Below are positions 1 to 64,000 of a DNA stretch of 64,000 bases, piece after piece; positions within the stretch are counted from its first letter, which is position 1, and each line of letters opens with the position of its first letter. This DNA is from Salinivirga cyanobacteriivorans (lineage in GTDB: Bacteria > Bacteroidota > Bacteroidia > Bacteroidales > Salinivirgaceae). The notes beneath the pieces are model-generated. The model was not told where the DNA came from. It worked only from the letters and a program-made list of their open reading frames with translations, and made no database searches. The DNA is taken from the NCBI RefSeq assembly GCF_001443605.1, contig NZ_CP013118.1, forward strand, positions 1,561,501-1,625,500, written 5' to 3'. A program made the position numbers and the translations under genes.

Positions 1-858
1 GTCTCTAACTCTTGAGGCACCAACCCCTACAAACATTTCAACAAAGTCGGAACCCGAAATAGAGAAGAACGGAACCTCGGCCTCGCCTGCAACTGCTTTT
101 GCAAGCAATGTTTTTCCGGTTCCCGGGGGGCCTATTAGCAGGGCGCCTTTGGGTATTTTTCCGCCCAATTCGGTATATCGTTCAGGTTTCTTTAAAAAAT
201 CAACAATTTCTTTAACTTCAACTTTGGCCTCACTTAATCCCGCAACATTTGAAAAATCAACCTTTACTTTTGAACCTTCTCGATCAAAAAGTTTAGCTTT
301 TGATTTTCCAATATTAAAAATTTGGCCACCACCAGCACCACCTCCGGTCATGCGTCGCATAATGAAAATCCATATAGCTACTATAATAGCAATGGGTAAG
401 AGCCAGCCTATTAAATTTCCAATATGGTCTTCACGTGTTTCGTATTGTGGACTTATGCGTTGTTCTTCAGAAAAATCCTGTTGTGCTTCGTCCATCTGTT
501 TTTCGAAATACTCTACTGAACCAATGGTGAAATAATACTGGGGACCTGAAGAGAATCCTCCTTCGCTAAACTCCTTATATCTTCCGCGTCCAAGCTCACC
601 CGGTTTTATGTATACTTCAACTTTTTGCTTGTTAACAACGACCAGGCGCTCAACATGATGTTGCTGTAACATGTTGTTTTTAAAATCTTTCCATGTGATT
701 TCGCGCGCACCATTACCCATGCTGCTAAAAAACTGCATGCCAATAAAGAGCAACAAAATTGCACCGTAAATCCAGTAAACATTAAATTTTGGTCGTTTCG
801 GTGTTTTATTGGAATTATCGTTTTGCTGTTGTCTCTGCTGATTATTCTCTTTCTCCAT
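1..858 (-). CDS. ftsH: ATP-dependent zinc metalloprotease FtsH, N-terminal part (cut by window edge)
   Basis: FtsH is the membrane-anchored AAA+ protease that degrades misassembled membrane proteins and some soluble regulators. About 286 residues are present. They show a Gln/Asn-rich start, a first membrane helix near residues 27-45, a periplasmic domain, and a second helix near 150-168 ([17 protein letters not shown]). A Gly-rich linker (MTGGGAGGG) and the start of the AAA domain follow, with Walker A GPPGTGKT near residue 242. The zinc-binding HExxH region lies outside the window. The ATG at 858 is two bases behind the rsfS stop, so the two genes form one operon, an order familiar in Bacteroidota. 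Identification is firm; only the truncation limits it. Confidence 0.96.
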
Positions 859-860
859 AT

Positions 861-1277
861 CTATTCTTGTTCTTTTAAATCGCTTATTCGTGTAAGTTCA
901 CCATCACCCCACAACTCCTCCAGTTTATATGTATTTCGTACATCTTTTTTAAAAACATGCACTACAATATTGGCGTAATCAAGTAAAATCCATTCGGCCT
1001 GAGATGTACCTTCTTTATGTAAAACGTGCTCCTGATATTGTTTTCGCAAATTTTTCTCAACATGGTCTGCTATAGCATCTACCTGCCTGTTGGAATTTGC
1101 ATGACATATGATAAAATAATCGGTTACAGCCTGTTCTAAGTTCTTAAGGTCTAGTTTAACAATCTCTTCGCCCTTCTTTTCTTTAATACCTTCAATTATA
1201 CAATTTATAATATCACCTGGTTTGTTCTGTCCTTGCATATATTCTTTATTCTTCTTTTCAGTTTCGTTGCTATTCAA
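861..1277 (-). CDS. rsfS: Ribosome silencing factor RsfS
   Basis: RsfS (DUF143/Iojap family) binds ribosomal protein uL14 and blocks subunit joining in stationary phase or starvation. The 138-residue protein carries the family core: [19 protein letters not shown] near residues 42-60, HVEKNLRK, a Gly-Thr-Ser then [14 protein letters not shown], and a C-terminal [11 protein letters not shown]. The N-terminal 20 residues are charged and unconserved, so an internal ATG at 1238 is an alternative start. It is the first gene of a two-gene operon with ftsH (2-bp gap) and is served by the promoter at 1328-1357. Confidence 0.93.
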
Positions 1278-1327
1278 CCTATAACAATTTTGACGCCAAA
1301 AGCTAAAATCACTCTAACAAGAAGCCC

Positions 1328-1357
1328 CAAATGTATTTATTTGCTATCGGAGTACAA
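1328..1357 (-). promoter_or_regulatory. Bacteroidota-type promoter for rsfS-ftsH
   Basis: On the minus strand TTTG (1357-1354) is followed after 18 bases by TACATTTG (1335-1328). This fits the Bacteroidota -33 TTTG / -7 TAnnTTTG consensus. Transcription would start near 1320, leaving a leader of about 45 bases before the rsfS ATG. It is the best two-box promoter I found in the window. Confidence 0.7.
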
Positions 1358-1405
1358 AATACTGACAATATAGCAGCAAAATGTAGTTTAACGGCAATTA
1401 TTTTA

Positions 1406-2002
1406 TCATCTCCTGAACTGGCTTGCATTTTTGTATTTGCGTCCTACCATAATTTGTATACATCCATTTCTTTTTTTCCGAAAAGGGGGTATAATTGATT
1501 CTATGATAATTAACCTGGTTTTGTGTATGCTGGCTTCCCAATAAGGCTCTTCTGCTTCGCGAGAATCGTAAACCACACTCTCTGAGGTTACCAAATCACG
1601 CCCCCATACAGTATCATTGGCAAAAATTGTCCCGGTTTTTATACGATCACCATTTTCATCATACAAAAAATTTCCATCTTTATCTTTTTCATATATCGGC
1701 ACCTGCTTTTTCTTAATCTCTTTAAAAGCTCTCTTAAAACGCTTTTCGGGGTATATAACCCTGAAAAACACATCTTTTAACCTTCGCTCGGCACATGTGA
1801 AAATCCGGTAGTTCTGTCCGCTATATACAACAACTTTAACACGCACAGTATCGCCGGTATATACCTGAGCATAATTCGACTGGCTGCGATAATCGTATTC
1901 ACCATAAAGATCTTTATCGCAAAAATCCTTATCATCGCATCGCTGGGCCCTTACTGTTAGAACTCCCAGAATTAAAAATAAAAATATTATGTAACTTCTC
2001 AT
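1406..2002 (-). CDS. Exported protein of unknown function (198 aa)
   Basis: I do not recognise this family. An N-terminal signal peptide (MRSYIIFLFLILGVLTVRAQ) predicts export. The mature part begins with a Cys/Asp-rich stretch (RCDDKDFCDKDLYGEYDY) and contains an Asp/Gly segment, KDKDGNFLYDENGDR, of calcium-loop character near residues 107-121. The C-terminus is basic. The 2007-2837 lipoprotein gene ends 4 bases upstream, so the two are probably co-transcribed and may work together in the envelope. The 128 bases downstream hold the rsfS promoter. Confidence 0.75.
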   Translation of the reverse strand: MRSYIIFLFLILGVLTVRAQRCDDKDFCDKDLYGEYDYRSQSNYAQVYTGDTVRVKVVVYSGQNYRIFTCAERRLKDVFFRVIYPEKRFKRAFKEIKKKQVPIYEKDKDGNFLYDENGDRIKTGTIFANDTVWGRDLVTSESVVYDSREAEEPYWEASIHKTRLIIIESIIPPFRKKRNGCIQIMVGRKYKNASQFRR

Positions 2003-2006
2003 TCAA

Positions 2007-2837
2007 TTACCTTTTAACCAACGACTCTCGGCTTCTGTTAACCAAAGATTTTATACTATCAAATTGCACCCTGGTCATAATTACATTCTCAGGATTATTA
2101 TACAATTCGGCATAATATTCATTCAACTTTCGGACCATTAAAAATACATCATCTCTATCTATCTCATTTTTATGCATTTCTTGCAAATATGCATCCAGAT
2201 TTTCAATCACATATTGCTGGTCGGCCAGGCAACTCATCAAGTCGCTTTTTGTGTTAACTTCCCTGGCATTAAATGCAAGATACAGGCTTTCTACCCAACC
2301 TGCCGCAGTTATATATGACAAAAGTTTAGTTTTATCCTGGTCTTCTAAAAAATTAAAAACGTTCCAATATGAATCAGCAGAAAGATGATAAAGCGAATCT
2401 ACATTATCCAGGTTACTTTTAAACCGTTGCATAAGCTCGTCTCCATAACCTTCTGTAAAACCCAAATCTTCGGCCAGCACTTTACTGGCCTCAAAATATG
2501 AAATAGTTTGCTGGTTTTGCCCAAAAACAGCACTATATGCAAGGTTTGAAGCATACATACCAAAAGCTACAGCCTTATTCTTAGTAGTCAAATAATTCGA
2601 TGCGGTTGAAGGACTTAACAATATTTCCGGATTAAATTCTCCGCTGGCTCCACGATAAAACATAAAAAATTCTATTGGTGTAGGCACTCTGTAAACCACT
2701 TTTGAATTTTTAACATCTACGCCTATGCTACTATCCCTGGTTAACTCCAGTTTTTCCTTAACCTTTTTGTCGCCATTTTCACGATGGCAGGCAGAAAAAA
2801 CAAACAAAACAATTACAACACTAATGGTAAACCGCAT
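2007..2837 (-). CDS. Lipoprotein of unknown function (276 aa)
   Basis: The N-terminus MRFTISVVIVLFVFSAC is a lipoprotein signal with a lipobox ending at Cys17, so the protein should be lipid-anchored after export. The rest is mostly helical and acidic without a motif I can name; TPIEFFMFYRGASGEFNPEI opens the mature domain. It is the first gene of a two-gene unit with the exported protein at 1406-2002 (4-bp gap). It is divergent from the thioredoxin gene at 3018 across 180 bases of AT-rich DNA. Confidence 0.78.
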   Translation of the reverse strand: MRFTISVVIVLFVFSACHRENGDKKVKEKLELTRDSSIGVDVKNSKVVYRVPTPIEFFMFYRGASGEFNPEILLSPSTASNYLTTKNKAVAFGMYASNLAYSAVFGQNQQTISYFEASKVLAEDLGFTEGYGDELMQRFKSNLDNVDSLYHLSADSYWNVFNFLEDQDKTKLLSYITAAGWVESLYLAFNAREVNTKSDLMSCLADQQYVIENLDAYLQEMHKNEIDRDDVFLMVRKLNEYYAELYNNPENVIMTRVQFDSIKSLVNRSRESLVKR

Positions 2838-2984
2838 ATTTATTGTCTTTGGGTGTGAAATTAATAAATTTCAAGTTATTAAGAGAATTATTAAAACAAA
2901 TTAAACCATTTTTCATAAAAACTTGTTTAACATTTAATTAAAGTAGGTAAATATTTAATCATTTACATATCGCGAAAAGTTTCT

Positions 2985-2992
2985 TAAATTTG
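2985..2992 (+). promoter_or_regulatory. Promoter -7 element for the T9SS thioredoxin gene
   Basis: TAAATTTG matches the TAnnTTTG consensus 25 bases upstream of the ATG at 3018. No clear -33 TTTG is seen, so the call rests on one box. Confidence 0.5.
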
Positions 2993-3017
2993 CCACACCA
3001 AACAAAAAAACAGCGCT

Positions 3018-3743
3018 ATGAGAAAATTTCTATCCTTATTCGTAATACTGGTGTTACCAGTTGTCACATTAAGCCAGGCACCCGACTTCACAATGACATC
3101 AACTTCGGGCGAAACTTATAATTTGCAGGATCAGCTTGATTCGGGCAAAACAATAGTTCTCGATTTCTTCAGCACAACCTGTGGTACCTGTCAAACAGGC
3201 GTACCAACCGTTGAGAAAATATGGAACGACGTTCTCTTAAACGGTGATAAAGGATGGGTTTGGGCCGTGGAAATAGGATACCACAACGAAACTCAAATTG
3301 ATGAATTTTTCAATGAATATGGAGGCACATTCCCGGCCTTTTCTGTGGTGGAAGATGATAGCATAATCAACCCGGACTACGGTTTTGATGTGCCATATGC
3401 TCCCCAATACTTTGTAGTTTGCCCCGATGGGAAATATAAAAATGTAGCATTAAACATGGTAGAATCTGAGGTTGATAGATGCGCACAACAAACAGGCATA
3501 AAAAGTAACACCTACCAGATTGCAATCCATACACTGCCCAACAGTTTTTTGGTTGCAAACCTGCCCTATTCATATGGTGATATTCAGGTTCGGGTAATTA
3601 ATACAATGGGAAAAACCGTTAGTAGCGACATTATAAGTGGCAGTGTGCACAACTGGCAATCGCCAGAACTTAAAAAAGGAATTTACATCATTCAGGTTTC
3701 AGGGCAAGGCAACTTACATTTTGCGCAAAAAGTGGCGCTTTAG
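3018..3743 (+). CDS. Secreted thioredoxin-fold protein with T9SS type A-like sorting tail
   Basis: This is a predicted thiol-disulfide oxidoreductase delivered to the cell surface or medium. Residues 1-19 form a signal peptide (MRKFLSLFVILVLPVVTLSQ). A TlpA/AhpC-like domain follows, with the active-site motif FFSTTCGTCQTG (Cys-Gly-Thr-Cys near residues 56-59) and a cis-proline region, DVPYAPQYFVV. The last 70 residues form a beta-rich domain ending GIYIIQVSGQGNLHFAQKVAL, the pattern of Por/T9SS type A C-terminal domains. Its 3' end overlaps the convergent LpxH-like gene by 4 bases. CGTC is less common than CxPC in this family, so substrate and direction of electron flow are unclear. Confidence 0.85.
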   Translation: MRKFLSLFVILVLPVVTLSQAPDFTMTSTSGETYNLQDQLDSGKTIVLDFFSTTCGTCQTGVPTVEKIWNDVLLNGDKGWVWAVEIGYHNETQIDEFFNEYGGTFPAFSVVEDDSIINPDYGFDVPYAPQYFVVCPDGKYKNVALNMVESEVDRCAQQTGIKSNTYQIAIHTLPNSFLVANLPYSYGDIQVRVINTMGKTVSSDIISGSVHNWQSPELKKGIYIIQVSGQGNLHFAQKVAL

Positions 3744-4480
3744 TCTGCCTGGTATTTTTCCAAATGCATTTGCTCGCCATCCCAGTAAGCGTAAGAGAAA
3801 TGATTTAACCAATCGCCCAGGTTTACATAAGTGGCTTCGCCAACCTTATGATGCACCGGAAAGTGTCTGTGACCAAAAATGTAGTAATCGCAATGTTCGT
3901 TTGCTTCATGGTTTTTAATAAATGAAACAAGGTGCTCCTTTTCCGGATTATAATCTTCGGTAGCAAACCCTTTGCTGTAGCGGCTATGTTTGGACCATCG
4001 GTGCGCAAAGCCTACAGCTCCGTTTGGGTGAAGCCGGGCAAATAACCATTGTAGTACTTTATTTGTAAAAATACCTTTCAGCAATTTATATCCCACATCA
4101 CCTGATCCCAAACCATCGCCATGCCCGATAAAAAACTTTTTCCCATCAATTTCCTTAATGATTGGTTTCCTGTGCACATGAACCCCAATTTCTTTCGGTA
4201 AATAATCGAAAACCCACACATCATGGTTTCCTGTAAAAAAATGCACGGGCTTTCCGCGGTCAGTAAATTCTGCAAGCTTACCTAAAAAACGTGTAAATCC
4301 TCTTGGAACAACATGTTTATACTCAAACCAAAAATCAAAAACATCGCCCAAAAGGTACAGTTCATCGGCCTGATCTATAATATCGTCGAGCCACTTTACA
4401 ACTTTTCGCTCGCGGTGAATACTCTCCTCCTGGCGGGGAAAGCCCAAATGCATATCTGAAGCAAAATAAATCTTCGGCAT
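3740..4480 (-). CDS. lpxH: UDP-2,3-diacylglucosamine diphosphatase (LpxH-like metallophosphoesterase)
   Basis: LpxH cleaves UDP-2,3-diacylglucosamine to lipid X and UMP at the cytoplasmic face of the inner membrane in lipid A synthesis. The 246-residue protein has the full calcineurin-like metal set: SDMHLG at the start, GDVFDFW near residue 45, GNHD near 84, HGD near 119 and GHRH near 203. Length and the absence of a signal peptide fit LpxH. It is followed after 3 bases by nothing on its strand and preceded 3 bases upstream by the TlpA-type lipoprotein gene, so it is probably transcribed from that gene's promoter. An LpxG/LpxI-type alternative is unlikely. Confidence 0.82.
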   Translation of the reverse strand: MPKIYFASDMHLGFPRQEESIHRERKVVKWLDDIIDQADELYLLGDVFDFWFEYKHVVPRGFTRFLGKLAEFTDRGKPVHFFTGNHDVWVFDYLPKEIGVHVHRKPIIKEIDGKKFFIGHGDGLGSGDVGYKLLKGIFTNKVLQWLFARLHPNGAVGFAHRWSKHSRYSKGFATEDYNPEKEHLVSFIKNHEANEHCDYYIFGHRHFPVHHKVGEATYVNLGDWLNHFSYAYWDGEQMHLEKYQAD

Positions 4481-4483
4481 AAA

Positions 4484-5653
4484 CTATTTCTTGGCAAAAA
4501 TCTCCTCTAATTTTTTCCCCAGGCTTGGGCCACGCAGATTTCGAGCTACAATTTTTCCTTCGGGGTCGATCAGGAAATTAGACGGAATAGACCTTACATT
4601 GTACAATTTAGCTGCTGAAGACTGCCAAAACTTAAGATCACTTACATGTTTCCAATTCTTAAGACGGTCTTTATAAATAGCCTGTACCCAATCGTCACGA
4701 TTACGGTCCAATGATACCTGGTATATATCAAACCCTTTCCACTTATATTTCCAGTAAGTTTTAACAAGGTTCGGATTTTCAATACGGCATGGCTTGCACC
4801 AGGATGCCCAGAAATCGAGCAGCACATATTTGCCCCTAAGCGACGAAAGTTTAACAGTATCTCCCTGTGGGTTAGGCAAGGCAATATCGGGTGCTATGGC
4901 CCCAACACTTAACCTCTGACTTGCCGTTTGACGGCGCTCCTCCTGAGATTTAACCTTCCGTATAAAATTACTTATGAGGCTGCTCATTCTCGAATTTTCA
5001 TAACGGCTTGCAAGCGCTGTATCTACCATTTCAAAATATTTCATATCATCCTGAGGATCGAAAAGCGGCTCATTTGAAAGGCGCATGGAGAGCGCCACGT
5101 ATGAAGCAAGTGGGCTCTTATTCTCTTCTATAAAATTTACAAGGTAGTCACGCTCCTTTTGAAAAATTTCCTGACTTTGCTGTTGCAGTTCAGGGATTAG
5201 TTTTTCAAGGCCCGGGCTTCCTTCATTGGCTTTATACACCATATTAAGACTGTCGACAATACTATTGCTGTGCAAATTATGCTGAATAACATCCCGTACT
5301 GCTTTACTGGAGGTTGACCCCTCAATACGGTAGCTTGTAGCCAAATCACTGGCATCTGCAGTAATCTGAACCTGTTGATCAGGAAGCAGAATAAGTCTGA
5401 TAAAGTTTTGCTGATCTAAATACAACACATAATCCGTAGGCTGGTCTACCTCAATATCAAAAACAAAATCGCCATTGGCATTAATAGCAACCGAGTCTGG
5501 CTGGGCATTCTTTTCCAGCAAATTCATCAAATAGATTGTCTCATTATTAGCACCGTAAATGGTCCCCTGAATTTCCGGACCCTTCGATTCTTTATTGCAA
5601 GCACTTAAAAACAGTAAAATTACTGCAAACAAAACTGTAAACCTCATATTCAA
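4484..5653 (-). CDS. TlpA-family thiol-disulfide reductase lipoprotein (DUF4369 + thioredoxin domain)
   Basis: The signal MNMRFTVLFAVILLFLSAC has a lipobox at Cys19, so this is an envelope lipoprotein. Residues about 25-120 resemble the DUF4369 domain (IQGTIYGANNETIYLMNL). A helical linker follows, and the C-terminal 140 residues form an AhpC/TSA-thioredoxin domain with WASWCKPCRIENPNL, a classic reducing CxPC-type site, and a cis-proline VRSIPSNFLID. The layout is the usual Bacteroidota TlpA-like reductase, thought to keep exported or cytochrome-related thiols reduced. It lies 3 bases from the LpxH-like gene, probably in one transcript. Confidence 0.9.
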   Translation of the reverse strand: MNMRFTVLFAVILLFLSACNKESKGPEIQGTIYGANNETIYLMNLLEKNAQPDSVAINANGDFVFDIEVDQPTDYVLYLDQQNFIRLILLPDQQVQITADASDLATSYRIEGSTSSKAVRDVIQHNLHSNSIVDSLNMVYKANEGSPGLEKLIPELQQQSQEIFQKERDYLVNFIEENKSPLASYVALSMRLSNEPLFDPQDDMKYFEMVDTALASRYENSRMSSLISNFIRKVKSQEERRQTASQRLSVGAIAPDIALPNPQGDTVKLSSLRGKYVLLDFWASWCKPCRIENPNLVKTYWKYKWKGFDIYQVSLDRNRDDWVQAIYKDRLKNWKHVSDLKFWQSSAAKLYNVRSIPSNFLIDPEGKIVARNLRGPSLGKKLEEIFAKK

Positions 5654-5821
5654 TTCTTTATGATTTATCTAAATTATTTCAAATTAATTCTTTTAACAAA
5701 ATCAACATCAAATCGTTCAGTTATAATACACCATTACAATGAAAATATTTGATATTCGGTATATTTGACTGATCTATGTTGATTATGTGGTGTGAATATA
5801 ATTTAATTCATTCGAAAATTA

Positions 5822-5829
5822 TACATTTG
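5822..5829 (+). promoter_or_regulatory. Promoter -7 element for ribF
   Basis: TACATTTG matches TAnnTTTG, 21 bases before the TTG start at 5851. Transcription would begin near 5836. No in-frame ATG lies between, which supports the TTG start. No FMN-riboswitch-like sequence is visible between promoter and gene. Confidence 0.6.
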
Positions 5830-5850
5830 TCCCGCAAATTCTAAGACCCT

Positions 5851-6777
5851 TTGAAAACATACAAAGATATAAAAGATATTGCAATTAACAGGCCAGTTGT
5901 AACCATGGGAACATTTGATGGTTTGCACATTGGTCATTTGCATGTTTTAAGCCAGCTAAAGTCGCTTACACGCAAGTATGATGGAGAAAGCGTAATTCTG
6001 ACATTCTGGCCACATCCCCGAAAGGTGCTCAATTCAGGAGATATTAAACTACTCAACACCATTGAAGAAAAAATTGATCTTTTTGAACGAAATGGTATCG
6101 ACCACCTGATAATTCTTGATTTTACTGAAGAACTGGCAGCACTCACTTATGAGGATTTTGTAAAAGAAATATTGGTTGATAAGCTGAAATTGGAGCATCT
6201 TGTTTTTGGATACGACCACAGGTTTGGTAAAAACGGAGAAGGCACCTTTGAAAAATTACAGCCACTCGCCGGTAAATACCATTTTAAACTCCATAAACTC
6301 GACGAAGTCAGAGTCGGACATGCTGTAAGCTCAACACGAATAAGGCATGCTCTGCAATATGGCCACGTAAGTGAAGCCAACAAAATGCTCGGATATCCAT
6401 ACCAACTTGCCGGTGAAGTAGTAAAAGGCGAACAACTGGGTCGGAAAATAGGCTTCCCGACTGCCAATCTTAAAATTACATGCGTCTACAAACTCATTCC
6501 GGGCAACGGCGTTTATGCCTGCAAAGCATATTTAAACGGGACATCAAGACCGGCCATGATGAACATTGGAGTAAAACCCACGATAAACAACCAACAAGTG
6601 CGCAATATAGAAGTCCATTTAATCGATTTTAAAGGCGACCTTTACGGGCAGCATATAACGGTAGAACTCATCGAAAAAATACGTGAAGAGACCAAATTTC
6701 CCTCGCTCAACGATTTGGTTGACCAGCTAAAAAAAGACAGGGTGCAATCGCTGAATATATTTTCGCAAAATAATTAG
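5851..6777 (+). CDS. ribF: Bifunctional riboflavin kinase / FAD synthetase
   Basis: RibF phosphorylates riboflavin to FMN and adenylylates FMN to FAD. The N-terminal nucleotidyltransferase domain shows TMGTFDGLHIGHLHVL (residues 18-33), TFWPHPRKVL, FGYDHRFGKNGEG and SSTRIRHAL. The C-terminal riboflavin kinase domain shows GRKIGFPTANL, NGVYACKAYLNG and MNIGVKPTIN. The length of 308 residues is normal. The start is TTG: the strand before TMGTFDG is conserved and would be lost by starting at the next ATG (5905), and the -7 box at 5822 leaves no earlier option. Confidence 0.95.
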   Translation: MKTYKDIKDIAINRPVVTMGTFDGLHIGHLHVLSQLKSLTRKYDGESVILTFWPHPRKVLNSGDIKLLNTIEEKIDLFERNGIDHLIILDFTEELAALTYEDFVKEILVDKLKLEHLVFGYDHRFGKNGEGTFEKLQPLAGKYHFKLHKLDEVRVGHAVSSTRIRHALQYGHVSEANKMLGYPYQLAGEVVKGEQLGRKIGFPTANLKITCVYKLIPGNGVYACKAYLNGTSRPAMMNIGVKPTINNQQVRNIEVHLIDFKGDLYGQHITVELIEKIREETKFPSLNDLVDQLKKDRVQSLNIFSQNN

Positions 6778-6863
6778 CCTTCCCAAAAGACATTTCTCCT
6801 ACTTTCTATTGAATGACAAAAGGCTATTCGTAAGAAATATCTTGCAATTATAGCAGGTATTTT

Positions 6864-6871
6864 TAATTTTG
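6864..6871 (+). promoter_or_regulatory. Promoter -7 element for the citrate lyase operon
   Basis: TAATTTTG matches TAnnTTTG, 31 bases before the ATG at 6903. It would drive the CitD-CitE fusion gene and citF as one transcript ending at the hairpin at 9742-9778. Confidence 0.6.
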
Positions 6872-6902
6872 TAGATGTTCGAGAAACATAAAAAAACATA
6901 CT

Positions 6903-8120
6903 ATGAGCGAAGGATATGCGGGCAACAAAGGCCCTAAAATAAAATCGGATTGCCATGTCACCCTTAAACAGCAACCCTCCGGAGGCATTAATATCCAGTT
7001 AAAAAGCAAAGTTGAAAAACTGTATGGCGACCAGATTAAAAAAGTGGCCACAGCGACACTCAATAAATTGGGTATTGAGCATTGCGAAGTGCTGATAGAA
7101 GATTCAGGAGCACTTGACTGGGTTATTGCAGCCCGTATTGAAGCTGCTGTAAAACAATTCAGCGATACTTCAGAAACATATATCCCCGACCTCAAACCAT
7201 ACAACCAATACGAAACATCAAAAGAACGCGATAGATTATCGAGGTTGTACCTGCCCGGGAACAACCCTAAAATGATGCTTAATGCAGGTATTCATAAACC
7301 ACATGGCATTATTCTGGACCTCGAAGATGCTGTAGCACCAGCAAAAAAACACGAAGCCCGTTTTGTGGTGCGAAATGCTTTGTGCAGCGCCAATTTTTAC
7401 GGAGCCGAACGCATGGTCAGAATCAATCAGGGTGAAATGGGAATCGAAGATCTACAGTATATTGTGCCGCATAACGTGCATCTGATTTTAATTCCCAAAG
7501 TAGAAGATCCGGAATATATTTGCCGCCTCGACAAGGAAGTTCAAAGACTTGAGGCCAGACACCAAATCGAAAAACCTGTATTTTACATGCCCATCATTGA
7601 GAGTGCTTTGGGCGTAGAAAAAGCATACGAAATAGCCACAGCCTGCCGCAATATTGTAGCATTGGCCATTGGTCTTGAAGACTATACTGCAGACATTGGT
7701 GTTAAACGCACAAGCACCGCAGAAGAATCACTCTATGCCAGAATGCGCCTTGTGAATGCAGCAAAGGCTGCAGGCATACAACCCATTGATTCGGTATTTT
7801 CAGACGTGGGCGATATGGAGGGCCTATTTGAAAATGTAAGAAAATCGAAGCAGCTCGGATTCGAAGGAATGGGGTGTATACACCCACGGCAAATTAAAGT
7901 TATTCATGACGGATTTGCACCTGAAGCAAAGGAACTGGAAAAGTCCATGAAAATTGTAGACGCCGCAATAAAAGCCGAGGAACAAGGCCTTGGTGTAGTC
8001 TCACTGGGTACAAAAATGATTGACCCCCCTGTAGTTAAACGCCACAAAAAACAAATCGATCGTGCCGTGCGAATGGGACTTATCGATAAAAACTGGCAGG
8101 AAACATACAACCAGGAATAA
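6903..8120 (+). CDS. citE: Citrate lyase acyl carrier (CitD) - beta subunit (CitE) fusion
   Basis: Citrate lyase splits citrate into acetate and oxaloacetate. Residues about 1-95 match the CitD acyl carrier: IKSDCHVTLK holds the Ser15 expected to carry the phosphoribosyl-dephospho-CoA arm, then KVEKLYGDQIKK and EDSGALDWVIAARIEAA. From about 110 the protein is a CitE HpcH/HpaI-type lyase with RLYLPGNNPKM, HGIILDLEDAV, the metal-ligand region MPIIESALG, GLEDYTADIG and GMGCIHPRQI. The two are separate genes in enterobacteria; here they are one 405-residue chain without a frameshift. The citF gene follows after 53 bases. No citC, citG or citX lies in the window. Confidence 0.9.
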   Translation: MSEGYAGNKGPKIKSDCHVTLKQQPSGGINIQLKSKVEKLYGDQIKKVATATLNKLGIEHCEVLIEDSGALDWVIAARIEAAVKQFSDTSETYIPDLKPYNQYETSKERDRLSRLYLPGNNPKMMLNAGIHKPHGIILDLEDAVAPAKKHEARFVVRNALCSANFYGAERMVRINQGEMGIEDLQYIVPHNVHLILIPKVEDPEYICRLDKEVQRLEARHQIEKPVFYMPIIESALGVEKAYEIATACRNIVALAIGLEDYTADIGVKRTSTAEESLYARMRLVNAAKAAGIQPIDSVFSDVGDMEGLFENVRKSKQLGFEGMGCIHPRQIKVIHDGFAPEAKELEKSMKIVDAAIKAEEQGLGVVSLGTKMIDPPVVKRHKKQIDRAVRMGLIDKNWQETYNQE

Positions 8121-8173
8121 ATCATTTCAGAAATAAAGCACATACATTCAAAAGCGAATAAAAAATAACAATC

Positions 8174-9727
8174 ATGACAGAATTTGTAAAAAACGCAGCC
8201 GGAAGACTCATTCCAACGCATATAAACGACAAAGAGGTTGTTCCGTTTCAGGGTGTGGGCAAATACCGCCCACAGGGCAGAAAATATGCACCACCCATAA
8301 AAACAGTAGCCGACTATCCTGAAGATGGCGATAAGCGGGTAGCATCACTCAAAGATGCACTTATTAAAGCCGGGCTAAAAGATGGCATGACCATTTCTAC
8401 ACATCACCACTTCAGGAATGGTGACATACTGGCCAACCAGATTTTCGATATTGCGGCAGAGATGGGCGTAAAAGACCTCGTATGGTACCCCTCCGCCTCT
8501 TTCCCTTGCCACGAGCACCTTATCCAATATCTTGAAAGTGGAGTAATTCATCACATAGAAGGTTCAATGAACGGGCCCCTTGGCCGCTTTGCCAGCCAGG
8601 GTAAAATGAGAGGTCAGGGCGTGCTCCGCTCGCATGGAGGTCGCTACCAGGCCGTGCAAGACGGAGATGTGCACATCGACATTGCCATTATCGCAGCACC
8701 ATGCGCTGACCCGTTCGGCAATGCCAACGGTCTTTATGGAGATGCTGCTTGTGGCCTACTGGGCTTTGCCCTGGCCGATTCAGAATATGCCGACCAGGTT
8801 GTGGTGGTTACAGACAATATGGTACCCTTTCCATGCATACCCTGGCAAATTCAGGGAAATAATGTAGATATTACCGTTGAAGTAGATAAAATTGGAATAC
8901 CCGAAAAAATTGTGTCGGGCACCACAAAAGTAACAAAAAGCCCTGACCGGCTGTTGATTGCAGAAATGACAGCTCAATTTTGCGATGAAGCCGGACTCAT
9001 TAAAGAAGGCTTCTCTTTCCAGGCCGGAGCAGGAGGTACATCGCTGAGCATTGGAATATATTTTGGTGAAATAATGCGCAAAAAAGGCATAAAAGCCCGC
9101 TTTGCCAGAGGTGGAAGTAATCAGTACCTGGTAAAAATGTTTGAAGAGGGACTTGTGGAACACATTCTCGACGGCCAAACCTTCGACCTTGAAGGAGTAC
9201 GGTCTATGCGCGAAAACCCGACACACGTTAATACCAGCCCATTTACCAGCTACAATTATCACGGTAAAGGCAACTTTGCATCATTAATAGACATTGTAAT
9301 TCTCGGTGCCACTGAGGTAGACACAAACTTCAATGCCAATGTAGTGACCCACTCTGACGGTTACTTGCTTCACGGTATCGGAGGCTGGCAAAACTGCCTG
9401 TTTGGCAAAACTGTAATTCTGCCTATCCCGCTGTTTCGCGATCGCATACCGGTAATTGTAGACGAAGTTACCACTTTATGCGGACCCGGCGATTTAATTG
9501 ATGTAATCGTTACTGAGCGCGGTATTGCAGTAAATCCTAAACGCAAAGACCTGCTCGAAAAACTTAAAGACAGCGAACTGCCCATTAAAACTATCGAAGA
9601 ACTAAAAGCAGAAGCCGAAGAAATCTGCGGCAAACCCCAAAAACCGGAATTTGATGATGAAGTTATTGCAGCCATCAAATGGGTTGACGGAACTGTTATT
9701 GATGTTGTAAGAAAAATAAAAGAATAA
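8174..9727 (+). CDS. citF: Citrate lyase alpha subunit (citrate CoA-transferase)
   Basis: CitF transfers the acyl-carrier arm from acetyl to citrate, giving citryl-ACP that the CitE part then cleaves. The 517-residue length is typical. Recognisable segments are NAAGRLIPTHIN at the N-terminus, GLKDGMTISTHHHFRNGD, PLGRFASQGKM, SHGGRYQAVQDGDVHID, FGNANGLYGDAACG, FQAGAGGTSLSIGIYFGE and the C-terminal VTERGIAVNPKR. It is the second gene of the citrate lyase operon and is followed by a strong terminator hairpin. Confidence 0.94.
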   Translation: MTEFVKNAAGRLIPTHINDKEVVPFQGVGKYRPQGRKYAPPIKTVADYPEDGDKRVASLKDALIKAGLKDGMTISTHHHFRNGDILANQIFDIAAEMGVKDLVWYPSASFPCHEHLIQYLESGVIHHIEGSMNGPLGRFASQGKMRGQGVLRSHGGRYQAVQDGDVHIDIAIIAAPCADPFGNANGLYGDAACGLLGFALADSEYADQVVVVTDNMVPFPCIPWQIQGNNVDITVEVDKIGIPEKIVSGTTKVTKSPDRLLIAEMTAQFCDEAGLIKEGFSFQAGAGGTSLSIGIYFGEIMRKKGIKARFARGGSNQYLVKMFEEGLVEHILDGQTFDLEGVRSMRENPTHVNTSPFTSYNYHGKGNFASLIDIVILGATEVDTNFNANVVTHSDGYLLHGIGGWQNCLFGKTVILPIPLFRDRIPVIVDEVTTLCGPGDLIDVIVTERGIAVNPKRKDLLEKLKDSELPIKTIEELKAEAEEICGKPQKPEFDDEVIAAIKWVDGTVIDVVRKIKE

Positions 9728-9741
9728 TTTAGCCAGTATTT

Positions 9742-9778
9742 AAAAACATCTGCTAGCAATTTGTTAGCGGATGTTTTT
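9742..9778 (+). terminator. Rho-independent terminator of the citrate lyase operon
   Basis: A stem of about 16 bp (AAAAACATCTGCTAGC against GTTAGCGGATGTTTTT, one G-T pair) closes over a short loop and ends in a T run, 14 bases after the citF stop. Confidence 0.85.
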
Positions 9779-9856
9779 AATTATAACACTCAAAAAATGT
9801 TGCTGTAAATGGATGCTATTCAACTTGCAACGGTCTATCCCAAACTCGAGCTCCAA

Positions 9857-10966
9857 TTACCTGCCTCTTCTGTTATGATAATGACGCGAATCGCCCCATT
9901 TGCCATATCCAACCTGGTTCCCTGTTAAACCAATCCGCATTTCCAGGCAACTCACACAATCTGCCGCTTCCTCATCGGTACAGGGCTTATTCTCATAAAG
10001 TTTGTAGCTGTTGCGATACATACCGGGGGTTACATTTGGCATAATTACATTGGCCCCGGCCTTCAATGCTTTTTCGCGCCCCATCGGATCAAGTGCCTGA
10101 AGGGCAGTAGCCGAAGCAATATTGATATCGGGCATAATGATGCGTAAAAGGCTGATCATATTCAACGTCATCTCAAATCGATCTTGCTGTGGCAACAATT
10201 GATTCCGATACTTGTAGAGCGGAGTATCCTGGTGCTCGATGTAGGGCCCCATACCAACCATATCAATATCAAAACGACGCATAAAAAGTAAATCTTCAAC
10301 CAAATCTTTCCTGGTTTGAAAAGGCAACCCGATCATAACACCTGTACCAGTCTGATAGCCGATATCCTTCAGGTCGTACAACGCCTGAATCCTGTGCTCG
10401 TAGCTGTGCTTCTCGTTTTTCGGATGAATTTTGTAATATAATATTTTGTTAGAACTCTCAATTCTCAGCAAATAGCGATGCGCTCCACTTTCGAACCATC
10501 GCTTAAAAGTCTCATAATTCTGTTCGCCCAATGAGATTGTTATACCAATTTCATCGTTAGTGATTTGCTTAATCTTTCGCAACAATTTATCAACACGTTC
10601 CACGAAATGTTTGTCGCTTCTTTCGCCAGCCTGCAGCACAACAGAGCCATAATTCTGCTCATGCGCAAAACGCACAGCATCCAGTATGTCTTCATCGGTC
10701 ACATCGTAGCGATCTACATTTTTATTACCTGCCCTAATACCACAATAGTAGCAGTTTTTAGAACATTTATTCGAAAACTCTGTCAATCCACGGAAATAGA
10801 CGTAATTATCTAAATGGTTCTGCTTTACATTATTTGCATAACTCCGCAATTGCGTATTAGCCTCGGTTTCAGCTTTAATAAAATTTTTTATAATACCTGT
10901 TTCAGGGGCCTGCGCATTATAGAGCCTGTCCAGCTGTTTGGTTATATGATCTATAGTAGTTGTCAT
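9857..10966 (-). CDS. hydE: [FeFe]-hydrogenase maturation radical SAM protein HydE
   Basis: HydE takes part in building the dithiomethylamine-bridged diiron unit of the [FeFe]-hydrogenase H-cluster. The radical SAM CX3CX2C motif is CSKNCYYC (Cys68, 72, 75). The HydE signatures YVYFRGLTEFSN, VVLQAGERSD, LRIESSNKILYYKIHP and GVMIGLPFQT are present. Near the C-terminus CTDEEAADCVSC (CX7CX2C) matches the spacing of the second, non-essential FeS site known in Thermotoga HydE. The gene stands alone here; HydF, HydG and the hydrogenase are outside the window. Confidence 0.94.
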   Translation of the reverse strand: MTTTIDHITKQLDRLYNAQAPETGIIKNFIKAETEANTQLRSYANNVKQNHLDNYVYFRGLTEFSNKCSKNCYYCGIRAGNKNVDRYDVTDEDILDAVRFAHEQNYGSVVLQAGERSDKHFVERVDKLLRKIKQITNDEIGITISLGEQNYETFKRWFESGAHRYLLRIESSNKILYYKIHPKNEKHSYEHRIQALYDLKDIGYQTGTGVMIGLPFQTRKDLVEDLLFMRRFDIDMVGMGPYIEHQDTPLYKYRNQLLPQQDRFEMTLNMISLLRIIMPDINIASATALQALDPMGREKALKAGANVIMPNVTPGMYRNSYKLYENKPCTDEEAADCVSCLEMRIGLTGNQVGYGKWGDSRHYHNRRGR

Positions 10967-10986
10967 TTATACTGATATTTAAGCCA

Positions 10987-10994
10987 CAAAGTTA
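10987..10994 (-). promoter_or_regulatory. Promoter -7 element for hydE
   Basis: On the minus strand TAACTTTG fits TAnnTTTG, 20 bases upstream of the hydE ATG. No -33 box is evident. Confidence 0.5.
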
Positions 10995-11100
10995 TAAGGT
11001 TTTATCGAAACTCATTATACCACACTCAAATGGTGTACCTTAATCACAAAAACTGCTTAAAAGTATGTGTTTTATCATTTTCGCAGCAGAGCCAATATGT

Positions 11101-11108
11101 TATCTTTG
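11101..11108 (+). promoter_or_regulatory. Promoter -7 element that sets the start of the acyl-CoA synthetase gene
   Basis: TATCTTTG fits TAnnTTTG. It lies downstream of an earlier in-frame ATG (11065) and 37 bases before the ATG at 11146, so the later ATG is the start that a transcript from this promoter can use. Confidence 0.62.
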
Positions 11109-11145
11109 TGGAAATTTAATAAAATCAAACAAACAACTCCATAAA

Positions 11146-13203
11146 ATGATCAATAAACAACTATTAAATCCCCGCAGCATAGTAGTCGTTGGTGGCTCAG
11201 ATGACATTCATAAACCAGGAGGCAAGGTATTGAAAAACCTACTGGACGGGCAGTTTAAAGGCGATTTACATGTGGTAAACCCCAAACTTGATGAAGTGCA
11301 GGGGTTAAAATCTTATCGCGATGTAAATGATTTGCCTGAAGTTGATCTGGCCATTATGGCAATAGCAGCAAAATTTTGCCCTGACACCATCGATATCCTT
11401 ACGAAAAAGAAAAACACTCGTGCATTTATTATCCTGTCGGCAGGTTTTAGCGAAGAAAACGAAGAAGGAGCAAAACTGGAAGCTGATATAGTTGAAAAGG
11501 TAAATGCAGTGGATGGTGCACTGATTGGCCCGAACTGCATAGGCCTACTCAACCAGAACTACAATGGTGTGTTTACAACACCCATTCCGCAACTCGACCC
11601 ACAGGGTGTGGATTTTATTTCAGGTTCGGGAGCCACAGCAGTATTCATTATGGAGGCCGGAGTGCCCAAAGGTTTAAAATTCAATAGTGTTTATTCAGTA
11701 GGCAATAGCGCTCAGCTTGGCGTTGAAGAAGTACTGAAACACCTCGATGAAACTTATGAAGAGGGAAAATCTTCGAAAGTTAAATTGCTCTACATCGAAA
11801 ACATCGACAAACCTCAAATGCTGCTTAAGCATGCCAGTTCGCTGATTAGGAAAGGATGCAAAATTGCAGCAGTAAAATCAGGCGGTTCTGAAGCGGGTAG
11901 CAGAGCTGCATCGTCTCACACCGGGGCTCTTGCCAGCAGCGATGTGGCTGTAGATGCAATATTCCGCAAAGCCGGCATCGTACGCTGCCACGGCAGGGAA
12001 GAACTGGCAACAGTAGCATCAATATTTATGCACCCTGAGCTCAAGGGAAAAAACATAGCTATTATTACGCATGCCGGCGGGCCAGCTGTTATGCTCACCG
12101 ATGCACTATCGAATGGCGGACTCGAAATTCCACACATCGAAGGACCAAAGGCCGACGCACTGCTGGAAAAACTTTTCCCCGGCTCATCGGTATCGAACCC
12201 CATTGACTTTTTAGCCACAGGCACAGCCGAACAGCTGGGAGACATTATAGATGCTTGTGAAAATGATTTTGACAACATCGATGGAATGGCTGTAATTTTT
12301 GGCAGTCCCGGGTTATTCCCTGTTTACGATGTTTACGACCTGCTTGATGAAAAAATGAAGCAATGCAAAAAACCCATCTACCCCATTTTACCATCGGTGG
12401 TAAACGTGGCCGATGAAATAAAATCTTTCATTGCCAAGGGCCGCATAAACTTCCCGGACGAGGTACTCTTCGGCAATGCACTTTCAAAAGTATACCACAG
12501 AGCAAAGCCAGTACCTGAAAATCCGGCTATTCCTGAGGTTGACAATACCAAAATAAGGCAGATTATTGACCAGGCTGACAATGGCTATCTTACACCTGAA
12601 AAAGTCCAGGAATTACTTGATGCAGCAGGAATAACCCGCGCAGGCGAATCGGTTACATCCGACCGCGATGCTACAGTAACAGCTGCAGAAAAATTAGGAT
12701 TCCCAGTGGTCATGAAAGTTGTAGGGCCGGTTCACAAATCAGATGTAGGTGGCGTAGTACTTAATGTAAAAGATGCCGACACTGTAAGAAAAGAGTTTGA
12801 CCGCATGATGCAGATAAAAGACACTACAGCCATTCTTATGCAGCCCATGCTCACGGGAACAGAGCTTTTTGTTGGCGCAAAACGTGAAGATAAATTCGGA
12901 CACATGGTAATGGCAGGCCTGGGAGGTATCTTCATTGAAGTACTTAAGGACGTAAATGCCGCCATCGCTCCTATTGAACACGAAGAGGCAATCGGGATGA
13001 TACAAAGACTACGTGGCTATGGCATTATTAAAGGCACACGTGGACAGGACCCGATAAACGAAACTGAATTTGCTAAAATCATCACCCACATGGGCGCATT
13101 GATGGAAGCTGCACCAGAAATATTCGAAATGGACCTCAATCCACTGCTAGGCTCAAAAGAAAAGGTTGTAGCTGTGGATGCAAGGGTTCGCATCGAAAAA
13201 TAA
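11146..13203 (+). CDS. ADP-forming acetate--CoA ligase (fused alpha-beta acyl-CoA synthetase)
   Basis: The enzyme converts acetyl-CoA (or a similar acyl-CoA), ADP and phosphate into acetate, CoA and ATP. From the ATG at 11146 it has 685 residues. An N-terminal CoA-binding Rossmann domain (MINKQLLNPRSIVVVGGSDD, LSAGFSEENEEG, LIGPNCIGLLNQ) is followed by a succinyl-CoA-ligase-like domain with SHTGALASSD, holding the family's phospho-histidine. The C-terminal ATP-grasp domain includes FPVVMKVVGPVHKSDVGGVV and AGLGGIFIEVLKD. The chosen start removes 27 residues that look untranslated and lie before the promoter. It fits acetate fermentation with the citrate lyase and hydrogenase-maturation genes beside it. 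Confidence 0.92.
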   Translation: MINKQLLNPRSIVVVGGSDDIHKPGGKVLKNLLDGQFKGDLHVVNPKLDEVQGLKSYRDVNDLPEVDLAIMAIAAKFCPDTIDILTKKKNTRAFIILSAGFSEENEEGAKLEADIVEKVNAVDGALIGPNCIGLLNQNYNGVFTTPIPQLDPQGVDFISGSGATAVFIMEAGVPKGLKFNSVYSVGNSAQLGVEEVLKHLDETYEEGKSSKVKLLYIENIDKPQMLLKHASSLIRKGCKIAAVKSGGSEAGSRAASSHTGALASSDVAVDAIFRKAGIVRCHGREELATVASIFMHPELKGKNIAIITHAGGPAVMLTDALSNGGLEIPHIEGPKADALLEKLFPGSSVSNPIDFLATGTAEQLGDIIDACENDFDNIDGMAVIFGSPGLFPVYDVYDLLDEKMKQCKKPIYPILPSVVNVADEIKSFIAKGRINFPDEVLFGNALSKVYHRAKPVPENPAIPEVDNTKIRQIIDQADNGYLTPEKVQELLDAAGITRAGESVTSDRDATVTAAEKLGFPVVMKVVGPVHKSDVGGVVLNVKDADTVRKEFDRMMQIKDTTAILMQPMLTGTELFVGAKREDKFGHMVMAGLGGIFIEVLKDVNAAIAPIEHEEAIGMIQRLRGYGIIKGTRGQDPINETEFAKIITHMGALMEAAPEIFEMDLNPLLGSKEKVVAVDARVRIEK

Positions 13204-13228
13204 AATTTTCAGCATATTAGTCATCAAC

Positions 13229-13266
13229 AAATCCGGCCGTGTTAGCACATTCTGGCCGGATTTTTT
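13229..13266 (+). terminator. Rho-independent terminator after the acyl-CoA synthetase gene
   Basis: A perfect 10-bp stem AAATCCGGCC / GGCCGGATTT with a 15-base loop ends in a T run, 26 bases after the stop codon. Confidence 0.88.
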
Positions 13267-13298
13267 ATAAATTGCCATGCATCTCAAAACAAAAACAG

Positions 13299-13448
13299 AT
13301 GAAGAGTTGGAAAGACCTTAGCAAAACAGAAAAATTCCTGGTTGGTTTCATAATTGTTTTAATAATTGCAATAGCACTGAACTGGGAACGTGTTTACAAA
13401 GGGATAAAAAAAGGAATAGAACCATATAAAACAGAACAAAACCAATAA
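13299..13448 (+). CDS. Small single-pass membrane protein (49 aa)
   Basis: From the ATG at 13299 the product is MKSWKDLSKTEKFLVGFIIV plus a continued hydrophobic helix (residues about 14-27) and a basic tail. A longer in-frame reading would start inside the preceding terminator hairpin, so the short form is preferred. The stop is followed after 3 bases by the next gene, suggesting co-translation of a three-gene membrane-protein unit (13299-14465). I do not recognise the family. Confidence 0.6.
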   Translation: MKSWKDLSKTEKFLVGFIIVLIIAIALNWERVYKGIKKGIEPYKTEQNQ

Positions 13449-13451
13449 ATT

Positions 13452-13730
13452 ATGTTTAAAAACGATAAGCTACACCGTGCTTTGAACAAGGAGCATAAAT
13501 TTGCCCGCCAGTTCGTAATTGCAGCCATACTTGTGCTGGTTGTCAATGCAAATGTAATGATCTACATCATGCAAAAAATCGACAAACTGCCCAATGCCTA
13601 TTGGATTCAGTTGGCTTTTGTACCTGCACTGTTAATTCTTATGGGTTTCTACTATTTCAGGATTCACAAAAAAAACCTGAAACGCATTAAAGATGATTTT
13701 GAAGCAGAAATGCTTAAAAAAGAAGATTAA
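13452..13730 (+). CDS. Small membrane protein of unknown function (92 aa)
   Basis: Two hydrophobic helices are visible, near residues 20-40 (FVIAAILVLVVNANVMIYIM) and 50-70 (WIQLAFVPALLILMGFYYF), between basic ends, giving a hairpin membrane topology. It lies between the 49-aa and 233-aa membrane-protein genes with gaps of 3 and 33 bases. No family is recognised. Confidence 0.7.
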   Translation: MFKNDKLHRALNKEHKFARQFVIAAILVLVVNANVMIYIMQKIDKLPNAYWIQLAFVPALLILMGFYYFRIHKKNLKRIKDDFEAEMLKKED

Positions 13731-13763
13731 CAAACGGACAAAGCTTTTATTTTAGGATTAACC

Positions 13764-14465
13764 ATGAAGAAAAAGGACTTAATTTTTGCACTGGCGGTAA
13801 TTGCCATTTTTTCACCTTTTTTTTGGTCGAATACAACATACGAAACTTATACAGGTTTCAATGTGCAACACGGAATGATCATGGCATTTATAAAATTTGC
13901 CATTCTGGCCACCCTTGGAGAGGTTATTGGCTTACGCATTAAAACAGGCCAGTATATTCAAAAAGGTTTTGGAGTTATACCGCGAGCCATTGTATGGGGG
14001 GTTATTGGCCTGACCATAAAAATGGCATTTATAATTTTTGCTACCGGCACACCTGAATTCCTGGCCTACCTGGGATTAAACGATGCAAAAACATTAATGC
14101 AGGGAGACCTCACGTGGAATAAGGTACTCGTGGCATTTTGCATAAGTGCGGCAATGAACGTTATTTATGCTCCGGTAATGATGACTTTTCATAAAATTAC
14201 CGATACCCATATTGTGGACAATAACGGAACACTCAAAGGATTCTTCAGTCCAATTCAGTTTAAAGAAATTTTTGCAAAGCTCGACTGGAAAGTACAATGG
14301 AATTTTGTATTCAAAAAGACCATCCCATTTTTCTGGATACCGGCACATACCATAACTTTTTTGTTACCCCCCGAATTCAGGGTATTATTCGCAGCTTTGT
14401 TAGGTATTATGCTTGGTGTATTTTTAGCCGTTGCAGCGCAACTTGGTAAAAAACAGGAAGTTTAA
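13764..14465 (+). CDS. Polytopic membrane protein, possibly Mpv17/PMP22-like (233 aa)
   Basis: Five or so hydrophobic segments span the protein: residues 5-22, 38-58, 70-95, 120-140 and 188-225. The stretches RAIVWGVIGLTIKMAFIIF, NVIYAPVMMTFHKITD and WNFVFKKTIPFFWIPAHTIT recall bacterial relatives of the Mpv17/PMP22 family, in which a NFxVxxxxxPFWIPAHxxxF-type C-terminal pattern is typical. That assignment is from memory of the pattern and is tentative. It closes a likely three-gene unit. The flavodoxin gene starts 81 bases downstream. Confidence 0.7.
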   Translation: MKKKDLIFALAVIAIFSPFFWSNTTYETYTGFNVQHGMIMAFIKFAILATLGEVIGLRIKTGQYIQKGFGVIPRAIVWGVIGLTIKMAFIIFATGTPEFLAYLGLNDAKTLMQGDLTWNKVLVAFCISAAMNVIYAPVMMTFHKITDTHIVDNNGTLKGFFSPIQFKEIFAKLDWKVQWNFVFKKTIPFFWIPAHTITFLLPPEFRVLFAALLGIMLGVFLAVAAQLGKKQEV

Positions 14466-14546
14466 AGGCACTTTGAAAAATAAATACAACATTTTGTAAT
14501 CAAAAAACGGAATTAATTTGTTTACTTTAATATAAAATCACACATC

Positions 14547-15062
14547 ATGAATACAACAGGAATTTTTTACGCACCCAAAGGAGGAAGTACAGAAAAAATA
14601 GCCAGGAAAATTCATCAGCATCTGCCATCGGCTGCACTTAAAAGCGTGCCCGAAGCAAGTGTGGATGATATGATGCACTACGATAACCTGATACTGGGTA
14701 TTGCCACAATTGGCAAAGAAACCTGGAACCAGGAGATCAAGAAAAGCGGATGGGACCTTGTTATGCCACATATTGATAAAGCTGATTTTACAGGAAAAAA
14801 AGTGGCTATTTTTGGTCTTGGCGACTCTGTAACTTACGACTTGCACTTTGTAGATGCAGTTGGTATTTTAGGACAAAAACTCAGAGAACGCGGCGCAGAA
14901 TTGGTTGGTTTTACCGATACCAAAGACTATAACTTCAGAGAATCGAAAGCCATTGAGGGAGACCAGTTCATGGGACTGCCCATAGATGAAGATTTTGAGG
15001 AAGAAAAAACCGACGAACGTATTGATCAATGGGTCAAAGATTTAACAAAAAAAATGTCGTAA
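14547..15062 (+). CDS. Flavodoxin (long-chain type)
   Basis: Flavodoxins carry one FMN and replace ferredoxin as a low-potential electron carrier. The phosphate-binding loop is FYAPKGGSTEKIARKI at residues 7-22. An isoalloxazine-flanking loop, LGIATIGKETWNQE, follows near 50-63, and FGLGDSVTYDLHFVDAVG near 91-108 marks the second flavin loop. The 171-residue length and the insertion after residue 120 fit the long-chain class (FldA-like). In this anaerobic-type genome it could serve hydrogenase, PFOR or radical SAM enzymes such as HydE. That is inference. Confidence 0.9.
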   Translation: MNTTGIFYAPKGGSTEKIARKIHQHLPSAALKSVPEASVDDMMHYDNLILGIATIGKETWNQEIKKSGWDLVMPHIDKADFTGKKVAIFGLGDSVTYDLHFVDAVGILGQKLRERGAELVGFTDTKDYNFRESKAIEGDQFMGLPIDEDFEEEKTDERIDQWVKDLTKKMS

Positions 15063-15116
15063 AACATCAAATAATTATTGGAATTTTAGAAAAACCGAAA
15101 CCAAACACCTATATTT

Positions 15117-15130
15117 AACGTTATAACGTT
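15117..15130. promoter_or_regulatory. Perfect palindrome upstream of the primary sigma gene
   Basis: AACGTTATAACGTT is a perfect 14-bp palindrome 25 bases before the rpoD ATG. Position and symmetry suggest a binding site for a dimeric regulator overlapping the promoter or leader. No regulator can be named. Confidence 0.45.
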
Positions 15131-15154
15131 GAAACCCCTAATTATTCCAAATAG

Positions 15155-16018
15155 ATGAGACAACTCAAGATTACCAAGCAGGTTACAAATCGTGATACAG
15201 CTTCACTTGATAAGTACCTGCATGAAATCGGCAAAGTAGAGCTCCTAACCGCAGACGAAGAGGTGGCATTGGCCAGACGCATCAGAAAAGGTGATACAAC
15301 TGCCCTTGATAAACTCATAAGGGCCAATCTTCGATTTGTTGTTTCTGTAAGTAAACAATACCAAAATCAGGGTTTAAGCTTACCAGATTTAATTAACGAA
15401 GGGAATTTGGGCTTAATTAAAGCCGCACAGCGCTTTGACGAAACACGTGGATTTAAATTTATTTCTTATGCAGTATGGTGGATTCGCCAGTCCATACTTC
15501 AGGCGCTGGCCGAACAAGCACGCATTGTGAGGCTTCCGCTGAATAAAATTGGGTCTATCAACAAAATCAACAAGAAGCTCAACCAACTGGAGCAGGATTT
15601 TGAACGGGAACCATCGGCAGATGAAATTGCCAAAGCACTGGAAATCTCGCCTAACGAGGTAAAAAAATCAATGGCTAACTCAGGCCGGCACGTCAGTATG
15701 GATGCACCTATTTCTGCAGAAGAAGAAGGCACCATGTATGATGTAATGCAAAGCGACGACATGCCCAGCCCCGATCGCACATTGATAAATGATTCCCTGC
15801 GAAAAGAAATCGACCGGGCCCTAACCACCCTCTCGCGCAGAGAAGGCGACATTCTTCGTTGCTATTTTGGCCTGAACAGCCAGCCACCCAGCACACTGGA
15901 AGAAATTGGCGAAAAATTTGACCTGACACGTGAACGTGTTCGTCAAATTAAAGAAAAGGCCATCAGGAGATTAAAACATACTTCACGTAGTAAAAACCTT
16001 AAAATGTATCTTGGATGA
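15155..16018 (+). CDS. rpoD: Primary RNA polymerase sigma factor (sigma-70, Bacteroidota short form)
   Basis: This is the housekeeping sigma that recognises the TAnnTTTG promoters of this phylum. The 287-residue protein lacks region 1.1 and starts directly before region 1.2 ([20 protein letters not shown]). Region 2 contains [36 protein letters not shown] and the -10-binding [17 protein letters not shown]. Region 3 follows. Region 4 ends with [20 protein letters not shown], the -35 helix-turn-helix. Length and the missing 1.1 are normal for Bacteroidota. A palindrome sits just upstream and a strong terminator just downstream, so it is monocistronic. Confidence 0.96.
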
Positions 16019-16040
16019 TAAAATATTTACAATAAAAACA

Positions 16041-16078
16041 GAAAAGGGGAACAAGCTTCCCCTTTTTTTTGTTTTTTT
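16041..16078 (+). terminator. Rho-independent terminator of rpoD
   Basis: A 10-bp stem AAAAGGGGAA / TTCCCCTTTT with a 5-base loop is followed by a T-rich run, 23 bases after the rpoD stop and ahead of rpe. Confidence 0.88.
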
Positions 16079-16095
16079 GTGCAAAAACCGACATC

Positions 16096-16746
16096 ATGGC
16101 AAAATTAGTATCACCATCAATGCTCTCTGCAAATTTTCTCAACCTTGAAAATGATATTAAAATGGTCAATGATAGCGAGGCAGATTGGTTCCACCTCGAT
16201 GTAATGGACGGAATGTACGTACCCAATATTTCATTCGGCCTCCCTATCGTAAAGCAAATAAACAAAATAGCTAAAAAACCTTTAGATGTACACCTGATGA
16301 TTGCTCAACCAGAGAGGTATATCAAAGATTTTAAAGCAGCAGGAGCCGACATCCTCACCATTCATTACGAAGCTTCAACACACCTGCACCGGAGCATTCA
16401 GGCCATTAAAGCTGAGGGCATGAAAGCTGGTGTCGCCATCAACCCACATACCAATGTTACACTTTTAGAAGATGTGCTCAAAGACATTGACATGGTGCTT
16501 ATAATGTCTGTCAATCCTGGTTTTGGAGGACAAAAATTCATTGAGCAATCTATCCACAAAATTAAGCGGTTACGTATGGAAATTGAAAGTAGTGGGGCTC
16601 AAACCATGATACAGGTGGATGGCGGTGTAGACAACACCAATGCAGCCACGCTTTATGATGCCGGGGCCGACTGCCTTGTGGCCGGTAGTTACGTATTCAA
16701 AGCCAATGATCCTCAAGAAGCCATTTCCCTGTTAAAGAAAGCCTGA
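16096..16746 (+). CDS. rpe: Ribulose-phosphate 3-epimerase
   Basis: Rpe interconverts ribulose-5-phosphate and xylulose-5-phosphate in the pentose phosphate pathway. The TIM-barrel signatures are LVSPSMLSANFLNLENDI at the N-terminus, FHLDVMDGMYVPNISFG, PLDVHLMIAQPERYI, MSVNPGFGGQKFIEQS, IQVDGGVDNTNA and the phosphate-binding LVAGSYVFKA. The start at 16096 gives the usual 216 residues. An earlier in-frame ATG (16069) is rejected because it lies within the T run of the rpoD terminator. Confidence 0.95.
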   Translation: MAKLVSPSMLSANFLNLENDIKMVNDSEADWFHLDVMDGMYVPNISFGLPIVKQINKIAKKPLDVHLMIAQPERYIKDFKAAGADILTIHYEASTHLHRSIQAIKAEGMKAGVAINPHTNVTLLEDVLKDIDMVLIMSVNPGFGGQKFIEQSIHKIKRLRMEIESSGAQTMIQVDGGVDNTNAATLYDAGADCLVAGSYVFKANDPQEAISLLKKA

Positions 16747-16940
16747 AAGATATTTTACATAAAACCCCTCCGGGGTTTATCCCTGATTAACGGGCTATAA
16801 AATTATCGAATCTTTGGAAACACATCGGCCAGGCTTCATCTGCAGAGCCTCGCCATAAATTGACGCAATACCCCCCTGCTAATCGCCTTATTCGGGATTT
16901 TTCCGGCAATAAAATTTATTTTGATTTAATTACTGGATAG

Positions 16941-17002
16941 AAAAAAGGGTTGCCCACTAAAAAAAATAATTACGATGGCAAACGAAAGCATGTGGGCAAC
17001 CC
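16941..17002 (-). terminator. Rho-independent terminator of the saccharopine-dehydrogenase-like gene
   Basis: A perfect 11-bp inverted repeat (GGGTTGCCCAC / GTGGGCAACCC) with a loop of about 34 bases ends in a T run on the minus strand, 7 bases after the stop at 17009. The long loop is unusual. The 194 bases before it (16747-16940) contain only a small ACCCC/GGGGT hairpin at 16762-16778. Confidence 0.72.
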
Positions 17003-17008
17003 GGGCAA

Positions 17009-18232
17009 CTATTCTTTTCCCGCAACATAATCAGCCAGGTAGGCATAGCGCGGGGTTAATTCTCCGTTTTTTAATATGGTGGCACGTTCAACGATCTTCT
17101 GTTTATCCTCATGCACAATAGCATCGAATACATTTTGCAACAAGGCCTCGCCAAAATCCTGTGATGCATCGCGTGGCAATTCACCGGGCAAATTATCTAC
17201 AGCCATTACGGTAATGTTATCAGCACTGCTGAAGGCCGGCTCCTCCTGCTCCAGGTTTGGATTGTACCCATAAAAAGGCTCTGCAATGGTTGAAGCCCTC
17301 AGGGTTGATGGAATAGGACCATTGATATCGCAACTGACATCGGCAATCACTGAAATCTGGAAATCTGGATCACGATAATCCGCTTTGGAGAGGAAATGTG
17401 GCGACTTTTCATCCCAGAAATGGCATGCAATGAAAATATCGGTAACTTTTGAAAAAGGTTTGAACGAGGACCTGTATTCGGTCGGATGTTGTATGAAATG
17501 GTTGAAATCAAAGGGCAGACCATCTTTATGCTCTACATAATCTTGCGGTCCAATCTGACACAAAACCGGTTCATCAAAATCTTTATTCAGAAAGTCTTCT
17601 TTTGAAACCTTTCGTATATTCAACTGATCCAACGTTTCTAGCGCTCCGGAAGCAACTCTCCCCTCGCCTGTTACCAGGATTTTCTTACTGCGCAGTTGTA
17701 CCTTGCGTAAACCGGCAAACATCTCATCCATATCGTGACATTGGTGCGCAGGTTTAAGGTGAAAACTATCGGTTCTGATACCTCTTGCGCGCAGGGCATT
17801 GTATGCACCAACGATGCCGGCCCATCGCCCAAAAGCAACCACACGTGCACCATCGGGTGTAGTGAGATATTCGTAATCGATCAGGGTAATTTTCTTACGC
17901 ATCATCTCCTTAAGCATTTCCCTGTTGTAGGCTTGCTTTTTGGCAACGTGTGCGAAAAATATATAAGTTTTGTCTGGCAAAAAAGTAGATTTGTCAACCT
18001 CTTTAACGCCCATCAATATATCACAATCGCTTAAATCTTCAGACAGGGGCAATTTCAGGTATTTGTATTCCTCATCTTTGTAGCATCTGATAGAACTTGG
18101 CTGAATTACAAAATCAACCTCTTTAAATTGTGCCTTTGCATCTAAAATTTGCGGAGGAGATAAAGGCACTCTACGGTCGGGCGGCGTCTTGGTTTCGCGC
18201 AGTATACCGATTCGTAAATTTCTCTTTCCCAT
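17009..18232 (-). CDS. Saccharopine dehydrogenase (LYS1)-like NAD(P) oxidoreductase, AlaDh/PNT family
   Basis: The N-terminus LRIGILRETKTPPDRRVPLS is the AlaDh/PNT_N signature. FFAHVAKKQAYNREMLKEMM and VVAFGRWAGIVGAYNALRA resemble the lysine-forming saccharopine dehydrogenase branch more than alanine dehydrogenase, and KKILVTGEGRVASGALETL is the dinucleotide-binding loop. It has 407 residues, as expected. In bacteria without a known lysine alpha-aminoadipate pathway the substrate of this branch is uncertain; alanine dehydrogenase-like activity is the alternative. The gene is solitary, with its own terminator. Confidence 0.8.
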   Translation of the reverse strand: MGKRNLRIGILRETKTPPDRRVPLSPPQILDAKAQFKEVDFVIQPSSIRCYKDEEYKYLKLPLSEDLSDCDILMGVKEVDKSTFLPDKTYIFFAHVAKKQAYNREMLKEMMRKKITLIDYEYLTTPDGARVVAFGRWAGIVGAYNALRARGIRTDSFHLKPAHQCHDMDEMFAGLRKVQLRSKKILVTGEGRVASGALETLDQLNIRKVSKEDFLNKDFDEPVLCQIGPQDYVEHKDGLPFDFNHFIQHPTEYRSSFKPFSKVTDIFIACHFWDEKSPHFLSKADYRDPDFQISVIADVSCDINGPIPSTLRASTIAEPFYGYNPNLEQEEPAFSSADNITVMAVDNLPGELPRDASQDFGEALLQNVFDAIVHEDKQKIVERATILKNGELTPRYAYLADYVAGKE

Positions 18233-18500
18233 AACTGTTTATTTTGGCTAAAGATATAAAAAAATTCACGGCTTAAAAACATTCCGTTAACACCTAATTA
18301 AAAAAGTTTTATAGCGAACAAGCCTCTTCCACACCTCCGGAATCGGGGAATATACTGAAAGTCAGAACAAAGCTATTGAGTACATCGAAAAATAGCATCA
18401 CCATGAAAAAAGGATACTTTTTTTAGTTAAAAAATTCGATTTTGGTTCACAATTTGTTTACAAAAAATTAATTGGAATATTTTTGGGGTTTAATGAATTT

Positions 18501-18531
18501 CGCCTGAATTTTAGGGTTCAGGCGATTTTTT
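18501..18531 (+). terminator. Terminator-like hairpin without an obvious upstream gene
   Basis: CGCCTGAA / TTCAGGCG forms a perfect 8-bp stem with an 8-base loop followed by ATTTTTTT. The nearest genes end or start far away or lie on the other strand, so the transcript it would stop is unknown. Confidence 0.6.
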
Positions 18532-18534
18532 TCG

Positions 18535-18542
18535 TAATTTTG
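18535..18542 (+). promoter_or_regulatory. Promoter -7 element for tmRNA
   Basis: TAATTTTG fits TAnnTTTG, 31 bases before the mature tmRNA 5' end, leaving a short 5' leader to be trimmed. Confidence 0.55.
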
Positions 18543-18573
18543 TGTTCCCTTAAAAGGGATTACGATCAATTCA

Positions 18574-18970
18574 GGGGCCGACATGGTTTTGACAGCAGGT
18601 TGAATTGGTACGTAAGCATGCCGGGTTTTGTATATTTCCCGTAAAAAGAATGTTCACACTTTTTTTAATTGGCAACAATAATTATGCGCTCGCAGCGTAA
18701 TCAGGCAAAGCCGGTTACTGCTTAATCCACGACTACAATAGGTCGGGACGAGTCACTCCCGGATGGTGTTTCCCGATACCGGTCCGATAAGGAGTGCCAG
18801 AAGTTTGGGATAGCTTTTACGGCGCCGCGACGTAGGAGCGAAATTCAGCGGATAAGGTCAGTTTGCGGGTGTCCATACCCTGATCTGACCCGACAATTAA
18901 GAATGGACTAAGCATGTAGAAAGCGTATGGGTTGCCTGTCTGGACGCGGGTTCGACTCCCGCCGGCTCCA
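18574..18970 (+). ncRNA. ssrA: Transfer-messenger RNA (tmRNA)
   Basis: tmRNA rescues stalled ribosomes and tags the nascent protein for proteolysis. The 5' end GGGGCCG pairs with CGGCTCC at the 3' end (18963-18969), with discriminator A at 18970; CCA is not encoded. The T-arm GCGGGTTCGACTCCCGC is clear. The tag reading frame runs 18671-18700: GGC AAC AAT AAT TAT GCG CTC GCA GCG TAA, giving (A)GNNNYALAA. The ALAA end is the ClpXP-type degron. The length of about 397 bases is normal. Repeat E1 begins two bases after the 3' end, so the tmRNA borders the accessory stretch. Confidence 0.95.
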
Positions 18971-18971
18971 C

Positions 18972-19036
18972 TGAATACAGTTCGAGTGTGAGTAGTGAGC
19001 AAGAATACTCCTTACTCAACTCTAACTCAAACTGTA
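18972..19036 (+). repeat. Imperfect hairpin repeat E1 directly behind tmRNA
   Basis: Bases 18976-19036 form a long imperfect hairpin: TACAGTTCGAGTGTGAGT on the left against ACTCTAACTCAAACTGTA on the right. The first 28 bases (18972-18999) recur at 19697-19724 with 26 of 28 identical. Confidence 0.7.
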
Positions 19037-19054
19037 ACACAAAAAGAGTAAAAA

Positions 19055-19116
19055 TACAGTTTGAGTGTGAATAGAAACAGGAGAAAGGAAACTCTTTACT
19101 CAATTTTTACTAAAAC
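19055..19116 (+). repeat. Degenerate hairpin repeat E2
   Basis: It begins TACAGTTTGAGTGTGA, nearly the E1 left arm, and includes AAGGAAACTCTTTACTCAA, a core shared with E3 and with the 148-bp repeats. The right arm is weakly complementary. It ends just before the four-helix-bundle ATG at 19122. Confidence 0.5.
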
Positions 19117-19121
19117 AGCTT

Positions 19122-19466
19122 ATGTTTGATTTCGAAAAGCTCTCTGTCTATCAAAAAGCCAAAAGGTATAATAAAAATGTTGCCGGCTTTTTGGCCAGCA
19201 CAAAAACTGACCGTACAACTAACGACCAACTTCGAAGAGCAGCTTTCAGTATAATGCTTAATATTGCAGAAGGTGCTGGCAGATTTACCAATGCAGATAA
19301 AAGAAACTTTTATGTAATTGCCCGTGGCTCAGCATTTGAATGTGTGGCCATTTTTGACTACCTTAAAGATTGCGATACAATAGAAGAAACTCAGTACACA
19401 GCATTCTATCATGAACTTGAAGAAATCTCTAAAATGCTCTTTGCACTCATTAAATCACTTAAGTAA
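19122..19466 (+). CDS. Four-helix-bundle protein (S23 / rRNA intervening-sequence protein family)
   Basis: The 114-residue protein has the family marks: FEKLSVYQKAKRYNKNVAGF at the N-terminus, DQLRRAAFSIMLNIAEGAGR in the middle (residues 36-55) and DKRNFYVIARGSAFECVAIF after it. Relatives are encoded in 23S rRNA intervening sequences, beside diversity-generating retroelements (Avd) or as solitary genes. Their role is nucleic-acid binding where known. Here it is solitary, with hairpin repeats E1/E2 upstream and E3 downstream and a GIY-YIG remnant 12 bases after its stop, an arrangement suggestive of a small mobile element. Confidence 0.88.
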   Translation: MFDFEKLSVYQKAKRYNKNVAGFLASTKTDRTTNDQLRRAAFSIMLNIAEGAGRFTNADKRNFYVIARGSAFECVAIFDYLKDCDTIEETQYTAFYHELEEISKMLFALIKSLK

Positions 19467-19477
19467 ATACAGTTTAA

Positions 19478-19699
19478 ATACGAGCACATAAAATAATTAA
19501 ACTCTACACCGGCTGTACCTCAAACCTTAAGAACAGACTAAAAGCCCATAATTTGGGTAAAGTTAAATCTACAAAAACAAGGCTTCCCACAAGTTTAATC
19601 AGTGCTACAGCCTTTACAGATAAATACAAAGCTTACAAATCCGAAAAGTACCTCAAATCGGGCTCTGGAAGAGCTTTTGTAAAACGCCATCTGATTTGA
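19478..19699 (+). pseudogene. GIY-YIG endonuclease remnant lacking its N-terminus
   Basis: The reading frame ending at the TGA 19697-19699 gives KLYTGCTSNLKNRLKAHNLG, then KVKSTKTRLPTSLISATAF and YKSEKYLKSGSGRAFVKRHL. These are the middle and end of solitary UvrC-like GIY-YIG proteins. The first beta strand with GIY/VYIL is missing and no start codon precedes it in frame; a stop lies just upstream (about 19476). The gene is therefore a 5'-truncated remnant. Its stop codon lies within repeat E3. Confidence 0.75.
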
Positions 19700-19764
19700 A
19701 TACAGTTCGAGCGTAAGTAGTGAGTAAAAGTAAGGAAACTCATTACGCACACTAAAACTGCAGT
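19697..19764 (+). repeat. Imperfect hairpin repeat E3
   Basis: Its left 28 bases match E1 at 26 positions. The left arm CAGTTCGAGCGTAAG and the right arm CATTACGCACACTAAAACTG can pair imperfectly around an AAGGAAACTC core. With E1 it brackets the four-helix-bundle gene and the GIY-YIG remnant as direct repeats 725 bases apart. Confidence 0.65.
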
Positions 19765-19778
19765 TCCATAAAACACCA

Positions 19779-21215
19779 TTATTTGATCCACAGAATAGAA
19801 TTATATGTGCCATGCTCATTGTTTTCATAAACCGGGTTTGCCGGATCTGGCATCCATTCTCCATCCACAATGAATTTATAAATAATTTTACCTTGCGGTA
19901 AATGCAAATCCAGTTCCCACTGGTTGTTGCGCCAAAGCATTTGATATCCATTTGGATTCCAGTCATTGAATGATCCTGTAACAATTACCTCTTTGGCATC
20001 TTCAAAATCAGCCAGCACAAAGGTATGATTCGGTTTATAGACCAGCAGTGAATTGGCAATTTCGCCACTATGCGCAACTTTAGGATTTTCAGGGTCGGGT
20101 ATCCATTCCCCGTCCACAATGAATTTGTATTCATAATTGCCGGGCCCCAGGTAATATTCTGCCTTCCATAGCGAATCATCCCTATTCATGCGAATATCAT
20201 TCGGGTTCCAATTATTAAAATTGCCAGCCAGGAAAACATTTTGAGCATCGGGATAACCTTTTAGCGTAAATTGATAACTTTCGCCAATATTGAGCACCGA
20301 ATTTCCGGTTCCATGTTCATTTTGTGATGTGTTGGGATTCGCCGGATCCAATATCCAATCACCATCTACAATAAATTTATAGGTATGGCGGCCATAATCC
20401 ACATAAGCATCAAGCTCCCAACCTTCTGATGTTTTATGCAAGGGTGCATCTTTGTCCTTCCAGCTATTAAAGCTGCCAGCCAGGTAAACATTTTCAGCCG
20501 ACTGGTAATTTTCTAACCTGAACGTATGGTTCGGAACGAATACAATGGAATTGAAATCACTGACACCGTCGGATTCTTTAAGCAAATTGTGCGGGTCAGG
20601 CATCCACCTTCCATCTACTATAAATTTGTAATAATATTTGCCCGGTTCGAGTTCAATTATTGTTTTCCATCCTTTTCCGTATTTCTCCAGCTGCAATTCA
20701 TGTGTTTGCCAGTTATTGAAAGAACCTGCAAGATAGACTTCACTTGCATCTTCATGACCGAATAAGGTAAACTCAACGTTACCACTCTTACTAAACGTTA
20801 CAGACTTCCGCCCAAATTGGTTGAACCCGAAAGGAACAGGGCCATTTACATAACCAGGCGTACCGCCTGTACGCTCATCATTAAAAATCATTTTCAAAAA
20901 TATTTCTCCCAGGGTGGGCTGACTTTGCAGCGGTTTTTGAAGAATCACATGATTACGGCCTTTTTTCCGTGCCTGCCACTTTTCGCCATCCACATCAAAT
21001 GACTTTTGACCGTTAAAGACGCCGGTAACCATCGAGCTATCAAGGTCGTATACTTCGATCAGCTGTTGCTGCAGCGCTGAATCCCAACGGAGGTCGATTT
21101 TAAATATCAGCTCACCATTCTTTACGGTCAGCACATCGGCAGGCAGGTTTTGAGCTTTGGTTTGCAATGCCCAAAAACTTAATAAAAGCAGTATGACTAT
21201 TTTAATTTTATCCAT
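19779..21215 (-). CDS. Exported protein with four tandem CBM48/AMPK-beta-like glycogen-binding domains
   Basis: A signal peptide (MDKIKIVILLLLSFWALQTK) is followed by about 120 residues of a domain I do not recognise. Four E-set domains of about 83 residues then follow, at roughly 145-228, 229-311, 312-394 and 395-478. Each repeats the same pattern: V(Y/F)LAGSFN(N/S)W at its start, then YKFIVDG(E/D/R)W(M/I)xDP. This is the CBM48/AMPK-beta glycogen-binding fold usually attached to branching enzymes or kinases. No catalytic domain or T9SS tail is present. The aspartyl protease gene ends 8 bases upstream, so the two form an operon. Carbohydrate binding is inferred from fold only; a scaffold or structural role is equally open. 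Confidence 0.82.
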   Translation of the reverse strand: MDKIKIVILLLLSFWALQTKAQNLPADVLTVKNGELIFKIDLRWDSALQQQLIEVYDLDSSMVTGVFNGQKSFDVDGEKWQARKKGRNHVILQKPLQSQPTLGEIFLKMIFNDERTGGTPGYVNGPVPFGFNQFGRKSVTFSKSGNVEFTLFGHEDASEVYLAGSFNNWQTHELQLEKYGKGWKTIIELEPGKYYYKFIVDGRWMPDPHNLLKESDGVSDFNSIVFVPNHTFRLENYQSAENVYLAGSFNSWKDKDAPLHKTSEGWELDAYVDYGRHTYKFIVDGDWILDPANPNTSQNEHGTGNSVLNIGESYQFTLKGYPDAQNVFLAGNFNNWNPNDIRMNRDDSLWKAEYYLGPGNYEYKFIVDGEWIPDPENPKVAHSGEIANSLLVYKPNHTFVLADFEDAKEVIVTGSFNDWNPNGYQMLWRNNQWELDLHLPQGKIIYKFIVDGEWMPDPANPVYENNEHGTYNSILWIK

Positions 21216-21223
21216 AAATCAAC

Positions 21224-22162
21224 TTAATTTAGGGCCATGCTCATGATGCCTTTTCGTGTGTTTATGCGCACAACACCCTGTTTAAAAAAATCAAAGCCCA
21301 ACATACCTTTAATAAAAATGTCATATGCTGCCCGCATTGAGGTCATATCGAGCAACACTACCTGCATGCGCGGGAACGCCTGGCCTGCAAGCGCAAAATC
21401 ATTCATAACGCCGTAAAGCACCTCAATACGCTCACTATTTGCACCCTGCAGTTTTCTACGGCTGGTAATGGAAATGGTTTTCATCACATTCCGATGATTA
21501 TTGAAATCCAACACATTATGTTCAGCTCCGGTATCAATGCAAAAACGTACATTTTTTCCGCCAACCGGTATTTTTGTTACAATCACATTATTGATAAAAT
21601 CAATCTCATGATGAACTGAATATTTGGTTTTATCGGGACAGGGAGCCATATAATTGCCTTTTTTGTCGATACGGTACATGCGCATTGATTTTTGGCTAAT
21701 ATCCAGAACAACCTCGTAATCGCGTATAAATGCGGTACCGATGAGTCCCAGTATTTTAATATTTCTTACATTTTCGATGTGGCCGAGGTTGAGCACATCT
21801 GCTTTCAGGTTCTCAAACACCAATCCGGCAAAAGAGAACTGATTGATGTGCTTCGTCCTTCTCTTCATGCGACTTCCGGTAATGCCCTGCCCCTGACCTT
21901 TTGCGGCAGGTTTTGATTCCCGGAAATAAGTTGCATTAAGCACCAGGCCAGGAGCACCTGTATCTAAAATAAAGGAACCGGTTTGTCCGTCTATTTTCCC
22001 ATCAATCAGTATGAGGTTACCGGCACGCTTTAGCGGAATAACGATGTTATTGGCCCCTGTTTTTTCTTCAACCATCGCACCCGGCAGGGCAGCCTCTTTG
22101 GCATCGAAGTGCCCCAATTGCGCCAAAACAGAAACCAGTATGATGATCAGGTAATGCGACAT
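21224..22162 (-). CDS. Exported two-lobed retropepsin-like aspartyl protease
   Basis: From the ATG at 22162 the 312-residue protein begins with a signal-like helix (MSHYLIIILVSVLAQLG). It has two catalytic-type motifs: FILDTGAPGLVLN (Asp near residue 67) and FCIDTGAEHNVLDF (Asp near 210). Each is followed by a flap-and-core region including GLIGTAFIRDYEVVLDI and GMLGFDFFKQGVVRIN. Two DTG lobes in one chain suggest an internally dimerised enzyme of the aspartyl protease/PDZ-like family of Bacteroidota. An upstream in-frame extension is rejected because it runs into the 148-bp repeat at 22202. It heads an operon with the four-CBM48 gene. Confidence 0.82.
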   Translation of the reverse strand: MSHYLIIILVSVLAQLGHFDAKEAALPGAMVEEKTGANNIVIPLKRAGNLILIDGKIDGQTGSFILDTGAPGLVLNATYFRESKPAAKGQGQGITGSRMKRRTKHINQFSFAGLVFENLKADVLNLGHIENVRNIKILGLIGTAFIRDYEVVLDISQKSMRMYRIDKKGNYMAPCPDKTKYSVHHEIDFINNVIVTKIPVGGKNVRFCIDTGAEHNVLDFNNHRNVMKTISITSRRKLQGANSERIEVLYGVMNDFALAGQAFPRMQVVLLDMTSMRAAYDIFIKGMLGFDFFKQGVVRINTRKGIMSMALN

Positions 22163-22201
22163 AATAATTAATACAAGCCTAAAAATAGCGATTTTGTTCT
22201 G

Positions 22202-22349
22202 TTTGCAGATGTAAAATCCCCTATTTTGATCAGATACCGGCAAGCTGTGGAATGATAACAGTGTATGAATAAGAAGCAAGCGCAAGGAAACTCCTCACTC
22301 AAACGCTCGCTCAATCTCATACTGGCCGGCATGGCTTCGCTCCGTGATG
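22202..22349 (+). repeat. 148-bp direct repeat, left copy
   Basis: It matches 24009-24156 over 148 bases without gaps and with about seven mismatches. It begins TTTGCAGATGTAAAATCCCC and ends CGCTCCGTGATG. It contains an imperfect inverted repeat starting CAGTGTATGAATAAG and ending CTCATACTG, around the core AAGGAAACTCCTCACTCAA that resembles the E2/E3 cores. It lies immediately upstream of the protease-CBM48 operon. Confidence 0.85.
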
Positions 22350-22409
22350 TTAGTAACAGGGAGTTTGAGGAGCAACAGGGAGGTGGAACTGCTAATCAGA
22401 TAAATATAA

Positions 22410-23414
22410 CTAAACTTGATTTAGCTCAAAACTATACTTGTAATCAATTAGTTTTTTTTCTTCTTTATTCTCTAACCATGCTTTTTCTTTATGGCTGATA
22501 TCAATCATTTCATCCGTTGTTGTTTTCTCAAATCGCATGGCTACTTCAGATAAGATACTCAACTCAAACTCCGAAAATAATTCCTTATTAAATTTCTTAT
22601 AGGCAGCCGGCTTAAATTGCTCCCCGGTTCCCCCATTTGTAAAGTTCGTAAAATGAATATCGACCTCTTCTTTATTGTCCAAATATTCGAAAATACTATT
22701 AAATTTATTTGGTACCGGCCCCATTGGGATAGCACGATACTGAATGCCGCTCATTGAAAATCCTGTTCTTTTATACATCAAAAAGTCAGTATAAAACAAC
22801 AATTTATTTAACTTCGTTTTCCACGGTGCCAGTTGCTCCGCAAAAAATACAACCATCCCGGCAAATTTGTTTAAATCGGGCTTCTTATAACCTGTAAAGG
22901 AGGTAGGTAAATAAGTACTAAAAAAATATCTTTCTAAATACTTTTCCTGCTTATTCTCCTTTCTTGCTTCCAATTGTTTTTTAATGTTTTTATGGATTTT
23001 CTGAATTGCATTCGTTTCTAATGTTGAACTTAAATCAACCAGCTTTTTAAACTCATGAGGATCATCCACCAGCTGAATCAACCGGGCATTGGATTGACTG
23101 GGGACCTCCCCACTTTCATATTGACGGTAACTATTGACACCGAAGCCCAATATTTCAGACATTTTGGTTGCTGATACTCCGTATTTATTACGAATGGCAA
23201 TAATTTGTTCAGGAAATGGTATGCGATATTTTACCCTGTATTGATTTACGAGTTGATTATAATTCAAAATGGCCAATGCATCATCCTCGAATTGCTCCCC
23301 GGTATCTTCACATTCGTATGCATGAAAAAGCACATCAAATGAATTTTTACGAAAACTCATTGTTCGCCATTCTTTCACAATTTTCATTTCCTTGCCGGTA
23401 AATGGACTTTTCAT
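22410..23414 (-). CDS. Antitoxin: degenerate YgiT/MqsA-like N-terminus, Xre HTH and Panacea (DUF4065/SocA) domain
   Basis: Residues about 1-70 follow the YgiT/MqsA layout, but the first zinc pair CPxCG is replaced by SPFTG and only one Cys of the second pair remains (YECEDTGEQ). An Xre-type helix-turn-helix follows (IRNKYGVSATKMSEILGFG, VNSYRQYESGEVPSQ), and from about 185 a Panacea/DUF4065 domain with KLNKLLFYTDFLMYKRTGFS, YRAIPMGPVP and WLENKEEKKLIDY. Panacea domains are established promiscuous antitoxin modules. The gene lies downstream of the toxin gene with a 133-base gap, toxin first as in mqsRA. The HTH should repress the shared promoter. Confidence 0.85.
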   Translation of the reverse strand: MKSPFTGKEMKIVKEWRTMSFRKNSFDVLFHAYECEDTGEQFEDDALAILNYNQLVNQYRVKYRIPFPEQIIAIRNKYGVSATKMSEILGFGVNSYRQYESGEVPSQSNARLIQLVDDPHEFKKLVDLSSTLETNAIQKIHKNIKKQLEARKENKQEKYLERYFFSTYLPTSFTGYKKPDLNKFAGMVVFFAEQLAPWKTKLNKLLFYTDFLMYKRTGFSMSGIQYRAIPMGPVPNKFNSIFEYLDNKEEVDIHFTNFTNGGTGEQFKPAAYKKFNKELFSEFELSILSEVAMRFEKTTTDEMIDISHKEKAWLENKEEKKLIDYKYSFELNQV

Positions 23415-23547
23415 ATAGTAATAATTTTGATTTTAATGGTCATATGGAGCTCGCCATGATGAATCAAATTTCCGTCACACAAGGCTTTCAGTTTTATTAT
23501 AATCATGCAGGTGCGTCAAAATATTTGTCATGGCTCGGTTCATTTCT

Positions 23548-23898
23548 TTACTTTTTAAATGGATAACTCATGGGATGTTCTGCAATATGGAAAGAGATAC
23601 ACACTGCCTGACTATTCTCTATACCCTTACTGACCTTAATGTAAATCTCCTGATGCTTCACGATTCTCCCAAAGACCCACATGGGCAAAATACCATGCAT
23701 CTTATCTTCAAGTGGTCCTTCGGAGTAATTTTCAAGTTTCAATGTTTTTATGATCTCTTTGCGCTGATTGGGTGATATTTCCAAATCATGCAAAGTTTGT
23801 TGATTCTTCCCCCTGTCATCTCGAAACAGGATGCAAAAAAAATCAATTTTGTAATTCAGATCGCTTAAGTATGTTTCGACTTGCTTTTTAGATACCAT
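23548..23898 (-). CDS. Candidate MqsR-like ribonuclease toxin (116 aa)
   Basis: The small protein has the RelE/MqsR-like pattern I know from Bacteroidota toxins: a helical N-terminus (FFCILFRDDRGKNQQTLHDL), then LKLENYSEGPLEDK, MWVFGRIVKHQEIYIKVS and the C-terminal AVCISFHIAEHPMSYPFKK. The WVFG-K-EVYIK-CISFH strands correspond to the MqsR beta sheet. Gene size, position directly upstream of an Xre/Panacea antitoxin and the operator in front support a toxin role. Mode of action (mRNA cleavage) is inferred from family. A RelE/HigB-type assignment is the alternative. Confidence 0.72.
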   Translation of the reverse strand: MVSKKQVETYLSDLNYKIDFFCILFRDDRGKNQQTLHDLEISPNQRKEIIKTLKLENYSEGPLEDKMHGILPMWVFGRIVKHQEIYIKVSKGIENSQAVCISFHIAEHPMSYPFKK

Positions 23899-23912
23899 AG
23901 ATTATACAATCG

Positions 23913-23977
23913 TTGTAAAAATACAACAATAATTTTAATTATACAACTTTAAAGTTTTAATTTTTGTATTTTTACAA
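23913..23977. promoter_or_regulatory. Inverted-repeat operator/promoter region of the toxin-antitoxin operon
   Basis: TTGTAAAAATACAA (23913-23926) and its exact reverse complement TTGTATTTTTACAA (23964-23977) stand 37 bases apart, 15 bases upstream of the toxin ATG. Each half is itself partly palindromic (TTGTA/TACAA), and TATACAAC at 23940-23947 adds a further half site. Two dimer sites of an autoregulating antitoxin are the simplest reading. Confidence 0.65.
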
Positions 23978-24008
23978 GAAAAGCCAACCTTAAGGTGATT
24001 ATATTTTA

Positions 24009-24156
24009 TTTGCAGATGTAAAATCCCCTATTTTGATCAGATACCGGCAAGCTGTGGAATGATAGCAGTGTATGCATAAGAAGCAAGCGCAAGGAAACTC
24101 CTCACTCAAACGCTCGATCAAATTCATACTGGCCGGCATAGCATCGCTCCGTGATG
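24009..24156 (+). repeat. 148-bp direct repeat, right copy
   Basis: Partner of 22202-22349 (about 95% identical). It lies just upstream of the toxin-antitoxin operator, as the left copy lies just upstream of the protease operon. The spacing of the two copies is 1,807 bases. The 212 bases after it hold only short hairpins (for example AAGGATAT-C-ATATCCTT at 24204-24220). Confidence 0.85.
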
Positions 24157-24368
24157 CAAACAGCAGAGGGCTTGGGAGTTGTTGGGGAGGGGGAAAAGAA
24201 ACAAGGATATCATATCCTTCACTTGCAATCTGATATTGCAAAGTTATTCATATAAATTGCATCTATCTTTGAACTAATACTATTTCAGCAAATTCTAAAA
24301 ACATATATTGATAAATTTAGCTATATGAAAATGATAGCGACTTTTACAAGATTAAAAATAGAAGTATA

Positions 24369-26345
24369 TTATTTCACTGGTATACCTAAACCCTTTAGGT
24401 ATTTGAACGTTGAGTCATAATACTCAGGTTTTCGTGTGTGATCATCTATGTTCCCTTCTGGAATAACTATTATCATACCTTGTCTTGCTCGTGTCAATAA
24501 TACCCTATAAGCATTTATTAAATATTTTTTTCTATCTTCTTTATGGATGTTTTGCCATTTAGACCCTACAAAAGAAAATGTTTTCCAACCATCCGTTGAG
24601 TATCTTAAATCTCCATCCCAAGCAATGCAAGCCCAATCTAACTCAAGGCCTTGAACATGAATTCAGTAGCTACATCCTCTATATAAAACGAGGATCTTAC
24701 ATCTTCTTTATCATTTAAAAACAAATGAACCGGATTCATAGGAGATTTCACATCAATTGCAAATGGCTTCAATCTTTGTGCTTGTGACGATACGACGATA
24801 CCATACCTTTCACTACCCCTGGCCTTCTTCTTAAGCCATTCTTTAGCCTTTATTAAGTCTCTAGTGAGGACAATAGGATATTTATCTTTTAGTTTCAAAT
24901 AGGTTTCTTTAGCTTTTGCTTGATTCATATCCAGCACATTTTTAACAAAAAGGGATAAGTTTTCTGCTCTAAATGAGCGCATTGAAACACCAAGATGCAA
25001 TTCAGAATTTAAGCTTACATTAGTCTTCAGTTGCAACTCTGATATGACATTAGCAGCAGAATATTCAGACTCAGTAAGATTAGGCGAAATAAAAACATCC
25101 CAATATGAAAAACGATTCTTGATAGCGTTCAACCATTCAGAAATACCAGCCTCACCTGTATTTATTTCTTGTCCACCTCCAACTAAGCAGACTATAACTG
25201 CCCAATCTTGATGGCGATCAAGACATGATATAAGAAACTCAGGTTCTGAATACTCAAAGTTATGCTGACCTTTTTTTTTGCCTCATGAATTTTACTGTTT
25301 GTTCCCTGCTCCAAGCTCTTTGAGCTTCATCAAATATGGCCACATGGTCATAAGGTGCCTTAGGATCAACCAAATATGCATCTCGATAATGATGAATGTT
25401 TTGAACAAAAGTTTTAACACTTGATTTAGCCTTTCCTTTTGTCAGTTTAATCCCATTAGCCTTTTCATTTTTTATTTTATCTCTTGCTAAAGCTTCTTGA
25501 AGTATCGCTACCAACGGCCCATTACCTGATAAGTATACACTTGCGTTACCATTTATTTCATCAAGATGTGAAGTAGCTACTTTTAACCCAACCAATGTCT
25601 TTCCAGCTCCAGGAACTCCAGTAACAAAACAAATTATTTTTCGCTTTTCCTGTTTTGCTGTTGCTATTATTTTTGATATTGTTGATGTAGTTTTAGTTAA
25701 ATTTTTTGCTTCAGCATCACTTCTGGTTATTTCATCTACGGTATGGCTATTATAAAGAGTTAATGCTGCTTCAACAATTGTTGGAGTTGGATAGTAGCGC
25801 CCTTTGGCAAAATGATCTGGATGTAATTCATGAGCATCACCAAAAAATTCTATAGTACGACCAATTACGGTCCGGAACTCTTCTTTATTTACTTTTATTG
25901 GTAACGATAAATTATCCTTATGAGATGTTGTTAATATCTCCACTGATGAATATTTGGCTTCAGTCGCAACCAAAATTGGAACCAAAAAAGCCTTATGGCT
26001 TGGTTCGTGAAAATTTTTGAGGTCTAGTGCATAATCCCATACTTGCTCCAAGTTTGAGCGATTGTAATTATGCTCTCCTACTTTAAACTTAATAACAAAT
26101 ACAACCCCATGAATGATTGCAAGAACGTCAACTCTCTTGCCCATTCTCGGTATTGAGAATTCAAAAAATATAGTTCCTTCAATATTTTCAAAAGCATCTC
26201 TCAAAATTGATATTTGAACCTCCCATGACTTATTCTGAGCCAATGTGGAATCATATTGATTGGCTAAAGAAATTTCGCCAATAATCTCTTCAGTGTTTTT
26301 TGTAAGGAAAGCTTGAATACTATCTTTAAAATAATAATTCAGCAT
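24369..26345 (-). pseudogene. DUF2075 (Schlafen-group-like) DNA/RNA helicase gene with two frameshifts
   Basis: The first segment (26345 to about 25270) has an N-terminal nuclease-like part (KRVDVLAIIHGVVFVIKFKV), Walker A FVTGVPGAGKTLVGLKVA and Walker B VAIFDEAQRAWSREQ. After MRQKK the frame is lost at a run of nine A where eight would continue into [20 protein letters not shown] and [16 protein letters not shown]. The frame is lost again near 24650, where one base is missing before [18 protein letters not shown]. The end INAYRVLLTRARQGMIIVIP with its helicase arginine stops at 24369. All parts of a DUF2075 protein are present, so inactivation is recent, or the indels are sequencing errors. 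DUF2075 proteins are often found in defence neighbourhoods. Confidence 0.82.
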
Positions 26346-26624
26346 GAAAGTTTCACTTAAGTTCTATCGTATAACCTGTATCTATAACCATGCGCATGAA
26401 TGAACTTACGAACCAGAATTTCGGGTTTAGTATTTTTTCCTATAATTCTGGACATGTTGTAGCTTCTGGTTTTTCTATCATGCACATCCACCATTTAAGT
26501 TATACTTAAAATAAAATATAGTGCTAAAAGTAATCATTCACCCAGAAATAACAAAGAATAGCAATATATTTTTATAATCTCTGAAGCATCAGTTTGTATG
26601 TCCTTTGCAAACTAGAAACTGGCC
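26346..26624. other. Gene-free spacer
   Basis: I see no ORF, repeat or RNA in these 279 bases; with the following terminator they separate the helicase pseudogene from the peptidase gene by 351 bases. Confidence 0.5.
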
Positions 26625-26660
26625 AAAAAAAGCGACCGATACCCTGCATCAGTCGCTTTT
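26625..26660 (-). terminator. Rho-independent terminator of the M28 peptidase gene
   Basis: On the minus strand AAAAGCGAC / GTCGCTTTT closes over about 16 bases and ends in a run of T, 37 bases after the peptidase stop. Confidence 0.82.
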
Positions 26661-26696
26661 GAGTTTATTTTGAGCGGTTTGCGCTTTTTTGGTGCG

Positions 26697-29251
26697 CTAG
26701 TGTGCTGTGATGTGCAATTTTTTCAGGGTATGGTGTTCGGTTGTGTTGATTTTCAACAGGTACATGCCCGGCTTCAGGTGGGCGGTGGCAACCTGGCCCG
26801 TGGGCTGATTCACCTTTGTGGTGGCGACTACCCGGCCTGCCAGGTCGTAAATTGTAACCGACTCTATGGTTGCAGCGGCTGTGTACCGGATGTTTTGGCC
26901 CTGTGGTAGTGGATTGGGATATACCGACACGGTGCGGTTTTGTAATTCGCCTGTACCTATTGGGTCGTAAGTTACACTCACCTCATTCGATTGCCCGGAT
27001 TCGCCCTCAGCATAGGTGGCTGAAATGTAATAGGTGTAGGTTTGCCCGTCGGTTAAATTCTGAATGTCGTCATAGGTAGTTTCATCAATATTTGAAATGT
27101 TATGTACTTGCGCATCGTCGCGATAAATGTTGTAAGCCACAAAACCGGAATCGCTCACCGGGTTCCACTCCAGGTGGATATGATCTTCAATAGCTTCTCC
27201 TGTAAGATTTTGAGGTATTTCGAGCACACTGGTTTGTTCGGCTGCAATAATTTTCACATTGTCTACAGCATTGTACCAGGCCCAGGTGTCGTTGTCGTCG
27301 TAATAAAAGGCCAGTTGGGCGGTTGCAGTAAGTGCCGCTTCGGGCAATTCTATATTGTGCGTGGTAAACCCGCTTGTGGAGCTGAGTGCTTCAAGCGTTA
27401 TCCAGGCATCGCCGGGTGAGGTGCGGTACACCACGCTAAATTCATCGCTGCTATAATCGCGCCAACCATAATCAAACTCCAAATATGCCACCGAATAAAT
27501 GGACAGGTCAATTTCGGGCGAAATGGCATAATCTACCACGTGCGTTCCGGAACCTACATCGTCGGAATCGGTGCTGAGGTAATTGGTATTGTTGCCACTC
27601 AGGTTAACCGGTACGCCCCAGCGCCAGCCGGTATTGTCATCTTTTATGGTCCAGCCCTGTGTGCCATCTTCAAAATCCCAGAAATGGGTTTGCATGAGGC
27701 CCATGGTAACCGAAACCGTATTGCTTGGGTTCGATTCTCCGCCATTCTCACCGGTGTAAGCAGCTGTTACATAGTAATTGTAGGTAACACCGTTTTGAAT
27801 TGTATTGTCCACATAAACCGTATCGTCAATATTATTGATAGTAGCTATTATTTCATCGTTGCGGTACACATGGTATGCCTCAAAATTGGTTGTACCGTCG
27901 ACGGGCGTACTCCAGTTAAGGTCAACATTGTTTTCATTTTGCACCAACGCCAGCTCCATGGGTGGATAAAGACCATTGAACAGTTCTGCTGCGGTAGCTA
28001 CAAATGCCACGCCGGCCTGGGTAAACTTTTGTGCCAGTGTGGGATTGTTCACAGATGGCCCGATCAAATCATTGTCGGAATGGATATGCGGGCTGTAATT
28101 TTCTGAATCTTCAAAGGGGAAAATGCCCATAAACCCATTATTGTTGAATGATGTGTGATCGGAGTCACCGCCAATTAAGGTGCCTTCATTTACTGCAAAA
28201 TCAGTTACATACAAACCCACAACAGTTTCATACAGGTCAACCAGTGGTTGAGCAGATGAAGGGGCCATCATGTCGGTATGGTAGTCGCTGCCTTCTTGCA
28301 GGTAGCCGATCATATCAAGGTTCAGGTAGCCTACGATATCCATTCCTGCGTCAGCGGCATTTCCGGCCCACTCGCCACTACCTACCAGGCCAATCTCTTC
28401 TGCCGACCAGGCACAATAAATTATGGTGTAATTGAAAAGCTTCTGACTCAGGATGCGCGCAATTTCAATCACGCCTGCAGTACCGGAAGCATTATCATCT
28501 GCACCGGGGGCATCTTCGTCATAACTGGTAGAATCGAAATGGCCGCCCACAACGATATACTTATTGGGATAAACGGCGCCCAGCTGGGTGGCAATCACAT
28601 TTTGGCACCATCTGCTCCGGCATAAAGCACTTCTGTCGACAGGCCATATCTTTCAAACTGTGCCTGAATCCAATCCTGGGCTTCGATGGCTTCGAGAGAG
28701 TTATATTCACGCGTACCGTAATCTTCCATGTGCTGAATATCGGCCATAATGCTGTCGGCCTGTACGGCAGCCACCATATTTTCGATGGTGGTATCTGCAG
28801 TCCGCAGATCGTAATTGAATTGCTGCATTTGGGGTAAACGCACCGGGTGCTGCTGAATTTTCACCAGACCACCATGCAGAGCAACATTCAGCTGATTTAT
28901 TGCTTCGGTAGTGGACTTCACTATGGCAATTTGATCATCTTGATAAACCATGTTGAATTGGTTGGCTATTTTTTCAATATATCCGTCAGCTTCTTTCAAA
29001 GGAAGCCACACAAGATAGTAGTCTTCGTGATTTCCCCAGGCATTTTTTTCAACCAGTTGCTTCGTATATTTTTCACCCACATCACCACTTGCAATACAAA
29101 AAACATCGTTATAGTAGTGTACAGCCACATTTTCAGTCTCAACAAGTGTAGAGAGCTTTTTAGTGTTGTCCAGGTGGACCTTGTAAAGATTTTGTGAAAA
29201 TGCATTGATAACCAATGCAATTAAAAAGAAAGTAAATACTAATTTTCTCAT
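26697..29251 (-). pseudogene. Secreted M28 aminopeptidase with Fn3 domains and T9SS type A tail, one frameshift
   Basis: The start is the ATG at 29251 (signal MRKLVFTFFLIALVINAFSQ). The first 218 residues are followed by a frame loss at 28598: AGADGAK is followed by ATG TGA, whereas one extra A in the AAAA run would read KNVIATQLGAVYPNKYIVVG. The second part has the M28 zinc-ligand motifs VGGHFDS, APGADDNASGTAG, WSAEEIGLVGS, LNLDMIGY and DHTSFNNNGF. Two fibronectin III-like domains flank a MAM/immune-inhibitor-like domain (FWDFEDGTQGW), and the type A sorting tail (VYPNPLPQGQ to LKPGMYLLKI) closes it. The whole would have about 850 residues. Everything except one base is intact. Confidence 0.85.
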
Positions 29252-29411
29252 AGCTTTTTTGTTTGGATTTAAGAAATTTTTGAACTCGCTTCGAACCAGC
29301 GCCTGTCGCAGCACAACCGGTTTACATACAGCAATTTCAGGGATTCAAGATATGAAAATCCTTTATTATTACAAAGTTTTGGATGGTAAAAACCAGTTAT
29401 CTGCAGAACTA

Positions 29412-30102
29412 GCTGAAGCCGCGTGTAAGTTAGCTAGTTTGTTTATATTGTTTATCGCCTGACAGGCATGCATGGCTTTTAGTCTCGTAAAATTTGAAAC
29501 ACGGATTAAGTGGTTAAATCCAATAAAAAATATACGAAGTAGAATAATTTCAGCGTATGTAGCGCTATGCGCTGGTGCCAGAAATATCATAGATAAACGG
29601 ATTAAGACGGATGCCGTTTTAGGTTTTATTCGCGATAATCCGTCTATCAACGATATCGAATCTTAAGTACTGAATTAGGTATGTGTTTAGCAAAAAATTG
29701 AAAAGAAAACACAAGCCATAAATAAATCAATCAGTTTAATCCGTGTTCTATTTTAATCGGTACGTTTTCAATAGTACCTGAATGATTCCCGTATCTACAC
29801 TGGCGCCGATAATTGTGTCCCGTTTACAATTTATGAAACATCGCGGCGAGTCTGTTTTGGGAACCAAAACACCCGGCTGAAGCCGGGTGCAAGTTAGCTA
29901 GTTTGTTTATGTTGTTTATCGCCTGACAGGCAGGAATGGCTTTTAGTCTCGTAAAATTTGGAACACGGATTAAGTGGTTAAATCCAATAAAAAATATACG
30001 AAGTAGAATAATTTCAGCGTATGTAGCGCTATGCGCTGGTGCCAGAAATATCATAGATAAACGGATTAAGACCGATACCGTTTTAGGTTTTATTCGCGAT
30101 TA
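29412..30102 (+). repeat. 464-bp repeat, copies 1 and 2 (left block)
   Basis: The marker AACACGGATT (written here with its flanks) occurs at 29498 and 29962, exactly 464 bases apart. Copy 1 is complete; copy 2 is cut at about 30102, after TTTTATTCGCGAT, ahead of the Tricorn protease gene. Each unit carries the hairpin CACCCGGC/GCCGGGTG and inverted TAATCCG words. Short ORFs inside it appear on both strands in every copy and are not taken as genes. Confidence 0.9.
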
Positions 30103-30233
30103 CCTGTTGCCAACAATAATTATTCTTAAATGTAGATTCAATATTTGCGTGACCACAAAACCTGGTTTACATTAATCTCTGTACTTATTCGGACAGTTTT
30201 CATTATAGGTCAAAAACAAGTTTGATATTTTCC

Positions 30234-30241
30234 TACCTTTG
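30234..30241 (+). promoter_or_regulatory. Promoter -7 element for the Tricorn-type protease
   Basis: TACCTTTG fits TAnnTTTG, 26 bases before the ATG at 30268. The unique spacer between the truncated repeat and the gene (30103-30267) therefore holds the promoter. Confidence 0.55.
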
Positions 30242-30267
30242 AAAACCCGTTAGATTGTTTCTGAATA

Positions 30268-33200
30268 ATGAAAAACACAAATAAAATGAGAGCTATATTT
30301 TTACTTATCACACTGACTCTGAGCCAATTAGCCAATACAAACACAGACTGGATGCGTTATGCGTCTATTTCGCCCGACGGAAAACAAATTGTTTTTACAT
30401 ATAAAGGCGACCTCTACCTGGTTTCGGCAAATGGCGGCGATGCCAAACCATTGACTTTCCACAAAGCACACGACTACGAAGCGGTATGGAGTCACGACGG
30501 CTCTAAAATTTGCTTTGCTTCGAATCGCTACGGCAATTTTGATTTGTTTATAATAGATACCAATGGTGGCCAGGCCAAACGACTTACTTTTCACTCTACA
30601 GATGAAGTGCCCTACTCTTTTTCGCACGATGACAAACACATTTTTTTTGGTGCGCAGCGCCTCGATGCAGCCAGTCACAGACAATACCCCACCAGTTCGC
30701 AGCCCGAACTCTACAAAGTGGCCGCTGCAGGCAGTAATGTAAAACAGATCTGGACCATTCCTGCTCAGGATGTACAAATAAGCAGCAACGGCAGCACAAT
30801 GCTTTATCATGATAAAAAAGGCGGCGAAGACAAATTCCGCAAACACCACAAATCTTCTATCACACGGGATATTTGGAAATACGATGCAAGCACGCAAAAA
30901 CACACAAAACTTACCACTTTTCGAGGCGAGGACCGAAACCCGGTATTTGCGCAGGACGAAAATGAATTTTATTTCCTCAGTGAGCGCAATGGATCGTTCA
31001 ATGTACACAGTATGAATATTGAAAATTCCGGTGAAGTAAAACAGGTCACAAACTTTATTCCTCATCCGGTGCGTTACCTGAGCATATCCAAAAATGGGAC
31101 ACTCTGCTTCACATACAACGGTTCCATTTACACAAAAACAGGTGATGCAGCCCCTGAAAAAATCAACATAAATATTCGCACAGAAGCCAAAGAAAATCCT
31201 TTGCAACTGGTAAATGTGCAGGGAAATATAAGCGAAATGGCTATTTCACCCAATGGCAAAGAGGTTGCATACATTGTGCGTGGCGAAATATTTGTTTCTT
31301 CGGTAAAAGGTGAAATGCACAAAAGAATTACCGAAACACCTGCCCGGGAGAGATTTGTGAGTTTCTCGCCCGATGGCGAACATATTCTTTATGCCAGCGA
31401 GCGCAATGCCAAATGGAGTATTTATCAGGCATCGAAAAAAAACAGCGATGAACCGTACTTTTTTGCATCAACATTAATAAAAGAAGAGGCGCTGATTGAA
31501 AAGGAAAACAATAATTACCAACCAAAATATGCACCTGACGGGGAAAAAATTGCCTTTATTGAAAACCGGCGCACACTAAAAATCTTAAACCTGAAAGATA
31601 AAACCACCAAAACACTGCTCGACAAAGATAAACTATTGTACATGAGCGAAGGTGACCAGTATTTCACCTGGAGTCCCGACAGCAAATGGCTGCTGGCAGA
31701 ATACTCTCCGGTTCTGGCCAATACCGAAGTCTTGCTGGTTTCAACAGAACACCAGGACTCAATCGTCAACCTAACGCAAAGCGGATATGGCGATTATAAT
31801 CCCAAATGGGTTAATGGCGGCAAACAAATTCTCTGGTTCAGCGATCGGCACGGATTGCGCTCTTATGCCAACAGCGGTTCACGCCAATTGGATGCCTATG
31901 CCATGTTTCTTACAGAAGCCTCATGGGACAGGTTCAACCTGAGCAAAGATGAATATGCGTTGCTCAAAGAAATTGAGGAAAAGAAAAAAGAAGACAACGA
32001 AAAAGAGAAAAAACGCATAAAGAAAAAATACAAAGAAGATAAGGCCGATAGCCTCACCGTAAAATTTGATTGGAATGGATTGCGCGATCGTAAAAAACGC
32101 CTTACCATACACTCCTCGAAACTCGGCGATGCTGTTTTATCGAAAGACGGACAAAAACTATTTTACCTGACACGCTTCGAGGAAAATATGGACCTCTGGC
32201 AAACCAACTTACGCACCAAAGAGACTCAAATGCTGATTGAACTGGGCGTAAGATATGGAAGCCTGAAATGGGACAAAAAAATGGAAACACTCTTCTTACT
32301 GGCGGATGGAAAGGTTTATACCATCGACCCCGAAAAGGAGCGTAAGAAAAAAGTATCACTCGGAGGTGAAATGATGCTCGATGTAGTTGCCGAACGCCAG
32401 CAAATGTTCGATCATGTTTGGGAACGCAACAAAGGCATGTTCTACATTTCTGATTATCACGGTGCCGACTGGGAAATGCTGCGAAAAAACTACGAGCCCA
32501 AACTCCAATCGATTGGCAACGATTTCGAATTTGTTGAACTACTTTCTGAAATGCTCGGAGAACTCAACGTATCGCACAGCGGTGCCAGATACCGTTATAA
32601 AGCGCCCGATAGAGACCAAACCGCTGCGCTGGGCATTTTTATGGATTACAACTTTGACGGGCCCGGAATCAAAATTGCAGAAATCATAAAAGGCGGACCG
32701 CTTGACAAGCATGACCTGGAGGTTTCTGCGGGTATGGTTATTACAAAGTTAGACGGAAAAACAATTGACAACAAAACCGATAACGCAAAATATCTGAATC
32801 GAAAAGCTGGTAAATACACAGCTTTAACCCTACTCGATCAGTCGAGCGGCAAAGAAAAAAACATTACGGTTAAACCCATTTCCCGCTCAAAAGAAAAACG
32901 ACTTATGTACGAGCGCTGGGTACGTAAAAACGAAGAAGAAGTTGCCAAACTTAGCAACGGAAAACTAGCCTATGTACATATTCCCGGCATGAGCGATGGC
33001 CCGTACCGCAATACATACGAAAAAGTAATGGGCAAATATTACGAATGCGACGGCCTCATTGTAGACACCCGCTTCAACGGTGGTGGCGACCTGGTAGGCG
33101 ACTTGAGCATGTTCCTCACCGGTGAAAACTTCATGCAGTATGCCATTGAAGATCGCACAGTAGGATACGAACCGGCATTTCGCTGGACAAAACCTTCGGT

Positions 33201-33513
33201 TGCGATAGTAAACGAAGCCAATTACAGCGACGGACATTGTTTTTCGTGTATGTACAAAGATCTGGGCATTGGCAAACTCATTGGCATGCCGGTTCCGGGC
33301 ACATGTAGTTTTGCAGGATGGGAAATGTTGCAAAATGGCAAGGTGCTCTGGGGATCCATTCCGGTAAGCGCCAAAAATAAAGCCGGCGAATGGCTTGAAA
33401 ACAATGAAACCATGCCCGATGTACAGGTGAAAAACATGCCCGGCAAAATCGACAAGGGAATAGACCAACAATTGGAGCGCGCCGTAGAAGAATTGCTAAA
33501 GGTTACGAAATAG
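30268..33513 (+). CDS. Tricorn-type S41 serine protease (beta-propeller, PDZ, S41)
   Basis: Tricorn-like proteases degrade peptides, often downstream of larger proteases. After a signal-like segment (MRAIFLLITLTLSQLANTNT) come PD40/TolB-like propeller blades (ASISPDGKQIVFTYKGDLYL, WSHDGSKICFASNRYGNFDL, FSPDGEHILYASERNAKWSI). A charged Lys/Glu helix lies near 570-600, a Tricorn C1-like region near 700-780, and a PDZ domain near 790-870 (GGPLDKHDLEVSAGMVITKL). The S41 core follows with LIVDTRFNGGGDL, the nucleophile region NEANYSDGHCFS and GMPVPGTCSFAGW. The 1081-residue length is normal. The gene is intact between two blocks of the 464-bp repeat. Confidence 0.92.
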   Translation: MKNTNKMRAIFLLITLTLSQLANTNTDWMRYASISPDGKQIVFTYKGDLYLVSANGGDAKPLTFHKAHDYEAVWSHDGSKICFASNRYGNFDLFIIDTNGGQAKRLTFHSTDEVPYSFSHDDKHIFFGAQRLDAASHRQYPTSSQPELYKVAAAGSNVKQIWTIPAQDVQISSNGSTMLYHDKKGGEDKFRKHHKSSITRDIWKYDASTQKHTKLTTFRGEDRNPVFAQDENEFYFLSERNGSFNVHSMNIENSGEVKQVTNFIPHPVRYLSISKNGTLCFTYNGSIYTKTGDAAPEKININIRTEAKENPLQLVNVQGNISEMAISPNGKEVAYIVRGEIFVSSVKGEMHKRITETPARERFVSFSPDGEHILYASERNAKWSIYQASKKNSDEPYFFASTLIKEEALIEKENNNYQPKYAPDGEKIAFIENRRTLKILNLKDKTTKTLLDKDKLLYMSEGDQYFTWSPDSKWLLAEYSPVLANTEVLLVSTEHQDSIVNLTQSGYGDYNPKWVNGGKQILWFSDRHGLRSYANSGSRQLDAYAMFLTEASWDRFNLSKDEYALLKEIEEKKKEDNEKEKKRIKKKYKEDKADSLTVKFDWNGLRDRKKRLTIHSSKLGDAVLSKDGQKLFYLTRFEENMDLWQTNLRTKETQMLIELGVRYGSLKWDKKMETLFLLADGKVYTIDPEKERKKKVSLGGEMMLDVVAERQQMFDHVWERNKGMFYISDYHGADWEMLRKNYEPKLQSIGNDFEFVELLSEMLGELNVSHSGARYRYKAPDRDQTAALGIFMDYNFDGPGIKIAEIIKGGPLDKHDLEVSAGMVITKLDGKTIDNKTDNAKYLNRKAGKYTALTLLDQSSGKEKNITVKPISRSKEKRLMYERWVRKNEEEVAKLSNGKLAYVHIPGMSDGPYRNTYEKVMGKYYECDGLIVDTRFNGGGDLVGDLSMFLTGENFMQYAIEDRTVGYEPAFRWTKPSVAIVNEANYSDGHCFSCMYKDLGIGKLIGMPVPGTCSFAGWEMLQNGKVLWGSIPVSAKNKAGEWLENNETMPDVQVKNMPGKIDKGIDQQLERAVEELLKVTK

Positions 33514-33741
33514 CTTAAAATTTAGCTATAAACATCACCGCAACGGGTAGGTGATTAATAAACAGGCTTTCCAATCGGTGATCTGCAGAATGTTATAATA
33601 GTATTGGACTCCTCCGGAGTCCTTGTATACCTTTTTCACATAAAATCTACAAATATGTAAACCCTCCGGGTTTAAGAAATGCACCAAACTGGCGCCGATT
33701 TAACTTCGCTAAGGTTGACTGCGTGAACTCGAGTAAATTGG
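33514..33741. other. Spacer between the Tricorn gene and the right repeat block
   Basis: No gene is seen. Two short palindromes occur: GGACTCCTCCGGAGTCC near 33606 and AACCCTCCGGGTTT near 33659. They resemble the ACCCCTCCGGGGT hairpin behind rpe and may be one family of small intergenic hairpins. A degenerate repeat edge (TGGCGCCGATTTAAC) precedes copy 3. Confidence 0.5.
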
Positions 33742-35788
33742 AACACGGATTACGCGGTTAAATTCAATATAAAATATACGAAGTAGAATAAATTCAGCGT
33801 ATGTAGCGCTATGCGCTGGTGCCAGAAATATCATAGATAAACGGATTAAGACGGATACCGTTTTAGGTTTTATTCGCGATAATCCGTCTATCAACGATAT
33901 CGAATCTTAAGTACTGAATTAGGTATGTGTTTAGCAAAAAATTGAAAAGAAAACACAAGCCATAAATAAATCAATCAGTTTAATCCGTGTTCTATTTTAA
34001 TCGGTACGTTTTCAATAGTACCTGAATGATTCCCGTATCTACACTGGCGCCGATAATTGTGTCCCGTTTACAATTTATGAAATATCGCGGCGAGTTTGTT
34101 TTGGGAACCAAAACACCCGGCTGAAGCCGGGTGCAAGTTAGCTAGTTTGTTTATGTTGTTTATCGCCTGACAGGCAGGAATGGCTTATGGTCTCATAAAA
34201 CTTAGAACACGGATTACGCGGTTAAATTCAATATAAAATATACGAAGTAGAATAAATTCAGCGTATGTAGCGCTATGCGCTGGTGCCAGAAATATCATAG
34301 ATAAACGGATTAAGACGGATACCGTTTTAGGTTTTATTCGCGATAATCCGTCTATCAACGATATCGAATCTTAAGTACTGAATTAGGTATGTGTTTAGCA
34401 AAAAATTGAAAAGAAAACACAAGCCATAAATAAATCAATCAGTTTAATCCGTGTTCTATTTTAATCGGTACGTTTTCAATAGTACCCGAATGATTCCCGT
34501 ATCTACACTGGCGCCGATAATTGTGTCCCGTTTACAATTTATGAAACATCGCGGCGAGTCTGTTTTGGGAACCAAAACACCCGGCTGAAGCCGGGTGCAA
34601 GTTAGCTAGTTTGTTTATGTTGTTTATCGCCTGACAGGCATGCATGGCTTATGGTCTCATAAAACTTAGAACACGGATTAAGTGGTTAAATCCAATAAAA
34701 AATATACGAAGTAGAATAAATTCAGCGTATGTAGCGCTATGCGCTGGTGCCAGAAATATCATAGATAAACGGATTAAGACGGATGCCGTTTTAGGTTTTA
34801 TTCGCGATAATCCGTCTATCAACGATATCGAATCTTAAGTACTGAATTAGGTATGTGTTTAGCAAAAAATTGAAAAGAAAACACAAGCCATAAATAAATC
34901 AATCAGTTTAATCCGTGTTCTATTTTAATCGGTACGTTTTCAATAGTACCTGAATGATTCCCGTATCTACACTGGCGCCGATAATTGTGTCCCGTTTACA
35001 ATTTATGAAACATCGCGGCGAGTCTGTTTTGGGAACCAAAACACCCGGCTGAAGCCGGGTGCAAGTTAGCTAGTTTGTTTATGTTGTTTATCGCCTGACA
35101 GGCAGGAATGGCTTTTAGTCTCGTAAAATTTGGAACACGGATTAAGTGGTTAAATCCAATAAAAAATATACGAAGTAGAATAATTTCAGCGTATGTAGCG
35201 CTATGCGCTGGTGCCAGAAATATCATAGATAAACGGATTAAGACCGATACCGTTTTAGGTTTTATTCGCGATAATCCGTCTATCAACGATATCGAATCTT
35301 AAGTACTGAATTAGGTATGTGTTTAGCAAAAAATTGAAAAGAAAACACAAGCCATAAATAAATCAATCAGTTTAATCCGTGTTCTATTTTAATCGGTACG
35401 TTTTCAATAGTACCCGAATGATTCCCGTATCTACACTGGCGCCGATAATTGTGTCCCGTTTACAATTTATGAAATATCGCGGCGAGTTTGTTTATGTTGT
35501 TTATCGCCTGACAGGCCTGCATGGCTTGTAGTCTCGTGAAATTTAGAACACGGATTAAGCGGTTAAATTCAATATAAAATATACGAAGTAGAATAAATTC
35601 AGCGTATGTAGCGCTATGCGCTGGTGCCAGAAATATCATAGATAAACGGATTAAGACGGATACCGTTTTAGGTTTTATTCGCGATAATCCGTCTATCAAC
35701 GATATCGAATCTTAAGTACTGAATTAGGTATGTGTTTAGCAAAAAATTGAAAAGAAAACACAAGCCATAAATAAATCAATCAGTTTAA
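33742..35788 (+). repeat. 464-bp tandem repeat, copies 3 to 7 (right block)
   Basis: The marker AACACGG occurs at 33742, 34206, 34670, 35134 and 35547. The first four intervals are exactly 464, 464 and 464 bases; the last is 413 because copy 6 lacks 51 bases spanning the CACCCGGC hairpin. Copies differ by scattered substitutions such as CGGTTAAATTC/TGGTTAAATCC and TACC/TACT. In each unit AACACGGATTA and TAATCCGTGTT stand as inverted ends of a 250-base segment. Copy 7 is split by the IS701 element. Confidence 0.92.
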
Positions 35789-37298
35789 TTCTACTTTAAC
35801 ACATTTATTGTTTTGAATAACAGTAATCTATATCCCGTTGCCTTTTTTTGTGTCGATGTTCCAATTTTTCCAACATACGCTCATCTGTCATTTCACGGTA
35901 AAACTTATATACCAAAAAATCCATGATGTCCCTTGCAGAAAGCAATGGAATCTGGTCCTGATTTAAAATTTTCTCCTTTAACATAAAACTGCCTACAATC
36001 ATATTTAATGCAACTTGATGATACCATGATTTCCATTTACGAGTCTGAAAATGGTCCATCCCCAATATTTGCTTTTGTTCTTTGAAACTGTGCTCTATAA
36101 AAAAACGCTGTGCCTGCATATATGCCAGTGCTTGTTCGGTGTACTGGACAAGTTCGGCATTTGTGAATGAATATTTAGTCTCTACGCAATCATTTGTTTT
36201 TCTTTTCGAAACAACCAATAAACGTTTTTCAACGGCATTGGAGGCTTTGTCCCAAATGTAAACAGTCTTGAAATGAAAGAGCCCCTTGAGTTTGCCTTTT
36301 GCAGAATCGCGAATATTTAATTTCTTCCAATCCTTTGCGGACAGGGTTTTAATGTAGGTGTCGGCATTAACTGCTGATGTACTTGCTTTTAGCTTTTTTG
36401 GGGCGCGCCCCCGATTACTCTTGCGTTCGGGCAAATAAAGTTCTGGCTCTTCTAAATATATCTTTTGATTACTATGAATATCAAGCATATAAATTAAGCC
36501 CAAATCAGCCACAGAACGGGTAAATACAATGTCATTTCCATATAGGCCATCCGCTCCAACGTAATCAAATGATATACCCATTTCAAGTTGATGCTTTACT
36601 ATTTCTGTTGCCAACTCTGGTTTTGTGCGGAAAATCCTATCTTCACGGGGTATACCTGCAGCTTCACATCTACCCTGATCATCGATCCATGATTTTGGTA
36701 AATAAAGCCTGGTATCGACCAACGAGGCGTATTTGTCATTACAAAGGCAGCCAAAAACGGCTACCTGTGAGTTTGCTGTTTTTCCTACATTCCCACAATA
36801 CTGATGATCAACACCAACGCTTTTCTTTCCCTTTTTAACCCAACCACTTTCATCGATGAGTAGTCCTGTTAACTTCCGATTGGGCAATGCTTGGTCTACA
36901 TTTTTTGCAGTTTGATCGATGACAGCCCGAGCATCCCAGTTAGATTCTGTTATGAAATGCTGCATCTGATGATAGTTGGCATTCAATGTTTCACTTATGC
37001 GTTCTATGTTTTTCAAATCGCTTAATGCAAGTCCTTCGACATATTGAGAGGCTTTATCGAAGTTTGTCTTTGTTTTATTTTTGAAAAAATACTCATATTC
37101 AGACAAATACACTTCAAGACGGTCGTTAACCGCAAGCAGTGTTTTACCATTGTTATAATCTTTTTTTAAGTGATTCGCTCGTTACCCATTGCAAATAAAA
37201 TTACATTTTTTTAACATGCGCAATATACTAAATGTTAACGGATTATCACTGTTATTCACTTAAAATAACTTCGTTTTTTTTAATCTGTTAAAGTAGAA
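35789..37298 (-). mobile_element. IS701-family insertion sequence, 1510 bp
   Basis: The ends are inverted repeats TTCTACTTTAACA(C/G)ATT. The element is flanked by TTAA on both sides (35785-35788 and 37299-37302), which occurs once in uninterrupted copies of the repeat. A 4-bp YTAR duplication is typical of IS701. It encodes one transposase on the minus strand. The element is complete and its target is exactly reconstructable. Confidence 0.93.
35805..37112 (-). CDS. IS701-family DDE transposase
   Basis: The 435-residue protein shows IS701 signatures: NYHQMQHFITESNWDARAV, the first catalytic Asp in LTGLLIDESGWVKKGKKSVG, HQYCGNVGKTANSQVAVFG, RLYLPKSWIDD and the second Asp in FDYVGADGLYGND. The C-terminal catalytic Glu is in QRFFIEHSFKEQKQILGMDH. 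The frame is open upstream for about 24 codons without ATG. The GTG at 37112 is used here, though a more upstream CTG cannot be excluded. The stop is 16 bases from the left end of the element. It looks intact. Confidence 0.92.
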   Translation of the reverse strand: MYLSEYEYFFKNKTKTNFDKASQYVEGLALSDLKNIERISETLNANYHQMQHFITESNWDARAVIDQTAKNVDQALPNRKLTGLLIDESGWVKKGKKSVGVDHQYCGNVGKTANSQVAVFGCLCNDKYASLVDTRLYLPKSWIDDQGRCEAAGIPREDRIFRTKPELATEIVKHQLEMGISFDYVGADGLYGNDIVFTRSVADLGLIYMLDIHSNQKIYLEEPELYLPERKSNRGRAPKKLKASTSAVNADTYIKTLSAKDWKKLNIRDSAKGKLKGLFHFKTVYIWDKASNAVEKRLLVVSKRKTNDCVETKYSFTNAELVQYTEQALAYMQAQRFFIEHSFKEQKQILGMDHFQTRKWKSWYHQVALNMIVGSFMLKEKILNQDQIPLLSARDIMDFLVYKFYREMTDERMLEKLEHRHKKRQRDIDYCYSKQ

Positions 37299-37452
37299 TT
37301 AATCCGTGTTCTATTTTAATCGGTACGTTTTCAATAGTACCCGAATGATTCCCGTATCTACACTGGCGCCGATAATTGTGTCCCGTTTACAATTTATGAA
37401 ACATCGCGGCGAGTCTGTTTTGGGAACCAAAACACCCGGCTGAAGCCGGGTG
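37299..37452 (+). repeat. Remainder of repeat copy 7 behind the IS
   Basis: TTAATCCGTGTTCTATTTTA resumes the repeat exactly where the IS entered it and continues to the CACCCGGC/GCCGGGTG hairpin. The following 267 bases (37453-37719) hold no gene; around 37635-37715 words such as TTTTATTCGCGAAAACC suggest an older decayed copy. Confidence 0.85.
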
Positions 37453-37719
37453 TAGTTATAATTCCTCATCAAACATCAATTTAACTCCTTTAAGCCCCTC
37501 TCTGTTTTGGTTATTATCATTGCGCCAAAAATTAAGCCCGTAAAAAACCTCCGTTGCGTTCGCTGCGTGAAAAATTAAAAATGTGTCGATTTACCTTCGG
37601 TAAGTTTGACTGGACAGGATCCTGGTTAAAACAGCACACGTATTAGGCGGTGTAATTCGGTTAAACAGAGCAATGCGGATAACCTTTTCAGTTTTATTCG
37701 CGAAAACCTATTTGCTAAC

Positions 37720-38829
37720 CTAAAACCTAAGTTCAAGGGCTAGCTCAAAGAAGTAATCGTCACTGGCCAGATTATCGCGATATCTAATGCGCTCATAATC
37801 CACAATTATTTTACTTCCCCTGGAAAAATGGTAAGCTACGCCAGTTATAAACCTCTGTGTGCGCAGGTTACCTGTATCGTAATAATTGATATAGTCATCA
37901 TAACGGCCGATTAAACTAATTTTGGAATTAAAAAATTTACCTTCGGCAAAAACAGAGTAACCACTCTGAGGTACTGCATTATGCGAAATCGTATCCTGAA
38001 TGGCCGTACCTTTATAATTACCTTTACCGTTATACCCTTCCAGCGTAAAAACGCTCCAGGGTATCTCCATTGATAAATAAACCGACTGATAGTGCCAATG
38101 GGGTTCGGCTTCAGTATTACCACGTCCAACAGCTCCATGATAAGTAAACTGAAGTCCCGGCATAATGCGGTACAAAGGTCTCAAAGTGAGACGCGACTCC
38201 AGGGTTTTATTGGTATTGTTTTCCAGTGCATGATAACCGCCACCATTGAATACACCCAGGGAAAAACTACCATATTTACCGGGAAAATCGTCGTTAATAT
38301 TTTTCTGATAGGCTTTGTCGAGTTCTCCACCGAGCAAGGACATAAACACCACACCAAAATCAGCCGAATTGATCATATCGTTGCGTTCGAGAAACATCTG
38401 GCCCTGCACCCTGTAATCATTCACACTCTGTTCAAAATCGATCCAGGGCCTGTGTACCAGACCAAACTCAAAATGAGGTTGATGGAAAAACAGGAAGTCG
38501 TTGAGTCTGTATTTTAAGTACAGGTACTTTAACCTGATTTCGATATCACCCTTTCCATCGCCCTCCTGATCCACAGTAAGATCGGTTGTAATACGGCCTG
38601 AAAGCTTTTCACTGATACCTTTTTTAATGTTCACATAGCCCCTTTTCAGCGTAAATTCATTAAAATCATCGCCTCCAATTTTGCCAACCTTATGGGCAAG
38701 AAACCATTGCATATCAATGGTGAGCTGACTCAGCAAAAGTGAATCAACAGATCTTTTGTTTTCCTGCGCATTGAGCTGTCCAAAGAGAAAAACCACTAAA
38801 ATCAACAAGGTAATACCGCGAGTACTCAT
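37720..38829 (-). CDS. Outer-membrane porin-like beta-barrel protein
   Basis: A signal peptide (MSTRGITLLILVVFLFGQLN) is followed by alternating amphipathic strands with aromatic girdles (FTLKRGYVNIKKG, IEIRLKYLYLKYRL, FEFGLVHRPWIDFEQ) and a C-terminal ELALELRF ending in Phe, as expected for a BamA substrate. The start FTLKRGYVNIKKGISEKLSG resembles the phosphate-selective porin O/P-like family. Substrate is unknown. It lies 161 bases after the large sensor kinase gene on the same strand and may be its target; that is only positional. Confidence 0.75.
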   Translation of the reverse strand: MSTRGITLLILVVFLFGQLNAQENKRSVDSLLLSQLTIDMQWFLAHKVGKIGGDDFNEFTLKRGYVNIKKGISEKLSGRITTDLTVDQEGDGKGDIEIRLKYLYLKYRLNDFLFFHQPHFEFGLVHRPWIDFEQSVNDYRVQGQMFLERNDMINSADFGVVFMSLLGGELDKAYQKNINDDFPGKYGSFSLGVFNGGGYHALENNTNKTLESRLTLRPLYRIMPGLQFTYHGAVGRGNTEAEPHWHYQSVYLSMEIPWSVFTLEGYNGKGNYKGTAIQDTISHNAVPQSGYSVFAEGKFFNSKISLIGRYDDYINYYDTGNLRTQRFITGVAYHFSRGSKIIVDYERIRYRDNLASDDYFFELALELRF

Positions 38830-38990
38830 ATTTCAGCCTGTTTACTCAGATTTTATCTATCCGGGCACAAGTATAATAAAAATAAAGCTTTATAGTAGAT
38901 AGAAAATCAAGGAAGTATTTAATATTTTCAATTTGCAGTAAGCAGCTCAAAAGTTCGGAGCAGGAGCTACAATTAACGCAGCGGGAAATA

Positions 38991-41900
38991 TCAGTTTTCA
39001 GGCAGTGTAAAATAAATTGTAGTCCCCTCACGCTCTGCTGACTCAATCCATATTTTTCCACCCAAAAGATGCACAATTTTCTGGCTGAGGGCAAGGCCAA
39101 TACCGGCACCACGGTAAACTTTTTTACGATCGTTTTCGAGTTTGGTAAAACGCTTAAACACCAATTCTATCCCTTCTTTGCTCATACCAATACCGGTATC
39201 AGCTACATAAAACAGAATACGTTGGGTATTTTTCGGATTGTTTTTCGCCACACCCAAAATAACCTTGCCATTTTCAGTATACTTGAGGGCATTATCTACC
39301 AGATGCATAAAAACCTGTTTCACCCGATTTGGATCAGTATTTATTTCAATCTTTTCTGAAGTGTCTTTTTCGATATCAAAGGCAATACCCTTTTCTTTAA
39401 ACCGGTCTAAATAACCACGATAAACGGTTTTAAGCAAATCTTCAGGGTCAACCAATTGCAATTCAGGCTCTACACGGGCTGTTTCAAGCCTTGAGAGGTC
39501 AATTATATTGTCGATTAGTGATAACAAATTGGCAACATTCACCATAATCATTTCCATGAAATGCGATCGCTGTTGCTGGCTATTTTCATCGGTAATTAAA
39601 TCAGCATAGCCAACTATGGCATTTAATGGTGTCCGAATTTCGTGCGACATATTGGCCAAAAAAGAGCTTTTGAGGTTATCAGATTCTTCTGCCTTCTCTT
39701 TGGCACGTTTAAGTTCAGCTGTGCGATGCTCTACCAATTGCTCCAGATGATTTTTATGCACCTCGAGTTCATCTTTTTGCACCCTTATCTCTTCCTTTTG
39801 CTGCTCAATTTCGTCGCGTTGTTTCACAACCATATCGGTTCGCTCTTTTAGGGCTTTGGTGCGTTCCTTAACCATTTGTTCCAGGCGCCGGTTTTGTTTT
39901 TTAAGGGCGTATGTATACAAGCGCATTATCAATACAAATATCAGTATAGCCGCGAAAGCATATAACAAATAAGCCAATACAGTTCTGTACCAGGGTGGTT
40001 TAATTTGAAATTTATAAGTTGCCTCAGAACTGACAACGCCATAAATATTTTTCGCTCTTACTTTAAAGACGTAGGTACCTTCTGGTAAATTGGTGTAGAT
40101 GGCTTCTGTTTTTTTAACCCAGGGCCGGTAAGTTTCATCGAAACCCTCCATTTTATATTGATATTCTATTTGCTGCGTCTCGGTGTAAAACACAGGTGCA
40201 TAATCTATTATCAAACTATTATGGTTATAATCAATTTCAGGTACAAAATCGTTGGTTTGTTGTTCAAAAATACGCATCGCCGAGCCTTTGTATGTATAGT
40301 TGCCCTTAAAAATAAGCGAGTCGTGTCCTACAGTTACAGTTCTTATGCGTGGCCGGAACTGTTGCTTAAAGTCCTGCTCCATGTTAAGCGGAAAAATATA
40401 TACAGCATCGGGCGTACAAACATTAATAAGCTTGTGGTCGGCATCGTATAAAATATTTGCGATCTCTTTGCGAATGCGGCTAAATGGAGCTGTATCGAAC
40501 CGTCTGGTTTTGTTTCCAAGATATAAAAATCCGGGTTTCCTGCTATCTACAATATAAGTTGTGTCATTAACGGGTATTATTAGGCCTATTTCCGCTGGTG
40601 AAGGTCCTAACACCGGGTTGAAAACGGTATCATAAACAAAGGTTATGTCACCGGGATTTTCTGTAATAAAATTATCAGGCCGATATAAACCATTGGTTGT
40701 AGCAACCAAAAGTTCTTCCTGAATAATATATGGCACAACATTGTTTTTATTTTCGGGTAATCCGTGTGCTGAATCATATTTTACAAGATTGTGAGTTTTC
40801 AGGTTTTGTTCAGAGAAAGTCAGCATTTGCAGTCCCTCTGTATGGGTGCCTAACCAAACCCTGTTGGGCTGTGATTCTACCATTTGAAGTATTCTGCTGT
40901 TTACATCCTCTATTTCATAAAAATCTTCAAAACTGATATTACCAGAGCTATGCATCTTATAATTGGCAATGGCCATTCCCTGACGCAGACCAATTAATAC
41001 TTTATTCTTAAAAAGCTTGCTCTCTTTTGTGGTAAACACAAATCGGTCTTTAAGCACCTGGCGCACTTCACCACCTCTGATTTGATATATACCTTTGGAA
41101 GTGTTGACAAACAGCTGTCCGTTAATTTTTGAAAAACTCCAGCAACTCTCCTTAACCTGTTTTATAGCCCTGAGATTATGTTCATTTTTAACACTACCAA
41201 ACTCATAAGGAGGTAAATAAAATAAACCTTTCAGGGTGCTTATGTAGGTATTCCCATCATGCTGAACAACGCTGGTTACATATCCATCAAGGCCTTGATT
41301 TTCATTATACAAATGTACCTGATAACCTGTAAAAACCTGTGCAATACCATTGGCTCCCAGCACCCATAAATTATCGAACTTATCGGCGTAAAGGCCGTAA
41401 ATACTGCCGGTCTCCAGTCCGCGGGATTTATCAATAATGCGCAACAAATCGCCCTCATTATTAACAATGGCAAGCCCACCCCGTATGGTACCCAGGGCAA
41501 TGCGGTTTTCATCGATACGCTCAGCTGTATAAACCTCATTCACTTCAAGATAAGACTTCAGCATATCGGGGATATTCAATGACGAAATGTTATTGCTTTT
41601 TGTATTCAGCAGCAAAATACCATCGTACTGGGTAATGAGCCACAAATGCGTTTTATCTCTTTTTATTATATTAACAATGCCAGATTTCCTTTCAGCAAAC
41701 TGCTCTGTATTCGGGATTATGGATACATGGCCATTTTTAATTTTCCCCAGCCCTTTATCAGCATCAACAAACCATAAAACATCATCAATATTGAATGCAA
41801 ATAATGGCGCTACGCTGTTTGGAACAATACTGACCCGGCCATCGTAGTATCTGAATATTTTTTTTGCTGAGGCAAAATATACGCCATGTGAAGTACAATG

Positions 41901-42362
41901 TGTTCTCCACAAATCGCGCATCTTTTGCAACGAATCGGGTAAATTTTTGCTTAAAGATTCATAGCGGTAACCGCCCACTGAATCTGGCAGAAAAACGCCA
42001 AATTCATTATACGATCCCGCATAAACCAAATTATTGGAATCGACGTCAAGCGACCTGAAAATACTTTTATTACGAGCCTGATATTTAACCCACTCAGCAC
42101 CATCGTAAACCATTAAATGTTTATTGGAACCGAAGAACATTATGCCCCGCTCATCAGAGGTAGCACTCCATACCTGTGAACTTGATCCGTAATCTTCATT
42201 GGTATAATGTCGTATAAGGTAACTACCACTGTAATCATACGTGTGACTTTCCTGGGCCTGAATCATTGCTGCAGGGGCAACAATGAGCGACACAACCAGA
42301 AATAAAAACCACTTTACTCCGGGCCTAACAATATCTTTCCGGGATAAAAACAACTCAGACAT
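38991..42362 (-). CDS. Propeller-type sensor histidine kinase (Reg_prop, Y_Y_Y, HisKA, HATPase) without receiver or AraC domain
   Basis: From the ATG at 42362 (1123 residues) a signal/anchor helix (VKWFLFLVVSLIVAPAAMI) leads to two periplasmic propellers built of two-component-regulator repeats (residues about 40-680). A Y_Y_Y domain follows (YQYKMEGFDETYRPWVKKTE, YVFKVRAKNIYGVVS), then a membrane helix (VLAYLLYAFAAILIFVLIMR) and a coiled coil. HisKA has FLANMSHEIRTPLNAIVGYA, and the ATPase has VDNALKYTENGKVI, VADTGIGM and GAGIGLALSQKIV. The chain stops there. The hybrid two-component regulators of this phylum continue into REC and AraC domains, so this one needs a separate response regulator. 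An earlier in-frame ATG (42509) would put 49 unlikely residues before the signal. Confidence 0.9.
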   Translation of the reverse strand: MSELFLSRKDIVRPGVKWFLFLVVSLIVAPAAMIQAQESHTYDYSGSYLIRHYTNEDYGSSSQVWSATSDERGIMFFGSNKHLMVYDGAEWVKYQARNKSIFRSLDVDSNNLVYAGSYNEFGVFLPDSVGGYRYESLSKNLPDSLQKMRDLWRTHCTSHGVYFASAKKIFRYYDGRVSIVPNSVAPLFAFNIDDVLWFVDADKGLGKIKNGHVSIIPNTEQFAERKSGIVNIIKRDKTHLWLITQYDGILLLNTKSNNISSLNIPDMLKSYLEVNEVYTAERIDENRIALGTIRGGLAIVNNEGDLLRIIDKSRGLETGSIYGLYADKFDNLWVLGANGIAQVFTGYQVHLYNENQGLDGYVTSVVQHDGNTYISTLKGLFYLPPYEFGSVKNEHNLRAIKQVKESCWSFSKINGQLFVNTSKGIYQIRGGEVRQVLKDRFVFTTKESKLFKNKVLIGLRQGMAIANYKMHSSGNISFEDFYEIEDVNSRILQMVESQPNRVWLGTHTEGLQMLTFSEQNLKTHNLVKYDSAHGLPENKNNVVPYIIQEELLVATTNGLYRPDNFITENPGDITFVYDTVFNPVLGPSPAEIGLIIPVNDTTYIVDSRKPGFLYLGNKTRRFDTAPFSRIRKEIANILYDADHKLINVCTPDAVYIFPLNMEQDFKQQFRPRIRTVTVGHDSLIFKGNYTYKGSAMRIFEQQTNDFVPEIDYNHNSLIIDYAPVFYTETQQIEYQYKMEGFDETYRPWVKKTEAIYTNLPEGTYVFKVRAKNIYGVVSSEATYKFQIKPPWYRTVLAYLLYAFAAILIFVLIMRLYTYALKKQNRRLEQMVKERTKALKERTDMVVKQRDEIEQQKEEIRVQKDELEVHKNHLEQLVEHRTAELKRAKEKAEESDNLKSSFLANMSHEIRTPLNAIVGYADLITDENSQQQRSHFMEMIMVNVANLLSLIDNIIDLSRLETARVEPELQLVDPEDLLKTVYRGYLDRFKEKGIAFDIEKDTSEKIEINTDPNRVKQVFMHLVDNALKYTENGKVILGVAKNNPKNTQRILFYVADTGIGMSKEGIELVFKRFTKLENDRKKVYRGAGIGLALSQKIVHLLGGKIWIESAEREGTTIYFTLPEN

Positions 42363-42588
42363 TAGTTCAATATTAACAGACCGCACTTCATGACAAGGCA
42401 ACAATACTAGATTTCTGCAATGACGCGTCATAAAAACATGCGAATCATCTGGTTTTAGTTGTGTTTTAAATATAGTTTTTTTTTGATAAATAAAACATAA
42501 AAAAAGCACATAAAGTTATTTTTCACGACACTATAGGACCTTGAGCTCAGTGGTGAGAAAAATTTTAATCAAATGGCAGCATAAATTG

Positions 42589-42596
42589 TATATTTG
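42589..42596 (+). promoter_or_regulatory. Promoter -7 element for the 91-aa protein gene
   Basis: TATATTTG fits TAnnTTTG, 44 bases before the ATG at 42641. The gap 42363-42588 is AT-rich and otherwise unremarkable. Confidence 0.5.
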
Positions 42597-42640
42597 TAAA
42601 ACTGGCATAAAATTAGTATTTTATTATCTTAAATCAGACC

Positions 42641-42916
42641 ATGCTTAAAGTAAAATTCTTTCATACACCCAGGAACAAAAAGTTCAATTACAGCCCCCTT
42701 TATTATGACCCTGAGGAGGAGGAGCGCAAAAAACGTATTGAAAAAATTACCGGGAAAAGCGCACCGGGCGAATCAATTAAACATGAATTCACACGCAGAC
42801 GCAAACAGCAAAAGAAAAGCGGAAGGGTATCCAATACAAGGGCGTTCATTATCATAGTCATACTTTTGTTAATTGCCTATTACCTTATATTTGACGAAAT
42901 TCCTTTTATTAATTAA
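42641..42916 (+). CDS. Small tail-anchored-like membrane protein (91 aa)
   Basis: The basic N-terminal part (FFHTPRNKKFNYSPLYYDPE, then EEERKKRIEKITGK) is followed by one C-terminal membrane helix near residues 68-84 (AFIIIVILLLIAYYLIF). The protein should sit in the inner membrane with its N-terminus in the cytoplasm. Similar small proteins lie before mutL in related genomes in my recollection. Function is unknown. Despite the 99-base gap, mutL has its own promoter element. Confidence 0.75.
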   Translation: MLKVKFFHTPRNKKFNYSPLYYDPEEEERKKRIEKITGKSAPGESIKHEFTRRRKQQKKSGRVSNTRAFIIIVILLLIAYYLIFDEIPFIN

Positions 42917-42977
42917 GCAGCCCTTGCTTTTCCGGAGGACTCTTTCACGTTTAGTGCGGTATTTTTTGAATATTATT

Positions 42978-42985
42978 TACTTTTG
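42978..42985 (+). promoter_or_regulatory. Promoter -7 element for mutL
   Basis: TACTTTTG fits TAnnTTTG, 30 bases before the mutL ATG at 43016. Confidence 0.5.
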
Positions 42986-43015
42986 CCCCCGAAGCCAGAT
43001 AAGTTCGATTGAATT

Positions 43016-44857
43016 ATGGGAAATCAGATACATCAATTACCTGATCATATTGCAAACCAAATTGCTGCCGGAGAGGTCATACAGCGGCCGGCTTCTGTTG
43101 TAAAAGAGCTTGTAGAAAATGCTGTAGACGCAAGTGCCACCAAAATTACAGTAAAAATAAAAGATGCCGGCAAAACACTCATACAGGTTATAGATAACGG
43201 TAAAGGCATGTCGGAAACCGATGCCCGGATGGCTTTTGAACGACATGCTACGAGCAAAATAGCAGAAGCTAAAGACCTTTTTCATCTCACAACAATGGGA
43301 TTTAGAGGCGAGGCGCTTGCATCCATAGCAGCCATTACAAACTTAACCTTAAAAACACGCACTCATGAGGATGAACTGGGAACTGAATTACAACTAAGTG
43401 GTTCGCAAGTAACAACCCAGGAGCCTGTGCAGTGCCCGGCAGGATGCAACTTCCAAATCAAAAACCTGTTTTTTAATGTTCCGGCACGAAGGAAATTCCT
43501 CAAAAAAGACACGACAGAATTCAAACATATCAGTGAGGAGTTTATAAAGGTGGCATTAACGCACCCGGAGATTGAGTTTGAACTCATTCATAACGATCAG
43601 GTTACATACAATCTACCCGCAACCAATCTTAAGCAGCGCATTATAAATATTTTCGGTAAAACTTACAACGATAAATTAATCCCGATAGAAACCCAAACCA
43701 CACTTGGTCATATAAATGGTTTTATAGGTAAAACGGAACTGGCAAAAAAAAGCCCGGGGGAACAATATTTCTTTGCAAACAATCGTTTCATGCGCCACCC
43801 CTATTTTTACAAAGCTGTGATGCTTGCCTTTGAGCCGCTATTACAAAAAGGGCAATTCCCTGTATTTTTCATTTATTTTGATGTAGATCCTGACACAATA
43901 GATGTGAACATACACCCCACAAAAACAGAGATTAAATTTGAAAACGATAAAGCACTTTGGCAAATATTGCAGGCAGCTGTAAAAGAAGCCATCGGCAAGC
44001 ACAACCTCACACCTTCCATTGATTTTGACATGGAAAACACCATCGAAATTCCCGTGGCAAGCAATCAGCCTGAGCCAGCAACAGCACCTGAAATCAAAGT
44101 CAACCCCGGATACAACCCATTTGAGAAGGAGCAAAGCTACCAGCGCCACGACAGTTTTAAACAATACGAAAGAAAAAACCCCCAGGAAAACTGGGAGACG
44201 CTATATCAGGATTTTGACAGGCAGGACAGTGAATCAGAATTGAGATTCAAACGAGAAACAGACCTGGATACAAACACACAAACTGACAATTTTTCATCTG
44301 TTCGTTTTTTCCAGCTCAAACAAAAATACATTTTATCACACGTAAAATCAGGTGTAATGCTCATAGACCAAAAAAGAGCCTATGAACGCATTATATACGA
44401 GCAATTACAGCAAAACCTGAATTTAGAAAAATCGTCCACACAGCCTTCACTTTTCCCGGACGAATTTAATCCAAATCCCCTCGCAGCCGACACACTCAGG
44501 GAAATCATACCCGAATTGGCAAAACTTGGATTCCAGATAGAGGAACAAAACGACCTGTTTCTGATTAAAGGCGTGCCCGGAGAGCTTACAGACCTCCAGC
44601 CTGGGCAACTACTTGAAAACTTGCTGGCAAACCTCGACGAAGCCAATCCGGACTTACATGAAAGCCTCACATCACTTGTTGCTTCAAAACTGGCACAGAT
44701 TTCGTCCATGAACCATCATAAAGCTTTAAGTCAGGAAGAAATGGAACATTTGACAGAAAGTTTGTTTACCTGTCAGATGCCTAATTATACTCCAGAGGGT
44801 AAACCCATATTGCGGATTTTAACTTTGGAAGAAATTGATAAATTATTGACAAACTAA
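43016..44857 (+). CDS. mutL: DNA mismatch repair protein MutL
   Basis: MutL links mismatch recognition by MutS to strand incision. The GHKL ATPase motifs are in order: IANQIAAGEVIQRPASVVKE, VIDNGKGM, RHATSKI, TMGFRGEALASIAAI and the later VNVHPTKTEIKFEN. The C-terminal dimerisation domain (SLFPDEFNPNPL to NHHKALSQEEMEHLTES) ends with a PEGKPILRIL segment. The 613-residue length is normal. A rhomboid gene follows after 10 bases. Confidence 0.96.
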   Translation: MGNQIHQLPDHIANQIAAGEVIQRPASVVKELVENAVDASATKITVKIKDAGKTLIQVIDNGKGMSETDARMAFERHATSKIAEAKDLFHLTTMGFRGEALASIAAITNLTLKTRTHEDELGTELQLSGSQVTTQEPVQCPAGCNFQIKNLFFNVPARRKFLKKDTTEFKHISEEFIKVALTHPEIEFELIHNDQVTYNLPATNLKQRIINIFGKTYNDKLIPIETQTTLGHINGFIGKTELAKKSPGEQYFFANNRFMRHPYFYKAVMLAFEPLLQKGQFPVFFIYFDVDPDTIDVNIHPTKTEIKFENDKALWQILQAAVKEAIGKHNLTPSIDFDMENTIEIPVASNQPEPATAPEIKVNPGYNPFEKEQSYQRHDSFKQYERKNPQENWETLYQDFDRQDSESELRFKRETDLDTNTQTDNFSSVRFFQLKQKYILSHVKSGVMLIDQKRAYERIIYEQLQQNLNLEKSSTQPSLFPDEFNPNPLAADTLREIIPELAKLGFQIEEQNDLFLIKGVPGELTDLQPGQLLENLLANLDEANPDLHESLTSLVASKLAQISSMNHHKALSQEEMEHLTESLFTCQMPNYTPEGKPILRILTLEEIDKLLTN

Positions 44858-44867
44858 ATAATACGAT

Positions 44868-45680
44868 ATGCGAGGATACGGACAACCGGGATTCGGAGGA
44901 ACTCCACCGGTAATAAAAAATCTACTGATTATTAATGTTTTATTTTTCCTTGGTACAGAGTTACTAACCAGCATTGACCTGGTAAAGTACCTGGCACTTT
45001 ATTATCCAGAGTCTCCTCACTTCAGGCCCTATCAGTTCATCACGCACATGTTCATGCACGGAGGTCTTACACACCTGTTTTTCAATATGTTTGCACTTTG
45101 GATGTTTGGTCGTGTGCTTGAAGGCGTATGGGGTTCAAAACGTTTCCTTATTTATTATTTTGTCACAGGACTGGGTGCAGCAGCACTGCACCTGTTTGTC
45201 AATTACCTCACTATTGACGACATGAAAGCTGCAGCTATAGCTTTCCAAAACACACCCTCGCCGGAAGCTTTTCAGGCTTTTGTAAAAGATAATTTATCGC
45301 GTCCGTCTGATTATGTGCTAAACCTTGTCAATCATTATTTTGATAATCCATCGAACCCGAATGTAGCCGCCCAGGCAGGTTCAGTGGTTAGTGAAGTTGT
45401 GAAACACAATATTAATGTACCCACCATCGGTGCTTCAGGCGCAGTATTCGGAGTACTGCTGGCTTTTGGTATGTTATTTCCCAATACGCAGCTCATGTTG
45501 CTGTTTCCGCCCATACCCATCAAAGCCAAATGGCTCGTCATTGGTTATGGTGTATTGGAATTATTCCTCGGTATCTCGAACCAGGGAGGCAACATTGCCC
45601 ATTTTGCCCACCTCGGCGGTATGATTTTTGGATTTATATTGATTAAATACTGGAATAGCAAAGGCAAAACATTCTATTGA
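44868..45680 (+). CDS. Rhomboid-family intramembrane serine protease (first of pair)
   Basis: Rhomboids cut membrane proteins inside the bilayer. HMFMHGGLTHLFFNMFALWM carries the L1/helix 2 signature, GASGAVFGVLLAFG the catalytic serine (second Gly-Ala-Ser), and HFAHLGGMIFG the catalytic histidine. A hydrophilic insertion of about 80 residues lies between helices 3 and 4, as common in Bacteroidota. It is cotranscribed with mutL (10 bases) and with a second rhomboid (30 bases). Confidence 0.93.
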   Translation: MRGYGQPGFGGTPPVIKNLLIINVLFFLGTELLTSIDLVKYLALYYPESPHFRPYQFITHMFMHGGLTHLFFNMFALWMFGRVLEGVWGSKRFLIYYFVTGLGAAALHLFVNYLTIDDMKAAAIAFQNTPSPEAFQAFVKDNLSRPSDYVLNLVNHYFDNPSNPNVAAQAGSVVSEVVKHNINVPTIGASGAVFGVLLAFGMLFPNTQLMLLFPPIPIKAKWLVIGYGVLELFLGISNQGGNIAHFAHLGGMIFGFILIKYWNSKGKTFY

Positions 45681-45710
45681 TCTGCTCAACCCTAAAACCA
45701 ACATAAAACT

Positions 45711-46622
45711 ATGAATAGAATCTGGGAAGAAATAAAACAACAATTCAAACAGGGATCGGTACTTACGAGGCTAATTATCATAAACCTGGCCGTATTCGTA
45801 GCTGTCAATCTTATTCATGTAGGTTTATTTTTGTTCAGCACCAATGCTGAAAATGTTGCCATAACAATGCAGCAAATATTAAACTGGCTGGCTGTTCCCA
45901 GTTCGGTAGGCGAACTAACAACACGCCCATGGACCGTTATAACCTACATGTTTTTACACAAAGATCTTTTCCACATTCTGTTCAATATGCTCTGGATATA
46001 TTGGTTTGGCCGCATATTTTTAATGTATCTTGACCAGAAAAAACTACTGGGCGTTTACCTTGTGGGCGGGTTAAGCGGAGCTTTATTATACATACTTGCA
46101 TACAATGCTTTTCCGGCATTTAGTGATTATGTTCCCTACAGCATCATGCTTGGTGCATCGGCTGCAGTAATGGCGGTGGTTTTTTCCATTTCGTTTTACG
46201 TACCGAACTATACACTGAACCTTATTTTTATTGGGCCGGTAAAACTTAAATACATTGCAGCCTTCACCATAATACTGGATTTCTTAATGATAGCATCGTC
46301 CAATGCTGGTGGCCATATTTCTCACCTTGGTGGCGCACTATTCGGGTATTTATTTATCACCCAATACAAAAAACAAAAAGACATTACGCGCTGGGCCTGG
46401 GGCCTCTTTTATCCGGAAAAGTCGAGCACCAAAAAGAAGAAACGCAACCCACACATGCACGTGAGCTATAAAAAACCCAAAACAGACATGGAGTACAATG
46501 CGCAAAAAGTTGCTGAGCGCAAAGAACTCGATCGTATTTTAGATAAAGTAGCTAAATCGGGATATGAAAGCCTATCGAAAAAAGAAAAAGAGATTCTTTT
46601 TAAAATGTCCAACAAACGTTAA
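45711..46622 (+). CDS. Rhomboid-family intramembrane serine protease (second of pair, with C-terminal extension)
   Basis: MFLHKDLFHILFNMLWIYWF, GASAAVMAVVFSIS (nucleophile Ser) and GGHISHLGGALFGYLF (His) give the catalytic set. The C-terminal 80 residues are basic and soluble (KPKTDMEYNAQKVAERKELD, SLSKKEKEILFKMSNKR), the small domain usual on this rhomboid subgroup. It differs from the first rhomboid in lacking the helix 3-4 insertion, so the two are paralogues with distinct shapes rather than a recent duplication. Confidence 0.92.
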   Translation: MNRIWEEIKQQFKQGSVLTRLIIINLAVFVAVNLIHVGLFLFSTNAENVAITMQQILNWLAVPSSVGELTTRPWTVITYMFLHKDLFHILFNMLWIYWFGRIFLMYLDQKKLLGVYLVGGLSGALLYILAYNAFPAFSDYVPYSIMLGASAAVMAVVFSISFYVPNYTLNLIFIGPVKLKYIAAFTIILDFLMIASSNAGGHISHLGGALFGYLFITQYKKQKDITRWAWGLFYPEKSSTKKKKRNPHMHVSYKKPKTDMEYNAQKVAERKELDRILDKVAKSGYESLSKKEKEILFKMSNKR

Positions 46623-46670
46623 TACAACGTTAGCAGACCACCGCAAAGAAAATTAATTATCCAATTCTGC

Positions 46671-46678
46671 TATTTTTG
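46671..46678 (+). promoter_or_regulatory. Promoter -7 element that sets the start of the EEP-family gene
   Basis: TATTTTTG fits TAnnTTTG. The first possible in-frame start (TTG at 46676) lies inside it and cannot be translated from this promoter, so the GTG at 46697 with GGAG before it is preferred. Confidence 0.55.
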
Positions 46679-46696
46679 CAGGGAAAGCCAGGAGCC

Positions 46697-47800
46697 GTGA
46701 AAAGAACCTTAACAGTCATATTGCTCGTAATTAACAGTTTAATGGCGGTCGGATTATTACTTTCCTATCTGTCCACGTATATCTCTCCCGATAAAGTATT
46801 CTGGCTTCCATTTTTTGGTATTGCTTATCCCGCTTTTCTTATTTTAAATATTCTCTTCATCATTTTCTGGATATGGCGTAAAAAATGGGTTTTCCTTATT
46901 TCACTAATTGTTGTTGTATTAGGCTTTCAGCATATTTCGAGTATATTCGCTTTTAACCTAAGTCAAAGCGATCAGCTGAGCGCGCGTCAACCCATCAAGG
47001 TGCTCTCTTATAATGTAAGATTATTCGATTTATACAACTGGTCGCATAACAAAGAGACGCGTGATAAAATTTTCAATTATATCATCCACCAAAATGCTGA
47101 CATCATCTGTTTTCAGGAGTTTTTTAACGATAAAACAGATCAGTTTACCACACTCGACAGCCTCATAAAATTTCAAAAAGCAAGAGAAGTCCACACAGAA
47201 TACACGTCAGTAAACAAAGGCATACATCAGTTCGGGATTGCAACATTTTCGCGTTATCCAATTATAAACCAGGGTAGCATAAGGTTTTCAGACACCAAAA
47301 ACATCACCATTTACAGCGACATCAAAATACTCGACGACACCATAAGGGTATACAATAATCACCTTCAATCGAATCGTTTTTCACCTGACGATTACCAGAT
47401 AATAAACAAAATGGGAAAAAATGAGAACCCTTCATTTTTGTTCTCCATTGGTCCTATACTGAGAAAAATGGCTCTGGCTTTTGAAAAAAGAGCTTACCAG
47501 GTGGAGAAAATTGCAGCTCACATAGAGCAATCACCCTACCCGGTAATGGTTTGCGGGGACTTCAACGACACTCCGGTTTCATATTCGTATCGTAAGATGC
47601 GTGGCCAACTCGCCGATGCTTTTCTGAAAAGCGGTCTTGGATTTGGATTAACAATAGCAAGAAGCTTTCCCAGTTTCAGAATCGATTACATTTTTCATGA
47701 CAAGAATATAAAATCGAGTAACTTTCAGCGCGATAAAGTTGACTATTCTGACCATTATCCAATTCATTGTTTATTATATTTGCCTAATAAACCCGAATAA
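46697..47800 (+). CDS. Membrane-anchored endonuclease/exonuclease/phosphatase-family protein
   Basis: Three N-terminal membrane helices (residues about 5-25, 35-58, 62-85) are followed by an EEP domain: IKVLSYNVRLFDLYNWSH, DIICFQEFFND (metal-binding Glu), YNNHLQSNRF, VMVCGDFNDTP and the C-terminal SDHYPIHC. This fold covers nucleases, phosphodiesterases and lipid phosphatases; the substrate cannot be read. The start is GTG. The next gene overlaps its stop by one base (TAATG), indicating coupled translation with the transporter. Confidence 0.87.
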   Translation: MKRTLTVILLVINSLMAVGLLLSYLSTYISPDKVFWLPFFGIAYPAFLILNILFIIFWIWRKKWVFLISLIVVVLGFQHISSIFAFNLSQSDQLSARQPIKVLSYNVRLFDLYNWSHNKETRDKIFNYIIHQNADIICFQEFFNDKTDQFTTLDSLIKFQKAREVHTEYTSVNKGIHQFGIATFSRYPIINQGSIRFSDTKNITIYSDIKILDDTIRVYNNHLQSNRFSPDDYQIINKMGKNENPSFLFSIGPILRKMALAFEKRAYQVEKIAAHIEQSPYPVMVCGDFNDTPVSYSYRKMRGQLADAFLKSGLGFGLTIARSFPSFRIDYIFHDKNIKSSNFQRDKVDYSDHYPIHCLLYLPNKPE

Positions 47801-48897
47801 TGAAAGTACTGCGATACCTTTTAATCTTTCTGGCCGTGGCCCTGTTCCTTGTGGGAGCATGGTATCTGAGTGCAATTGTAATGTACATCATTATTTCGGC
47901 TGTGCTGGCACTTATTGGCCGCCCGCTCGCCGATCGCCTGCAGAGATTAAAAATTAAAGGCAAAACTTTTCCATCAGCATTGGCTGCGGCAATTACTTTA
48001 CTAACCATCTGGGCTGTTATGATTACATTTTTTATTGTGTTTATCCCACTGGTTATTCAAGAGGGACAGGCACTGTCTTCAATCAATGTAAATGATGTTG
48101 TTGAGAACCTGAAAGAACCAATCCAAAAAGTACAGAATGTTTACAATGAATATACACCCAACGATGAGCAAAGACCACTAAAGGAAGTTGCCAGTGAACG
48201 ATTAAAATCTCTGCTCAGCATCTCAAATATCACCAATGTATTTTCGGCCATTACCGGAGCTTTGGGAAATATTTTCATTGCATTATTTTCCATCTCTTTC
48301 ATCACATTTTTCTTTTTGAAAGAAAAAAACATGCTCACCCGCTTTATTTTACTTATCGTGCCAACTAAATGGGACTCAGAAGCCCTGCATGCAATGCTTT
48401 CAATTAAAAAACTCCTGTCGCGCTATTTTATAGGACTGGTTGTACAAATAAGTTTAATCTTCACAGGTGTTACCATAGGCTTATCAATTGTGGGTATTGA
48501 CTTCAATCATGTGATGCTCATTGCACTTTTTGCAGCCCTGATTAATGTAATTCCATATATTGGCCCCATATTAGGCATAATATTCGGGCTTACCGTTGGC
48601 GTAGCCACGCACCTCCACCTGGATTTTTACAACGAGTTGATGCCGTTATTGGGTTATATGACTATTGCCTTTTTAATTGTGCAGTTAATGGATAACTTTT
48701 TATTTCAACCACTCATATTCTCCAACAGTGTCAAAGCCCATCCCCTTGAAATATTCCTTGTAATACTTACAGCCGGAACACTGGCCGGAATAGGGGGAAT
48801 GGTACTGGCCATACCTTCCTACACCATTATTCGCGTTATTGCTAAAGAATTTTTCTCCAAATACCGATTCGTCAAAAAGATGACAGAGAAAATCTGA
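47800..48897 (+). CDS. AI-2E-family transporter (PerM/TqsA-like)
   Basis: This 365-residue polytopic protein has N-terminal helices (LRYLLIFLAVALFLVGAWYL), a soluble amphipathic stretch near 95-150, and the family's C-terminal signature: LLSRYFIGLVVQISLIFTGV, AALINVIPYIGPILGIIFGL and PLEIFLVILTAGTLAGIGGM. Members export autoinducer-2 or exchange Na+/H+; which applies here is unknown. It is translationally coupled to the EEP gene by a TAATG overlap. Confidence 0.88.
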   Translation: MKVLRYLLIFLAVALFLVGAWYLSAIVMYIIISAVLALIGRPLADRLQRLKIKGKTFPSALAAAITLLTIWAVMITFFIVFIPLVIQEGQALSSINVNDVVENLKEPIQKVQNVYNEYTPNDEQRPLKEVASERLKSLLSISNITNVFSAITGALGNIFIALFSISFITFFFLKEKNMLTRFILLIVPTKWDSEALHAMLSIKKLLSRYFIGLVVQISLIFTGVTIGLSIVGIDFNHVMLIALFAALINVIPYIGPILGIIFGLTVGVATHLHLDFYNELMPLLGYMTIAFLIVQLMDNFLFQPLIFSNSVKAHPLEIFLVILTAGTLAGIGGMVLAIPSYTIIRVIAKEFFSKYRFVKKMTEKI

Positions 48898-48946
48898 GTG
48901 GTGCAATTCGCTGGTTTGAAGTATAAAATATTTAGTCAAAAATCAT

Positions 48947-48954
48947 TATGTTTG
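48947..48954 (+). promoter_or_regulatory. Promoter -7 element for the type B T9SS protein
   Basis: TATGTTTG fits TAnnTTTG, 18 bases before the ATG at 48973. Confidence 0.5.
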
Positions 48955-48972
48955 TAGGAGAAAGTAAAATAA

Positions 48973-49848
48973 ATGTCAATTATGATCAGAATTCTCATAA
49001 TTATCCTAGCACTCTTCCTACCACAAATTATTATTGGACAGGATTTCACCATTACAACCACCAATAACCAACCATGTGTGGGAGAAACCATAACCCTAAG
49101 CCATACAGAAAACTGTGACTGGACTGTACCGGGAACAGATGGGGAGTTTTTTGATCAGCCCGACAACTTAAGCGGAGTTTCTTCAATTTTACTAACCGGC
49201 ATCGAACCGGGTGAGTATACCATTGATGCCACAACAGGTGCCGGTAACGGAAGTGTTGTGATTACAGTATCAACAGTTAGTGCCAATTTCGAGATTAGCC
49301 AGGCAGGAATAAACGGATATAAAATCCAGGTAAGTAGCGATATACAAAATACACCCTATTTATTTCCAATCACTTTCTCATGGGATTTTGGTGACGGTAC
49401 AACCATTGAAGATATAATTGAAAATAATAACAATGAGGTGCGCTCATTTCAATCTTACACTTATGACAGTCAAACACAAGACAGCATATTCGACATTACA
49501 CTGACAGTCACCAATAATGTGGGATGCTCTGCAAGTTTAACCCAAGCCGACACCATTCATAAAATATTTAAGGCTCCGAATGTATTCACACCCAATGGCG
49601 ATGGTGTGAACGACTTTTTCACAGCCCAAACAGACGGGCAGACCGAATTCGATATGTATGTATACAGCCGTTGGGGCAATGTAGTATATGAATCGGAAAA
49701 ACCCACCACCCGCGTAGTATGGGATGGCCGGTTAAAAGACGGGAAAAAAGTAAGCAGTGGTATTTATTACTATGTCATAATACCCAGGAACGCACCCGAT
49801 ACCGAGAAACTTACCGGGTTCGTACATGTTTTTGTCGATAAAGAATAA
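48973..49848 (+). CDS. Secreted PKD-domain protein with T9SS type B (gliding-motility-type) C-terminal domain
   Basis: A signal peptide (MIRILIIILALFLPQIIIGQ) leads to a short Ig-like region, a PKD-like domain (PITFSWDFGDGTTIED, SYTYDSQTQDSIFDITLTV) and the type B sorting domain. The sorting domain contains APNVFTPNGDGVNDFF, YSRWGNVVYES and VVWDGRLKDGKKVSSGIYYY. Such proteins are exported through the T9SS, and many act in adhesion or the extracellular matrix. The start could also be the ATG at 48982. The gene is monocistronic. Confidence 0.9.
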   Translation: MSIMIRILIIILALFLPQIIIGQDFTITTTNNQPCVGETITLSHTENCDWTVPGTDGEFFDQPDNLSGVSSILLTGIEPGEYTIDATTGAGNGSVVITVSTVSANFEISQAGINGYKIQVSSDIQNTPYLFPITFSWDFGDGTTIEDIIENNNNEVRSFQSYTYDSQTQDSIFDITLTVTNNVGCSASLTQADTIHKIFKAPNVFTPNGDGVNDFFTAQTDGQTEFDMYVYSRWGNVVYESEKPTTRVVWDGRLKDGKKVSSGIYYYVIIPRNAPDTEKLTGFVHVFVDKE

Positions 49849-50116
49849 CGTTATTTAAAATGGAATTTTTGCATCCAATTAAAGAAGTCAAACAAAAATT
49901 CCCTGTTTTCTTCAGATACTTCTAACCAAAGGTTAATTTTCATTAATCAAAACCCATATCGCGATGCTTAAACATTTCATGGCATCAGGGTCATTAGGCA
50001 GGCCGAGTCAAAGTCGCCTGGGTCTCTAAGTTTTGGCTCTCAATATCCCGGGGCCAGGCTCACTGCTGTTTTGTAAATTACATATTTCCGTTTATAAAAA
50101 TAGTGTGCAACGATAT
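49849..50116. other. Gene-free region before the 271-bp tandem repeat
   Basis: Together with the repeat this is a stretch of about 850 bases without a gene. Apart from a 12-bp palindrome AATAACGTTATT over the preceding stop codon (49844-49855) I see nothing distinctive. Confidence 0.5.
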
Positions 50117-50676
50117 CAGTTCACTACGTTCCTGATATTATTACTGTTTCAACTGAGTTTCTTTCGACGAAAGTTCTTGAAGCTTGCCTGTATCCCGATA
50201 CGCTGCGCTATCGGGGATTAATTCAATCCATATTCAGTAATTAAAATTGCAGAATCGATTATGAAAATGTAAACCAATTGTGTTCACAATTGCTAACATT
50301 TTCTATATCGGGATTAACACTCATAAAATCATTAATTCTGATCTGGTGATCATCATAATGATTAATTCGTGTTTAACCGACACAGTTCAGTTCACTACGT
50401 TCCTGATATTATTACTGTTTCAACTGAGTTTCTTTCGACGAAAGTTCTTGAAGCTTGCCTGTATCCCGATACGCTGCGCTATCGGGGATTAATTCAATCC
50501 AAATTCAGCAATTAAAATTGCAGAATCGATTATGAAAATGTAAACCAATTGTATTCACAATTGCTAACATTTTCTATATCGGGATTAACACTCATAAAAT
50601 CATTAATTCTGATCTGGTGATCATCATAATGATTAATTCGTGTTTAACCGACACAGTTCAGTTCACTACGTTCCTG
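50117..50676 (+). repeat. 271-bp tandem repeat (two full copies and a stub)
   Basis: CAGTTCACTACGTTCCTG occurs at 50117, 50388 and 50659, spaced exactly 271 bases. The two full units differ at only about three positions. Each contains hairpins such as CTTTCGACGAAAG, ATCCCGATA/TATCGGGGAT and CAATTGT/ACAATTG. The third start is followed after 18 bases by the SRP RNA region. Confidence 0.9.
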
Positions 50677-50697
50677 AACTGTGGGTTTCATTAAAGA

Positions 50698-50795
50698 GGG
50701 GCAAGCGACTCACATCGCACCGCTCAACCGTCTACCCTTGCTTCCTTCCGGACCTGGGGGAGTTCAACGGGAGCTGGTCGTATGAGACTTGCCCC
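50698..50795 (-). ncRNA. ffs: Signal recognition particle RNA (small bacterial type)
   Basis: On the minus strand GGGGCAAGTCTC pairs with GAGTCGCTTGCCCC across a 98-base hairpin. The apical domain CAGGTCCGGAAGGAAGCA is the Ffh-binding and GGAA-tetraloop consensus of 4.5S-type SRP RNA. It guides membrane-protein targeting with Ffh and FtsY. The promoter element at 50802-50809 sits immediately upstream. Confidence 0.95.
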
Positions 50796-50801
50796 GGACT
50801 G

Positions 50802-50809
50802 CAAAAGTA
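50802..50809 (-). promoter_or_regulatory. Promoter -7 element for SRP RNA
   Basis: On the minus strand TACTTTTG fits TAnnTTTG and ends 7 bases before the first base of the SRP RNA, the expected distance. Confidence 0.68.
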
Positions 50810-50863
50810 GAAATTTACTTTTATATTGCAAACCAGGGAGGCTTAATTTCTATTAAAAACTTT

Positions 50864-50871
50864 TATCTTTG
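50864..50871 (+). promoter_or_regulatory. Promoter -7 element for the DUF4199 gene
   Basis: TATCTTTG fits TAnnTTTG, 36 bases before the ATG at 50908, divergent from the SRP RNA promoter. Confidence 0.55.
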
Positions 50872-50907
50872 TGCATACTTGACTGAAAACAAAAAGCATT
50901 CAACGAT

Positions 50908-51471
50908 ATGAGTAAAAATAATCTGACCAATTTTACAGCAAAAAACGGAGCAATTATAGGTGCAGGGTTCATTCTTGCCTACATGGTAACCCATCTTATT
51001 AACGGGAAACTACATACCATGAATGATATCTCGGGAAATATCAACTCTATACTTTTAATTGCCGGCATCATTATTTTCACACGTAAATACAGAGCCGATT
51101 TTAACCGTACTTATTTTCCCTACGGCGAAGCATTTAAAGTTGGATTCTTCACCTCAATATTTGCCGCTATAGTAGGAGCATTCTTTTTATACATTTACTA
51201 TTCGTACATCTCTCCTGAGTCGCTTGAGCAGTATCTATTACTCCAACAAAATGCTTTCCTGGAGTCAGGAATGGCTGAAGAACAGGCTTCTCAAATGACA
51301 GGTTTGATGGAAAACATGATGTCGCCGGGTCTGATGGCATTTTCAAGCCTGCTTGGAAATACCATCTTCGGATTGATTATTTCACTTATAACAGCCGCAT
51401 TCCTAAAAAGGGGCACGCAAGATCCAAATGCATTTAACAAATCAATGTCTGAAATAGATAAAAAAGAGTAA
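50908..51471 (+). CDS. DUF4199 membrane protein
   Basis: The 187-residue protein follows the DUF4199 pattern: helices near residues 13-30, 42-60, 73-98 and 140-165; the loop FTRKYRADFNRTYFPYGEAF; and a Met/Gln-rich hydrophilic section before the last helix (SLLGNTIFGLIISLITAAFL). The family is common in Bacteroidota, often beside a GT2 glycosyltransferase as here (gene starting at 51523). The function is unknown. The following gene has its own promoter element. Confidence 0.87.
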   Translation: MSKNNLTNFTAKNGAIIGAGFILAYMVTHLINGKLHTMNDISGNINSILLIAGIIIFTRKYRADFNRTYFPYGEAFKVGFFTSIFAAIVGAFFLYIYYSYISPESLEQYLLLQQNAFLESGMAEEQASQMTGLMENMMSPGLMAFSSLLGNTIFGLIISLITAAFLKRGTQDPNAFNKSMSEIDKKE

Positions 51472-51497
51472 TGCACACAATTGCTGTGTAAAAATCT

Positions 51498-51505
51498 TAT
51501 TTTTG
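51498..51505 (+). promoter_or_regulatory. Promoter -7 element for the GT2 gene
   Basis: TATTTTTG fits TAnnTTTG, 17 bases before the ATG at 51523. Confidence 0.5.
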
Positions 51506-51522
51506 TCAGCTAAAGTAACACT

Positions 51523-52470
51523 ATGAATATATCAGTAGTAATACCATTATATAACGAAGAAGAAAGCCTCCCGGAATTGGTGGATTGGATCAATAAAGTA
51601 ATGTACGACCACAATCTTACCTACGAAATTATTTTGATTGATGACGGCAGTAAAGACAAATCGTGGGAGGAAATTGAAAAACTGGCCGAAACCTACGGTT
51701 CTGTCAGAGCCATTAAGTTTAAACGCAATTATGGTAAGTCAGCAGCATTGCACAATGGATTTGAAGCCGCCAAAGGAGATGTGGTCATTACAATGGATGC
51801 CGACCTGCAAGACAGCCCTGACGAAATTCCCGATCTTTACAACATGATTACAAAAGAGGGTTACGACATGGTTTCTGGCTGGAAAAAGAAGCGCTATGAC
51901 CCCATATCGAAAACCATTCCCAGTAAATTTTTCAACTGGACCGCAAGGGTCACGACCAAAATTAAGCTGCACGACTTTAATTGCGGGCTAAAAGCCTACA
52001 AAAAAGATGTTGTAAAGAGTATAGAGATTTATGGCGAGATGCATCGCTATATACCTGTTTTGGCCAAACAAGCAGGATTTGAAAATATAGGCGAAAAAGT
52101 AGTTCAGCACCGCGCCAGGAAATATGGTGTTACAAAATTCGGATTGGAACGGTTTATTAACGGGTTTCTCGATTTAATGTCCATTATATTCATCACCCGT
52201 TTTGGAAAAAAACCCATGCACCTCTTCGGAACGCTCGGTATGTTGATGTTCTTCATCGGATTTGTGGCTGTAGTATGGCTTGGTGCACACAAACTATATT
52301 GTGTGTTTAATGATATGTCGGCACGTTTAGTAACCGACACTCCCTACTTCTACATAGCACTGGTAGCAATGGTTATTGGTACTCAACTGTTTTTAACCGG
52401 ATTTCTCGGAGAACTGGTTTCAAGAAGTGCATCAGACCGCAATGTATATCTGATAGACAAAAAAATTTAA
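51523..52470 (+). CDS. GT2-family glycosyltransferase (polyprenyl-phosphate sugar transferase-like)
   Basis: The GT-A fold motifs are ISVVIPLYNEEESLPELVDW at the N-terminus, EIILIDDGSKD, KRNYGKSAALHNGFEAAKGD, VITMDADLQDSPDEIPDLY and NCGLKAYKKDVV. Two membrane helices close the protein (residues about 232-256 and 270-296, ending FLTGFLGELVSRSASDRNVY). This is the GtrB/dolichyl-phosphate-mannose-synthase-like branch that charges undecaprenyl phosphate with a sugar for envelope glycans. The donor is unknown. Confidence 0.9.
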   Translation: MNISVVIPLYNEEESLPELVDWINKVMYDHNLTYEIILIDDGSKDKSWEEIEKLAETYGSVRAIKFKRNYGKSAALHNGFEAAKGDVVITMDADLQDSPDEIPDLYNMITKEGYDMVSGWKKKRYDPISKTIPSKFFNWTARVTTKIKLHDFNCGLKAYKKDVVKSIEIYGEMHRYIPVLAKQAGFENIGEKVVQHRARKYGVTKFGLERFINGFLDLMSIIFITRFGKKPMHLFGTLGMLMFFIGFVAVVWLGAHKLYCVFNDMSARLVTDTPYFYIALVAMVIGTQLFLTGFLGELVSRSASDRNVYLIDKKI

Positions 52471-52520
52471 CTCCAATTTGGTGCTATTACATCACCAAAT
52501 CACCACAATTTAAAATAAAA

Positions 52521-52561
52521 TTAAGGCCAATAAATCAAAAAAATAGATTTATTGGCCTTAA
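52521..52561. terminator. Bidirectional terminator between GT2 and DUF2231 genes
   Basis: A perfect 16-bp stem TTAAGGCCAATAAATC / GATTTATTGGCCTTAA with a 9-base loop lies between two convergent genes. A and T runs on both sides make it usable from either strand. Confidence 0.85.
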
Positions 52562-52578
52562 TTAATTTTATCGTTATC

Positions 52579-53067
52579 TTATTCAAATTCACTACAATCC
52601 TCTGTTGGTTGGTATACACCTGCTCCCTGCTGATAAACCAATTGAGCTCCAAGGTGACCGGTATAGGTCAATAAACCAGCACCTGCTAACATAAGTACAA
52701 CAATTACTATCTCCACATAACGTTTAAACTGCTTTAAAAGACCTGTATTTAGAGTTGCTACAAGCAATAAGGCAGCAGAAAAAACCCATGCTACACCATA
52801 TGCAAATGTTTCATGCTGTTCAAGCATTACGGGATCGCACAACTCACGAGCAACAACTCCGTCAGCCAGTGATCCTGTTAAGACTGAAACCCAGGCCCCA
52901 ATAGTTCCCAGAAGAAGTAATAAGTTGCGATGGAAATACCATTGCTCTCCTTTTACAAAAAAAGCAGCAACACCAATCAGCGTTGCCAAAAGTAGCAATG
53001 CTAAAGGGAAATGAACAGATAAAGGATGCCATATTTCTGTACGCCAGAAATCAGGTAGTTGCTCCAT
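52579..53067 (-). CDS. DUF2231-type membrane protein
   Basis: Four helices follow a HPLSVHFPLALLLLATLIG start, the DUF2231 signature with its conserved His residues near 15 and 20. A second His lies in LEQHETFAYGVAW, and the C-terminal YTGHLGAQLVYQQGAGVY carries another. Such His positions suggest heme or metal contact in this family, though not proven here. The ATG at 53067 follows a GTG directly after the stop of the lipoprotein gene (TAG GTG ATG), so the pair is translationally coupled. Confidence 0.82.
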   Translation of the reverse strand: MEQLPDFWRTEIWHPLSVHFPLALLLLATLIGVAAFFVKGEQWYFHRNLLLLLGTIGAWVSVLTGSLADGVVARELCDPVMLEQHETFAYGVAWVFSAALLLVATLNTGLLKQFKRYVEIVIVVLMLAGAGLLTYTGHLGAQLVYQQGAGVYQPTEDCSEFE

Positions 53068-53070
53068 CAC

Positions 53071-53385
53071 CTACTCTTTTATTTGCACTTTCAGGGGATC
53101 TAACCTTTTACCAACTTTCTCAACCTTCACAGTTACTTTTTGACCTTCTTTCAGGGCACTGAATTCTACGACCTCTCCATTTTTAGTCAGCCTGGTTTTT
53201 TCAATAAAATAAAGCTCCAGCGTTTTGCCATCTTTGGTTTCAACGTAAATTTCACTTTTCTCTGCTTCTACTTCTTTAACAGTACCATCGTAAGTTCCAG
53301 ATTCAACTGCATCTGTTTGATGGCCACATGAAGTAAATGCAATAAGTAATGATGTTAAAAGCGCAATTAATAATGTATTCTTCAT
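53071..53385 (-). CDS. Small OB-fold-like lipoprotein (104 aa)
   Basis: The signal MKNTLLIALLTSLLIAFTSC has a lipobox at Cys20. The mature 84 residues form a beta-rich pattern GTYDGTVKEVEAEKSEIYVE, LELYFIEKTRLTKNGEVVEF and EGQKVTVKVEK, reminiscent of DUF5666/OB-fold lipoproteins. It is encoded directly before the DUF2231 membrane protein with no gap, so the two probably act together in the envelope. Function is unknown. Confidence 0.78.
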   Translation of the reverse strand: MKNTLLIALLTSLLIAFTSCGHQTDAVESGTYDGTVKEVEAEKSEIYVETKDGKTLELYFIEKTRLTKNGEVVEFSALKEGQKVTVKVEKVGKRLDPLKVQIKE

Positions 53386-53566
53386 AGAATTATATTTGAT
53401 TGATTACAACTCCATAACAAACACTACTTACAATTTGTTTTTGTGAAATGGGGTCATAAAAGGCTCAACCAAAGTATTAATAAAACGCATAAACCTATTC
53501 AACAGCAAGAAATACATTACCGCTTGAAAACCCAGAAGGCAACTTCAACTTCTCTCCTCTCATTGT

Positions 53567-54442
53567 TTAGTTAGCACGTCTTTCCCAGTAGGCTGCTTTT
53601 TGTTCTTTTTTCATGCGGGTATAAATACCAGCGAGGTATTTGGCATATTTAGGTTTAGGATCGAGCTTATAAAGTTTCAGAAAGTAACTGCGTGCTTTTC
53701 TAAAGTCAGGCCAGATTTTATCCCAGGCTTTAAGTAGTTTTTTGTATTGCCGGTTTGTCCTGTTTTTCTGATAAGCCTTCATCTGCGAAACATATAGATT
53801 TTCTGCTTTCCAATAAAAATTATATGCCTGCCATTCCAATGCTTCAGTATTATCGGGGTCTAACTTCAATATTTGCTGTGCAAGCTGGTCACATTTGTTA
53901 TCGTTTTCAAGCTGCTCGTTAACAATCAGATAACCCGTAAGTAGATCTGCATCTGAAGCTGCTTTTTCTTCAATTTCAGGCCACAAATTTACGGCTTTTT
54001 GCCAGTTCTCGCTTTCAACATAAGTTTCAAACAATCGCACGTTAATGGTATCAGATACTTTACCATTTGGAAATTTTTCATGATAATTTTCCAATGCTTC
54101 AATTTCTAGCGATAAATTGTCAATGCCTTTATAGATATGAGCCAACGAGGCATACATTGCCGGATCTTCGTATTGCATATCTTCGGCTTTTTCAAAATAT
54201 GTTCTGGCTTTAGCAGTGTTGCCCAACTCCATGGCCGCCTTTCCGGCCTTAAAATAGATAGATGTATCGGCTGTTTGTCCCCTGCTTTCTTTATCGCTGA
54301 TGATTTGCTCCCACGCATTGAGTGCTGCTATGTAATCACCTGTTTGATATGCGGCGTTACCCTCTTCAGCAAGTTTACTGGTTGCACATGAGGCGAAGAC
54401 GGAAACAACAAGAAGCCCGGATAAAATTTGATTGAATTTCAT
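53567..54442 (-). CDS. TPR-type lipoprotein
   Basis: A lipoprotein signal (MKFNQILSGLLVVSVFASC) is followed by tetratricopeptide-like helical pairs: AEEGNAAYQTGDYIAALNAW, YFKAGKAAMELGNTAKARTY, PAMYASLAHIYKGIDNLSLE and a later LDPDNTEALEWQAYNFYWKA. The C-terminus is basic (RTNRQYKKLLKAWDKIWP). TPR lipoproteins of this size often act as assembly or scaffold factors at the outer membrane. The partner is unknown. It stands alone with 180 bases on each side. Confidence 0.83.
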   Translation of the reverse strand: MKFNQILSGLLVVSVFASCATSKLAEEGNAAYQTGDYIAALNAWEQIISDKESRGQTADTSIYFKAGKAAMELGNTAKARTYFEKAEDMQYEDPAMYASLAHIYKGIDNLSLEIEALENYHEKFPNGKVSDTINVRLFETYVESENWQKAVNLWPEIEEKAASDADLLTGYLIVNEQLENDNKCDQLAQQILKLDPDNTEALEWQAYNFYWKAENLYVSQMKAYQKNRTNRQYKKLLKAWDKIWPDFRKARSYFLKLYKLDPKPKYAKYLAGIYTRMKKEQKAAYWERRAN

Positions 54443-54621
54443 GTTTTAGCTTTTATTTATGGATCGCAAAACTAAAACAATTTTCATACTAAAAAGGGGT
54501 ATTAAATTAGTTTTCTAGCCAGAAAAAGCTCAGAACAACATATGTTGCCACATAATAAACTAATATCCTAATCATTACAAGAGATGGCTTTGCAAAAGGA
54601 ATCAACCAACATCTACTAATA

Positions 54622-56736
54622 TCACTTTTGAATTAAAAAGCTTTTTTTACCCCAAAATACATTGTCATTCAATCGTTGCGAAAACCTCATAATAACCTCA
54701 TATGCTCCCTCATTATCAGGAGCCACAAAAGATTTTTGCACATTTCCGAAATCGGCTACCTGCCAAAAAAGCAAATTGGAGAAATAGGGTAAATGATGCT
54801 TTTCCGGAAGTTTCTGAACAAATTCTGCAGCAGGCGAATAGGTAGTATATTGTAAAAATACTGAATTGCCATTAAACTCTGCACCACCAAAATCATTCGT
54901 TCTGGTCTGCACAGAAATGACACCATTAAATTTATGATCGCCAACGTAATATGGGGCCGGGATTACATTTATTCTCTCCACCTGAGCCGGATCAAGCGCA
55001 AATACAGTTTCATCGTTCAAAACAGGTAAATTATCAAGCAACACCAATGGTTCATTATACATGAAATCCCTTTTTTCATCAAAAACAAAAAGTTTTTGCT
55101 TACCATCGCGCTTACGTACAAACACATTGGGAGTAATCTCTTTAAGCACTTCCAACATAGTAGGTAACTCAACATAATCTTTCAATTCAACAACCTCGGC
55201 AAGTCGTCCTATAGAAGGTAAAACATCAAATTTTTTGCTAATAGTACTATCACCAGTATTAAACTGGCGCTGTAACTGAAAGGCCAGGTACATTTCTTCA
55301 AGCAATTGCCTGTAACTGGTATCAATGAGCATGGGGATTTTGTCAGGGTAAAAATCGCCTGAAAAGTCGTTTCTGACGCGGATCTTCACATTACCTGATT
55401 TGTGTGGATCTGTTGTGAGGTATAAATCATGAATACCTGCTGAATTTTCGATATTAAAAATAAAGGAACCATCGTCCCGGGTTTTATACACATGAAATTG
55501 TGGATTTTCGCCAAACAAAGAAAGATATACAGTTCGATCATTCAGATCCACACTATCATGCTGTTTTTCCAAATGACCGCTAATGCTCAAATCATATATT
55601 TCTGGCAGATATTCAATAGAATTATGTGCAATCTTGTTTATAAATGAGGGTTGATCTATAAGCGCATCAACATGGTTTTGTACGGCAAGTTTCAAATACC
55701 GATCAGGTAATGCTGGAAACCCCGGAAATATATGTTGATAATCGTTTAAAAGATGCGGATTCAAAGCCATTAATTTAAACACAAAGGCTGTATCGGTTAC
55801 ATTAAAAACGGTAGCTTTTCGCACAACCGAGACTACAGCTTTTTGCCGGTGCCTTTCAGACAAATTAGCCGGAAATGAAATTTTAACTTTCTCGCGGGGT
55901 TCATATGTTGTTTTCTCAGTGTCGAGTTTCAATGATAAAACACGACTGCCTTTTTCAAAAACAACTCCGGTTATAAGTGGTTCGGTTTTTTTAAGCAGCA
56001 TAAAGTAATTGATACCCGAACTCAGAATTTTCCGTGGTATCTCGATTTCTGCATTCTGAACCTGCTCCCTTAAAGCCACTTTAAATTGAGCATTACGAAC
56101 TACAAGCAACAAGTCATTAAAGGTATGATTTGAATTGTGTGGCTCCAGCATAATACGATAATGCCCCTTTGCGCTGTCAATAGCCACCCGGTTTATTGAA
56201 TTATGTCCGGCCTGAAGTGTAGCTGCATATGTATTGGGCAGGAAAGAACTATCTTTTTTAACATTATTGTTTAAAACTGCACCGGAAATATTGTGCTGAC
56301 CATTTTTACGGATACCTTTTCGTGGATTTAGAATAAAAAGCACCTGATGGGCAAACTGTTCCGGTAAAAAATTCTTTTGGTAGTTGGTGTATGCCCTCAA
56401 CAGGTATCCCCCGGAATTTATACCTTCAGGAATCTCAATAAAACCCTGACAGTCTCCGTGCTCCACTGAAAACTTTTTCTGAACGGAGTTATCTTTGCTA
56501 TACAGCTCCACATAAATTGTTTTGCTAAGCAGCTTATCAGTATTACTAAACAGATCAGCATAAAACCAGATGCGCTCACCGCTCAGGTAAATATTACGAT
56601 CTACTATAAGAGAAAGCCCCTCAGAATAATCAGCAGCGATTTTCTCAGGACCAGCGCTCGTTTGGGGCCAAACTGCAACAGGGCTCAAAAGAAAGAGACT
56701 CAATACAATTAAAAAATATTTAAACCAACTATTCAT
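54622..56736 (-). CDS. Exported protein with macroglobulin-like and TonB-plug-like domains
   Basis: From the ATG at 56736 (704 residues) a signal peptide (MNSWFKYFLIVLSLFLLSPV) leads to an MG2-like beta domain (LSLIVDRNIYLSGERIWFYA, FIEIPEGINSGGYLLRAYTN). Further beta domains follow, and a C-terminal stretch resembles a TonB receptor plug (LVLLDNLPVLNDETVFALDP, AQVERINVIPAPYYVGDHKF, NGVISVQTR). No barrel follows. It is the last gene of an operon with a DUF4249 lipoprotein and a TonB receptor (28-base gap) and probably joins that outer-membrane complex. Longer readings from 56799 or 56751 are possible. Confidence 0.75.
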   Translation of the reverse strand: MNSWFKYFLIVLSLFLLSPVAVWPQTSAGPEKIAADYSEGLSLIVDRNIYLSGERIWFYADLFSNTDKLLSKTIYVELYSKDNSVQKKFSVEHGDCQGFIEIPEGINSGGYLLRAYTNYQKNFLPEQFAHQVLFILNPRKGIRKNGQHNISGAVLNNNVKKDSSFLPNTYAATLQAGHNSINRVAIDSAKGHYRIMLEPHNSNHTFNDLLLVVRNAQFKVALREQVQNAEIEIPRKILSSGINYFMLLKKTEPLITGVVFEKGSRVLSLKLDTEKTTYEPREKVKISFPANLSERHRQKAVVSVVRKATVFNVTDTAFVFKLMALNPHLLNDYQHIFPGFPALPDRYLKLAVQNHVDALIDQPSFINKIAHNSIEYLPEIYDLSISGHLEKQHDSVDLNDRTVYLSLFGENPQFHVYKTRDDGSFIFNIENSAGIHDLYLTTDPHKSGNVKIRVRNDFSGDFYPDKIPMLIDTSYRQLLEEMYLAFQLQRQFNTGDSTISKKFDVLPSIGRLAEVVELKDYVELPTMLEVLKEITPNVFVRKRDGKQKLFVFDEKRDFMYNEPLVLLDNLPVLNDETVFALDPAQVERINVIPAPYYVGDHKFNGVISVQTRTNDFGGAEFNGNSVFLQYTTYSPAAEFVQKLPEKHHLPYFSNLLFWQVADFGNVQKSFVAPDNEGAYEVIMRFSQRLNDNVFWGKKSFLIQK

Positions 56737-56764
56737 TGAAAGCATAATCATAAAGTTTTTGCTT

Positions 56765-57907
56765 TTACCAAAAATCCGGAGGCTGTAATGAGCCTCCATG
56801 TTCGCGACAATCCACGCATCCTTTGCCTACAATACCCATTTCAAGGTTGGGTGTTAATGTTAAATAAATAGGATAATCACTTGGATGATAATTGAAAATA
56901 AAAGGGACACCTTGCGTATTTATTGGGCATTCTTCATAATAAAAATAGGTATCGGGCGGTCTGGTCACGAAAATTCGGTTGGTAGATTTTCCTGCCACCA
57001 TAAACTGTCCCAGCACCTTTTCTTCAGGATCATCTATACATGTAATATTACCTTCAATCTGGTAAGGCTGAGTTGAATAAAACAGATCATCGCCAGAATT
57101 CATTTCCTGCACTGATCTGAAAAATTCATAGGCCTGTTCTGAGAGCACAAACTGATCGACAAGCAGACTATACCTGATCGAAAGTTTCTTTGTTTCGGTG
57201 TTTACATAGTTCAACGGAAGCTCCTGAATATTTACGTCATTCAGGATAGAAGCATCAAACAAATAAAAATCCTTCAAATCGTTTGTTTTCCAGCAAGTGA
57301 AAAATTCCGTAGGATTTGGGTATGGCTCAAAACTCCCGCTAAAGGTATACTCCAGGGTATGGTCAGCATTATACTCGTAGGTTTCTTCAAGTTTCCACAG
57401 AAAATACATTGCTTCATTTTCAGGGTCATCGGTTGAAAGGTAGAACTGATAACCGACCTCATCGTAGTCGGGGTTTTCTGTGGGTTTTGTCGCTATTTCA
57501 GGATAAACTGTATCAATTGGCACTGACGGGGGCATCTCCTGGAAATCCGATTCATATTTTTTACCTGTGGGTGTGGCAATATGCAATTTATAGGCTACAC
57601 CCGGCGCGCCTGTAAAGTTATCATTCTGATATTTCCCGGGACTAACCTCAGCAAAATCATATGTGTTTCCATCGCTATCTTCGACTGAAACACTGGCACC
57701 TTCAAAAGGCCGGAACTCCATATTATCCAATGGACTTGTTTTAGACAATGTCACTTCGTAGTATTCATCCTGGTTGGTAATCAACCCATCTACAACAAGC
57801 TGGTCACTATAATCATCAATATCAGGCGAAAATTCCTCTATACAAGAGGTCCCTGCAAGCCACAGTATCAACAACATAAATATGTAAAAAAGCCTGTTAG
57901 TCCGCAT
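56765..57907 (-). CDS. DUF4249 lipoprotein
   Basis: The lipobox is LAGTSC (Cys22). The mature protein starts IEEFSPDIDDYSDQLVVDGL, typical of DUF4249, followed by VTLSKTSPLDNMEF and a carboxypeptidase-like beta sandwich (YDFAEVSPGKYQNDNF). The C-terminus has paired cysteines (CPINTQG, GKGCVDCREHGGS). DUF4249 proteins regularly accompany TonB receptors and are thought to be surface-exposed binding partners, like SusD for SusC. The ATG lies 11 bases inside the end of the TonB receptor gene, so translation is coupled. Confidence 0.9.
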   Translation of the reverse strand: MRTNRLFYIFMLLILWLAGTSCIEEFSPDIDDYSDQLVVDGLITNQDEYYEVTLSKTSPLDNMEFRPFEGASVSVEDSDGNTYDFAEVSPGKYQNDNFTGAPGVAYKLHIATPTGKKYESDFQEMPPSVPIDTVYPEIATKPTENPDYDEVGYQFYLSTDDPENEAMYFLWKLEETYEYNADHTLEYTFSGSFEPYPNPTEFFTCWKTNDLKDFYLFDASILNDVNIQELPLNYVNTETKKLSIRYSLLVDQFVLSEQAYEFFRSVQEMNSGDDLFYSTQPYQIEGNITCIDDPEEKVLGQFMVAGKSTNRIFVTRPPDTYFYYEECPINTQGVPFIFNYHPSDYPIYLTLTPNLEMGIVGKGCVDCREHGGSLQPPDFW

Positions 57908-60689
57908 AATTCCCTAATTTAAAGTTATAAGTCAGCGTTACGATTGGTGAACCAAAAACTGAAAGCTTATAGGCCTGTATTCCATCATCTTCATTTTTGA
58001 AATATACCGAATAAGCATTTTTTCTTCCAAGTACATTATACACCGAAAATGACCATGATCCGTGCGCAAATTTATCAGACAATAGGTTTCCCTCAATATT
58101 TACAGATAAATCTACCCTGAAATAATCAGGGAGCCGGTATTCATTACGGCCTGAAAAGTTTACAATAGGTTGGTCATCCTGATAATATATTCCTACCGGA
58201 TATGTCACAGGCCGGCCGGTATTGTAAACCAAGTTTCCTGAAATACTGAATCTTCTGGAAAGTCTGTAATTGGCAACCAAATTAAAAGCATGCGGTTTAT
58301 CGAAATTCGACGGGTATGGCGCTCCAAAGTTCACCTCTGAAGCAGCAAAGGGGCTACTCACCTGCACTTCTGATTTTGAGTATGTATAACTCATCCAGCC
58401 ATTGAGTCGCCCCGACTTTTTCTTTACCATAAACTCAACGCCATAAGCATCAAGCTCACCCTGTACCACATCGGTTTCAGGAACTTCTGAGACCAGCAGG
58501 TCTGCACCATTCTTAAATTCAACCAGGTTATCGACATACTTGTAATAAGCTTCGGCTGATAATTCAAGGCTGGTATTGTCCGGATTTGAATACACTCCAA
58601 AAGAAAACTGATGTCCTTTGAGTGGCTCGATATGATAATCGGCCAACTTCCATTTAGCAGTGGGTGAAATTGAAATGGTATTGGACAACATAAAGATATT
58701 TTGATGCAAATTATTAAAGCTTGCTTTAAAAGAGAGCGAGGTTGTCAGCATATAATTTACTACGGCTCTAAAATCAAGGGAATTATATGTTTTAATAAAT
58801 GAACCTTTGCCATATTGGGTCGTATCGCTAATAAATGACTCCTCCAGGGGCCTGTTGTCCATATATTCGTAAACCTCCTGTGGCCCGAGGTAGTTATAAT
58901 TATTAAATCGCAACCCTGCATAAAATGTCAGGTAGGGCAGCACTTTCCATTCATCACTTATAAAAACCGAGTTCTCCAGGCTATACTCCTTCCCAAGTTT
59001 TTTGCCAGTAATAAGTGATTCTGCCGACAGGGGCCGATGCTCTCCCCGATTTATTGAATAGAAGGTTGAGCTGAAGCCGGTAGATATTTTATGATTATTA
59101 TTCGGAAGTATTTCTACTGTCCCTTTAAGTTTATAGTTTTCCAGGGCAAATTTGTGTTTAAAAGCGTTAAAACTAATCTCCTGGCTACTTTCTTCGAACC
59201 AATATTTACTGTATATGGTACTTAATGTAAATTTACTTTTGTTTCCCAACAAATGCTGCCAGTTTATGGCGCCACCAATATTTTCATACAGGTAATCGGC
59301 CAGGGTAGAAAATGAGATATTATCGTGACTATAATAGCCAAACAGCTCTAATTTGTCTTTCTTACCCAGATTAAACGAAACAGAACCTATACCATCTCTA
59401 AAATTTGCCTTACTGTTTCTGATATCAGGTGATTTGACTTTACTTAGCAGCCAATCTGAATAAGTTGATCGCAACCCAATAAATGCACTGCTTTTATCTT
59501 TCTGAATGGGTGTTTCGAGAAACAACCGCCCGGTAACAGGGCTTATACCCCCACTGGCCGAAAATTTTTGTCGATTACCTTTTTTAGTCGATATGTCAAA
59601 AACCGATGCCAACCGGCCACCAAACTCCGCGGGAATGTTGCTCTTATAAAGTTTAAACTCTTTAACTGCATCCGGATTAAAAGCAGAGAAAAAACCGAAT
59701 AAATGCGATGTATTGTAAACCGGCACATTATTTATAAAAAACTGCGTTTGATCTGATGGGCTTCCTCTGACATTAAAACCTGAAGATGCTTCTCCGGTAT
59801 TTTGCACACCCGGGAGCAAAAGGGCAACCTTCAAAAGGTCGCTTTCGCCGAGCACCTGGGGAATTTCTTTCACATCCCTAATGGTCAGTCGTTCAAGTCC
59901 CATATTAGTGCTCCGCACATTGTGATATTTATCTGAAGTCACCACAACTTCATTTAACGCCACTAATCTTCGCTCAAGGGAAATATCGAACTGTCCGTCG
60001 GAACGGACATCAATGGTATATTTTTTCTTTTTCCGGTCAATACTGGAGACGGTTAATACATGTTTCCCTTTCGGGACCGATATGGCATAATAGCCATTGG
60101 CTGTTGTACCTGTTCCAATACCAAGTTCCTCAATATACACGTAACTTCCAACAACAGGTTCACCATCTTCTGCACTTTTCACAAAACCGTAAACACTACT
60201 TTTTTTACCATTTTTTGCTTCGCCATAACTACCGATTACAATTGTACGGCTTGCATAATCTTTATTTGTCCGAAGAAAATCATCGCTGCTTTCACTGGTT
60301 TCTTCAGGGTGATTCTCCTTTTCCCGTTCAGATTTAAAAAAACCCGGAGCAAGTTCGGTATGTATTGGATTTTCTTTGGTTAAAAAGTAATTCCCGTCAT
60401 TATCACTTGCCACATGTATATCAAAATTGTTAAAAAGTTCCTGCAAAAAAATCTTTAGCCTGATGCTATCTTGTACTTCTACATGTTCAATTACGGGCAA
60501 ATCTTCACTGTAAAAAAATCGCACATTGTATTGATCAGATATCTTATTGGAAAAACTGCTCCATGATAAACCATCGTATTGCTGAGGTGTAATAACAATC
60601 TTCTGTTGCCCGGTGGCAGAAATCAAACTAAAAAATATCAGGATAATAATCCCGGAAAGGGATAAAAAGCTTTTCTTAATCCAATTCAT
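57897..60689 (-). CDS. TonB-dependent receptor with STN and carboxypeptidase-like domains
   Basis: From the ATG at 60689 (930 residues) a signal peptide is followed by an STN domain (residues about 35-115, DSIRLKIFLQELFNNFDIHV), a linker, and a carboxypeptidase-regulatory-like domain (SSVYGFVKSAEDGEPVVGSY to GKHVLTVSSIDRKKKKYTID). The plug follows (LLLPGVQNTGEASSGFNVRG, FINNVPVYNTSHLFGFFSAF), then the 22-strand barrel, ending YSVYFKNEDDGIQAYKLSVF and VTLTYNFKLGNYAD. An STN domain usually couples the receptor to an anti-sigma/ECF pair, but none lies beside it. The gene overlaps its neighbours at both ends (14 and 11 bases). Confidence 0.93.
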   Translation of the reverse strand: MNWIKKSFLSLSGIIILIFFSLISATGQQKIVITPQQYDGLSWSSFSNKISDQYNVRFFYSEDLPVIEHVEVQDSIRLKIFLQELFNNFDIHVASDNDGNYFLTKENPIHTELAPGFFKSEREKENHPEETSESSDDFLRTNKDYASRTIVIGSYGEAKNGKKSSVYGFVKSAEDGEPVVGSYVYIEELGIGTGTTANGYYAISVPKGKHVLTVSSIDRKKKKYTIDVRSDGQFDISLERRLVALNEVVVTSDKYHNVRSTNMGLERLTIRDVKEIPQVLGESDLLKVALLLPGVQNTGEASSGFNVRGSPSDQTQFFINNVPVYNTSHLFGFFSAFNPDAVKEFKLYKSNIPAEFGGRLASVFDISTKKGNRQKFSASGGISPVTGRLFLETPIQKDKSSAFIGLRSTYSDWLLSKVKSPDIRNSKANFRDGIGSVSFNLGKKDKLELFGYYSHDNISFSTLADYLYENIGGAINWQHLLGNKSKFTLSTIYSKYWFEESSQEISFNAFKHKFALENYKLKGTVEILPNNNHKISTGFSSTFYSINRGEHRPLSAESLITGKKLGKEYSLENSVFISDEWKVLPYLTFYAGLRFNNYNYLGPQEVYEYMDNRPLEESFISDTTQYGKGSFIKTYNSLDFRAVVNYMLTTSLSFKASFNNLHQNIFMLSNTISISPTAKWKLADYHIEPLKGHQFSFGVYSNPDNTSLELSAEAYYKYVDNLVEFKNGADLLVSEVPETDVVQGELDAYGVEFMVKKKSGRLNGWMSYTYSKSEVQVSSPFAASEVNFGAPYPSNFDKPHAFNLVANYRLSRRFSISGNLVYNTGRPVTYPVGIYYQDDQPIVNFSGRNEYRLPDYFRVDLSVNIEGNLLSDKFAHGSWSFSVYNVLGRKNAYSVYFKNEDDGIQAYKLSVFGSPIVTLTYNFKLGNYAD

Positions 60690-61401
60690 TACAAAACTCA
60701 ATTAATGTGCTTATTTGCGAGGTAGTCGCATTCTTATATTTCATGTTATTTCGTCTTAAAAATCGGCGAATTTCTCTTTTACTATCAGGAAAAACTCTTA
60801 AAAACTGCCTCCTATTATTGACCTTAAACGTTTCTCCATTTCTGAACAGATATTTGTTTGTTTTCAATTCAGAGTATTTTCCGTATGGATTGAGGTTAGA
60901 ATACATACGAATATAATCTTTGTAATAGGCGATACTATATTTAATTTGCCCACCATCTATATACTCCACAAAATTCCGGTCTACATCAGAATACCCTAAA
61001 TAGTCTACAGAGACAAACATATGGCCGTTAACATCAATTGAGTCTACAAGTTGATTATCAATTACAATAGCTTTTGGAAGCGTCTGGTTTTGGTAGAACT
61101 GTAAAATCAATTTATCTGAATAAAGGTTATAACGAATAAGTTCATTATAGAATACTTCTCCTTTAATATAGATATCAGCAGCAATCCAGTTTTCAGTAAA
61201 CAGATAAGGATAATTATTTATGCGCGGATCATCCGGGAACAATTCTTTTCCATTCACAAGTACGTCGCTGGTCTTATACTGTTCTTTCACATAGTTATAC
61301 AACGACTGCTCTTCACCTAAAGAATTTTGTGCATGAGCAGGAAAAACATAAATGCAAATAATAAATATTTGCAGAAACCGGGTTTTAAAAAATCGGTGCA
61401 T
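60676..61401 (-). CDS. Exported protein of unknown function (241 aa) heading the TonB receptor operon
   Basis: A signal peptide (MHRFFKTRFLQIFIICIYVF, ending AHAQ) is followed by a soluble domain with many aromatic residues (NNYPYLFTENWIAADIYIKG, YNELIRYNLYSDKLILQFYQ) and a basic C-terminal helical end (DSKREIRRFLRRNNMKYKNA). I recall similar proteins only as neighbours of TonB receptors in this phylum and cannot give a function. Its stop overlaps the receptor start by 14 bases, so it is the first gene of a translationally coupled four-gene operon. Confidence 0.8.
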   Translation of the reverse strand: MHRFFKTRFLQIFIICIYVFPAHAQNSLGEEQSLYNYVKEQYKTSDVLVNGKELFPDDPRINNYPYLFTENWIAADIYIKGEVFYNELIRYNLYSDKLILQFYQNQTLPKAIVIDNQLVDSIDVNGHMFVSVDYLGYSDVDRNFVEYIDGGQIKYSIAYYKDYIRMYSNLNPYGKYSELKTNKYLFRNGETFKVNNRRQFLRVFPDSKREIRRFLRRNNMKYKNATTSQISTLIEFCNELD

Positions 61402-61627
61402 TTCGAACTGTAATTGTTTTCATTTGAAAAATAATAAGCTTAATATCAGCAACATAAATCAACAACACTAATACTGGAAACCCAAATATAACAAAAATTA
61501 TGATAAATAAAAGTTGTATTAAAAAAGTACATTTTTTTGTATCAATTCTGGACACCAGGTTTTGGCAAGTCTAAGCCTATACGAAAAAGTAATGATTGAG
61601 AAAGACTATATTTCCCTGCAATACAAA

Positions 61628-62311
61628 CTATTCATTAACCTCAAGCATAATTCCCACGCCACGCACCGACTGAATTGCGATGCGATTATCAGCAGCCAGG
61701 TATTTACGCAATCGCGTAATAAAAACATCCATACTTCGGCCTAAAAAGAAATCATCTTCTCCCCAAACTGTTTTCAAAATATCAGACCGCTTGAGTACGG
61801 TATTTTTGTTATCTATCAACAGCTTTAGTAAGTCTGCTTCCCGGGCAGTAAGATCACGCTGCTGGTCACCAAGCCTGAGTCTGTAGCGACTATAGTCGAA
61901 ATAAAACTCACCAATTCTATAAACAGATTCTGCACCATTGCCAGCGCGTTTCAATATATTTTGGATGCGCAAAAGCAGCTCCTCTGGCTCAAAAGGTTTT
62001 GTAATATAGTCATCTGCTCCCATTTTAAGCCCCTTGAGCACATCTGTTTTCATATTGCGGGCAGTTAAAAACAGAAAGGGTGTCGTATCTTGCTTATTCT
62101 TGATGTGTTCGGCCAATGTAAAACCATCCACACCGGGCAACATCACATCCAGAATACACAAAGCATAGCTTTGTGAAAGTATGCGTTTCATGGCCTCATC
62201 TCCCGAACGGCATAACTCCACGTCGAACTTGTTCATCTTAAGGTATTGGGTTAACACATTACCTAAATCATGGTCGTCTTCCACGAGCAATATGCGCAGT
62301 AAGCTTTTCAT
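61628..62311 (-). CDS. OmpR/PhoB-family response regulator
   Basis: The receiver domain has the acidic pair in LRILLVEDDHDLGNVL, the phospho-acceptor Asp in YALCILDVMLPGVDGF and the Thr/Lys switch in FLFLTARN and DDYITKPFEPEELLLRI. The C-terminal winged helix (residues about 130-227) contains LTAREADLLKLLIDNKNTVL, LKTVWGEDDFFLGRSMDVFI and VRGVGIMLEV. Its ATG abuts the stop of the sensor kinase gene. The likely targets are direct repeats such as those at 63671-63703. The layout resembles RprY of Bacteroides, though orthology is not shown. Confidence 0.93.
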   Translation of the reverse strand: MKSLLRILLVEDDHDLGNVLTQYLKMNKFDVELCRSGDEAMKRILSQSYALCILDVMLPGVDGFTLAEHIKNKQDTTPFLFLTARNMKTDVLKGLKMGADDYITKPFEPEELLLRIQNILKRAGNGAESVYRIGEFYFDYSRYRLRLGDQQRDLTAREADLLKLLIDNKNTVLKRSDILKTVWGEDDFFLGRSMDVFITRLRKYLAADNRIAIQSVRGVGIMLEVNE

Positions 62312-63634
62312 TTAAAAAGGAATTAAAACTGTTACTTTGGTTCCCCGGCCCGATTCTGAAATCAATTTTACTTTTCCACCGTGAGCCTTCACAATTTCTC
62401 TGACATGGAAAAGCCCTAATCCTGAACCTTTGACTTCATGCCTATTACCTTCAGGTACACGATAAAACTTATCGAACACATATTTCTGAAACCGGTCCGG
62501 AATACCCGGGCCTTCATCAGCGACTGTAAGGCTTAGCCAGCTACCCGACTTTGCCACATGCATAAATATTTGACTTTGCCCACCATATTTCCGGGCATTA
62601 TCGAGCAAATTAAGTACTGCTGTTTCGAGCAAAAAACGATCAGCCCAAACATGGTCTACATCCTCTACCTTATAAAAACTAAGCTCAACCTCTCCGGACT
62701 GACGGGCAAACGTTTCAAGCAAACTCATACAAAATTCCTGCACAGGTATACGTTCCCGGGCTATGCCTTTTTCATAGAGGGTGGACAGCTCCATCACCTG
62801 ATTTACTACGGACTCGAGACGTTTCACCTGACTCGTAATTAAGGAGCTGGTTGCATTTAAATTTTCAGGATCAATGGTTTTGGCTGCCACAGAAAGCGTA
62901 GTTAAAGGAGTCTTCAACTCATGCGTCATGTTGTTGATAAAATCTGTTTTCATCTGATCTACCAATTGTTGTTTACGTATGGTTTTTATGGTATAAGCCA
63001 CAATTCCTGCAAATAAAAACAACATGATTAATGATATGAGCAGCTGCAACCAGATTTGTTTAAGTAGAAAAAATGTAATATTTGGAAAATTCACATATAC
63101 CGACACCTGCAGATTGATATTAAATCTGTTAAGCTTATAGAAAAAAGAATTATCGGGCTTGAGGAAACCCAGGTTTTTCATATCGCCTGAAAGCGTCAAA
63201 AAACTACCATTTTCATCAATATCGTACAATGTAATTACGGTGTCTGCCTGTCGTATAAAGAACTTACTCACAATAACAGACATGTTAAAATTGGTTTGAA
63301 TACCATCTTTTTGCAACAACCGGCCAAAATTTTCTTCCACATTTTGATACTCCTTCGTGGCCTGTATAGTAAGGCTGTCGATCACCTGCCGGTTACTACC
63401 CACAATCGGCTCGGCGGCCCCGAGCATTTGGTTTATGGAGTCGGCCAGCGGGCCAAGTTCCTGCCCATCCATACCACTTTGAAAAAATGCAGTACTGAGG
63501 TAATACTGTTTTGTAAATTTAAACTGCCGTTCTGCCGATTGGTAAGCATTCCATACCATAAAAACAGATAATACCAAAAACAATATGGCACCTGTAAGAA
63601 GCAGGTATAAACTGATTTTACTTTTTCTGTCCAT
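62312..63634 (-). CDS. Two-component sensor histidine kinase (RprX-like layout)
   Basis: From the ATG at 63634 (440 residues) a first membrane helix (ISLYLLLTGAILFLVLSVFM) and a periplasmic domain of about 160 residues lead to a second helix (LLISLIMLFLFAGIVAYTI). HisKA has MKTDFINNMTHELKTPLTTL with the phospho-His, and the ATPase has LLDNARKYGGQSQIF, VADEGPGIPDRFQKYVFDKF and GSGLGLFHVREIVKAHGGKV. There is no HAMP domain. The signal sensed is unknown. It is the first gene of the pair with the response regulator (stop and start abut). Confidence 0.93.
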   Translation of the reverse strand: MDRKSKISLYLLLTGAILFLVLSVFMVWNAYQSAERQFKFTKQYYLSTAFFQSGMDGQELGPLADSINQMLGAAEPIVGSNRQVIDSLTIQATKEYQNVEENFGRLLQKDGIQTNFNMSVIVSKFFIRQADTVITLYDIDENGSFLTLSGDMKNLGFLKPDNSFFYKLNRFNINLQVSVYVNFPNITFFLLKQIWLQLLISLIMLFLFAGIVAYTIKTIRKQQLVDQMKTDFINNMTHELKTPLTTLSVAAKTIDPENLNATSSLITSQVKRLESVVNQVMELSTLYEKGIARERIPVQEFCMSLLETFARQSGEVELSFYKVEDVDHVWADRFLLETAVLNLLDNARKYGGQSQIFMHVAKSGSWLSLTVADEGPGIPDRFQKYVFDKFYRVPEGNRHEVKGSGLGLFHVREIVKAHGGKVKLISESGRGTKVTVLIPF

Positions 63635-63670
63635 GACACAAAAATACACTTACTTCACTAAAAAAGAAAC

Positions 63671-63703
63671 CATTAACCCAGCATTAACCCAGTATTAACC
63701 GAA
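63671..63703. promoter_or_regulatory. Three 11-bp direct repeats, candidate response-regulator binding site
   Basis: CATTAACCCAG (63671), CATTAACCCAG (63682) and TATTAACCGAA (63693) follow one another without gaps, one per helical turn. This is the arrangement bound by OmpR/PhoB-family dimers. They lie between the kinase ATG (63634) and the exported gene at 63754, so they could control both. Confidence 0.6.
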
Positions 63704-63753
63704 GATCTCATATACCCTGCATAATTTAGCACTGAATTTTAAAGCCAAAAATT

Positions 63754-64000
63754 ATGAAACCTATTACCTTAACAATTTCAATCTTGCTCCTGGTATCGAT
63801 TACAATGCTACCTGCGCAACAAAAAACAATAGATCATGATCGTGCCGCAAAATATTTTAAACAGTTCGATCAATTGCGGGAAAGTGACAACGGAGCACTT
63901 TGGGGACACAAATTGCCACACAAAATGCTTTTCGTAAATCCGAAAAACTATGAATTCGTAGCCAACGAACCTTTGCAAGCCTATGAAGCTAAAGAGGATG
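63754..64000 (+). CDS. Exported protein of unknown function, N-terminal part (cut by window edge)
   Basis: The 82 visible residues begin with a signal peptide (MKPITLTISILLLVSITMLP, ending AQQ). They continue AAKYFKQFDQLRESDNGALW, GHKLPHKMLFVNPKNYEFVA and NEPLQAYEAKED. I do not recognise a domain in this stretch. It is divergent from the two-component operon, and its upstream region carries the 11-bp direct repeats, so it is a candidate target of that system. Confidence 0.75.
   Translation, partial: MKPITLTISILLLVSITMLPAQQKTIDHDRAAKYFKQFDQLRESDNGALWGHKLPHKMLFVNPKNYEFVANEPLQAYEAKED

Follow-up and report, generated by a model that had tools for sequence, protein, structure and literature searches.

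A predicted MqsR-like/Panacea toxin-antitoxin module flanked by unique direct repeats in Salinivirga cyanobacteriivorans, and how it may have been captured

An intact pair of genes, predicted to encode an MqsR-like toxin and an MqsA-like antitoxin with a Panacea domain, lies between two 148-bp direct repeats that occur nowhere else in the genome of Salinivirga cyanobacteriivorans. The pair was analyzed within a stretch of 64,000 nucleotides (contig NZ_CP013118.1, positions 1,561,501 to 1,625,500), hereafter called the window; positions below are those of the window unless another sequence is named. Toxin-antitoxin (TA) loci of the same family are bracketed by direct repeats more often than control intervals of the same order, and in two genomes of one genus the same surroundings hold different TA alleles. 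We put at about even the chance that the module was inserted with duplication of a target of ~150 bp, which would explain the bracketing and would leave repeats through which RecA-type recombination could excise or exchange the module.

Results

A 148-bp repeat specific to one locus

The two copies of the repeat, which start 1,807 bp apart, are identical at 141 of 148 positions (95.3%), with seven mismatches and no gaps, at the places and with the spacing that an earlier sequence-only reading of the window had given, and they share perfect runs of 56 and 41 bp. Each copy lies upstream of a minus-strand module, the left one before an aspartyl protease gene and the right one before the toxin gene, which that reading had also seen (Table 1). 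Just outside the copies, mismatches occupy 4 of 8 bases on the left (22194-22201) and 8 of 15 on the right (22350-22364), and the outer tails do not outscore shuffled sequence when aligned (p 0.62 on the left, 0.20 on the right). The tails are thus non-homologous, and the duplicated 148-bp segment has sharp ends. For the same reason, we dropped the idea that the homology runs past 148 bp on the right.

Searching the whole 4.8-Mb genome returned the two copies only (E 1.9e-79 and 7.0e-63; next match, E 0.1), both at the TA module; by chance, a 22-base piece of the repeat is expected to occur 0 times. Samples of 60 relatives, 393 genomes of the order, and 396 of the phylum yielded no copy of the repeat, and neither did the phage, plasmid, and viral collections searched. 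The phylum sample gave three weak, short matches, two of which fall within unrelated genes, and GTDB-wide contigs gave one exact 19-mer match, in an Erysipelotrichaceae MAG, with no similarity beyond those 19 bases. Considering that there are two copies genome-wide and none in the sampled relatives, the repeat is locus-specific and not scattered. The same counts rule out an interspersed mobile repeat of the MITE or REP kind. Both same-genus genomes searched lack the TA genes as well as the repeat, and a single-copy empty site was seen in none of the relatives searched. The copies showed no IS, integrase, attC core, or terminal inverted repeat, the best terminal match in the inverted-repeat check being 6 of 12.

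Base composition sets the repeat (46-47% GC) apart from the TA genes (35.4%), which suggests that it is more likely to be host than cargo sequence; the protease operon has 42.3% GC and the broken helicase beyond the right copy 35.0%.

Table 1. Positions of the features discussed in the text
Feature	Position	Strand	Remarks
Left copy of 148-bp direct repeat	22202..22349	.	~40 bp upstream of protease ATG (22162)
Right copy of 148-bp direct repeat	24009..24156	.	110 bp upstream of toxin ATG (23898)
Antitoxin, 334 aa	22410..23414	-	MqsA-like N terminus, HTH, Panacea (SocA/DUF4065) domain
MqsR-like toxin, 116 aa	23548..23898	-	Family alignment, PF15723 matches of relatives, Foldseek 3hi2
Toxin promoter/operator region (putative)	23913..23977	.	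Palindrome inside larger inverted repeat 23913-23930/23960-23977
Aspartyl protease gene adjoining left repeat	21224..22162	-	PF13650; homologues without repeat
CBM48/glycogen-binding repeat gene, downstream of protease	19779..21215	-	
Broken SLFN-type helicase, beyond right repeat	24372..26345	-	PADLOC candidate PDC-S41
tmRNA, first feature of accessory stretch	18574..18971	+	
AAGGAAACTCNTNACKCA in 148-bp repeats	22284-22301, 24091-24108		
AAGGAAACTCNTNACKCA in S23 hairpins	19085-19102, 19732-19749		
G346 repeat array	L147 109-5930		Downstream of tmRNA; copies partly with longer shared sequence
G170 direct repeat	L215 11031-13231		Reverse complement of L215
Mosaic antitoxins of G302 and G222	L122 3938-4942; L124 3931-4935		L124 in toxin-to-antitoxin orientation, reverse complement

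The module between the copies

The space between the copies holds the antitoxin gene, the toxin gene, and a putative operator palindrome and nothing else, in agreement with the sequence-only reading, and the TA pair is intact. The antitoxin matches PF13274 (Panacea, 6e-20) and PF15731 (MqsA, 9e-8). The toxin sequence itself reaches no model in Pfam or NCBIfam. Of 18 aligned members of its conserved 116-aa family, 15 match PF15723 (MqsR_toxin) weakly (best E 2.8e-4), and the first PDB match of the toxin's predicted structure (pLDDT 88) in Foldseek is the MqsR-MqsA complex 3hi2 (probability 0.99, E 0.022). In addition, plasmid homologues of the pair are annotated as MqsR family toxin and DUF4065/SocA antitoxin. 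The name MqsR-like, which the earlier reading had already given to the toxin, is based on these weak matches of relatives, the fold, and the plasmid annotation. By domain content and predicted fold, the pair is thus classified as an MqsR-like/MqsA-Panacea type II TA.

The putative operator palindrome AACTTTAAAGTT (23945-23956), 58 bp upstream of the toxin start, occurs exactly at several other loci of the TA family and as near-matches at more. The gap between toxin and antitoxin genes (23415-23547) measures 133 bp, as compared with ~10 bp in most relatives and ~77 bp in the repeat-bracketed locus of genome G346.

Neighborhood of the module

The protease gene, presumed to be the owner of the original intergenic sequence, forms with the downstream CBM48 gene a pair that is conserved in G025, G029, and G036. 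Relatives' protease regions are without the repeat, and a conserved protease promoter was therefore rejected as its identity. The SLFN-type helicase on the other side is split over several open reading frames, as a result of either pseudogene formation or sequencing frameshifts; its N-terminal part matches the PADLOC candidate defense family PDC-S41 (7e-135).

The sole known structured RNA reported in the window is tmRNA. It is directly followed by an S23 (23S_rRNA_IVP) gene element with long hairpins (18973-19765). A 40-bp stretch is common to the 148-bp repeat and an S23 hairpin, a similarity reached in 0 of 1000 shuffles and by 0 of 580 other window segments. The motif AAGGAAACTCNTNACKCA has four exact occurrences in the 4.8-Mb genome, on one strand and all within ~5 kb. 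The genome contains seven further S23 matches, and those inspected are flanked by unrelated palindromes. Consequently, the S23 elements were rejected as the source of the repeat, and the similarity looks like local sharing of hairpin sequence.

Two other repeated structures were observed in the window. A 464-bp repeat (29412-35832 and 37299-37712) is present in seven copies, in two arrays that flank a tricorn-like peptidase gene (30268-33513), and is accompanied by a putative transposase gene (35805-37112) with partial copies beyond it; this is a second module bracketed by direct repeats, ~6 kb from the TA module. A tandem duplication of 271 bp, 99% identical, is found at 50116-50657.

Bracketing repeats at other loci of the family

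The comparison set consisted of 24 further loci of the antitoxin family from the same order, which occupy unrelated genomic positions. At each locus, the DNA just upstream of the toxin was compared with the DNA just downstream of the antitoxin. At a direct-repeat cut-off of score ≥42, which was chosen after the scores were seen and makes the p values indicative, significant direct repeats were found at four of the 24 loci: G346 (62 bp), G212 (62 bp), G055 (33 bp), and G302 (31 bp). Repeat scores at the remaining 20 are at or near shuffle level. Control intervals of the same geometry, covering ~1 Mb of the same order, reach the cut-off in 8 of 1598 cases (indicative Fisher p 1.7e-5), a rate that is if anything too high, because the top controls inspected are mostly tandem paralogous coding genes. 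Local controls within the TA-bearing contigs reach it in one of 109 intervals. With three plasmid TA loci added, none of which is at the cut-off, the comparison with these local controls stands at 4/27 against 1/109 (p 0.006), and at 3/27 when the G302 hairpin is left out (p 0.025), both values again being indicative. Scores in an inverted-orientation control have a maximum of 35.

The bracketing repeats of the five loci, window included, are different sequences of 31-160 bp, the G302 case being doubtful, and those of the other loci share the direct orientation seen in the window. The repeats of G212 and G055 correspond to the 3' ends of convergent genes for a GH127 protein and an ABC2 permease, respectively, and in each case the toxin side carries an orphan copy of the gene's tail. 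Each such tail could be all that survives of a tandem paralogue since deleted. At G302, the 31-bp repeat takes the form of a terminator-like hairpin, which may have arisen independently.

The G346 locus displays the layout of module, repeat, module, and repeat on one strand that the sequence-only reading had described. Its TA genes lie directly downstream of tmRNA, which is preceded, as in the window, by a saccharopine dehydrogenase-like gene. The repeat (~60 bp) is the spacer downstream of tmRNA; it is present in at least six copies and separates, in one orientation, the tmRNA, TA, endonuclease, AbiGi, and LVIVD lipoprotein genes. A second contig bears one more copy, which lies upstream of a pair of genes. 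When 62 tmRNA regions were surveyed, direct repeats were found downstream of tmRNA in 8/62 and upstream in 6/62, with no general excess, which limits the idea of a tmRNA hotspot to the window and G346. One control match, in G170, is a mostly non-coding direct repeat of 173 bp around accessory genes, 1.3 kb downstream of tmRNA.

Different alleles between homologous flanks

In two genomes of one genus, G302 and G222, different TA alleles occupy the space between homologous flanks, with 91% identity over 665 bp on the toxin side and 83% over 1,070 bp on the antitoxin side. Their antitoxin DNA is mosaic, with 58% identity over the first 290 codons and 91% over the last 45. In G302, a solitary antitoxin gene with its putative operator has been kept, and a toxin gene is not detectable. 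Although contamination of the G302 assembly is estimated at 8%, the contig's long homologous flanks speak for its belonging to the genus. From the alignments, this pair reads as an allelic replacement of the module, one breakpoint of which falls close to the Panacea gene's 3' end. The sequence-only reading had raised the possibility of a swap-in, and the presence of different alleles in the same flanks indicates that swap-in does occur in this TA family.

Discussion

The simplest reading, to which we give about an even chance, is the following. A low-GC TA operon would have entered the intergenic region upstream of the protease-CBM48 operon by recombination, needing no enzyme encoded by the module itself. 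About 150 bp of the target would have been duplicated in the process, leaving the upstream region of the protease intact and placing an extra copy beyond the TA genes. RecA recombination between the repeats could then lose, amplify, or exchange the module as a unit of module plus one repeat, and the toxin, through post-segregational killing, would disfavor loss of the module. In general, stretches as long as the perfect runs of 56 and 41 bp would be enough for RecA-dependent exchange. We infer from sequence the repeat's past as the target, the duplication step and its direction, the order of events, and the agency of RecA. The GC contrast, the uniqueness of the repeat, and the absence of terminal inverted repeats and attC favor a duplicated host target sequence around a low-GC cargo. 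Some points speak against a target duplication. The copies in the window differ at 7 of 148 positions, so either the event would be old or the copies would come from different sources; the orphan tails in G212 and G055 and the G302 hairpin may have other origins; and the copies in G346, at least six, look more like an array than a single duplication of this kind.

Restriction-modification (R-M) systems are reported to insert with target duplications that are long, on the order of 100 bp, and variable in length (PMC3874152; PMC3031569); both articles cite Nobusato et al. 2000 and Furuta et al. 2010 for this. The TA module resembles those insertions in being a transposase-free selfish gene pair that spares neighboring genes and in having unique, locus-specific direct repeats of the order of 100 bp. 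The traits of target duplication present here are long bracketing repeats, no recombinase, IS, or terminal repeats of the module's own, and a repeat that varies in sequence and length by locus. The cargo differs, being a type II TA, and the R-M cases are defined by comparison with an empty site, of which none was seen in the relatives searched here.

The main rival to target duplication, not exclusive with it and in our view possible but rather doubtful, is accretion of cassettes by homology. A circle or fragment carrying the TA genes and one repeat would have been recombined by RecA into a repeat already present in the chromosome, the repeat being a shared intergenic spacer reused as a docking site. 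In its favor are the G346 array, a series of accessory modules set apart by one repeat in a constant orientation, and the allelic replacement in G302/G222 between homologous flanks, and 95% identity would fit copies of different origin. However, in S. cyanobacteriivorans the repeat serves a single module, and neither ~850 genomes nor the phage, plasmid, and viral collections searched yielded a repeat-bearing donor.

Segmental duplication by replication slippage or unequal exchange, with the TA genes between the copies by chance, is unlikely. The window does contain other recent duplications, namely the 464-bp array and the 271-bp tandem. Yet the 148-bp copies are non-tandem and enclose the TA module alone, and an excess of bracketing repeats is seen at further loci of this TA family. 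It is very improbable, primarily because of the copy number, that the repeat is a small non-autonomous hairpin element inserted twice, for example from S23-gene palindromes: the S23 hairpin beside tmRNA does resemble a 40-bp core of the repeat, and all four genomic occurrences of the motif that they share are at this locus, but there are only two copies, terminal inverted repeats are absent, the right copy has a weak hairpin, and the palindromes of the other S23 genes are unrelated.

Two known types of element share part of the architecture. A composite transposon likewise carries cargo between two direct repeats, and was rejected here because the repeats are without a transposase gene and without terminal inverted repeats. 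Integron or CALIN arrays likewise contain accessory modules in one orientation separated by repeats, TA genes among them; they differ from the present case, in which there are two copies only and no integrase was recognized among nearby open reading frames. The attC core motifs GTTRRRY and RYYYAAC are absent from both strands of the repeat, and an integron attC was thus rejected.

The sequence-only reading had proposed a cassette that moves as repeat plus module. Of this, the bracketing of the TA genes, here and at other loci, holds up. The 148-bp sequence as the moving unit does not: it is present here alone, its GC content is far from the 35% of the TA genes, most TA relatives are unbracketed, and each bracketed locus has a sequence of its own.

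In a survey of Panacea antitoxins, MqsR-like was the most frequent recognized toxin domain (n = 90; Kurata et al. 2022, PMC8832971), and the forces behind the swapping of Panacea partners were called unclear (PMC8832971). The module analyzed here conforms to the MqsR-like subgroup of Panacea (DUF4065/SocA) systems in that its MqsR-like toxin adjoins an HTH-Panacea antitoxin. It departs from the subgroup in that the zinc-site cysteines of the MqsA N terminus are largely lost (MKSPFT, as against MRCPVC in G040). Its neighborhood bears on module exchange, which that survey left open.

We suggest tentatively, and with more doubt than confidence, that Panacea-type TA operons of Bacteroidota move and swap as recombinase-free cassettes, in which repeats made at capture act together with recombination at the conserved 3' end of the Panacea gene that swaps the toxin-specific part. 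The locus-specific repeats generated by capture would let homologous recombination excise, stack, and exchange modules. Because repeats are found at about one in six loci of the family and an allele pair is available within one genus, a homology-based mechanism is directly testable. These findings bear on how small TA modules free of transposase and integrase spread between chromosomal sites and on how Panacea antitoxins gain new toxin partners. Should Panacea-type operons indeed behave as recombinase-free cassettes, this would explain how the antitoxins come by their "hyperpromiscuity".

Follow-up and report, generated by a model that had tools for sequence, protein, structure and literature searches.

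The window analysed here, a stretch of 64,000 nucleotides from Salinivirga cyanobacteriivorans, contains a series of 464-bp units arranged head to tail in two blocks on either side of a Tricorn-like protease gene (Table 1). When the copies and their coordinates were re-derived, the 464-bp spacing and the two-block layout of the original prediction were recovered, as were the copy with a 51-bp deletion (w6), the last copy resuming behind an insertion sequence (w7) and the intact Tricorn gene as the only gene between the blocks. The satellite-like character ascribed to the array was borne out by the head-to-tail order and constant period of the units. The announced number of seven copies has to be qualified: the repeats are present, but this count takes in incomplete ones, the array being made of four full units, a shorter one (413 bp), another that the insertion sequence splits, and two partial units. 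Identity among the 464-bp units is 97-100%, and the array reaches a TRF score of 3338, far above chance. An assembly artefact is an unlikely source of the array, because the genome is a single 4.81-Mb contig, the copies carry distinct variants and an insertion sequence lies within one of them. A tblastn match at 81% to a metagenome-assembled genome of the Salinivirgaceae placed the genome within or close to this family.

Table 1. Features of the 464-bp array and its surroundings (window coordinates).
Feature	Position	Strand	Remark
Partial unit: right end only, first in the left block	29412-29490	+	blastn to unit positions 386-464, 92%
Complete 464-bp unit w1	29491-29954	+	
Partial unit w2, ending at unit position 146	29955-30100	+	variants as in w6
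Older diverged element copy, continuing w2	to ~30150	+	nhmmer 29916-30150, 175 bits
Intact Tricorn-like protease gene	30268-33513	+	1081 aa
Diverged native left flank of element, preceding the right block	33703-33734	+	
Complete 464-bp unit w3	33735-34198	+	
Complete 464-bp unit w4	34199-34662	+	
Palindromic core of w4	34203-34458	+	outer stem GAACACGGATTA/TAATCCGTGTTC, inner stem, hairpin
Complete 464-bp unit w5	34663-35126	+	
413-bp unit w6 with 51-bp deletion	35127-35539	+	variants = a unit of the 3.80-Mb array
Unit w7, first part, broken by the insertion sequence	35540-35788	+	
IS701-family insertion sequence, 1510 bp	35789-37298	-	transposase 35805-37112; TTAA target duplication
Unit w7, second part	37299-37452	+	ends at hairpin CACCCGGCTGAAGCCGGGTG
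Degenerate single copy of element	37590-37718	+	nhmmer E 7e-5 and 7e-4

Two genes to the left of the array, a Schlafen-group-3 helicase-type gene near it (24638-26345) and an M28 peptidase gene adjoining it (26697-29314), each appear to be broken over two reading frames, by a frameshift or as a pseudogene. Further on in the window, an intergenic tandem duplication unlike the 464-bp unit (50116-50677; 271 bp x 2.1, 98%) adjoins an apparent SRP RNA gene.

The array is real but not confined to the window, since a search of the organism's own genome with the unit gave matches at some 60 places. At least nine tandem arrays carry a palindromic core of about 256 bp, GAACACGGATTA...TAATCCGTGTTC, with periods between 328 and 1033 bp (464, 413, 330, 328, 422, 842, 386-425, 384 and 1033 bp at the nine sites), and the further sites are single copies. 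The arrays are intergenic, lie beside unrelated genes and are found in convergent as well as divergent gaps. Exact copies of the 12-mer GAACACGGATTA number 41 in this genome, compared with 0-4 per genome in 40 relatives, and a reversed-pattern control gave 0-1 in those relatives. Two further long arrays (L015, 3283-5346, and L016, 2364-3317) are built partly on another motif (CTCCAAACTCGCA / TTTGGAGTGCGAGTTGCGAGC), with a short CGGATTAA piece of the core inside. The window unit is 98% identical to an array located 2.2 Mb away, at 3.80 Mb, and the two arrays have units with identical variants in common; more diverged forms of the unit build additional arrays. Units are 97-99% identical within an array and only about 75-80% identical between arrays. 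Such concerted evolution is typical of passive tandem repeats, and the window has a second, unrelated tandem duplication; both would fit a passive satellite, in other words ordinary intergenic DNA that replication slippage or unequal crossing over has duplicated without the help of a mobile element.

Alignment of units from different arrays showed that the core ends GAACACGGATTA...TAATCCGTGTTC are conserved while the spacer varies, the 464-bp unit having 204 bp of extra spacer. In the consensus fold, each of the 10 pairs of the outer stem is kept in 9-10 of 10 sequences, and the fold also retains a second, inner stem (ACTGATT/AATCAGT) as well as a hairpin in which paired bases have changed on both sides. 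Folded as single-stranded DNA, the core does better than 198 of 200 shuffled sequences (z -2.5). Its ends are terminal inverted repeats, as in miniature inverted-repeat transposable elements (MITEs). No clean target-site duplication was identified for the element and no DDE partner was seen. The region gave no match in an Rfam search.

The core of unit w4 is homologous to both gene-less and gene-bearing elements of another locus of this genome, L017. This locus is a single tandem array in which two copies of the core have a GxxExxY gene lodged between their halves and several others lack it. The genes score 111 bits against the GxxExxY profile (TIGR04256 / PF13366), whose curated cut-off is 35, and another GxxExxY gene of the genome, L052, scores 138 bits to PF13366. 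Both gene copies of L017 are read in two frames over a poly-T run, which leaves the N-terminal motif out of frame; as they appear frameshifted, these array-borne copies may be dead. A copy of the IS701-family insertion sequence, 99.7% identical to that of the window, lies inside the same array (3672-5181), with a TTAG duplication in place of TTAA. Other GxxExxY genes of the genome are also found among tandem palindromic units, of 82-118 bp. Both the ends and the core of the 464-bp unit can be aligned with the gene-bearing element. No remnant of GxxExxY was detected in the unit by hmmsearch, nor is one demanded by a gene-less origin, and no remnant of a four-helix-bundle gene of the 23S rRNA intervening-sequence (IVP) type was found in it. 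Because the same core is present with and without the GxxExxY gene in one array, the 464-bp units are most likely gene-less relatives of the GxxExxY element, amplified by recombination.

Eight residues of the GxxExxY protein (G22, G24, E27, Y30, D66, E76, K78 and Q90) are invariant in 68 sequences, and the putative active site (D, E-x-K, Q) is at least 98% conserved in 118. Sequence searches gave no significant relative in the PDB. The AlphaFold model (pLDDT 92.9) matches best the Cas4 protein SSO0001 (E 6e-5; Z 9.9), followed by other PD-(D/E)XK nucleases. GxxExxY is thus predicted to be a minimal Cas4/lambda-exonuclease-like PD-(D/E)XK nuclease with a conserved active site, and this fold suggests a role on DNA ends or single strands. 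No phage record with GxxExxY was found, and anti-phage defence models gave no match.

GxxExxY is present in half of the 148 Bacteroidota genomes searched. In a sample of 118 genes from this phylum, the DNA within 160 bp of the gene often forms an inverted-repeat pair. The inverted similarity between the two flanks had a median z of 4.0 for 117 GxxExxY genes, versus -0.3 for 10 Tricorn genes; other reading frames used as control had a median z of 0, yet 4 of 16 exceeded z 4, perhaps owing to neighbouring elements. By the score used, a clear palindrome is lacking at about 40% of the GxxExxY loci, and the arms are degenerate. Arms and protein are inherited together: with the analysis limited to pairs of genes from different taxonomic families, the fraction of pairs with similar flanks (above 99.9% of the null) climbed with protein identity, from 1% at identities below 50% through 6% and 15% to 32% above 65%. 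This rise was matched in none of 1000 permutations, and flank similarity fell to 0-2% beyond 160 bp. Since similarity tracks the protein between families and is gone beyond this distance, the sequence comparison indicates that the gene moves together with its arms, as one compact piece, through different surroundings. These include what we take to be, from a reading of the neighbouring frames, sdhC/sdhA, a histidine kinase/regulator pair and a pump/outer-membrane gene. One GxxExxY gene lies between fabD and fabG according to the annotation of its record.

In the protein tree, two GxxExxY genes of the genome under study (L052 and L053) belong to a clade of 13 with a support of 100/98. The window motif GAACRCRGAT is present at 10 of these 13 loci and at 3 of the 105 others (Fisher p 8e-10, a somewhat optimistic value, the motif having been picked after two of the clade loci were seen). 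A GxxExxY gene on a Fusobacteriota plasmid, found without use of the motif, is nearest to the same clade (64% identity to L052), and AATCCGTGTACC, a close version of the clade motif, stands on both sides of it. CACAGAG arms are clear at Bernardetia and Bacteroides plasmid GxxExxY genes. Genes of Gemmatirosa, Sphingomonas and Treponema (Gemmatimonadota, Alphaproteobacteria and Spirochaetota) have similar short flank repeats with weaker arm scores. These results bear on the passive origin of the array mentioned above, in which any likeness to the flanks of GxxExxY genes would be incidental. Core ends and stems are conserved across arrays whose spacers differ, the core exists with and without the gene, its motif matches a protein clade in other families, and the 98% likeness of arrays 2.2 Mb apart requires transfer. 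We therefore consider a passive satellite unlikely.

Further evidence comes from a single genus, in which the same two flanking genes enclose a palindrome with GxxExxY in four species and the palindrome alone in a fifth. In the gene-less species the break is at a repeated arm half, ATTCTGCTTCA. The gene-less palindrome and the gene-bearing element are therefore two states of one site; the gene may have been lost or gained, the repeated arm halves speaking for loss. For two other GxxExxY insertions (L063 and L060), a search for empty sites yielded no orthologues in the same genus.

Arms of a similar style also flank genes of the four-helix-bundle family (IVP of 23S rRNA), in this genome and in relatives, so that palindromes of this kind might not be exclusive to GxxExxY genes. 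One such gene (TIGR02436 / 23S rRNA IVP-type) lies in the window itself at 19122-19466, beside an apparent tmRNA; it stands between palindromic arms with a motif of their own, ATACAGTTTGAGTGTGAGTAGTGAGC...CTAACTCAAACTGTA (region 18960-19745), and is followed within this region by a degenerate GIY-YIG-like reading frame. A gene enclosed in a long stem does resemble the 23S rRNA intervening sequences, and the palindrome could accordingly be a transcribed, structured RNA, processed like the stems of those sequences, with GxxExxY as cargo or as an RNA-acting protein. The folding of the core beyond that of shuffled sequences and the hairpin with pairs changed on both sides would fit such an RNA. 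Against it speak the lack of an Rfam match, the location of elements in convergent and divergent gaps alike and a protein fold nearest to DNA exonucleases, and we regard an element acting at the RNA level as rather improbable. As for the 464-bp units themselves, they lie between protein genes and have no IVP match, and were not classified as 23S rRNA intervening sequences.

The Tricorn gene was proposed to have been inserted into the array. In its simple form this is unsupported by the block ends, which fail to close into one unit: the left block breaks off within an older, diverged copy (unit position 146), and the right one starts at position 1 after a different diverged flank. In relatives, Tricorn occupies another neighbourhood, beside a thioesterase-like gene, with no match to the 464-bp unit. 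Relocation of Tricorn through the arrays was considered and set aside, since the thioesterase-like gene of the relatives was not found in this genome, leaving no donor site. The other suggestion, that Tricorn could be lost or amplified through the array, would be possible in view of the direct repeats that flank the gene (29412-30100 and 34584-35272, 98.5% identity over 689 bp). The same repeats could be taken to mean that the arrays were selected as recombination substrates varying Tricorn dosage; but the arrays recur at eight other loci next to unrelated genes and Tricorn is single-copy at this identity (the next best match in the genome being 26%), which makes such a device very improbable. 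As the block ends do not close, relatives keep Tricorn elsewhere and the array family occupies many loci, we regard Tricorn as a probable bystander, situated between two element sites of older date, each of which became an array. The main point was overlooked in the original prediction: the unit is a palindromic element, dispersed and linked to the GxxExxY nuclease family, with no relation to Tricorn.

On balance, we think it probable that the 464-bp units are non-autonomous copies, lacking the gene, of a palindromic element that has a GxxExxY gene in its full form. In the full form, the gene would lie in the loop between inverted arms, and the element would arrive as a compact piece, the gene with about 160 bp of arms per side, with a nuclease adapted to the arm motif of that same element. 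Many copies would have lost the gene when repeated halves of the arms recombined, leaving palindromes. In this genome, palindromes together with a short spacer would have been amplified head to tail by unequal recombination or replication slippage, gene conversion keeping the units alike within each array, and the palindromes may also have reached further intergenic places in which older copies were already present. The blocks on either side of Tricorn would be two such places flanking one gene. The steps that we infer are the cutting of the arms by the nuclease, the movement of the element that results from it and the way in which the arrays grew.

Several known systems share features with this element. 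Like REP/REPIN sequences and their RAYT (TnpA-REP) partner, it consists of many short intergenic palindromes per genome with a partner nuclease gene flanked by the palindrome, and in both cases the protein subfamily and the palindrome diversify together. In contrast, the partner here is a Cas4-like PD-(D/E)XK protein (PF13366) whereas RAYT is an HUH Y1 tyrosine transposase, the arms have a greater length and short internal periods, and there are tandem arrays of hundreds of bp. REP sequences are described as palindromes of 20-40 bp with a GTAG or CGTC tag (PMC3733652), to be compared with a core of about 256 bp; by this size, and by the lack of an HUH transposase, the element was not assigned to the REP/RAYT class. 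MITEs, too, are small, do not code for protein, end in inverted repeats and have a coding relative, but here no DDE transposase partner was seen, no clear target-site duplication was identified, and tandem copies are many. The 23S rRNA intervening sequences with IVP genes (PF05635) also hold a small gene between complementary arms, and in this genome IVP genes with palindromic arms occur outside rRNA as well; by contrast, family models show no relation of GxxExxY to IVP, and GxxExxY lies between protein genes. Finally, bacterial long tandem repeats and VNTR-type satellite arrays have head-to-tail units homogenised by recombination, but here the unit contains an element whose ends are conserved and which has a relative with a gene. 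The open-access literature searched contained no description of a GxxExxY palindromic element, although absence there is no proof of novelty, and nothing on PDDEXK_3; GxxExxY is mentioned in passing in one paper and is also named in one on a Chrysochromulina virus genome.

The presence of the same kind of element in very different bacteria suggests a widespread, little-noticed family of selfish hairpin DNA. More tentatively, and with a chance that we put slightly below even, GxxExxY genes would mark widespread, undescribed, hairpin-bounded selfish elements in at least five phyla, whose Cas4-like nuclease recognises and propagates its own arms, diversifies with them and leaves behind gene-less palindromes able to become satellite arrays. 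These results offer an origin, open to testing, for the tandem arrays of a bacterial genome, together with a candidate function for the common nuclease-like protein GxxExxY. Should the nuclease act on the arms, the system would resemble REP while relying on another enzyme family, and many of the short-period repeats (CACAGAGAACACAGAG, CTTTGCGTTCTTAGCG and others) found beside GxxExxY genes in very different bacteria would be accounted for.
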